A DNA stretch of 29,691 bases from a virus. A program made the translations under genes and the position numbers. Of this stretch, positions 1-29,691 are shown one piece after another. Position 1 is the first letter of the stretch, and the number at the start of each line of letters is the position of its first letter. The DNA lies in IMG/VR virus record IMGVR_UViG_3300034284_001100, positions 1-29,691 of that record; one strand, written 5' to 3'. The notes under the pieces were generated by a model. The model worked only from the letters and a program-made list of their open reading frames with translations. It ran no database searches and was not told where the DNA came from.

Positions 1-118
1 AGCCTGTTGTTCCGCTAGTACCTGTTGTTCCAGAGCTACCAGAAGTTCCAGAACTGAAACTGGTTGCGGAAGTTCCTGAAGAGCCTGTTGTTCCGCTAGT
101 ACCTGTTGTTCCAGAGCT
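1..118 (-). repeat. 81-bp tandem repeat encoding collagen-like Gly-X-Y triplets
   Basis: The first 37 bases of the window recur exactly at 82-118, giving a unit of 81 bp (27 residues, nine triplets). The whole stretch from base 328 down to base 2 encodes Gly-X-Y triplets (GSS, GTS, GTT, GSN, GFS). A few triplets have Gly replaced, reading ATS, QTS and FSS. The DNA-level identity suggests recent duplication or slippage, so copy number could vary between relatives. Confidence 0.8.
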
Positions 119-2137
119 GCCTGAAGTTCCTGAAGTTTGACTATTTCCAGAAAATCCAGAAGATCCTGCGGTTCCATTGCTTCCTGTTGTTCCACTAGTT
201 CCACTTGACCCGCTAAAACCATTACTACCAGATGTTCCATTTGATCCTGTTAGGCCAGAAGTGCCACTACTTCCTGATGTAGCAGACGCTCCAGATGTAC
301 CACTAGATCCTGATGTTCCAGACGAACCGTTTGTCGGTGCAGTTCCAGTTTGTATTTTTATTATATTATTTTCAACTACTAAATAACCTGTTGCTGTTGT
401 AGTTACATTTGGAAGTTCAGTAAATACTATATTATTACTTCCACTATAATATAATGTTCCTGTTGTTAAACTATCTGAATCAGAAAATACAGGTATATAA
501 CCACTAACACCTGAACCATCAATAACTTTTTTACCACTTAATGGTGATAAATTTATAGCTTGATTTATATATCCAGAACTAATAAACAAAGTATCTGAGA
601 ACTCTGAAACAACTTCATCAGTATTTATTGCACGAACTTTAACAAAATAATTAGTATCTTCTTTTACTGGAAAAATAAAAGACGGATCAATTGTTGAATA
701 TACGAAATCCGCAAAACCAGTTATTCTTTTTGCTATTTGTATTCCAGTTACTGTATCATTTAAATCATTAAATGCATTATCATTTGGTGCAAAAATTGGT
801 AAATATCTACTATCAGAATAAGTTCCTGTATATATATTACCACTAAAGTATCCACCAGAAGGCAAAAATTGAAATTCATTATTACCAGTATAATTATACG
901 ATAAAAATATTTCTGAAGAATTTGATACTCCAGAAGGTATTCTTACTTCAGTTATATAATTTATTCCACTTGTATATTGATTATAAACTCCTGTTGGCAA
1001 CGAACCAAAATTATTTACAAAAATAGTATGATCTGTCCATTGTATACCAGAAGTTCCATAATTTTGAAATATAATTCCTGATGATAATAAACCAGTACCA
1101 GTTCCATTAGAAATAGAAGATATATCATCAAGCGATCTATTTTGAATAAAATAATCGTATTTATTAGAATTAACTCCGCTTTCTTCCACTAAAATATGAA
1201 AAGAGCAATCCTGAGATTCTGAAACTGAATCCCATTTAATCAGAGCGTTTAAATCTAATTCTTTAGATGTTTTAGAAAAATTATTAAAAACAAAACCAGT
1301 AACATTATCTATAGATATTGGTAAAAAAACTTCAGAATATGAAGTGGTTTTTATTCCAGAAGATATTGTTTTATTTCCACTGGCATAATAGCTATATGGA
1401 ACTAAATGTACATAATAAGGTAATCTTAATGTATTGTCTGTTAGCTGCCCCTGCCCTGCTTGAGTTAAATCTGGAATATAAATATTCTCAAGCGATGGAG
1501 CGTTATAGTTTACATAATATAAATAATCTGTACTTGATGTATCAAAACTTATTCCAGTAGTTACAAAAACATCAATAGACTCTACCACTCTTTTATCCGT
1601 ATAATCTAAATTTAATTTTGTTTCATTTGTGATGCTATATTCAGTTATTTGAACTTCAGCAGAACCAAAATTTACAATAGCAGATCCAGTGCTAGTATTT
1701 CCTTGAAAATCTTGACTTACTACATCTATAAAAAATTGATTTAAACTAACTGCGCTTTGAGAACCAGTTTTTGCCGCGAAAACTTTAAAAATATCAGAAG
1801 CAGATATTGAATAATTTGTATTATTAAAACTATTTGTATCTGTAAATATTAAATTTCTATTTATGTCGTAAAAATTTACATAAAAACCTGAAAATCCACG
1901 ATCATTTACAAAAGAACTTAGTATTTCTTTTGTTATTGGCCTTTCAACTGTCCAAACTAGATTTATATCTTTTTCAGCCAACAATCCGCTTACAAATGGA
2001 GTAGAGGAATCAATTCCAAAAGAAATTGGTGAAAAAGTATTATTTTTTGATGAAAAAGCGCCGTTCAATGATAGATCAATACTTTTTATCTGAAAAGCTT
2101 GATCGTAATCAATTCCTGTATTGCTTATAAATGCCAT
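1..2137 (-). CDS. Large tail fibre with collagen-like C-terminal region (partial, runs off left edge)
   Basis: The frame opens with ATG at 2137 (MAFISNTGIDYD) and stays open to base 2, at least 712 codons, so the C-terminus lies outside the window. I read it directly and checked the frame at several points. The first 600 or so residues look like consecutive beta-sandwich (fibronectin III-like) units, for example LNALIKWDSVSESQDCSF and TNYFVKVRAINTDEVVSEFS. From about residue 604 the chain becomes an uninterrupted Gly-X-Y triplet series rich in Ser and Thr with no proline. The gene starts 8 bases after the stop of the J-like gene, so it is probably cotranscribed with the tip genes. Its size, its place downstream of J and the collagen-like stalk suggest a receptor-binding or side tail fibre. 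The receptor-binding end is not visible. The fibre assignment is good; the exact role is inference. Confidence 0.75.
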   Translation of the reverse strand, partial: MAFISNTGIDYDQAFQIKSIDLSLNGAFSSKNNTFSPISFGIDSSTPFVSGLLAEKDINLVWTVERPITKEILSSFVNDRGFSGFYVNFYDINRNLIFTDTNSFNNTNYSISASDIFKVFAAKTGSQSAVSLNQFFIDVVSQDFQGNTSTGSAIVNFGSAEVQITEYSITNETKLNLDYTDKRVVESIDVFVTTGISFDTSSTDYLYYVNYNAPSLENIYIPDLTQAGQGQLTDNTLRLPYYVHLVPYSYYASGNKTISSGIKTTSYSEVFLPISIDNVTGFVFNNFSKTSKELDLNALIKWDSVSESQDCSFHILVEESGVNSNKYDYFIQNRSLDDISSISNGTGTGLLSSGIIFQNYGTSGIQWTDHTIFVNNFGSLPTGVYNQYTSGINYITEVRIPSGVSNSSEIFLSYNYTGNNEFQFLPSGGYFSGNIYTGTYSDSRYLPIFAPNDNAFNDLNDTVTGIQIAKRITGFADFVYSTIDPSFIFPVKEDTNYFVKVRAINTDEVVSEFSDTLFISSGYINQAINLSPLSGKKVIDGSGVSGYIPVFSDSDSLTTGTLYYSGSNNIVFTELPNVTTTATGYLVVENNIIKIQTGTAPTNGSSGTSGSSGTSGASATSGSSGTSGLTGSNGTSGSNGFSGSSGTSGTTGSNGTAGSSGFSGNSQTSGTSGSSGTTGTSGTTGSSGTSATSFSSGTSGSSGTTGTSGTTG

Positions 2138-2145
2138 ATTGTATT

Positions 2146-5100
2146 TTACACATTAATTAAACGCATGTTTGAATCAAAAGCGTATAAATCTACATCAAAA
2201 GATACGCCGCTGCTATTTTGCAAAGTTATATTATCTCCAAGAAAAATAGAAACTTTTGAAGCTTCGTTTTTAAACTGTTTAAATTTTAATACTTTTCCAT
2301 CTTTTATTATTGTGCAATAAATTCCATAAACATAAGGTGAATTATCTAAACGAGAAAACAATGTAATAAAATTTATTTCAATGCTTAAATAATTAGATAA
2401 ATTAAAAGAATCTGTTAAAACTTCTGTTTCGATATTAAAAGAGTAATCAAAATTAGTATTATTGGCTTCGACGAAAGAAAGTGTAGTTTGTTTAATATTA
2501 TTATTTATAATAGAATCTGAGAATGCTGGGCGAATATAATCGTCTGTTGCAAAAACAATTTGTTTTTTATTGTATTGATTTTCATCTACATATTCATTTT
2601 TATCAACGACTTCAAATTTTTCAGGACTATATTTTAAAGCTGTTATTCCGTAATCGTTTGTTGAAGATTCATTTACTCCTATTATACGATATAAATCTTC
2701 TTGCTCTGCATCATTTTCTAAATATATAGAAAAATTAGCATCTGCTCTTAAATTAGAAAAAGAACCATATGATGGTAATGGATATCTAGAAAAAATAATT
2801 TCATTGATTGTTGTGAACTGAGTATTAAACGCAGCTACTGCTAATAGGGGATTTCCTTTAGGTCTACCAATTTGATCTGTTAAAGACTTTCCATTTAAAT
2901 AAAAAGTAATATAATTTCCATCGTATGATATTGATAGTAAATCAGATGATGTAATTGTTTTGCCAAAATTAAATGCAGATCCAATATCTGTATGACCAGG
3001 AAAAATGCCAAGTAAATTCCCACTATTTATATAAAAACCATATTCTATATCAGTTGAATCATTTATTACTATATTTTTAGAGGATAAACCACAAACAAGT
3101 ATTGATGATGTAAATTCAACTTTAAAAGATAATAAACAATTATCTATATAACTTTGTGCTGTAAATGCTTTTTTGTCCCAAGCTGCTGCTGAAACGAAAT
3201 CTGAAGATAGTGTTCTGCCATTATTTGTTGAAACTGTTTTGTTTTTTAAATTCCAACTAAAATAATCATAAGGCAATAAAGTTAATCTAAGATCAGAATT
3301 ATTAGCTTCAAAAATTGAAAGCGTACTTTCTAAAGTTTCATCTCCAACTATAGATAATACTTTAATTCTTTTACCTAAAACATCATTCTTCATTTCTCTG
3401 TCTATATATACATAGTTATTTTTAAAATCCAGAGCGGTTATCTTTCCAAATTCTAATTTTGAATTTTTTAAATTATCAGCTACTCTTACTATATCTCCAA
3501 TTTTTAATAAAGTAGCTTCAATACCAGTTGTAAACGTTACTGTTTGAGATTCTAATTTACCAGTTGTTAAAAACCATTTACCAATTCTTTCTGCTTGATA
3601 TTTTGAAGTTATACCAAATCCAAGAATTTCTTTTTCAATTAAACCGTATTTTTTTATTAAATTTGCATCTTCAATATAAACAACTTTATCTTTAAAGTTA
3701 TCTTTTTTATCTAAATACGAAACTTTAGCTACTGAAAAAGAAGATTCTAAATTTGAAGATGTATAGTTAAAGAATCCATCTTTAACATTTGAATTAGTAA
3801 AAACATAAGAAGTTGGTTTTTTAACATCTGAATTTAAATTTAATAAACCGTTTTTAAAATAGAAAATTCCACGAAAAACAGATGATAAATCTGTTAATAT
3901 CTTCAATCCCTCTGTTGCATCATTAATATATATATTTGCAGAAAATCTTGGCTCAAGAAAGTCGTCATATTCAGGATGTTTCGCGACACATTTTCCTGAA
4001 GCAACTTTTAAAGAATTATCAAATATTTTTTCATTTCTATATGAAACCGAGACCTGTTCTGAACTAGAGTTATATTGATTATTAACAGGATTAGATATAT
4101 TAGCTAAATAAGAAATAGCATAATTCTTAGCATTATCTTCTGTATTTAAAACAGAAGGGTTTCCAGAAATATATTGTTTTAAAGAATTATAAAATCTTCC
4201 AGAAATATCTGATTCTATAAATTTTCTAACGCCAAAATCATTGCATAATTTTATTTTTACAGTATTTCCTACTTTATTAACAGAAAGAATAATTTTTTTA
4301 AAATTTATATTAATTGATTCGTTTAATTCATTTTTTAAATCGTATAAATATAAGATACTTTTTTCAGGATATCTTGTCTGTAATGTATTTAAATTCTCTA
4401 TTGATGTAAATGTTATCGTATTATAATCAGTTTGATTTAATAAAATACTATTATCAAATTGAAAAACGTCTTCTTTATATTTAGTTGCTGCATTAGTAAT
4501 CACTAATTCATCACAATATTTTGATATTCTATATAATTCCCATTTATTTAAATCGCTTTCAGACATTGAAGATTTTGCCAATCCATAACGCCCATTAACA
4601 CACAAATCATAAAAAATCCATGCTGGATTATCAGACCATCTTAATAATTTGCTGAAATCTCCATTCCAATCACCAACATATTCTCTGGCATCAGGATCGT
4701 AATTATTAGGAACTTTAATTTTTAAAAGCTTACAATCGAAACTTCTAACTGGTATATTAGAAAAATGCTTTGCACTAACTATATTTTGGCATACCGCTGA
4801 ATATGGATAAGAGAACGCGTAATCAACTTTTTCGACAATAGAATCTACAGCAAAACTTCTTGAATTATTTGTAGCAGTTCTATTTTTCTCTCCAAAAGCG
4901 GTAATTCTTTTTTCAACGCTATATACATTTATTAAATATTCAGGTGAATTTGATGATAAATTTGCCGCTCTATTAAATTGTATTTGAATTGGTATTATTA
5001 CGGGATTGCCTTTTGCTACAAAATAAGCTTGAAAATAAAAATAATTTGTCACTCTTTCTGTTAAATTTGTCACGCAAACTACAAATCTTATATTATTACC

Positions 5101-5874
5101 ATATGTATCACCTTTTCCTCCTATATAAAAACAAGAATCTATTTTTATATTTACCGTAGCGCTTGTAATATATTTATTTTTAACATAATGAGAGAAATTA
5201 CGCGCTTTATTCTTTAAAAATATTAGATTTTTATATAAACCAATTTCTGTAGAATTGGTAAATGGGTCGCCAATATATTTTTGATCTAAGCCATTAAAAC
5301 TGGCTATACCAGGATCTTGATCTAAATCATACACTTTAGAATCATATGTATATACAGAACTAGATATATCATTAAAATTATTAACTTCATTACCTAAAGA
5401 TAAATTAAAATTAGCAGCAGTTAAATTCAACAAATTTGTCTTTTTATCTTTTACAGATATATCATTATAATAAACACCATATGCCAATGAAGAGCTTCTA
5501 TCTTTTATAGAAGAGCTTAAATCTATATAATTAAGAGTATTTCCATCTTGATCAACAAGACCCTCAATTGGCCCTTCACATAACAGATCATTGCTTTTAT
5601 AAAACGATTCTGTATCTAAAGTTGAATTTGCAGATGGAAATTCAGAAGCCAAAGATAAAATATTAATCAAATCTTGTTCAATATATATTTTTACTGTATT
5701 TGTGGGTACAAAGCTTGTTGAAACGGACGTATTATTTGAAAAAGAATTTGGATTAGAGCTAGAATCACCTTGTTGAACAATTGTGTTTGATCCAATTGCA
5801 GAAGAATAATCTCCTAAATTTTCTCTTTCCATGTCCTCAAGCAATTTAACTGGTCTATAATCTGTGGCTCCCAT
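2146..5874 (-). CDS. Lambda gpJ-like tail tip attachment / central fibre protein
   Basis: This is a 1242-residue hub protein at the end of the tail. Family hallmarks are EGPIEGLVD near residues 100-108 (the hub signature of the J family), the segment around 757-800 (KYQAERIGKWFLTTGKLE followed by an IGDIVRVAD loop) and a fibronectin-like unit near 1050-1085 (LYRIIGVNESS...ITALKYSPEKF). Between about 870 and 1030 there is an extra beta-rich domain (ISYDGNYITFYLNGKSL) resembling concanavalin/laminin-G-like sandwiches, which many J proteins lack. Length is close to lambda J (1132 aa). The start is ATG at 5874, directly after the stop of the I-like gene, and the K-I-J order is as in lambda. J proteins carry host specificity. 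Family assignment is firm; the lectin-like insertion is a fold guess from pattern. Confidence 0.9.
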   Translation of the reverse strand: MGATDYRPVKLLEDMERENLGDYSSAIGSNTIVQQGDSSSNPNSFSNNTSVSTSFVPTNTVKIYIEQDLINILSLASEFPSANSTLDTESFYKSNDLLCEGPIEGLVDQDGNTLNYIDLSSSIKDRSSSLAYGVYYNDISVKDKKTNLLNLTAANFNLSLGNEVNNFNDISSSVYTYDSKVYDLDQDPGIASFNGLDQKYIGDPFTNSTEIGLYKNLIFLKNKARNFSHYVKNKYITSATVNIKIDSCFYIGGKGDTYGNNIRFVVCVTNLTERVTNYFYFQAYFVAKGNPVIIPIQIQFNRAANLSSNSPEYLINVYSVEKRITAFGEKNRTATNNSRSFAVDSIVEKVDYAFSYPYSAVCQNIVSAKHFSNIPVRSFDCKLLKIKVPNNYDPDAREYVGDWNGDFSKLLRWSDNPAWIFYDLCVNGRYGLAKSSMSESDLNKWELYRISKYCDELVITNAATKYKEDVFQFDNSILLNQTDYNTITFTSIENLNTLQTRYPEKSILYLYDLKNELNESININFKKIILSVNKVGNTVKIKLCNDFGVRKFIESDISGRFYNSLKQYISGNPSVLNTEDNAKNYAISYLANISNPVNNQYNSSSEQVSVSYRNEKIFDNSLKVASGKCVAKHPEYDDFLEPRFSANIYINDATEGLKILTDLSSVFRGIFYFKNGLLNLNSDVKKPTSYVFTNSNVKDGFFNYTSSNLESSFSVAKVSYLDKKDNFKDKVVYIEDANLIKKYGLIEKEILGFGITSKYQAERIGKWFLTTGKLESQTVTFTTGIEATLLKIGDIVRVADNLKNSKLEFGKITALDFKNNYVYIDREMKNDVLGKRIKVLSIVGDETLESTLSIFEANNSDLRLTLLPYDYFSWNLKNKTVSTNNGRTLSSDFVSAAAWDKKAFTAQSYIDNCLLSFKVEFTSSILVCGLSSKNIVINDSTDIEYGFYINSGNLLGIFPGHTDIGSAFNFGKTITSSDLLSISYDGNYITFYLNGKSLTDQIGRPKGNPLLAVAAFNTQFTTINEIIFSRYPLPSYGSFSNLRADANFSIYLENDAEQEDLYRIIGVNESSTNDYGITALKYSPEKFEVVDKNEYVDENQYNKKQIVFATDDYIRPAFSDSIINNNIKQTTLSFVEANNTNFDYSFNIETEVLTDSFNLSNYLSIEINFITLFSRLDNSPYVYGIYCTIIKDGKVLKFKQFKNEASKVSIFLGDNITLQNSSGVSFDVDLYAFDSNMRLINV

Positions 5875-5875
5875 A

Positions 5876-6388
5876 TTAATTATTATTAATTTTATTTGTT
5901 AGATTTACATCATTAGCTATAACAATACTGCCTATTTTCAATCTTCCATAGCCAATTGGAATAGCAACATTTCTTTTAGTCACGTTTTCATAACCTGAAA
6001 ATAATCTTGAATTATTTTTGATATCTTTTGGAGCTTTTGGAGTCATTAAACTCGTTATCAATATCTGTATACCTGTTGCTATCGCTATTAAAAGAACAGC
6101 GATTAATATATCAATACCAGCAATCGCAGATCCCAATATTAATGGCACAACTTCTATTTTTGAATCTTTTTTTAGTATTGGCGAACTAAAATATTCATGA
6201 GAAACTGGTTTATCATCAACGTATACAATAAAATGAGTTAAATATTCTTGAAAATTTCCTAAAGCCTCTAATAATTTACCACTATTTGCTTCGATTGCTT
6301 CAAATCCTTCAAAAACAGTTTTGACATTTAAATGCCATTCTGTTTTTACATAGTTTTCAAAAATACCATGTAATTTGATATTAACCAT
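5876..6388 (-). CDS. Lambda gpI-like tail assembly protein
   Basis: This 170-residue protein has three visible parts. Residues 1-80 look like the ubiquitin-like beta-grasp domain of the I family (HLNVKTVFEGFEAIEAN, ending SKIEVVPL). A hydrophobic, glycine/alanine-containing stretch follows at about 82-113 (GSAIAGIDILIAVLLIAIA). The C-terminal segment is RNVAIPIGYGRLKIGS, typical where I leads into the J hub. Position between the K- and J-like genes supports the call. The I protein is needed for tip assembly; the hydrophobic segment may take part in membrane passage, which is inference. The gene starts 3 bases after the K stop and ends 1 base before the J start. Confidence 0.85.
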   Translation of the reverse strand: MVNIKLHGIFENYVKTEWHLNVKTVFEGFEAIEANSGKLLEALGNFQEYLTHFIVYVDDKPVSHEYFSSPILKKDSKIEVVPLILGSAIAGIDILIAVLLIAIATGIQILITSLMTPKAPKDIKNNSRLFSGYENVTKRNVAIPIGYGRLKIGSIVIANDVNLTNKINNN

Positions 6389-6391
6389 ATA

Positions 6392-6730
6392 TTATATTAT
6401 TTTACACTTCTTTTCTTTAAAGATGTTATTAGCAACATCATACATTATCATATCTAAATTATGATATTTTTGATAAAATAAATCTGTTTCTGAAAAATCC
6501 GAACCAATTGGATGACTGTGAAAATAGTATAATATTTTATAATTATTTTTTATAGATAGGTAATCTTTTGGTGAAATTAAAACATGAGCATTTTTTTCTG
6601 GATGCTTGTTTTCAATAGATATAAATTTAACAAATCCTTGATCTTCTACAATAAATCCACACACTTCCTCTTCTGTAAAAGTTTTAGAATATTTTCGCAA
6701 TTGATTATATATTTCAGGTTTTAGATTCAT
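6392..6730 (-). CDS. Lambda gpK-like JAMM (JAB/MPN) metalloprotease, single domain
   Basis: With ATG at 6730 the protein has 112 residues (MNLKPEIYNQ). The frame can extend to a TTG at 6763, but that adds 11 residues inside the L-like gene and matches nothing in the family, so ATG is preferred. The zinc-protease motif is visible: E22 in EEEVCGFIV, then H71-S-H73-P and S80..D83 (HSHPIGSDFSETD). The canonical JAMM spacing is HxHx(7)SxxD; here there are six residues between H73 and S80. Lambda K joins a JAB domain to an NlpC/P60 peptidoglycan hydrolase domain. Here only the JAB domain is present and no hydrolase follows. The gene overlaps the 3' end of the L-like gene by 17 bases. A role in tip maturation is inferred from lambda. 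Confidence 0.88.
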   Translation of the reverse strand: MNLKPEIYNQLRKYSKTFTEEEVCGFIVEDQGFVKFISIENKHPEKNAHVLISPKDYLSIKNNYKILYYFHSHPIGSDFSETDLFYQKYHNLDMIMYDVANNIFKEKKCKII

Positions 6731-7760
6731 TATTATATGGAAATGTAGCTGGAAACGCTCCAAATGGCAAATAAGGCTTACCTTGTGTTAAAGAAGTATT
6801 ATTATTGAATCTTAATCTACAGCCCCTTAAAGTTCGCGAGCATTTATCTTGCTTCCAAACGTCTGTATTATTTAATGGATTTTTATTAGTATTAGCCTCG
6901 ATACAAACAAAATAGTTTTTTGGTTTATTAAGAGATACTAATACCGCTTCATTATTTTCTAAATTAGTATCTGAAATAGCATCTAAATATATAAAATCTC
7001 CAACAGCATATGATACATTTGACAACCATTCACCTTTATAAGTTAAAGAAGTTAAATTATAACTACCATTATACGGCAAATCATATAAATCTCCCGAATT
7101 TGTATCATTTATTTTTTTGACAAAAACCTTATCATTATCATCAGCTACTGGAACTCCTAAATATGTATTAAATCCTCCACCAATCGTAAAAGGCATTATA
7201 GGACCAGAATAATTTTTATTATTGCCATAATTACAACCATAACATCTATAATTCCACGAACAAGTATCATTTGTTATTTTTCTTGCTGGTATAGACAATG
7301 TTTGAATATCAACTTTAGTAACCAGTTCAAGCTCAACAACGTTAAGATTTTCAGATAATTTTGCATTTACTATAAATTTATCAAAAGCAATGTAAGTATT
7401 AAAATTAGATATGCCATAAGGATTAATCCCATCTTCAAAATTTCTAGAATCAAGGTCTCTTGCTAATATTTTTTTTCTATTACAGTTTTTACCTATGAGA
7501 TCATTTCGATCCTGCATTATTTTTGAGAAATAATTATTAATATTACCTATTTGCAATTTTGGTCTACTTTGCCTGCCATCAGAATTTGTTTCGTATGAAG
7601 AAAATTCACATGGAATAAAAGTATATTCTTTTCCTTGAAAAAATATATTTTTATTAAAATTCTTAGATCCATGAAATCTTAAATAGCCTTCATTCGCTTC
7701 TAACTCTATTTCAAACAAATCTATTATTACATAATTATTAAGTTTAAATAGAGTATTCAT
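6714..7760 (-). CDS. Lambda gpL-like tail tip protein with Fe-S-type cysteines and CBM-like insertion
   Basis: This 348-residue protein matches the L family in layout. An N-terminal beta domain (residues 1-160) is followed by cysteines at 167, 173 and 176 (CSWNYRCYGC), then C307 and C314 (KCSRTLRGC), and the ending LPFGAFPATFPYN. Lambda L is known to hold an iron-sulfur cluster through conserved C-terminal cysteines, so a cluster here is likely. Between the two cysteine groups, at about 238-304, sits an extra unit reading YKGEWLSNVSYAVGDFIY...NYFVCIEANTN...VWKQ. This resembles the small carbohydrate-binding modules CBM5/12 (aromatic strand, YxxGDxVxY, YxC.....N). The stop of the preceding gene overlaps the ATG (TAATG). 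Lambda order L-K-I-J is retained. Confidence 0.85.
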   Translation of the reverse strand: MNTLFKLNNYVIIDLFEIELEANEGYLRFHGSKNFNKNIFFQGKEYTFIPCEFSSYETNSDGRQSRPKLQIGNINNYFSKIMQDRNDLIGKNCNRKKILARDLDSRNFEDGINPYGISNFNTYIAFDKFIVNAKLSENLNVVELELVTKVDIQTLSIPARKITNDTCSWNYRCYGCNYGNNKNYSGPIMPFTIGGGFNTYLGVPVADDNDKVFVKKINDTNSGDLYDLPYNGSYNLTSLTYKGEWLSNVSYAVGDFIYLDAISDTNLENNEAVLVSLNKPKNYFVCIEANTNKNPLNNTDVWKQDKCSRTLRGCRLRFNNNTSLTQGKPYLPFGAFPATFPYNNESKT

Positions 7761-10435
7761 TATATTGAAGAAATAGTACCTGCTAAGTTAAAAACGTTTG
7801 GCATTCTTATTTGATTTGAGATTGATAAATAATTATTTGCTGTTTCTCCAGTAAATAATTTAATATAACTCTGTAATAAACTGTTATTTACTTTTCGATT
7901 TTCATCATCGAATAAAACTCTATTATAAAATAAAATATCAAAAAAACTACTAGTCATTGATGTATCATTATTTTCTAATTTAAAAGTTGTGTTTGTTATT
8001 GAAGATATAAATTTTGTTATATTCTGTTCTTGCTGTACAGTGCTAAAATTTAAATCATAAAATGTATGCAATTCTCCATTAATATATATTGAATACGTCG
8101 TACCATTTCTTTTTATATTTAATATAAAAGGATAAATAATAAAAGAACTTGTATTTAAACATTTAGACAACTGATAATAAGAATTTGAAGCTCCAGTATT
8201 AAAACTAAAGAAATCATCAATATTTTTTATTTGATAGTCATATAATAAAGATGTAAAAAAATTAAATATATTTGATTCTTTTTGATATGTATTGATAAAA
8301 GTAGGTAAAAAAGTTCTATAATTTACATGATTACTGCTTATGTTTTGTTGATTAGAGTACCAATTAACTAAACTAAATTTTTTTGGAGCAGTAAGTGTTC
8401 CACCAAAACACCCCACAATGAATAGATCAAAGTTTTTACATGTTTCAGAACTAGAAGAAATTGTTCCAGCTAAAGATTTATTTGAAAAAGTTAATGCTTT
8501 ATAACCAGTAGAATTAAAATTATCGGTTTGAGTTATGCTTCCAGAACCAGCAGCGGTATTTAAAGTAAAAATCGTACTAGCATTAATATTTTTAGCCGCC
8601 CATGATGGACTGTTTGTTATATCAGCATTCGATAATCTAAATACATAATCAGAAGGTATATCAGTATTATAAAATGAATATCGAAAAGAAGAATTAGAAT
8701 ATTTTTTTATTATATTTCCAGCTACAGATATGTTTTCAGGCATTCTTATAAAAGTTGGATCAAAAACACTTTTCCAACTTGCAGGATCGCCAAAACTATT
8801 TGCACCTACAAAAACACTTCTAGGTGGATAATAGTAACCATTCTGTTTTGAATAACTATTATTATTATTTATTGGATTTAAATAAAAACCATCAGATCCA
8901 TTCTCTCCATATCCACTAACATTCGAAAAAATACTTGCCAATAAAACCGTTTGACTTCTATCGCTATTATTTTGTCGCGCTATTTGAGCTTGTCCAAGAA
9001 ATATATTATATTTAGTATTTTGTCCAAATTTATTATAAGCTCCATTCAATGGATAAATTCTATCTTTAATCAAGTTATCGGAACTAACCCCGTAAGAAAC
9101 TCCTTCAAAATAAATAACCCCAGCTTTATTTCCGCCTCCACCAGCAGCTATGAAAGCATTCTTTTCAGCATATATATTATATATAAAATCTGTTCTATCA
9201 GATTGTGTTTTAGCATCAAATCTAAAAACATTACCACCAGATTTTGAATCTGTAAGTGTTGAATTTGCTTTATTGTATTCTGCTGTTGTATCAGTTATAA
9301 TTTTTGAAACATAATTTTTTACGTCAGCCTTACCATCATAAACATTTGAAGTTAAAATATCTCCACCTTTTCCAAAATTTCCAACTATTCTGCAACTATA
9401 AGGAACATATAAATTAATAAATGTTCCATTTAGGTCTCCAGTAAAATTTTCAAAAATTTGATTATTTAAATTTAAAGCGTAATTATTTTCATCGCTAGAT
9501 TGAAAAGTAGATTGATTTGGCAAGTATATATTTATACCAGAGTAAAAAAGTAAATTATTCGAATTATTATTAGTTTCAATAATTTTAGTGTTTAAACTAT
9601 AATTAGTATAGTTTCCATTCGAAACGTATACATTTAAAGGTTTTTTATCAAATTTTACATTTAATTTAGTTCCAGAATTTCCATTTATCACATCATTTGA
9701 TAATTGTTCACTTATGGACTCTATACCTGTGGCATATATACTAATTCCAGTATTATTAGTGCTATATGTATAAATTCTTGCGTAATAATTAGTTTCCAAA
9801 GCTAAAGTTGGAAAATCTTTTTGAGAAACATTTATAATATTTTCTAATTCAGGATATCCATAAAAAGTTGCATATCTAGGGTTGTTACTAGTATTTTCAG
9901 CTTGAGTTATTCCAGTAGTAAATACAGTATCTGCAACAAAATCAGTACTCGTTGAAATATCTAATCTATACCCTGTAAAATAATAATTTTTTAAACTTCC
10001 AGTTCCTGTTGGCGGATACCACATGAAATCATAATTTATGCCATTTACTATATCATAATTTTTTAATGCAACGAATCTACGAACTGCGCCAGCAGTATTA
10101 CTAATTATTCTTGATCCAGTTATTTCAAGAGTTATTAATCCGCTTGGATCTACAGATCCATCTTCAACAGATTGACTAAAAATAGTTATTTCAGTTGCTT
10201 CATCAACCGCTGATGCAGTTATTTGAGGTTTATAAAGAATATCGAATCTTCCTGTTGATCCATTATTTACAATAAACTCGGCATTAGAAACATTAAAAAT
10301 ATCAGTATTGTTTTCAACTGTTATTTTATATTCTACGTCTGAATTACCGCTATTATATATAATCACTGGATAACTAGATCCAAATCCAGTCAAGCATTCT
10401 CCAATATATTTACCAGTTGTATTTACATATGTCAT
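7760..10435 (-). CDS. Large adhesin-like tail tip protein (ASH/FN3-like and lectin-like domains)
   Basis: The 891-residue protein has no clear lambda counterpart. Residues about 18-110 look like an ASH/HYDIN-type immunoglobulin-like domain (YPVIIYNSGNSDVEYKITV ... LEITGSRI). Residues about 115-235 look like a fibronectin III unit (INYDFMWYPPTG...YRLDIS). A glycine-rich loop (AAGGGGNKAG) lies near 430. Residues about 600-865 have the pattern of a laminin-G/concanavalin sandwich, with GTTYSIYINGEL and the end helix pattern FYNRVLFDDENRKVNNSLLQSYI. It overlaps its upstream neighbour by ATGA and its downstream neighbour by TAATG, so it is tightly coupled to tip genes on both sides. A surface-exposed, glycan-binding tip component is likely but inferred. 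Confidence 0.65.
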   Translation of the reverse strand: MTYVNTTGKYIGECLTGFGSSYPVIIYNSGNSDVEYKITVENNTDIFNVSNAEFIVNNGSTGRFDILYKPQITASAVDEATEITIFSQSVEDGSVDPSGLITLEITGSRIISNTAGAVRRFVALKNYDIVNGINYDFMWYPPTGTGSLKNYYFTGYRLDISTSTDFVADTVFTTGITQAENTSNNPRYATFYGYPELENIINVSQKDFPTLALETNYYARIYTYSTNNTGISIYATGIESISEQLSNDVINGNSGTKLNVKFDKKPLNVYVSNGNYTNYSLNTKIIETNNNSNNLLFYSGINIYLPNQSTFQSSDENNYALNLNNQIFENFTGDLNGTFINLYVPYSCRIVGNFGKGGDILTSNVYDGKADVKNYVSKIITDTTAEYNKANSTLTDSKSGGNVFRFDAKTQSDRTDFIYNIYAEKNAFIAAGGGGNKAGVIYFEGVSYGVSSDNLIKDRIYPLNGAYNKFGQNTKYNIFLGQAQIARQNNSDRSQTVLLASIFSNVSGYGENGSDGFYLNPINNNNSYSKQNGYYYPPRSVFVGANSFGDPASWKSVFDPTFIRMPENISVAGNIIKKYSNSSFRYSFYNTDIPSDYVFRLSNADITNSPSWAAKNINASTIFTLNTAAGSGSITQTDNFNSTGYKALTFSNKSLAGTISSSSETCKNFDLFIVGCFGGTLTAPKKFSLVNWYSNQQNISSNHVNYRTFLPTFINTYQKESNIFNFFTSLLYDYQIKNIDDFFSFNTGASNSYYQLSKCLNTSSFIIYPFILNIKRNGTTYSIYINGELHTFYDLNFSTVQQEQNITKFISSITNTTFKLENNDTSMTSSFFDILFYNRVLFDDENRKVNNSLLQSYIKLFTGETANNYLSISNQIRMPNVFNLAGTISSI

Positions 10436-12420
10436 AGTTGTATTAATGTATTGAAAAATATATCAGACTGAGTTAAACCTTTAAATTCTATAAATTTTAT
10501 TGATATATCGTGATTATTTTTAAACTTATATGTATGATTCCATTCTGGAGAATATACATTTATCAATTTATTATAAGGAGTTGGTAAAGTCATTTCAAAA
10601 ATTTTAAAACCACAATTTGAATCCAAAAATTTAAGTATCGCTTCAGCTTCTTTATCCGATCTATTAGTTAAGTTATAATTAAATTCTAAATTTGTTTTAT
10701 TTATACCATAATTTTCAAAAGCTGGCGCAGATGAATCAAATTCTGTTTTTATAAATTTTGGAGACACTGGTATTTCAAAATCAAGATCAGGTTGAAAATA
10801 AAATGATCTAGTAAATAAAGAGTTATTGCCAGTAGGTCTTTGATCATGAGTTGGAATGATATTATCCAATCCAGTATACCAATAATAACCTTTTTCACTT
10901 TCGGTATTTGTATTGTAATAAACTACATCATTTTTAAAATAAGCTGAATTTTCATTAAAGAAAGATGTAACTTCTTTTCCAGTTACTTGATAACCTCTAT
11001 AATCAAGACTTGAATCGTAAGCCGAAACACATTTTATAGAAATCCTATTTAAATTAGCTTCTACAGAATTATACTGTAAATCGGAAAAATAAATTTTTGA
11101 ATTATTTTTGTATGGATAAAATAAATCTATAGACACGTTTTCATAAGAATCAACAATAGTTTTTGGAGTATATTCAAAAGTATTTTGGAAAAAACCTATT
11201 AAACATTTTGCCTGCACATCAGTAAGACCATCATAATTTAAATTAAACTCAGTATTTAAATTATTAATATTGGGTATTACATTTGTAAAATAATTATCTC
11301 CATAATCTATTCTTGCTGCTTTTGTTGAAAAATTAGCAGAACAGCCATATGTTTTATTAAAAACCGAATCTACTTCTTTAGTTAAAAATTGAGAACCTGT
11401 TATGTTTATAGGGGCATAACGATAATCCGATGCTGTAAAATTAGATTTAGCTATATATAAACCATCATCATTTGTAAAATGTTTTTCAAATAAATATTTT
11501 TCTATAGCTAAGATATCATTATCAGATGGAACTTTTGCAAATCCTAGAATTTCATAATAAGAAATGTTTGAAGCGTTATAATTATAAAGATTATTTTGTG
11601 AAGGATTTGAATTTTGAGACGCGCCAATCATCAATCCACTGCATCCAGAATTAAAATGATTACTAGTAACATTTAGTAGTTCATACCCATTATTTCTTAA
11701 ACGTAAATTATTTGTTGTATTGTTTTTTATTATAGATACTATATTCTTATTTTTTAAAACTTTAGAAGCAGAAAATGCCGAATTAACAGTTATAGGCGAA
11801 TTATCAGCAATTCCAGTAGGATTTATTATAAACTGCTGAGATGATGATGGAACACTTGTATTCCAACTATATATTTCATTGTTTCCAGAAACTGCCAGAT
11901 AACCGCTTGTTGCATAAGTTGTTGCATATAAATCAGTATCAATTATAGAAGAAGTATTTGGTTTTATCGTTGATCCATAATTACCTTGCCTCAAATCTTC
12001 GAACTCATAAACGACAAACCAACAACGATCTCCTGTTAAAAAACCAACAAAACCATCTCCTGTTGTATATAAATTATTAATAGCCTCTTTTTCAAAATTA
12101 GATTCAAATGTAACAGAATTTTTATTTTGATCGTAAAAAGGTCTTGTATTTATTAAAGAATTATCGTTATTCAGATCTTGAGCCACTTCATGACCTACTG
12201 CTGCATTATACCACTTATAAATTTTTCCCGAAGCGTCGAATTCTAGATTATTAAGATCATCTAAATTAAACCAAGCGTATAAACCAGATAAATTTTTTGG
12301 ATCTTTTGCATCTCCAGTAAAATATTCAAAATCTACAAGATTATATTTTGTATAAGAATCTCCAGTAATAAAATTCTTTATACCTGTAACTGAAAATTGC
12401 GTGTCTAAAAATTTACTCAT
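10432..12420 (-). CDS. Minor tail protein: lectin-like domain fused to lambda gpM-like domain
   Basis: This 662-residue protein appears to have two halves. Residues about 46-315 follow the pattern of a laminin-G/concanavalin-like sandwich of phage tails: SGLYAWFNLDDL, IYKWYNAAVG, then YEILGFAKVPSDNDILAIEK as the closing strand and helix. Residues about 335-655 resemble the lambda M family: SIDLFYPYKNNSKIYFSDLQY, the join region VKCxSAY-type, and a repeat of the same fold ending in NHDISIKFIEFKG. In lambda, M lies between the tape measure and L, as this one does. The protein probably forms part of the tip ring with an exposed sugar-binding ornament. M assignment is moderate, lectin fold is pattern-based. 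Confidence 0.62.
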   Translation of the reverse strand: MSKFLDTQFSVTGIKNFITGDSYTKYNLVDFEYFTGDAKDPKNLSGLYAWFNLDDLNNLEFDASGKIYKWYNAAVGHEVAQDLNNDNSLINTRPFYDQNKNSVTFESNFEKEAINNLYTTGDGFVGFLTGDRCWFVVYEFEDLRQGNYGSTIKPNTSSIIDTDLYATTYATSGYLAVSGNNEIYSWNTSVPSSSQQFIINPTGIADNSPITVNSAFSASKVLKNKNIVSIIKNNTTNNLRLRNNGYELLNVTSNHFNSGCSGLMIGASQNSNPSQNNLYNYNASNISYYEILGFAKVPSDNDILAIEKYLFEKHFTNDDGLYIAKSNFTASDYRYAPINITGSQFLTKEVDSVFNKTYGCSANFSTKAARIDYGDNYFTNVIPNINNLNTEFNLNYDGLTDVQAKCLIGFFQNTFEYTPKTIVDSYENVSIDLFYPYKNNSKIYFSDLQYNSVEANLNRISIKCVSAYDSSLDYRGYQVTGKEVTSFFNENSAYFKNDVVYYNTNTESEKGYYWYTGLDNIIPTHDQRPTGNNSLFTRSFYFQPDLDFEIPVSPKFIKTEFDSSAPAFENYGINKTNLEFNYNLTNRSDKEAEAILKFLDSNCGFKIFEMTLPTPYNKLINVYSPEWNHTYKFKNNHDISIKFIEFKGLTQSDIFFNTLIQL

Positions 12421-13247
12421 AATGTGCTTCTTAATGGCGCAACTCTTTGATTAATAGAAAGAGTGCTTTGTAATAAACCGTTTACATCTATATTTAAAGA
12501 TCTCGATTCTATTTTACCAGATATGTTGAACATATTTAATAAATTATTTTCATAATCTTTTAGATATAAATCACAAACAGTATCTGTTCCTTCTATATCA
12601 GAAACGTTTGATTTTTTGAAGTAATTGCCATCAACTGTTGCTGATTTTGCTCTATTTATTTTTGCTACTCTAAATGGAGTTATTTCTCCATTTTTAAAAA
12701 ATGGAACTCTATCACAACTTTCATTATATGAATAAGAAAAAACCTCTGAAAATCCAAAAACATTTGATACGTCAGCAATATAAGAATTATTAGAATGAGA
12801 TATATGTGACAAAGGTTGATTTGAAGGACCAGTAGGACCACTAGGCCCACCTATTGATTTATTTATTAAATTATATGTACTATTCGCACTATTAATTCTT
12901 CCATACCAATCAAAATCAATATTTAATAATATTGGAGAAAATTGACTAGCTGTAAAACTTAAACTCTTAATATAGCATTGGTCAATCGCCACTCCACCAA
13001 AACTGCAATTAACACTAGATTCAGATGAACCTATTATATTTAAATAACTAGGCAAAGCCCCTGTTAAATAAAACTCTGTTGATAAACCTCCTATCACTGT
13101 CTCTTGTGGCGCATATCTTAATAAACTACCATCAGCCAATAAAACAGCTTGAATATTAGACTGCAAAGATATTTTTACAGAAGTAGAATAAAAAACATTA
13201 TTATCTACTTTAAAATCTAAATTTTCATATTTTATAAATTTAGTCAT
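12417..13247 (-). CDS. Tail-tube-like distal tail protein (276 aa)
   Basis: I do not recognise a named family, but the layout parallels the 299 aa protein two genes upstream. Residues about 92-120 (QCYIKSLSFTASQFSPILLNIDFDWYGRI) align in pattern with the GYLNSFGLSCSVGDIP segment of that protein. The later FSYSYNESCDRVPFF...ITPFRV matches its FDYSINCPKKPVYIL...IPYEVL. Both patterns also occur in the major tail protein. A short GPSGPTGPS linker lies near residue 135. The most likely role is a tube-fold ring at the distal end of the tail. It overlaps the fibre gene upstream (TAATG) and the 662 aa gene downstream (ATGA). Confidence 0.5.
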   Translation of the reverse strand: MTKFIKYENLDFKVDNNVFYSTSVKISLQSNIQAVLLADGSLLRYAPQETVIGGLSTEFYLTGALPSYLNIIGSSESSVNCSFGGVAIDQCYIKSLSFTASQFSPILLNIDFDWYGRINSANSTYNLINKSIGGPSGPTGPSNQPLSHISHSNNSYIADVSNVFGFSEVFSYSYNESCDRVPFFKNGEITPFRVAKINRAKSATVDGNYFKKSNVSDIEGTDTVCDLYLKDYENNLLNMFNISGKIESRSLNIDVNGLLQSTLSINQRVAPLRSTL

Positions 13248-14989
13248 TAAACAACAATATATTTAAGTGAACTAGAAAGCTTTACTGGTATGCTTAAAGG
13301 CGTAAAATCTGATTTAAATAATCTATATTGTAATAATTGTCCAGATGTGAAAGTTCCGAATGTTGAAAAAACTATTTCTGCCATTTGGTTTGTATTTAAA
13401 GTAACTGTTCCACTGCATTTCACATTTGCGTAGTCACCAGTTGTATTTATATTATTATATCCATTGACAGATGTAGTTGCTGGAGTAATAGCATAAAATT
13501 GAAAAACAACGTTAGAAGATATTGTGCTTGATGTAAATAATTTTACTCTTTCAAGCTTTCCATTATACATGGCAACGCCAAATGGTGAATCATTGTTAAA
13601 ATCACCGCTACTAACCACAGATGAACCATTTGTTCCTATTGGATCTATATAGATATTAGAAGTTCCAGTCAATCTTGTTTGATAGACTTCAACAAATTGA
13701 CCTTTGCAATAAGAAGAATTTGTAGTATATCGCCCATCTATATCAAAATCTCCAACAGTTGATAATTTAGCCACTACATTTGGACTTGTTCCAAAATAAC
13801 CTCCTTTTATAAAAACAAAATCATCAGATCCTCCAAAAGTAGTATCATTATAAATATTTCCAATTGACCATTTATCTGTATCTACTGCACTATCATATCT
13901 AGAAAAAGTTGCAAATGAATTTCTTGGACCAGTATCTCCACCACCCAAAGCTTTATTTGCGGCTATTATGATCTCACATGTTTTTGCGGTTCCAGTGTTG
14001 GCAAAATGAGCTACTGTTTCAGCAGATATAGTGTTTACATCTAACTTATACTGTGGAGTGCTTATTCCAAGCCCTAATGAACCATCTCCAGCGTGACTAT
14101 AAACAAGATTTGAAGTTGAGTCATCAAAAGATGGCCCTAAATATGTTTTATTATTTATTACTCCAAAATATCCAGAATCTACTGTATTGCCCAATGCTAA
14201 AGTCGTATTATTCGTATTACCATCTAATCTTGTTACTATTCCAGAACCACTTACATTTAATGGAGCATATGGAGTAGTTATATTTATACCTACTTTAGGC
14301 AATAATAAATCATTATCAATATATATAGCATTATATCCCAGTCTAACATCCGCTAAGTTATTATAATTTACAGAAAAAATTTCATCAACAGCGCTTGTTT
14401 TTATTTCTCCATTATATGGATCTAATATAATTGAATTACCAGAATTTTGAAATTCAGAAAATTCTCCACTTACTAAGAATTTTCTTGTTAAAGCTCCAGT
14501 AGTTCCATGAAACGCAAAATTTCCGCTTTGATCGACAACCATTAAATTAGTAAAAGTGCTGCCATTATTTATTGACGATTCTAAATATAATTTTGTATCA
14601 TTAGATTGTTTTGCGAATTGATAGTAAGTTGAAGGATCAGTTATGCTGATACCAATTTTTCTAGCAGCACTTGGTGTGCTTAGTCTAATTTGACCAGATC
14701 CATTAGTAGCGCTTGTATTATCAACTACGTCTAAAGAAACAAATGGAGTTTTATCATTTATGCCAACAAATCCATTAGTACCACTCACAGTTAAACCAAT
14801 AAGACCTGCGCTTTCAAATAAAGAAATACCGCTTGCATTTTGCGCTGTAAAAGAATTAAAAGACTTTGCAAATTCAGATCTTTCGATCTTATTATTATTA
14901 GCGGATGTAGAATCTGAAACTAAAAAGATATCTGTATCTACAACATTGCTTCCTAATTTTGCTGATAAGCTTGAAAGTGTTATTGACAT
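13247..14989 (-). CDS. Tail fibre / spike-like protein with GIN-TP-LDV stalk repeats
   Basis: The 580-residue protein starts MSITLSSLSAKLGSNVVD, a short N-terminal segment of the kind that anchors fibres. Its middle carries at least three copies of a stalk repeat: VGINDKTPFVSLDVVD, VGINITTPYAPLNVSG and LGISTPQYKLDVN. Such repeats are common in trimeric tail fibres and often precede an intramolecular chaperone (Peptidase S74) domain, but no S74 domain is visible here. The C-terminal 150 residues form a beta-rich domain (SNVVFQFYAITPATTSVNGYN) that may be the tip. It lies between two tube-like genes, an unusual slot for a fibre. Fibre role is likely; attachment point is unknown. Confidence 0.65.
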   Translation of the reverse strand: MSITLSSLSAKLGSNVVDTDIFLVSDSTSANNNKIERSEFAKSFNSFTAQNASGISLFESAGLIGLTVSGTNGFVGINDKTPFVSLDVVDNTSATNGSGQIRLSTPSAARKIGISITDPSTYYQFAKQSNDTKLYLESSINNGSTFTNLMVVDQSGNFAFHGTTGALTRKFLVSGEFSEFQNSGNSIILDPYNGEIKTSAVDEIFSVNYNNLADVRLGYNAIYIDNDLLLPKVGINITTPYAPLNVSGSGIVTRLDGNTNNTTLALGNTVDSGYFGVINNKTYLGPSFDDSTSNLVYSHAGDGSLGLGISTPQYKLDVNTISAETVAHFANTGTAKTCEIIIAANKALGGGDTGPRNSFATFSRYDSAVDTDKWSIGNIYNDTTFGGSDDFVFIKGGYFGTSPNVVAKLSTVGDFDIDGRYTTNSSYCKGQFVEVYQTRLTGTSNIYIDPIGTNGSSVVSSGDFNNDSPFGVAMYNGKLERVKLFTSSTISSNVVFQFYAITPATTSVNGYNNINTTGDYANVKCSGTVTLNTNQMAEIVFSTFGTFTSGQLLQYRLFKSDFTPLSIPVKLSSSLKYIVV

Positions 14990-14992
14990 ATT

Positions 14993-15892
14993 TTAATTTA
15001 AATATCCTTTGTAATTAAGTTTTACACTTAAAATATCATCCGCATTTGAACTAAATTCCTGAGTAACAAGTTTAAAATTATTAAATGATTGACTAAATAT
15101 TGTTACACCAACTAATTGCCTAGCTACAATTAAATCTCCCAAACCAACATCCAGGTCTTGATTTAAAGCTACCGATAACTTTTGATCTTCAAAAACCATT
15201 CCTTTTATTAATAAAGAAAATGAAGAATCAGTATCATTATTCAATTGTTCATATAATTTTTTTGCAGCATAATCATCTACCTCAAGATTAAAACTAACAT
15301 TAATTTCAATAGGTAATTCAGATAAAACTTCATAAGGTATATAATTATTAGTACTTTGTAAAATATAAACTGGTTTTTTAGGACAATTTATAGAATAATC
15401 AAAACTAGTTATTCTATTTGAACTAGAACCACTGCAAGTTATTGTAATATCTTTAACTTGAGGAACCGTCATATATCTTGTTTGTCTAGTTCCATATGCA
15501 GAATAACCAGATCCTATATCTCCAAATACCTGTATATTAGCAGAGGTTTGAGGAATATCTCCAACTGAACAAGATAAGCCAAAAGAATTTAAATAACCAC
15601 TTTCAAAACCAATTGATTTATTATTGTAATTTATACTACCAGCGAATGATGGCGCTTCTAAATTATTTTTTTGACCTGTATAGTTTAATAAAGGCTCATT
15701 ATATAACAAATATTTATTTATATTAAATTCAGCAGTTGGTACATCAGCTATAACTTGTTTATTGTAACCATAGCCTATTGTATTTATTGGACCATAGTTA
15801 ATACTATAAGATCCATCAACTGATATAACACCAGATATAGCTTGACCATCAAGATAAAATATGTTTTCGTAATTAAGTATTGCGTTTTTCAT
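14993..15892 (-). CDS. Tail-tube-like distal tail / hub protein (299 aa)
   Basis: This gene follows the tape measure gene with a 2-base gap, the usual place of a distal tail protein. Its residue pattern resembles that of the major tail protein at 27243-28487. SGYLNSFGLSCSVGDIPQTS parallels NGFISEYSFDASVGAIPTAS. RITSFDYSINCPKKPVYIL followed by LPIEINVSFNLEVDD parallels HIQSFQFTIPLSRTILQRL followed by VPINMDITISAIVSE. I infer a duplicated tail-tube fold that forms a ring at the tube end, as in the distal tail proteins of other siphoviruses. No enzymatic motif is seen. Confidence 0.6.
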   Translation of the reverse strand: MKNAILNYENIFYLDGQAISGVISVDGSYSINYGPINTIGYGYNKQVIADVPTAEFNINKYLLYNEPLLNYTGQKNNLEAPSFAGSINYNNKSIGFESGYLNSFGLSCSVGDIPQTSANIQVFGDIGSGYSAYGTRQTRYMTVPQVKDITITCSGSSSNRITSFDYSINCPKKPVYILQSTNNYIPYEVLSELPIEINVSFNLEVDDYAAKKLYEQLNNDTDSSFSLLIKGMVFEDQKLSVALNQDLDVGLGDLIVARQLVGVTIFSQSFNNFKLVTQEFSSNADDILSVKLNYKGYLN

Positions 15893-15894
15893 TA

Positions 15895-18800
15895 TTATGC
15901 TTTTCTAGTACCAGCCAATGAACCACCGAATCTTTGTTGATCGCGAATAACATCAAGAACTGCTCCATATATTCTATTATTAAGATTATTAGATAATTCA
16001 ACATCTTGTTGTTTATAAGAAGTATTGTTCGCGCCCATTTGAATATTACCATCTCTATTTACTGTGGTATTAAAATTAAATGAATTACTAGCATTACTAT
16101 TATTAACAGTATTAGAATTATTAGCAACTGGGGACATTCCACCAGCTTGCATTCCTGTACCATATTTTTTAACAATTGGTGAATTATACAATCCACCCTC
16201 CATATAACCGGGAATTGTATCAGATAAACGAGAACCAATTAAACCACCTGTTTGACGACCATATCCAGTAAAACCACTAAATCCTGTTCTAACAACTTGA
16301 GGCCCAATATAAACACCACTTGGACTTAATAAACCTTTATTCATAAATCCTGTAATAGAAGATGATTCTGCTGCTGTTAAAGGTGCGCCTTGTTGTAATT
16401 TTTGAGACAAATTTTGAGCTTTTCCAGCTTTCACGTTAGCCATTTTATTACTTATTCCCGCACCAATTCCAGCAACAGCAACTGCTGCTGCCAAACTACC
16501 AACCATTTGCGCGGTTTGAGCTTGTCTTGCTCGTTTTTTCTGACGAGCTTCTTCAGCTTTTCTAATCTCCTCATCACGCAATTCTTTATATAAAGAACTA
16601 TTTTCAAGACCAAAAGTAGTCATACCATCTTCCATAGCTTTAACATTGCTTAATTCTGCGCTAAATGATCCACCACTTGCGAATCTTGGTGCAGCAGAAA
16701 AATTTAAAGTGTCAAGCGCGGCTGGTCCACCCATTGCCATAACCGCATTTCTATTTAATACATATTCACCATTCTCAAGCATCGCTGGATATTTATCTCC
16801 AGATCCAGTTCCTGAAACATACATACCCGATTGTGCGCGTACAACACCACCTTTTTGAGCCGTAAATAGACTTTCAATTCCTGATCCACTTATCAATTTT
16901 GAAACACCAACTTCCATTAATCTACTACTAATAATATCTAAGAAATTAGCAGCAACACCTAAAAGAGCATCGCCTAAATTATCTGTTTCTTTTACTGCTG
17001 CTTTGATGGCATTTACCATTCCATCTCTAAAAAGCGCTGGAGTATCTCTAGCTAATCTATTTAAACCGGTATCAGCTTCATCTCTTAAAGCGTCAAAACC
17101 TTCTTTGAATCCATAAACTATAGAAGTTGATCTTTTAGCATTTCTCAATTCTTCGTTATTAAGGCGTTTTGTTATTTCTTCTTCTTTTAGTTTGCCATTA
17201 ACAATATCGTTTTGAACAGTCTTTAATTTTTCTAATGTTCTGACTCTTTCATTTTCTAATGTTGGATCGGCAAATGGACTTTGTTGTAATTGAGATATAG
17301 CTTGAGATAGTGTTTGACTATTTGTTATATCTATAGATTTTATATTTCTAGCTTGCTCTCTTAAACCGATAGCTTGCATTGGACGACCCTCAAATTCAGA
17401 TTGAGCGGCCATTTTTGTTAAATTAGTTTGTTGTTTTTCGATTAATGATTGATAATCAGACTGAGCAGACTTTGATCTACTAATTTCTAAATCAACAAGT
17501 TTTTTTGTTGTTGTTTCATTTCGTAATGCAATTTTAGATTCAGCTTTTCCTATAACTCCTCTGCCTAGAAAATTACCTTGATCGGCCATTTTTCTTTCGA
17601 TAGCGTCTATTTCTAATTCAGAATTTGTTTTTCTAGTAGCCTCGATTCTTTCTTGATCGCCTAATAATTGAATTTGTTTTTGCAATAATGTTGCTTGAAA
17701 CTCTGTAGTTTTTGCGCGTATTTGTTCTACACGACCTTGTAAATCTGTTAATTTTAATTGATTGACATTGCTTCTATTTTGTTTGTCTACTGATCTGTTA
17801 AATTCTTCATAGATTTTTTTTAAATCATTAATAATTGCGGGATCAAATGGGCTTGGCCCTGTAATCGAACTTTCTTGTAATATCGCTTGAAGACCTGAAA
17901 GATCTCCAGTTTGCGCTTTCTCTAATGCTGGTCTTATCTTACTTTGAATAACTTCAGAACTAGGATTTAATTTTAAAAATTTTTCTTGATTTTCTTTTAC
18001 GAAATTTAAATTTAATTCTGTTAATTTATCTTGACCTTCTGATATTGTTTTTGTTCTTTGAGTTTTTAATTTTTCTGTAGCTATAGATAAAGGACTAAGA
18101 ATACCTTCTGCCAATGAAAATTTAAAATTATTTATTTCATCTAAAAGCTTTCTGCCAAAATCATCTTGTTCTAATTGCGCATTTGCTTCGCCTATTTGTT
18201 TTAAAATAGATGAACTTAAATCATTTCTTAGTTTTAATAAATTACCTTCTTTTCTAGCATTTTCTATAATATTATTTATAAATTGATTTCCAGAAGATAA
18301 CTCTTTTAAAATTTCCTCCTTATCTTTTCTAAGCAAGAGTTCAAGAATAGATTCTTGAAAAATTTTTATTTGTTCTGCCGTGCCTTTATTTCCAATTGTC
18401 GATTTAGCTATATTCTCAGCTAATCGTTTAGCAGCATTTGAACTCGCTTCGGTAACAACTTCAATTTCTTCAGGGACCGTCTCTTGACCAGGAATTATTT
18501 CAGGCATTATTTTTTCTCTTTGTAATTTAAAGGATTGAAGTTGATCAAACAAATCTTTATTTAATCCTAAAGATTTTAATTCTTTAACTCTTTCTCCAAT
18601 CTGAACTCCCCCTTGAGTTTTTCCACCTTTAACCCCAGAAGCAAAAGACAACGCAGCAGTTAATATATTTTTATCAGTTTCGTACTTACTCAATACAGAA
18701 TTTAAAGCTTCTACTCCACCTTTTGTTTTGCTCAGTTCATCTGCTAATTTAATATCTGTAATTTGATTAAATGATTCTGATAAACTTTTACTAGCTAATT

Positions 18801-21800
18801 CTAATTTATCAGACGAAGCGCCAGAAGCTAAAAGTTTTGCATATTCTTGTTGAGCTTGAATATATTTTTGACCAGCAGAAATATTTTGTTGACTATTTTG
18901 TCTTTGATTATCAGCCATTTCAGCAAGATCTTCAGCACTTAATTCTGCTGCATTTAAAGCAGAAACGAAACCAACTAAAGCTCCAGTAGCAGCACCAACT
19001 CCTGCACCTATTGGCCCAAAAGCTGCACCAATACCAGCACCTGTAGAAACAGCGCTCAATCCAGTGCTTAAACCCGACTGAAGAGATCTTTCAGTAGCTG
19101 TCATTTCAGTTCTCTTTTTATTACCGAAAACAGCTTGTTCCGCAAAACCTGCGATAGTAGGACCAAGAATTGCTATTGCCGTACTAGCTTTAGATAATCC
19201 TTCTGAAAGTTTATCGAATCTATTATTTCCTTTAGAATCGCTTGTGTTTATTTGTTCATTATTTCTACCTTTTTTAAAAGTTTGTTCTCTTAAACTTTTT
19301 ATCGCATCTATTCCAACACTTGATACTGATGAATCAACTTCAGAAAACATTGATTTTATTTTATCAACTGTTGATCTATAAGTCTTCTTAACATCTCTTA
19401 AAGCTTCTTTAGCGTAATTTTCAATATAACTTTCTACTTCAACAGCATTGGAGCTTGATTGAGTATTTTGAGTTTGATTTTTTTTACCTTGCTTTTTTGG
19501 AGCAAAATTTGGAATATATCCTTTATTCATCAATCCAGCATTCTTCTGTCCTCTCATTGAATCACTCAAAGCATTTCCTAAACCACCATGATCAGCAATT
19601 GCGGAACTAAATGTTGGCTGACTACTGTTTCTAATGTGTGGGAAAGGCTTGGTATCGAATATGGCTTTTTCTCCGCTCATGCTTTCTTCTAAGCCCATTA
19701 CTGCTTGTTTATATGCAAAGTTGGGAATAAAGCCTTCACTCAAACCAAACATTCCTTGATCATTAGGATAAGTCTTAGCAAATTCTGTCGCTAATTTACT
19801 AAATACGTCTGGATTATTTAAATTTAAATTTCTTTTCTTTGCTGTTTCTATTAGCCAATTTTTCTGAAAAGAGTTTCTTCCTTTTATGGAATTAAAATTA
19901 GGAATAAAACCTGAAGCATGAGAATTAATCAATTCAATTAATGCCATATCTAATTTTGCGGCATTGTATTTATGACTAGCTATTCCACTTTCAAAATCAG
20001 ACATCGCAATTTCCTTACCATTGATTAAAAGCTTAGAACTCTTAGCCATCTTCGCCCAAGACAATTGAGGAAAAATAGCTTTTGCGGGAATAGATTTGCC
20101 GCTCGCATAATCCGCCAAAGCTTGTTCTTGTGGTAATAATACAGATTTAATAGTACTGCCAGAACCAATTTTTTCAGCAATGTTTCCATATAATTGAGAC
20201 CCTAATCCTTGACCTCTAAATTTTTTACCAACTTCAACGCCTTCGATTTCATAATTATTTTTGCCTGTTTTTATTGCCGATATATTTCCTTTTCCTTTTA
20301 TAGAGGAAGATATCATTGAAGCAAAATTAGGAATAAAACCTCCATATGTAGTATTTTTCTTAGCTTCGTATCTTCTTAATAAACCATCAGTAACTTTTGT
20401 AAGTTTTGCGCTTATTGATGGATCAACATTTGAATACTTATCTTTAACAATTGATGCAGCGGCCATTTCAAATTCGCTGAAATTTGCACCAGCATTTCTA
20501 CCAGTAGGATCAGTAAATTTTGGTCTATTTGAAACAGCAATCATTGAGCTAACTTTCTTAGCTAATACTGGATTTTCTTTTTCGAGATTTGCAAGTTTTT
20601 TATTCATGAATCCAGTGACTGACCCAGAAACGTTTTTGAAATCTTGTTTCAACTCTAACATGCTATATGAACCATCAGCAATTCTATATAATAAATCAAA
20701 ATCATTCTCATTTGCTATATCGCTTACAGGTTTATTTTTAAATCCAACTTCTGATGGTCTTATTACTTTTTTTGAACCTAAAGCTATATTTAATGCAGAT
20801 CTAACAAAGTCTTCATGCAAGTAAGAAAGCATGTTAGCATTTCCTTTTTTAGCGTATTCATGATCTGAACCTCTTCCATAAGTAGGAAAATCTCCCATCT
20901 TAAAAAGATCTGTATCACCAGTAGCATTTTTATATTTACTAGAATATTTTTTGAACCAAGGAATACTTGCAGTAGTCATTGGTGTAGCAAAATTAGGAAT
21001 AAAACCAGAACCATATACTCTATCTTGAGCAAATTGCATCTTTATTTTTCTTCTTAAAATAGGATTAAAGTCCAATTCAGAAACTCCATTTAATAAAGTC
21101 TTTTTAGCTGTAGTGTTTAGACTAGAAATAGAAGAGGTTTCTATTTGTTTTGGAACATCTGAACCTTCACCAATAATTTCTGTGTATCTTGGACGAATAA
21201 ATAAATCTCCTAAAACATCTGGTTGAGAAATGATAGAGGTTTTATCATCAATTTTTAATCTTTTTGTTTTTGATCCTTGTTTTGGTGAATAAGCGTAATA
21301 ATTCTGACCTATATGATTAATAACTTTACTTATATTTTCTGCGCTGGTATGCCCTAAACCAGAGTGTGCATCAGCAAAAGTATTCGATTGATATAGTTTT
21401 GGATTAAAATTTTTATTTATTGGTTTTTCTAAAACCTCTTTAAAATCTATAGGTTTATTGCGAGAAGGAGGAACTTTAATATCAAATCCAACAGATTGTT
21501 CAAATGCCCTACCTACTGAAAATTGAGATGGACTTTTTTTAACAAAATTAGGTATAAATCCATTAAACATATATGGATCAACACCTGTTCTACTTATAGC
21601 ATTTTGTCTATGTGCGCGACCAGCTTTTGATCCAGCAGGAGGATTAATAAAAGGTTGAGCAAAACCGGGAATATATTTAACATCTTCCGCAGTATTCATT
21701 ACTCCACCAACAGGAGACGAAACAACTCTGCCGGGAGCGTAGCCACCAGCTTGTGCGCCAACTACCTCTGCCATTCTTGTTGCAGCGGGAATATATCCTC

Positions 21801-23439
21801 CTGCGCGAGTAACTTGTAATCCACCAGATCCTTTTACTCTTACTCCTTGAGTAGCTAATTGAGCGGCTAATTGTTTAGCAAGTGTAGACTGCATTTGATA
21901 TTCTGCTGTCTGTTGTCTGGCTATTTGAAGCAATAATTGTGCTTGCGCTGCTTGGTTACCCATCATTCCAGCAAGAGCTTGTGATGCTGGTCCTTGTTGC
22001 TGCATGATTTGCAAAATAGATTGTTCAATATTTTTTCTATTTTGTGTTTCTGTAGTAATACCAGCAATCTGAGGCAAAGCTTGAGATAGATAAGTAAAAG
22101 AATTCTGTATTAACTTAAAAAGAGTAAAAAATGCAGCAATAGCACCGGGACCAGCTATTACATTTCTAATACCTTTTAATAAACCATTCGCAAAAGTAGA
22201 ACCAACTCCTTCTCCTTCAAGAATTTCATTCATTGATTCAACGAATGATTTTAATTGCTCAGTACCGTATTTAGCCAATGGCTCAAATGTTACTTTGCCA
22301 ATATTATTTGCCAACTGTTGAGTAGAAGTAGCAGTTTGTTTTAGCAAAGCGTCGAGAGTTTGATTTAATTTAGCAGTCGCGATTTCTGCTTCATTTGTTG
22401 CTGATGCGCCTCTTTGTAAAGCACCAGCATATGTACCCTGCGATTTATTTAAATCATTAACAATTGCTTTTAAGATGTTAACTTGATAAACACCCGCAAC
22501 TTGTTCTGACAATTGCGCTCTTTGTGCATCAGCTAAACCTCTGTAAGCTCCAGCAAAGTTTTGTAGTATTTGAACAGCAGGTAAAATATTTCCTTGGACA
22601 TCTCTAACAGAGATATTAAAAGCTTCCAACTGATCTAAAGTATCAGTACGTTGTAAACGAGTGAAAATTGTTTTTAGTGCGTTACCGATTACCGCGCCAC
22701 CTCTTGCTGTGCTTTGTTGAGCTGAAGTAACCAATGCATTCAATTGATCTAAGCTTACTCCTGCTTCTTGAGCCGCTTGGCCTGTACGAGATAATGCTTC
22801 AGCAAGATCACCAGCGCCAACAGCATAATCTTGTTCTACTGCAACTAGCTTATTTAATATTTGAGTTGTAGTAATTCCAGTTGCAGCAAAACCGTTTACA
22901 GTAGAAGTTAAAGCGTCAACTGCATTTGCAGTTCCAATTCCTGCTAATCTTGTTAATGTAAGAGCGTCTTTTGTTCTTTGTAATGTTTCTTCAGCTTTTA
23001 AACCTTGACGAGAGAATTCAAGAGCAGCTTTAGAAGCGTCATCAAATGAAGAAGCTGTTTGTTTAGTTACATTAAATAAATCTGTACTAAATTTTTGTAA
23101 CTGACTGGTGGTTAAGCCGAATACACGATTAATGTCAGCAAGATTTTTTTCTACTTCTATAGTTACATTTGCCAACTCTTTAAAACTGCGAATGACACCA
23201 CCAAGTACAGCAGTAGAAGCTCCGAATGCAATAACGCGAGCATTAGAAGCGGCTAGTGCTGCTTCAAAGTCTTTAACATCGCCCGTCATTCTGCCAAGAG
23301 GCTGAGAGAAAGCTCGCTGATTAACTGTCAAATTAAGCTGGTTATTCTGAGCGAATCTTTGATTATACGCTTGAACACCAGCTTGAATAGAAGCGGTTAA
23401 TGCTGCTTGATTGGCCGCGACATTAATTTGAACTGCCAT
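15895..23439 (-). CDS. Giant tape measure protein with modular insert region
   Basis: At 2514 residues this is about three times lambda H (853). Residues about 60-330 are the conserved core of TP901-type tape measures (VEKNLADINRVFGLTTSQLQ ... ARGGAVIGNALKTIFTRLQR). Residues 545-1315 form a modular region split by six GF/YIPNF motifs at 627, 812, 1034, 1177, 1236 and 1307. The module at 818-1033 carries D913/D915...E929-L-K931, like a PD-(D/E)XK nuclease. The module at 1040-1176 carries R1075-GQGLG, like a GNAT acetyltransferase. After about 1420 come a long Gly/Ala hydrophobic stretch (AAFGPIGAGVGAATGALVG), long coiled-coil regions and the family's C-terminal GEYVLNRNAVMAMGG motif. Tape measures set tail length and are ejected on infection. 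A GTGTAA motif precedes the start by 9 bases. The family call is firm; the enzyme modules are pattern-based. Confidence 0.95.
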   Translation of the reverse strand: MAVQINVAANQAALTASIQAGVQAYNQRFAQNNQLNLTVNQRAFSQPLGRMTGDVKDFEAALAASNARVIAFGASTAVLGGVIRSFKELANVTIEVEKNLADINRVFGLTTSQLQKFSTDLFNVTKQTASSFDDASKAALEFSRQGLKAEETLQRTKDALTLTRLAGIGTANAVDALTSTVNGFAATGITTTQILNKLVAVEQDYAVGAGDLAEALSRTGQAAQEAGVSLDQLNALVTSAQQSTARGGAVIGNALKTIFTRLQRTDTLDQLEAFNISVRDVQGNILPAVQILQNFAGAYRGLADAQRAQLSEQVAGVYQVNILKAIVNDLNKSQGTYAGALQRGASATNEAEIATAKLNQTLDALLKQTATSTQQLANNIGKVTFEPLAKYGTEQLKSFVESMNEILEGEGVGSTFANGLLKGIRNVIAGPGAIAAFFTLFKLIQNSFTYLSQALPQIAGITTETQNRKNIEQSILQIMQQQGPASQALAGMMGNQAAQAQLLLQIARQQTAEYQMQSTLAKQLAAQLATQGVRVKGSGGLQVTRAGGYIPAATRMAEVVGAQAGGYAPGRVVSSPVGGVMNTAEDVKYIPGFAQPFINPPAGSKAGRAHRQNAISRTGVDPYMFNGFIPNFVKKSPSQFSVGRAFEQSVGFDIKVPPSRNKPIDFKEVLEKPINKNFNPKLYQSNTFADAHSGLGHTSAENISKVINHIGQNYYAYSPKQGSKTKRLKIDDKTSIISQPDVLGDLFIRPRYTEIIGEGSDVPKQIETSSISSLNTTAKKTLLNGVSELDFNPILRRKIKMQFAQDRVYGSGFIPNFATPMTTASIPWFKKYSSKYKNATGDTDLFKMGDFPTYGRGSDHEYAKKGNANMLSYLHEDFVRSALNIALGSKKVIRPSEVGFKNKPVSDIANENDFDLLYRIADGSYSMLELKQDFKNVSGSVTGFMNKKLANLEKENPVLAKKVSSMIAVSNRPKFTDPTGRNAGANFSEFEMAAASIVKDKYSNVDPSISAKLTKVTDGLLRRYEAKKNTTYGGFIPNFASMISSSIKGKGNISAIKTGKNNYEIEGVEVGKKFRGQGLGSQLYGNIAEKIGSGSTIKSVLLPQEQALADYASGKSIPAKAIFPQLSWAKMAKSSKLLINGKEIAMSDFESGIASHKYNAAKLDMALIELINSHASGFIPNFNSIKGRNSFQKNWLIETAKKRNLNLNNPDVFSKLATEFAKTYPNDQGMFGLSEGFIPNFAYKQAVMGLEESMSGEKAIFDTKPFPHIRNSSQPTFSSAIADHGGLGNALSDSMRGQKNAGLMNKGYIPNFAPKKQGKKNQTQNTQSSSNAVEVESYIENYAKEALRDVKKTYRSTVDKIKSMFSEVDSSVSSVGIDAIKSLREQTFKKGRNNEQINTSDSKGNNRFDKLSEGLSKASTAIAILGPTIAGFAEQAVFGNKKRTEMTATERSLQSGLSTGLSAVSTGAGIGAAFGPIGAGVGAATGALVGFVSALNAAELSAEDLAEMADNQRQNSQQNISAGQKYIQAQQEYAKLLASGASSDKLELASKSLSESFNQITDIKLADELSKTKGGVEALNSVLSKYETDKNILTAALSFASGVKGGKTQGGVQIGERVKELKSLGLNKDLFDQLQSFKLQREKIMPEIIPGQETVPEEIEVVTEASSNAAKRLAENIAKSTIGNKGTAEQIKIFQESILELLLRKDKEEILKELSSGNQFINNIIENARKEGNLLKLRNDLSSSILKQIGEANAQLEQDDFGRKLLDEINNFKFSLAEGILSPLSIATEKLKTQRTKTISEGQDKLTELNLNFVKENQEKFLKLNPSSEVIQSKIRPALEKAQTGDLSGLQAILQESSITGPSPFDPAIINDLKKIYEEFNRSVDKQNRSNVNQLKLTDLQGRVEQIRAKTTEFQATLLQKQIQLLGDQERIEATRKTNSELEIDAIERKMADQGNFLGRGVIGKAESKIALRNETTTKKLVDLEISRSKSAQSDYQSLIEKQQTNLTKMAAQSEFEGRPMQAIGLREQARNIKSIDITNSQTLSQAISQLQQSPFADPTLENERVRTLEKLKTVQNDIVNGKLKEEEITKRLNNEELRNAKRSTSIVYGFKEGFDALRDEADTGLNRLARDTPALFRDGMVNAIKAAVKETDNLGDALLGVAANFLDIISSRLMEVGVSKLISGSGIESLFTAQKGGVVRAQSGMYVSGTGSGDKYPAMLENGEYVLNRNAVMAMGGPAALDTLNFSAAPRFASGGSFSAELSNVKAMEDGMTTFGLENSSLYKELRDEEIRKAEEARQKKRARQAQTAQMVGSLAAAVAVAGIGAGISNKMANVKAGKAQNLSQKLQQGAPLTAAESSSITGFMNKGLLSPSGVYIGPQVVRTGFSGFTGYGRQTGGLIGSRLSDTIPGYMEGGLYNSPIVKKYGTGMQAGGMSPVANNSNTVNNSNASNSFNFNTTVNRDGNIQMGANNTSYKQQDVELSNNLNNRIYGAVLDVIRDQQRFGGSLAGTRKA
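19504..21561 (-). repeat. Six dispersed GF/YIPNF motif repeats within the tape measure gene
   Basis: Codons for GFIPNF or GYIPNF start at 21561, 21006, 20340, 19911, 19734 and 19521 on the minus strand. The spacings are 185, 222, 143, 59 and 71 residues. A weaker copy, YIPGFA, lies near residue 588. At the DNA level the copies at 20321-20340 and 20987-21006 are identical over 20 bases (gcaaaattaggaataaaacc on the plus strand) and the 19895-19911 copy differs little. The other copies have diverged in third positions, so the peptide itself is under selection. Confidence 0.85.
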
Positions 23440-23448
23440 ATTTGTTAT

Positions 23449-23454
23449 TTACAC
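23449..23454 (-). promoter_or_regulatory. GTGTAA motif before the tape measure start
   Basis: On the minus strand the bases before the ATG read AACGTGTAAATAACAAAT, with 9 bases between GTGTAA and ATG. No Shine-Dalgarno sequence is present. The same motif lies 8-9 bases before three other starts. It could be a -10 type promoter element giving a leaderless mRNA, or a translation element. Function is not shown. Confidence 0.3.
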
Positions 23455-23467
23455 GTTAAAATAAGTA

Positions 23468-24463
23468 TTATCCGAATATTTTCATCATATCGTCCATGCT
23501 CAAAGAACCACCCTTCTTCTTTGCTTCATCAGCCAAAGAAAGAGTTTTTTGACCTTTTGTCTTTAATCCCACATATTCAAGATCTTCGCTAGTCGCACCA
23601 ACTATTGAACTAGCTTGATTTTCTTTATTGTTTTTATTTTCTATTACTTTCTTAGCGTTTTCATTTGCATTTACATAATCAATAATCTTATCAGGATCAT
23701 TTTTAATATCTTGAGGCATTTTATCATTCTGCTGAAATACGTTCTTGAAAAATCTAGAATAAATAAGTAATTTTACTTGATTGTAAGTCAGTTCGCACAC
23801 TGATTTACCAAAGAATTCAGTAGGATTTTCAGCAAATGGCATATATAAATTAAAAAAATCTTGTAAAACCAAATACTGAATCGTATTGTCATTTATATTT
23901 TTATATACTTCTGAGTATTGTTTTATAATACAAGTCAGCGTTTCTGAGTCGATATTATCAAATTGATCTTCTTCAAAAGCTGGTTTCGATAGGCTTTTAT
24001 CTTTATAAAGACATTTCAAAATATAAAAATCATTAACTCTTTCTTCAGCGTAGCTTTCGGCAGTGCGATTAAAAAAAGAAGCTTTAGTATTTTTAAGATC
24101 GTATAATCGTTTTTGTCCCGATTCTATATCTGTATTTACTCTTTGTATTTCTGATTTTAAATATAATACTTTCTTTTGCTTATTAAGATTATCAATAAAA
24201 TCTTCTTCTTGTTTAATTAACGATTCTTGTTTTGTAGACCATTGTTTTTCTTCAATGAGGCGCTTTAAAGTTTCATCATTAGTAGGAACACCGCGACTTT
24301 TAGCTTCATCAAAATAATGATCATAGATCTGATCGATATCGACCTGATCTTCCAAAGACAAATGCTTTAAATAAAAAAAATTCTCTAAAACTTTTATTTC
24401 AGAGAATCCATTTTTAATATCCCGAAAAGCTTTTTTATACTTATTCTGTTGGGACTGTTCCAT
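23468..24463 (-). CDS. Probable second tail assembly chaperone (331 aa)
   Basis: The gene sits directly before the tape measure gene, where lambda has G and GT. It is a charged, mostly helical protein with predicted coiled coil at about residues 60-120 (EEKQWSTKQESLIKQEEDF). It ends KKGGSLSMDDMMKIFG, a short acidic-hydrophobic tail. Its ATG lies inside the 3' end of the upstream gene (23-base overlap) and has a rare clear ribosome site, GGAG, 6 bases upstream at 24470-24473. Translational coupling is therefore likely. The two frames are related by +1 (or -2), not the -1 shift used by lambda, and I see no convincing slippery sequence. The function is inferred from position and partner gene. 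Confidence 0.55.
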   Translation of the reverse strand: MEQSQQNKYKKAFRDIKNGFSEIKVLENFFYLKHLSLEDQVDIDQIYDHYFDEAKSRGVPTNDETLKRLIEEKQWSTKQESLIKQEEDFIDNLNKQKKVLYLKSEIQRVNTDIESGQKRLYDLKNTKASFFNRTAESYAEERVNDFYILKCLYKDKSLSKPAFEEDQFDNIDSETLTCIIKQYSEVYKNINDNTIQYLVLQDFFNLYMPFAENPTEFFGKSVCELTYNQVKLLIYSRFFKNVFQQNDKMPQDIKNDPDKIIDYVNANENAKKVIENKNNKENQASSIVGATSEDLEYVGLKTKGQKTLSLADEAKKKGGSLSMDDMMKIFG

Positions 24464-25220
24464 CTATTTCTCCAATAATTCTATCGAACTCTTCCTTTTC
24501 TGTATTGCTAGTAAAGAACCAATAACTAATAATACTAGCTAGTTTGCTATAGCACTTTTCATAAATTTCATTTTTATTTTCTTCGTAATCAAACATCGCA
24601 GCTTCCTTGACATCGAACGTCTTGCCGGGAAATAGCCATTCAAATTCAGGATTCTTCTTGCTATTATCCTTAAATTGAGTAAGGTTCAGAACGTACCATA
24701 GAATCGCTCTATTCTGAGCTTTAATGTCTGCGGTATGATTAAACAAAGTCATGTAACTAGTTTCTTTTTCAATTAACGTCTTACGACGCTGGAGAATTTC
24801 TGAAGTTACCTTTTCAATCTTTTGCTTGTAATCTTCATCGCGTTCCGACTCTGGTTTTAGATTAAGAATAGTTAATCTGCTTTGCAAATCTCCAATTTCT
24901 CCAGCGGCAGAAACCATGATCTTAGCATCACTATCGCTAATTAAACCACCAGTATCGCTATATTTATTTAGTAACATCGCCTTTGTCAAAATCCCATTTC
25001 TGATACATCTGCTCATTTCAATACTGAATTCCATATCAGCTTCCTGCATTTGTTTGCGATTTGGTTGAAGAATATTAATCTCAACAGGAATCTGCTTCTT
25101 TACTTTTTCTTTATAAGTTCTTGTTACCTGTTCTCCTTGTTCATTTGTTACTGTTTCAGTCTTATCTTCCTCGACCTCGGCATTTTTAAAAATATTGAAA
25201 CTATATAGAGACTTTGACAT
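24441..25220 (-). CDS. Probable first tail assembly chaperone (259 aa)
   Basis: First gene of the leftward block, starting at ATG 25220 after a 55-base divergent intergenic region. The 259 residues are highly charged. A beta-type N-terminus (about 1-55, KKQIPVEINILQPNRKQMQ) is followed by long helices (EFSIEMSRCIRNGILTKAML; SEILQRRKTLIEKETSYMTL). The pattern 'requires VEINxxxPxxxQxxEADxxYS' is familiar from proteins that precede tape measures in environmental phages, but I cannot name a family. Position directly before a second overlapping gene and the tape measure gene points to a chaperone that coats the tape measure before tube growth. No membrane or catalytic motif is seen. Confidence 0.55.
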   Translation of the reverse strand: MSKSLYSFNIFKNAEVEEDKTETVTNEQGEQVTRTYKEKVKKQIPVEINILQPNRKQMQEADMEFSIEMSRCIRNGILTKAMLLNKYSDTGGLISDSDAKIMVSAAGEIGDLQSRLTILNLKPESERDEDYKQKIEKVTSEILQRRKTLIEKETSYMTLFNHTADIKAQNRAILWYVLNLTQFKDNSKKNPEFEWLFPGKTFDVKEAAMFDYEENKNEIYEKCYSKLASIISYWFFTSNTEKEEFDRIIGEIDGTVPTE

Positions 25221-25275
25221 AATTTATTTATATTAATATATATTCTATAGTTTTTCAACCAGTGTAAACGTATAT
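25221..25275. promoter_or_regulatory. Divergent promoter region between leftward and rightward tail genes
   Basis: This 55-base, almost purely A/T spacer separates two gene blocks transcribed away from each other, so it should hold a promoter for each. On the plus strand a TATAGT hexamer (25246-25251) could serve as a -10 box, and GTGTAA (25262-25267) lies 8 bases before the ATG. On the minus strand TTGAAA (25253-25258) could be a -35 box with TAATAT about 17 bases on. None is a strong match, and Bacteroidota-type boxes were not clear. Confidence 0.4.
25262..25267 (+). promoter_or_regulatory. GTGTAA motif before the head closure start
   Basis: The plus strand reads CCAGTGTAAACGTATAT before the ATG, with 8 bases between motif and start and no Shine-Dalgarno sequence. 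It is the plus-strand member of the recurring motif set. Role unproven. Confidence 0.3.
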
Positions 25276-25731
25276 ATGGCTACGAATCTTATATCTGCTT
25301 CACAAAGAGTCGCACTCAATGCGACTATGGAGGATATTCATGAGACATTTGCTCGCGAAATCACGGTTTTTAAGGAAGCTTCTCAGATTGTAATTATTAC
25401 TGATCCTAACTTTAATCCATTATATAATACCGCTGGTCAAACCACTTCATATGTAAATACACCTGTTTACAAGACATTTAAAGTTAGAATTCAATATAAT
25501 GACGATATTGGTAAAAAATATTGGAGCGAATCAGGTTTAGCTTCACAGATTAAATTAGAAGCAGTTGTTGGCTCTGTTAGAATTAAGATAAGAGCAGAAG
25601 ATTATGAATATATAAAAGATGGTCGCCGCTTTGATTTAGACGGTAAGCGTTTCGTTTTAAATTCTACTTTTAGACCACATGGTTTATTCGACAATCAATT
25701 TTATACATTATACCTCAAGCCCGATCCATAA
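25276..25731 (+). CDS. Head closure / head-tail connector protein
   Basis: The 151-residue protein starts MATNLISASQRVALNATM, has a helical N-terminus of about 35 residues, then a compact beta region with two diagnostic-looking segments: YKTFKVRIQYNDDIGKKY and the ending FDLDGKRFVLNSTFRPHGLF followed by FYTLYL. Small beta-barrel stoppers at the head-tail junction have this size and this 'variable-describing' ending (DGKRFxLxxxxRPxGLF). It is first of four tightly packed plus-strand genes leading to the major tail protein, which is the usual slot for head closure. The start is the first ATG, in an AT-rich context without a Shine-Dalgarno site. Assignment is by size, order and pattern. Confidence 0.6.
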   Translation: MATNLISASQRVALNATMEDIHETFAREITVFKEASQIVIITDPNFNPLYNTAGQTTSYVNTPVYKTFKVRIQYNDDIGKKYWSESGLASQIKLEAVVGSVRIKIRAEDYEYIKDGRRFDLDGKRFVLNSTFRPHGLFDNQFYTLYLKPDP

Positions 25732-25734
25732 GAT

Positions 25735-26325
25735 ATGAATCCCGAATGGATAAAAATGTTCCAAGATTTGCAAGTTGATAAAGCATATCAAAAAGAAATA
25801 AATAGAGTAATTGATCAACAATTTAATAAAATAAAAAATGAATTCATTAACGAATTCATGAATCATCCTATTACACAAGAAATCCAAGGCGGCATAAGCG
25901 CTACAAACTCATCAGGAACTCTTAATGGTATTACAAATTTATATTCTTTTATAGGATTTGATGAAGGTACTGATCCCATCAGACCAATAGAAGAATTATT
26001 AAAAAAATCAAATTATAGAGTTTTGTTTAATAACAGATCTGCCGACGCTACAGTTATTTTCGATATACCAACTGCCGCCCAAATATTTGAAATAACACCT
26101 ATGCCTTGGGCAATTGGAAGAAGTTGGGCAAGAGGAATAGAAACAGGTATTTCTGGTCTTGGATATTATCTTAAAAAAACTAAAAACAGTCGTTCTGGTT
26201 TGGGCGTACAATCCACAAGTCAACAAGTCAGATCTGGAGTTATGTTTAAAAATTCTAAATATATATCTGATTTAATTAATAGATTCAATAAAGAATTAAA
26301 AGAGTTAAATAAATTAAGCATATGA
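25735..26325 (+). CDS. HK97 gp10-like neck / tail completion protein
   Basis: This 196-residue protein has a helical start (PEWIKMFQDLQVDKAYQKEI; FNKIKNEFINEFMNHPITQE), then IQGGISATNSSGTLNGITNLYSFIGF, a pattern I associate with HK97 gp10-like neck proteins of environmental phages. A beta stretch (SNYRVLFNNRSADATVIFDI) and a helical C-terminus with SKYISDLINRFNKEL follow. The middle residue run WAIGRSWARGIETGISGLGY is glycine-rich. It follows the head closure gene by 3 bases and overlaps the next by four (ATGA). Neck position is consistent with joining the head to the tail terminator. Assignment is by pattern and gene order. Confidence 0.6.
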   Translation: MNPEWIKMFQDLQVDKAYQKEINRVIDQQFNKIKNEFINEFMNHPITQEIQGGISATNSSGTLNGITNLYSFIGFDEGTDPIRPIEELLKKSNYRVLFNNRSADATVIFDIPTAAQIFEITPMPWAIGRSWARGIETGISGLGYYLKKTKNSRSGLGVQSTSQQVRSGVMFKNSKYISDLINRFNKELKELNKLSI

Positions 26326-27182
26326 AACCCACTTTTTCACACAATGTAGTAAATAGTTTCTTTTTATGGTTCGATAATTTTTTAATGACCAAGGGAGACG
26401 CTTATAAAACATATACAACAAAACTATACAGCAATCCTGATTTCAGATTAGGCAATGGTAAAGTTGCTTATAGTTCTCCATATAAACAATGGGTATATGA
26501 TAAAAGTATAACTGGTGCCACAATTCCAAGTGGATTTACAATCAATGGAAGCTTCGTGCCAACTGGAACAAGCGGAATGGCTATAGACTTTGATAATGGT
26601 CGTATAATTTTTAATAGCGGCGTTTCTACTAACTTAAATATTTCTGGAACATATTCTGTAAAAGAAATAAATAGTTATGTAACTGATCAACCTGAAGATA
26701 ATTTAATCATCGAAGGAAAATATATTAATAACAGCAGATTCACTGTTGTTGAAACTGGTATTGCTCCTTATAACCCAGTAACTCCCTGCGTATTTGCTTC
26801 ACTAGAAACTGCTCACAACACAGCTTTTGCATTTGGCGGCGAAGATGAAACTAAATGTATTTTTAAAGTTGTAGCTTTCTGTGAAAATTTATATCAATTA
26901 GATGGCGTATTAAGTATTTTTGGCGATTCTTATAATGAAATTTTTAGCGTCATCCCAATGACCGCCCATCCTCTTGGAGAATTTAATGAAATAAAAACTG
27001 GTCTTTATCCTACTGGATATGATTATAACTCTGTAAAAAACATTTATGGTTCAGAAACTCTTTTTATATCGCATGTCGAAACATCAAAAATACGAGATAG
27101 CGTTTTAAAAGAATTGAATCCTATATTACACATAGGATTTTTAGATTTTGAAATTAAAGCTTACAGATATCCTAGATTATAA
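26322..27182 (+). CDS. Probable tail terminator protein
   Basis: The 286 residues begin with a helix typical of terminators (SHNVVNSFFLWFDNFLMTKG). An inserted beta-rich part follows (about 55-125, GFTINGSFVPTGTSGMAIDF). The second half has VEGKYI-like strands and the end segment HIGFLDFEIKAYRYPRL. Lambda U and its relatives are about half this length, so the extra beta domain would be an ornament on the tail collar. Its slot, between the neck gene (ATGA overlap) and the major tail protein, is the standard terminator position. I do not recognise the sequence beyond that; call is from order and general fold pattern. Confidence 0.5.
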   Translation: MKPTFSHNVVNSFFLWFDNFLMTKGDAYKTYTTKLYSNPDFRLGNGKVAYSSPYKQWVYDKSITGATIPSGFTINGSFVPTGTSGMAIDFDNGRIIFNSGVSTNLNISGTYSVKEINSYVTDQPEDNLIIEGKYINNSRFTVVETGIAPYNPVTPCVFASLETAHNTAFAFGGEDETKCIFKVVAFCENLYQLDGVLSIFGDSYNEIFSVIPMTAHPLGEFNEIKTGLYPTGYDYNSVKNIYGSETLFISHVETSKIRDSVLKELNPILHIGFLDFEIKAYRYPRL

Positions 27183-27186
27183 AAAT

Positions 27187-27215
27187 TTCACAACAATCCG
27201 TATACACTGTAAAAA
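27187..27215 (+). promoter_or_regulatory. Candidate promoter for the major tail protein gene
   Basis: TTCACA (27187-27192; five of six matches to a sigma70 -35 box) and TAAAAA (27210-27215; four of six to a -10 box) are 17 bases apart in the 60-base gap before the major tail protein. The remaining leader is A-rich (ACAAATAAAAAT directly before ATG), a context favouring initiation without a Shine-Dalgarno site. A dedicated promoter would suit the most abundant tail protein. Confidence 0.35.
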
Positions 27216-27242
27216 CTAATAACATTTTAAACAAATAAAAAT

Positions 27243-28487
27243 ATGGCAAGAAATCGTGTAATTTACCAAAGTCAAGCGCTTTTTATAGCTCCTAGCTCCA
27301 CTGGATGTCAAGTATCTGGTGCAGGAACTACTGGTCCTACTTTTGGACCAAGCAGTTCATCTAATTTATTAGCTGGAACTAGTTTACTTAAAAAGCTAGA
27401 TCGCGTTCAAAATTGTAATTTTAATTTTACAATTAATCGTCAAGATATCAACGAGTTCGGTAAACTAGCTCGTATTGATTCTATCGTTATGGAATCTCCA
27501 ACTGTTGGTTTAGATTTCAGTTATTATGTAACTGATGGTCTAAATGAAAGATTGATGGGATTTAACATGTATTCTCCAAATGATACGACGAATACAGTTG
27601 AAGTTGCACAATCTATTTCTGGTCTTCTCGCAGATTTACAAGGAAATAATTATTATATTCTAACTGTACAAGAAGGCGAAGATGTAGTTGGAACAAGTAG
27701 TTCAACAACTCCAGCAAATTCAAATACAGTTGTTGGAATTGGTAATGGATTTATTAGCGAATATAGTTTTGATGCTTCAGTTGGCGCTATTCCAACCGCA
27801 AGCGTTACTGTTGAAGCTTTTAATATTAAAGCTGACGCTCTTACTGGCAGCGCACTTGGTGTTATTACTGGAAATTCTCCAGCTATTGATATTACTGCAA
27901 GTCCAGCAGTTAAATTCGCTGGCACTGAAACGGCTTATGGTCTTTCTGGAGCTTTTACAACTGGAGTTTCTAATATAACTGCATTGAGACCAGGAGATAT
28001 CATTCTATCATTAAGCAATCCTGATGGTATGATTGATGTAAGCGGCTCTAATTCAGCTCACATTCAGTCATTCCAATTCACAATTCCATTGAGCAGAACA
28101 ATTTTACAACGTCTTGGAAACACATTCGGTTTCGCAAGAGTTATCGATGTTCCAATCAATATGGATATAACCATAAGCGCTATTGTTTCTGAATTGAAGA
28201 CGATGAATCTTTTTGATGAACTATTTACAGGAACAAAGACTAATTTTACTATTCAATTGAACGATGCCAATGGAGCTGCAAAAGTTAAATATGGTATTTC
28301 TGGCGCACTTTTATCATCCGAAACTTATTCTGAAAATCTTGGAGATAATCAAAGTGTTGACTTGACATTCAGTCTCCAACTTGGTGGTGCAAATGACACA
28401 CAAAATGGTGTATTTATGTCAGGTTCTTATCCTGCTGATGCTATAGTTACTGGTTTCTATAAACTTGGTACTGGTAAACTAAGTTAA
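27243..28487 (+). CDS. Major tail (tube) protein
   Basis: The 414-residue protein is last in the plus-strand block, has its own upstream gap with a candidate promoter, and ends just before a strong terminator, all fitting a highly expressed structural gene. The N-terminus (ARNRVIYQSQALFIAPSSTG) and the segment LLKKLDRVQNCNFNFTINRQDINEFGKLARI fit tube proteins that form hexameric rings. The later ESPTVGLDFSYYVTDGLNER and VPINMDITISAIVSE are tube-like beta strands. Similar patterns occur in the 299 and 276 aa proteins of the leftward block, suggesting a shared fold. Length is above the usual 150-350, owing to a Ser/Thr/Ala-rich middle (about 140-240) that may be a surface ornament. Confidence 0.75.
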   Translation: MARNRVIYQSQALFIAPSSTGCQVSGAGTTGPTFGPSSSSNLLAGTSLLKKLDRVQNCNFNFTINRQDINEFGKLARIDSIVMESPTVGLDFSYYVTDGLNERLMGFNMYSPNDTTNTVEVAQSISGLLADLQGNNYYILTVQEGEDVVGTSSSTTPANSNTVVGIGNGFISEYSFDASVGAIPTASVTVEAFNIKADALTGSALGVITGNSPAIDITASPAVKFAGTETAYGLSGAFTTGVSNITALRPGDIILSLSNPDGMIDVSGSNSAHIQSFQFTIPLSRTILQRLGNTFGFARVIDVPINMDITISAIVSELKTMNLFDELFTGTKTNFTIQLNDANGAAKVKYGISGALLSSETYSENLGDNQSVDLTFSLQLGGANDTQNGVFMSGSYPADAIVTGFYKLGTGKLS

Positions 28488-28502
28488 TAAAAGTTAATAA
28501 AA

Positions 28503-28535
28503 AACCCCCAGTCGCAAGGCTGGGGGTTCTTTTTT
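28503..28535. terminator. Bidirectional rho-independent terminator
   Basis: A 9-bp stem (AACCCCCAG pairing with CTGGGGGTT, bases 28503-28511 and 28520-28528) encloses an 8-base loop. It is followed by CTTTTTT on the plus strand and preceded by AAAAAA-type sequence, which becomes a U-tract for minus-strand transcripts. It lies between two convergent genes (ends at 28487 and 28538), so it can stop transcription from both sides. It is the only strongly GC-rich hairpin I see in the window. Confidence 0.92.
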
Positions 28536-28537
28536 AC

Positions 28538-29050
28538 TTATGGATTTCCATAACCATAAGGATAATAAAAATATCCTGAACCAGTAAATATTGGAGAACC
28601 ATCTTCACCAGCTACTTGAACAGGTTTTGCATTATATATGTTATAACTTGCAACTAACTTCTCCATTTCGTCTCTAGCGTCAGTTGCTAATCCACGATAT
28701 GTTTTGGCTAATTCATTTTTATTTGTGCGTGTGATCATAGTATCTCCTTCACGCAATGTCACGAAATCTACTGAACTATCAACACCTCTCAGAACTTGAC
28801 GAGTTTTTTTGGTATAAAACTCATATAAGTACATTTGTTTATATATAGATCTTTCTTCTTGTTGAAAAAATCCAGTAGGAAAAAAGTTACCACTTTCAAC
28901 ATAAAATTCACTATATATTTTTGTATTTAATAAACCAACGTTGTTGGCAAGCCAACCTGAAATATAATAAAATTGAGCATAACCACTGTCATAGTCAAAT
29001 TCATTTGCGAATATTTCATCAGCTAAATCATGCACACTATAAGCTACCAT
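28538..29050 (-). CDS. Head-tail adaptor (connector) protein
   Basis: This 170-residue protein is largely helical and begins VHDLADEIFANEFDYDSGYA, followed by QFYYISGWLANNVGLLNTKI, typical in my reading of adaptor proteins that sit under the portal ring. A further helix region (IYKQMYLYEFYTKKTRQVL) and ELAKTYRGLATDARDEMEKL follow. The C-terminus is Tyr/Gly-rich (YFYYPYGYGNP). In most siphoviruses the adaptor gene precedes head closure on the same strand; here it is on the opposite strand, past the terminator. A GTGTAA motif lies 9 bases before the ATG. Call is from pattern and gene complement. Confidence 0.6.
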   Translation of the reverse strand: MVAYSVHDLADEIFANEFDYDSGYAQFYYISGWLANNVGLLNTKIYSEFYVESGNFFPTGFFQQEERSIYKQMYLYEFYTKKTRQVLRGVDSSVDFVTLREGDTMITRTNKNELAKTYRGLATDARDEMEKLVASYNIYNAKPVQVAGEDGSPIFTGSGYFYYPYGYGNP

Positions 29051-29059
29051 ATATTTATA

Positions 29060-29065
29060 TTACAC
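29060..29065 (-). promoter_or_regulatory. GTGTAA motif before the adaptor start
   Basis: The minus strand reads AAAGTGTAATATAAATAT before the ATG, with 9 bases from motif to start. The gap between this gene and its upstream neighbour is 40 bases, long for this genome, and leaves room for a promoter. No Shine-Dalgarno site is seen. Confidence 0.3.
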
Positions 29066-29090
29066 TTTTTATAAATAATAAGAACTTAAA

Positions 29091-29627
29091 TTAACCATTA
29101 AAGCTTGGCATTGGAGGAAATGACGGTAAAGAAATATTAGAAGCTGAAGTTGGAATCGTGGGCCAAACAGCTTGAGTGATATCAGGTACGTCAAGCATAC
29201 TTCTTAACTGTTGTCTAAAAGTTTTAAAATCATTTTTAGCAACATCAGAGATTGGCGCATCACTTAATTGCGTAAAATCAGTCAACAAAAGATACTGATC
29301 TCTTGTCATTCTTATACTAGATTTGATTCTATTGATTCTTATTTCTTCTTCTGATGGTGTAACGTCAACTACAGTATAATTTTCTTGGCATGTTTTATTT
29401 TGTGTGTTTAGTGTCCATGATGTTTCTATTTTTTGATGAATATTAATTGTTGGAAGCGGATCGCTATTTACAACCCAAAATCCTTCGTTGTTTCCAGACC
29501 ATGATAAATCAGCTAATTTATCATCAGATAACACAAAAATATTAGATATGTTTTTATAACTTGTAGGAAGCGGCGCTGGTGTAGAAACTATTTCGTTATT
29601 TACTACTAAAACGTATTTTTTATCCAT
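29091..29627 (-). CDS. Tail fibre assembly chaperone-like protein
   Basis: The C-terminal half of this 178-residue protein matches the phage tail assembly chaperone family found beside fibre genes. INRIKSSIRMTRDQYLLLTD, then FTQLSDAPI, FKTFRQQLRSMLDV and a WPTIP ending parallel the familiar R..R...L..SDWTQL.DAP....W..YRQ.LRD....WP..P. The N-terminal 70 residues (KYVLVVNNEIVSTPAPLPTS) form a small beta domain like those that bind fibre tips. Such chaperones help fold or attach tail fibres. The preceding gene ends 1 base upstream and is probably the fibre it serves. The stop at 29091 is followed by a 40-base gap to the adaptor gene. Confidence 0.68.
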   Translation of the reverse strand: MDKKYVLVVNNEIVSTPAPLPTSYKNISNIFVLSDDKLADLSWSGNNEGFWVVNSDPLPTINIHQKIETSWTLNTQNKTCQENYTVVDVTPSEEEIRINRIKSSIRMTRDQYLLLTDFTQLSDAPISDVAKNDFKTFRQQLRSMLDVPDITQAVWPTIPTSASNISLPSFPPMPSFNG

Positions 29628-29628
29628 A

Positions 29629-29691
29629 TTATTTTATATATGTTATTTGTGGATTGATAAAGTTATTTAATAATGATTGTTTAAAATCTAA
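29629..29691 (-). CDS. C-terminal end of an upstream gene, possibly a tail fibre (partial)
   Basis: Reading from the right edge on the minus strand gives 20 codons without a stop, ending NNFINPQITYIK and TAA at 29631-29629. One base separates this stop from the ATG of the chaperone-like gene, the same TAA-T-ATG junction used elsewhere in the window. It is most likely the end of a protein-coding gene. The fibre suggestion rests only on the neighbouring chaperone. Confidence 0.45.
   Translation of the reverse strand, partial: LDFKQSLLNNFINPQITYIK

Follow-up and report, generated by a model that had tools for sequence, protein, structure and literature searches.

Tape Measure Protein and Motif Array

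The DNA analysed, referred to as the window, is the whole stretch of 29,691 nucleotides from IMG/VR virus record IMGVR_UViG_3300034284_001100. It contains a very long ORF amid tail genes, with homologues of lambda L, I and J on the same strand. This tape measure protein (TMP) is part of a lambda-like tail. Its PhageMin_Tail domain scored 94.7 bits, above the cut-off of 33.2, and ten PHROG tape measure families matched the TMP at E ≤ 1e-4, in agreement with the ordinary tape measure flanks noted in a preliminary description of the window. The following features were located, listed from the N-terminus of the TMP.

15895..23439, minus strand: tape measure protein, ORF of 2,514 aa with zero cysteine
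22492..23070, minus strand: PhageMin_Tail domain, TMP aa 124-316 (Pfam, E 9e-27)
21544..21798, minus strand: core module A, aa 548-632 (cluster N2 HMM, full length, E 1.7e-21)
21544..21561, minus strand: motif 1, GFIPNF, aa 627-632 (exact pattern)
21007..21543, minus strand: cargo 1, aa 633-811, cluster C6/N7, PD-(D/E)XK-like signature (alignment of 8)
20989..21006, minus strand: motif 2, GFIPNF, aa 812-817 (exact pattern)
20341..20988, minus strand: cargo 2, aa 818-1033, cluster C4/N5 (alignment of 18)
20323..20340, minus strand: motif 3, GFIPNF, aa 1034-1039 (exact pattern)
19912..20322, minus strand: cargo 3, aa 1040-1176, GNAT-like acetyltransferase, GKKFRGQGLGSQLY (Acetyltransf_1, E 5.7e-4)
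19894..19911, minus strand: motif 4, GFIPNF, aa 1177-1182 (exact pattern)
19735..19893, minus strand: cargo 4, aa 1183-1235, 53 aa, cluster C8/N18 (4 unique members, 59-aa spacing)
19717..19734, minus strand: motif 5, GFIPNF, aa 1236-1241 (exact pattern)
19504..19734, minus strand: core module B including both motifs, aa 1236-1312, cluster C2/N4 (HMM E 5.1e-46)
19504..19521, minus strand: motif 6, GYIPNF, aa 1307-1312 (exact pattern)

The preliminary description had reported six motifs within aa 627-1312. All six were recovered with the exact pattern G[FY]IPNF, at aa 627, 812, 1034, 1177, 1236 and 1307, and the span given there (19504-21561) runs exactly from the first to the last motif. The module sizes were likewise reproduced, with interiors of 179, 216, 137, 53 and 65 aa. 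The spacing of five motif-bounded modules was thus right, but the fifth (aa 1236-1312) is a conserved core and no variable cargo. A further core module (A), beginning with the degenerate motif GYIPAA, lies upstream of the first exact motif at aa 548-632. The two small core modules A and B stand on either side of the cargo, and the motif borders both of them also in TMPs with one cargo only. Comparison of clusters N0 and N4 by hhalign gave 97.3% over 69 columns. Elsewhere in the window the pattern [FYW]IPN[FYW] was found in none of the six frames.

The whole TMP matched 140 named phage records. The best 40 of these aligned only inside TMP aa 42-467. Module B and two module regions gave no match among 50,697 named phage records, a set from which records very near the window may be missing. 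In IMG/VR, 377 stretches matched module B, which places the TMP of the window in a large family.

Distribution of the Motif

The motif consensus is roughly (A/S)xG(F/Y)(I/V)PNFA. Its letters G, P and N were fixed by the search pattern. Amino-acid conservation extends to the residues on either side of the six-letter core. In 211 non-redundant instances the information content came near background beyond about positions -5 to +8.

The DNA pattern for GFIPNFA was found in at least 120 stretches of viral_contigs, in part overlapping with contigs L001-L021, and 44 of the 120 matches listed carry two to four exact copies. A permuted control of the same codons, GFPINFA, occurred in 21 stretches of the whole collection with one copy each. 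Two or more relaxed motifs per ORF were present in 102 of 114 in-frame ORFs among the real matches listed versus 0 of 21 in the control, and chance repeats were rejected on the basis of this control.

Confinement of the motif to tape measures, proposed as a check in the preliminary description, was mainly borne out: among ORFs found by the motif only in which 300 aa or more precede the first motif, 62 of 67 match the TMP N-terminal HMM. In a wider set the count was 80 of 85, this set including the window and 17 relatives picked as TMPs, from 12 of which the HMM was built. All 75 of 75 ORFs from L182-L267 matched as well, which is no test of confinement because they were found via module B. The mention, in the preliminary description, of similar GFIPNFA strings in tape measures of environmental phages was correct. 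In the literature searched, the strings GFIPNF, GFVPNF, GYIPNF, GGFIPN and SGFIPN were not found in print.

Gain, Loss and Exchange of Modules

The module catalogue comprises 220 proteins with 664 modules, 521 of them unique, in 126 clusters; modules identical to another one and 7 spacings not exceeding 40 aa were left out. Unique cargo modules number 359 in 123 clusters. In close relatives of the window, the slot between A and C4 is occupied by seven alternative clusters (6, 10, 11, 12, 20, 22 and 35). Between C4 and B there is either no module or a combination drawn from six clusters (8, 9, 18, 19, 21 and 34). Two or more neighbour contexts were found for 33 of the 92 cargo clusters in which the modules on both sides could be identified; this count is safer than the cruder 47 of 123, which is inflated by contig ends.

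Codon identity drops at the motif from about 0.9 to about 0.3 (413 left-sharing and 536 right-sharing pairs). The swap counts refer to label pairs, which are non-independent events, and 6 of the 57 right-shared swaps involve a 10-aa spacing scored as a module. Comparison of the relatives thus shows modules exchanged from motif to motif at near-codon precision. The addition, loss and swapping of modules at the motif, as supposed in the preliminary description, is supported by both the slot comparison and these breakpoints. One continuous fold across the array, which that description had set against its own reading, is countered by the independent turnover of modules only, the structure model being too poor. 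Inteins were rejected by eye, splice residues being absent, and HNH-type homing insertions on the finding of no such family among the 23 Pfam families listed for the modules.

The coincidence of breakpoints with the motif could also mean that the motif is a site of DNA recombination or was left behind by a mobile element, with a peptide devoid of any role. The codons of motifs within one protein are indeed somewhat more alike than expected (0.63 versus 0.55), with CCT and ATT favoured. However, the amino acids are fixed while the codons stay close to the usage of the same proteins, and the conservation extends as amino acids beside the core. This explanation is highly improbable; in the sequences compared, motif conservation was shown to operate at the peptide level.

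As a peptide, the motif may serve as a docking or hinge element. By attaching to the tube wall, a tail chaperone or other TMP copies it would allow bulky inserts to be packed. We hold this tentatively. The bordering of A and B even with a single cargo and the nearly constant distance of the first motif from the N-terminus are consistent with it, whereas successive motifs lie at irregular distances (mostly from 57 to 1,249 aa, and in two cases 10 aa), unlike a periodic tube contact. A processing site at which a phage or host protease frees the cargo during or after ejection appears somewhat unlikely. A peptide that is almost invariant, ends abruptly on both sides and recurs between unrelated domains as well as at the core modules would suit a protease, and a plain linker needs no fixed sequence. 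On the other hand, no accompanying protease was found among the window ORFs, the JAB-like ORF of the window being an ordinary component of lambda-like tails, and cleavage before assembly would destroy the ruler.

Enzyme Likeness of the Cargo

The slot of cargo 1 in the window is occupied by other clusters in relatives. Its signature is GR.(F/Y)E..VG..DF..F.DA(H/Y); the position of the catalytic Lys of PD-(D/E)XK is taken by His in 7 and by Tyr in 1 of the 8 aligned sequences, and cargo 1 may therefore be inactive. Cargo 2 is retained in the subfamily of the window with an invariant E..D..K, and by eye appears compatible with PD-(D/E)XK; its cluster N5 had no profile link with the other nuclease-like clusters. 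Cargo 3 matched Acetyltransf_1 with 20.6 bits, just under the Pfam cut-off of 20.7, and with E 0.0021 and 18.7 bits when searched within the whole TMP. The match spans profile positions 54-88 only and includes RGQGLGSQLY. An AlphaFold model of aa 545-1320 from 22 sequences had a mean pLDDT of 39.5, too poor for fold judgement, and its PDB comparison, with no chain at Z ≥ 5, was set aside. A model of L108 modules from 8 sequences reached a mean pLDDT of 39.8, with a P-loop module as the sole confident part, for which the predicted structure gave Z 7.8 with adenylate kinase. Since both predictions are poor, the assignments in the window rest on sequence.

Across the family, a search of 138 modules gave 23 Pfam families at E ≤ 0.01, of which several are probably chance matches, and most modules matched nothing. 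Above the Pfam cut-off were SNase (E 1.9e-8), GNAT (E 4.4e-7) and HIGH_NTase1_ass, a cytidylyltransferase-associated region (E 1.4e-7); HATPase (E 7.8e-5) was under it. The SNase match in L120 (cluster N9) scored 35.1 bits versus a cut-off of 21, and this cluster also matched a PDB thermonuclease at E 1.7e-4. A module of L081 passed the GNAT cut-off with 30.6 bits. For a few cargo domains the likeness to enzymes is thus shown by the curated Pfam cut-off, and for many others it is suggested by sequence. The preliminary description had noted that the modules look like carried enzymes: several do match unrelated families, but in the window cargo 3 stays below the GNAT cut-off and cargo 2 is nuclease-like by eye only.

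By motif, other modules look like a P-loop kinase, HAD phosphatase, protein kinase or ADP-ribosyltransferase. The HAD-like profile found nothing in PDB at E ≤ 1, and the lone match of the kinase-like profile, a titin chain at E 0.68, was taken as chance. R-S-E-type ADP-ribosyltransferases carry the motifs R, STS and ExE; cluster N17 is a candidate, with LYRG, SFST and ExEV conserved in two aligned sequences and no Pfam match.

The commonest likeness by motif among the cargo appears to be the PD-(D/E)XK nuclease, whose signature is E ... D ... (D/E)xK. This conserved signature was found in clusters N1, N3 and N20. Columns conserved to at least 90% read G.FE.D.K in cluster N1 (49 modules) and G.G.FE.FDF.K.K in cluster N3 (37 modules), and FE, DFP and GDAK were invariant in 4 sequences. 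In a profile comparison of 11 candidate nuclease-like clusters and 9 control clusters, 8 of the 55 candidate pairs (N1-N3, N1-N20, N1-N35, N3-N20, N3-N35, N7-N12, N12-N20 and N10-N21) were linked at 76-98% versus at most 2.6% in 27 control pairs; the other 47 showed no strong link. Cargo 1 joins this set stepwise (N7-N12 95.5%, N12-N20 90.7%, N7-N20 directly just 3.7%). No PDB chain matched the C5 (N3) profile at E ≤ 1, and no PD-(D/E)XK family is among the 23 Pfam families listed. Against delivery of such cargo it counts that active nucleases made during infection should damage the phage unless restrained, and that no cargo-specific gene was seen next to the TMP.

Alternatively, the modules could be structural filler that sets tail length or stiffness, their enzyme likeness being a relic without delivered activity. 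They do sit in the length ruler, TMP open frames range from 1,287 to 4,815 aa (130 with a long C-terminal part, some N-terminally cut), and most modules lack an enzyme-family match. Nevertheless, the residues that persist in N1 and N3 form a catalytic-type signature, and unrelated enzyme classes recur. Median dN/dS was 0.06-0.43 in 12 of the 13 cargo clusters with usable pairs (17 tried; only pairs of equal length and 55-98% identity used), and 0.85, from 2 pairs, in cluster N12. The composition is also unlike that of the TMP flanks, with Trp, His and Pro commoner in the cargo (count omitting 75 of the 220 proteins, which were duplicates or had at most one module). Filler is therefore quite unlikely.

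Known tape measure enzymes are muralytic, and some tape measures carry muralytic domains that act on the cell wall. As in those proteins, the enzyme-like domains lie here within the tape measure, and the cargo could work within the virion or at the cell envelope, for example in genome entry, and never reach the cytoplasm. However, the assignable modules look intracellular: the likeness to acetyltransferases, kinases, ATPases and nucleases points to substrates or cofactors found in the cytoplasm, and no peptidoglycan enzyme is among the 23 Pfam families listed. Action confined to the envelope is very unlikely. Transglycosylases in tape measures are treated in PMC10194240, and TM4 is among the references of PMC13277306.

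Comparison with Known Systems

Polyvalent proteins (Iyer et al. 2017, PMC5512222) are multidomain proteins of large size, encoded by phages and conjugative elements, that are thought to be injected with DNA and carry enzyme domains in shifting combinations. Their search seeds include MuF, P1 DarA/DarB and the N4 virion RNA polymerase, and the term "tape measure" is absent from the main text. In the present family, by contrast, it is the tape measure that does the carrying, and it combines a constant separating peptide with modules A and B.

MuF polymorphic toxins (Jamet et al. 2017, PMC5576092; PMC12226406) likewise combine a phage structural protein with variable enzyme domains for which delivery into bacteria is proposed. 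They are part of the DNA packaging module in temperate phages and have a C-terminal variable domain and immunity proteins, whereas in the TMP family the cargo is internal and arrayed, and comparison of relatives showed no gene beside the TMP that goes with particular cargo. The constant TMP ends and exchangeable modules seen by sequence comparison might correspond to the constant trafficking part and the exchangeable toxin domain of polymorphic toxins. An immunity gene was not seen next to the TMP, where the neighbours stay and the gaps stay small as the cargo changes, though one may lie elsewhere.

Sle1 (Nagakubo et al. 2026, PMC13277306), a TMP-related effector of a contractile injection system, is in the available text also a tape-measure-like tail-tube protein with a variable, exchangeable functional domain. 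It differs in belonging to a bacterial system and no infectious phage, and in having a single C-terminal functional domain; that text contains no motif array. Domain shuffling and a mosaic signal in tape measures were described in a study of mosaic phage proteins (Smug et al. 2023, PMC10684548), whose authors say they were unable to confirm that tape measures show genuine recent mosaicism. In contrast, the swaps reported here are resolved at near-codon precision.

Proposed Function and Implications

The TMP is probably a carrier of an exchangeable, deliverable array of protein cargo bounded by a fixed peptide. Between A and B, about 540-650 residues from the N-terminus, it holds zero to nine cargo domains, each bounded by (A/S)xG(F/Y)(I/V)PNFA. 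As the comparison shows, domains are gained, lost and swapped, apparently via recombination at or beside the motif; they are maintained as proteins, many resembling enzymes that act on nucleic acids, nucleotides or proteins. The motif would act as a peptide and not as a DNA site, recognised by something common to these phages, either a protease or a partner that binds it.

Cargo contains 6 cysteines in 83,336 residues versus 0.71% in other ORFs, a baseline taken from mechanical ORFs (the 16 other ORFs of the window have 52 Cys in 6,453 aa). The cargo shares the cysteine avoidance of tape measures, which we read as a sign that it would be packed with other TMP copies in the tail tube and is probably not fully folded there. 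At infection it would exit the tail along with the TMP, take on its fold inside the host and have an early effect against defences, host nucleic acids or host regulation. We regard delivery into the host as the best explanation of the cargo.

More broadly, with chances that we place a little short of even, the TMP may be a general protein-delivery cartridge in a very large set of tailed phages, most of them uncultured. A ten-residue peptide code would mark the cassettes, and cysteine-free enzymes of any fold would be packed, threaded, swapped and fired ahead of or with the genome, then released or unfurled to seize the host. The swaps supply clear cases of tape measure domain shuffling, a process that the authors of the systematic study PMC10684548 say they were unable to confirm. 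If the proposal is true, phages would possess a modular platform for injected effectors within a core structural part, which would account for tape measures of 4,000-5,000 residues. The motif would then be usable for finding many new early effectors in metagenomes, and the passage of enzymes through the tail tube would become testable.

Tape Measure Protein of the Window and Its Gene Neighbours

The window is a virus record of 29,691 bases, and its minus strand carries a lambda-like tail-tip gene set. The features of interest are the following:

Window, minus strand: homologue of minor tail protein L (Phage_tail_L, E 7e-36)
Window, minus strand: ORF with a JAB domain (E 2e-5, slightly below the cut-off)
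Window, minus strand: homologue of a tail assembly protein (phrog_32)
Window, minus strand: homologue of tail protein J (phrog_31)
15895-23439, minus strand: tape measure protein (TMP) of 2,514 amino acids, the carrier of the array
TMP residues 548-632: core module A, which opens with a decayed motif

Exact G[FY]IPNF motifs occur six times in the window and always inside the TMP, the protein in which the preliminary description had placed six of them; they stand at residues 627, 812, 1034, 1177, 1236 and 1307. Eight window ORFs near the TMP were compared with 15 relatives. The 331-residue ORF directly upstream of the TMP (23468-24463) is 87-98% identical in nine relatives whose first cargo modules fall into six clusters; in the relative loci L019 and L049 its identity is 46%. 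The 299-residue ORF directly downstream (14993-15892, minus strand) was found in 14 of the 15 relatives at 33-100% identity and was not found in L049. Where both coordinates were known, the gaps to the TMP were about 30 bases upstream and mostly less than 15 downstream. Thus, no cargo-specific gene adjoins the TMP in these relatives.

Two conserved ORFs lie directly upstream of the TMP (23468-24463 and 24441-25220, both minus strand); neither of them matched a PHROG family at E ≤ 0.01 or passed a Pfam cut-off. The downstream ORF showed a weak match to a tail tube protein (Phage_tube_2, E 4.6e-4).

Module Exchange among Relatives

A search with the whole TMP revealed 21 relative loci. A long motif-bearing ORF was read in 20 of these; L015 stops at the first motif. 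The proposal that the motif bounds separate modules was borne out by these relatives: the motif marks module boundaries, and module content varies between close relatives. The window has the order [C6, C4, C18, C8, B], where C numbers denote module clusters and B a core module. Orders in relatives include [C6, C4, B], [C6, C4, C34, C19, C8, B], [C11, C4, C19, C8, B], [C10, C4, B], [C12, C4, C18, B], [C20, C4, C19, B], [C35, C4, C9, C8, B] and others. Therefore, in the window's subfamily the slot before C4 and the stretch after it are free, and C4 and B are kept.

The position of the junctions was followed by codon identity in pairs of sequences, which are not independent events. In 413 pairs (44 label combinations) sharing the left side and differing on the right, identity stayed at about 0.9 as far as the third codon ahead of the motif, was 0.67 over the remaining two and 0.71-0.99 across the motif itself, then 0.62 one codon past it and about 0.3 further on (0.50 at one codon). 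The 536 right-shared pairs (57 combinations, six of which involve a 10-residue spacing) mirrored this behavior, with 0.2-0.4 until the codon before the motif and 0.8-0.99 from there on. Junctions inspected as printed sequence were in line with this profile. In L049 two motifs stand 10 residues apart (residues 1353-1363) ahead of module B. The residues between them include GLSE, with which C8 also ends, so a C8 module may have been lost here and left this spacing as a scar.

Distribution of the Motif

The GFIPNFA DNA pattern occurred in at least 120 stretches of viral_contigs, with two to four exact copies in 44 of the 120 listed; a permuted control with the same codons (GFPINFA) occurred in 21 stretches in total, one copy apiece. 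An in-frame ORF of more than 60 residues was present in 114 of the 120 stretches listed and absent in six. Among these 114 ORFs, 102 contained at least two motifs of a relaxed pattern and 12 contained one.

Confinement of the motif to tape measures, which the preliminary description had proposed as a check, held for most ORFs. Among the matches listed, 67 motif-pattern ORFs have at least 300 residues ahead of the first motif; 62 of them matched an HMM of the TMP N-terminal region of the window's family and five (in L035, L063, L097, L104 and L107) did not. A PHROGs scan of L035, L063, L104 and L107 gave no match. Neither TMP end was matched by 12 of the 102 multi-motif ORFs listed, all of which extend past the end of their stretch, and by nine of the 12 single-motif ORFs listed. 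The long proteins of L035, L097, L107 and L114 each contain one GFIPNFA beside an AREKxxMPxGAxLAxAN-like stretch which resembles core module B; L035, L097 and L107 had no match to the TMP HMMs. Such proteins may form a separate branch of the family.

When 33 B modules were aligned and used as a query, 402 stretches of viral_contigs matched; of these, 377 were confirmed as relatives, and 80 loci were kept. The same alignment found six loci in GTDB genomes, binned as Flavobacteriales or Flavobacteriaceae (two), Halobacteriovorax (two), Verrucomicrobiales (one) and an uncultured bacterium (one). L184 and L185, both Halobacteriovorax-binned and from one assembly, have eight motifs each in identical module order, in tape measure open frames of 4,202 and 5,001 residues. 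Among 50,697 named phage records no match was obtained with one module B (E ≤ 1), the module regions of the relative L084 (E ≤ 1e-5) or the module region of the window (E ≤ 0.01).

Anatomy of the Family

Altogether, 220 proteins yielded 664 modules of more than 40 residues, 521 of them unique, in 126 clusters (67 singletons) of a second clustering (N numbers). The core comprises three clusters, namely A (N2), B (N0) and the window-type B (N4), the latter two aligning at 97.3% over 69 columns. The last module of the window, one of those which the preliminary description had compared to carried enzymes, turned out to be core module B. In a set of 154 TMPs, all having an N-terminal part and one module or more and partly gathered by means of B, 109 contain A and 149 contain B; of 57 TMPs gathered otherwise, with at least 600 residues past the last motif, every one has B and 41 have A.

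Of the 75 ORFs found by means of B, 74 have their first motif at residues 540-572 or 623-652, in agreement with insertion at a constant site behind the TMP head. The 130 TMPs that continue for at least 600 residues past the last motif carry between none (three proteins) and nine (one protein) cargo modules, one being commonest (48). The highest motif count was 11 (L203, 4,099 residues); the longest open frame, 5,001 residues, is on a Halobacteriovorax-binned contig.

The Motif Peptide

From 211 instances with flanks less than 40% identical the consensus A/K-(A/S)-x-G-(F/Y)-(I/V)-P-N-(F/Y)-A was derived, in which the search pattern dictates G, P and N, and the GFIPNFA scan biases the last position towards A; A or S at -2 (0.53 and 0.33) is independent of the pattern. 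Information falls to background beyond about -5 to +8. Motif codons are used much as elsewhere in the same proteins, but CCT (0.62 versus 0.36) and ATT (0.65 versus 0.50) are preferred, and codon identity between motifs within one protein is 0.63 versus 0.55 expected. Consequently, the peptide is what is conserved, with mild DNA similarity in addition, which could be produced by recombination or exploited by it. As to the role of the motif, we consider binding or a hinge slightly more likely than cleavage.

Likeness of the Cargo Modules

Above the Pfam cut-offs we found SNase in L120 (35.1 bits; PDB thermonucleases also matched), GNAT in L081 (30.6 bits; IAA acetyltransferase match, E 0.001) and HIGH_NTase1_ass in L068 (32.1 bits). 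HATPase in L044 and the GNAT match of the window are below the cut-off and suggestive. The L044 module (806 residues; L044:4334-6769, minus strand) lies within a TMP and has a likeness to HSP90/histidine-kinase-type ATPases. Across 138 modules 23 Pfam families appeared at E ≤ 0.01, some surely by chance; among the matches, given without cut-offs, are PcfJ (E 3.1e-7), a CI-type helix-turn-helix (1.6e-4) and ParB_N (0.006). The N12 module at L203:3624-4742 (plus strand) starts with an apparently repeated helix-turn-helix segment, followed by a nuclease-like part; the CI-type match came from one of the modules scanned with Pfam.

From conserved motifs read by eye, further modules are HAD phosphatase-like (DWDGT), protein-kinase-like (DLHG(S/A)N...DPG), ADP-ribosyltransferase-like (LYRG...SFST...ExE) and P-loop-kinase-like (P(A/S)GxGK(S/T)). 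For a predicted model region of the P-loop module the best PDB comparison was adenylate kinase (Z 7.8, rmsd 3.5, 107 aligned), where a Z below 8 may reflect no more than a common arrangement; many ATPases, as well as a designed phosphate-loop protein, were among the matches of its sequence profile.

Nuclease-like modules are the commonest cargo class (155 of 359 unique cargo modules), in eleven clusters judged PD-(D/E)XK-like, 106 of the 359 being in six clusters with strong profile links (N1, N3, N7, N12, N20, N35). Profile comparison of the eleven gave at least 76% for 8 of 55 pairs and at most 36% for the others. A catalytic-type signature makes up the columns conserved to at least 90% in the two largest clusters, which comprise 49 and 37 divergent sequences. 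Cargo 1 of the window is joined to this set via N12, with His or Tyr replacing the usual Lys. For cargo 2, 18 aligned sequences all retain E, D and K, and there was no profile link to the other nuclease-like clusters. Cargo 3 is GNAT-like, slightly below the Pfam cut-off, and cargo 4 is a module of 53 residues.

Selection and Cysteine Content

Usable pairs for dN/dS were available in 13 of 17 cargo clusters; the median was 0.06-0.43 in 12 of the 13, five from one pair each, and 0.85 in N12, from two pairs. Cysteine was rare, with six residues per 83,336 in unique cargo modules and 19 per 460,271 in 208 whole or partial TMPs, versus 0.71% in other ORFs of at least 200 residues of the same loci. 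Four of five named-phage TMPs examined are cysteine-free (lambda, Staley, parts of 949 and SteveFrench; L272-L275); the fifth, of FP_Taranis, has five in 1,189 residues. Therefore, cysteine avoidance appears to be a general trait of many TMPs, which the cargo follows regardless of type. This suggests that the cargo, too, lies in the tube, tightly packed against further copies of the TMP, where a stray disulfide would block ejection.

Relation to Published Work and Conclusions

In the literature searched, outside which lie preprints and most subscription papers, GFIPNF, GFVPNF, GYIPNF, GGFIPN and SGFIPN did not occur; IPNFA did, in nine papers, none of which is on phage by title. The closest ideas in this literature concern polyvalent proteins (PMC5512222), MuF toxins (PMC5576092), a TMP-related CIS effector (PMC13277306), mosaic phage proteins (PMC10684548), jumbo phages (PMC7824862) and a nuclease meeting tape measures during injection (PMC13190303).

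The motif-bounded array of exchangeable cassettes in TMPs is a real, large and ordered system. Modules are exchanged between TMPs, and some of them are enzyme-like as judged by sequence. The cargo would be packed in the tail tube and, we infer, delivered.
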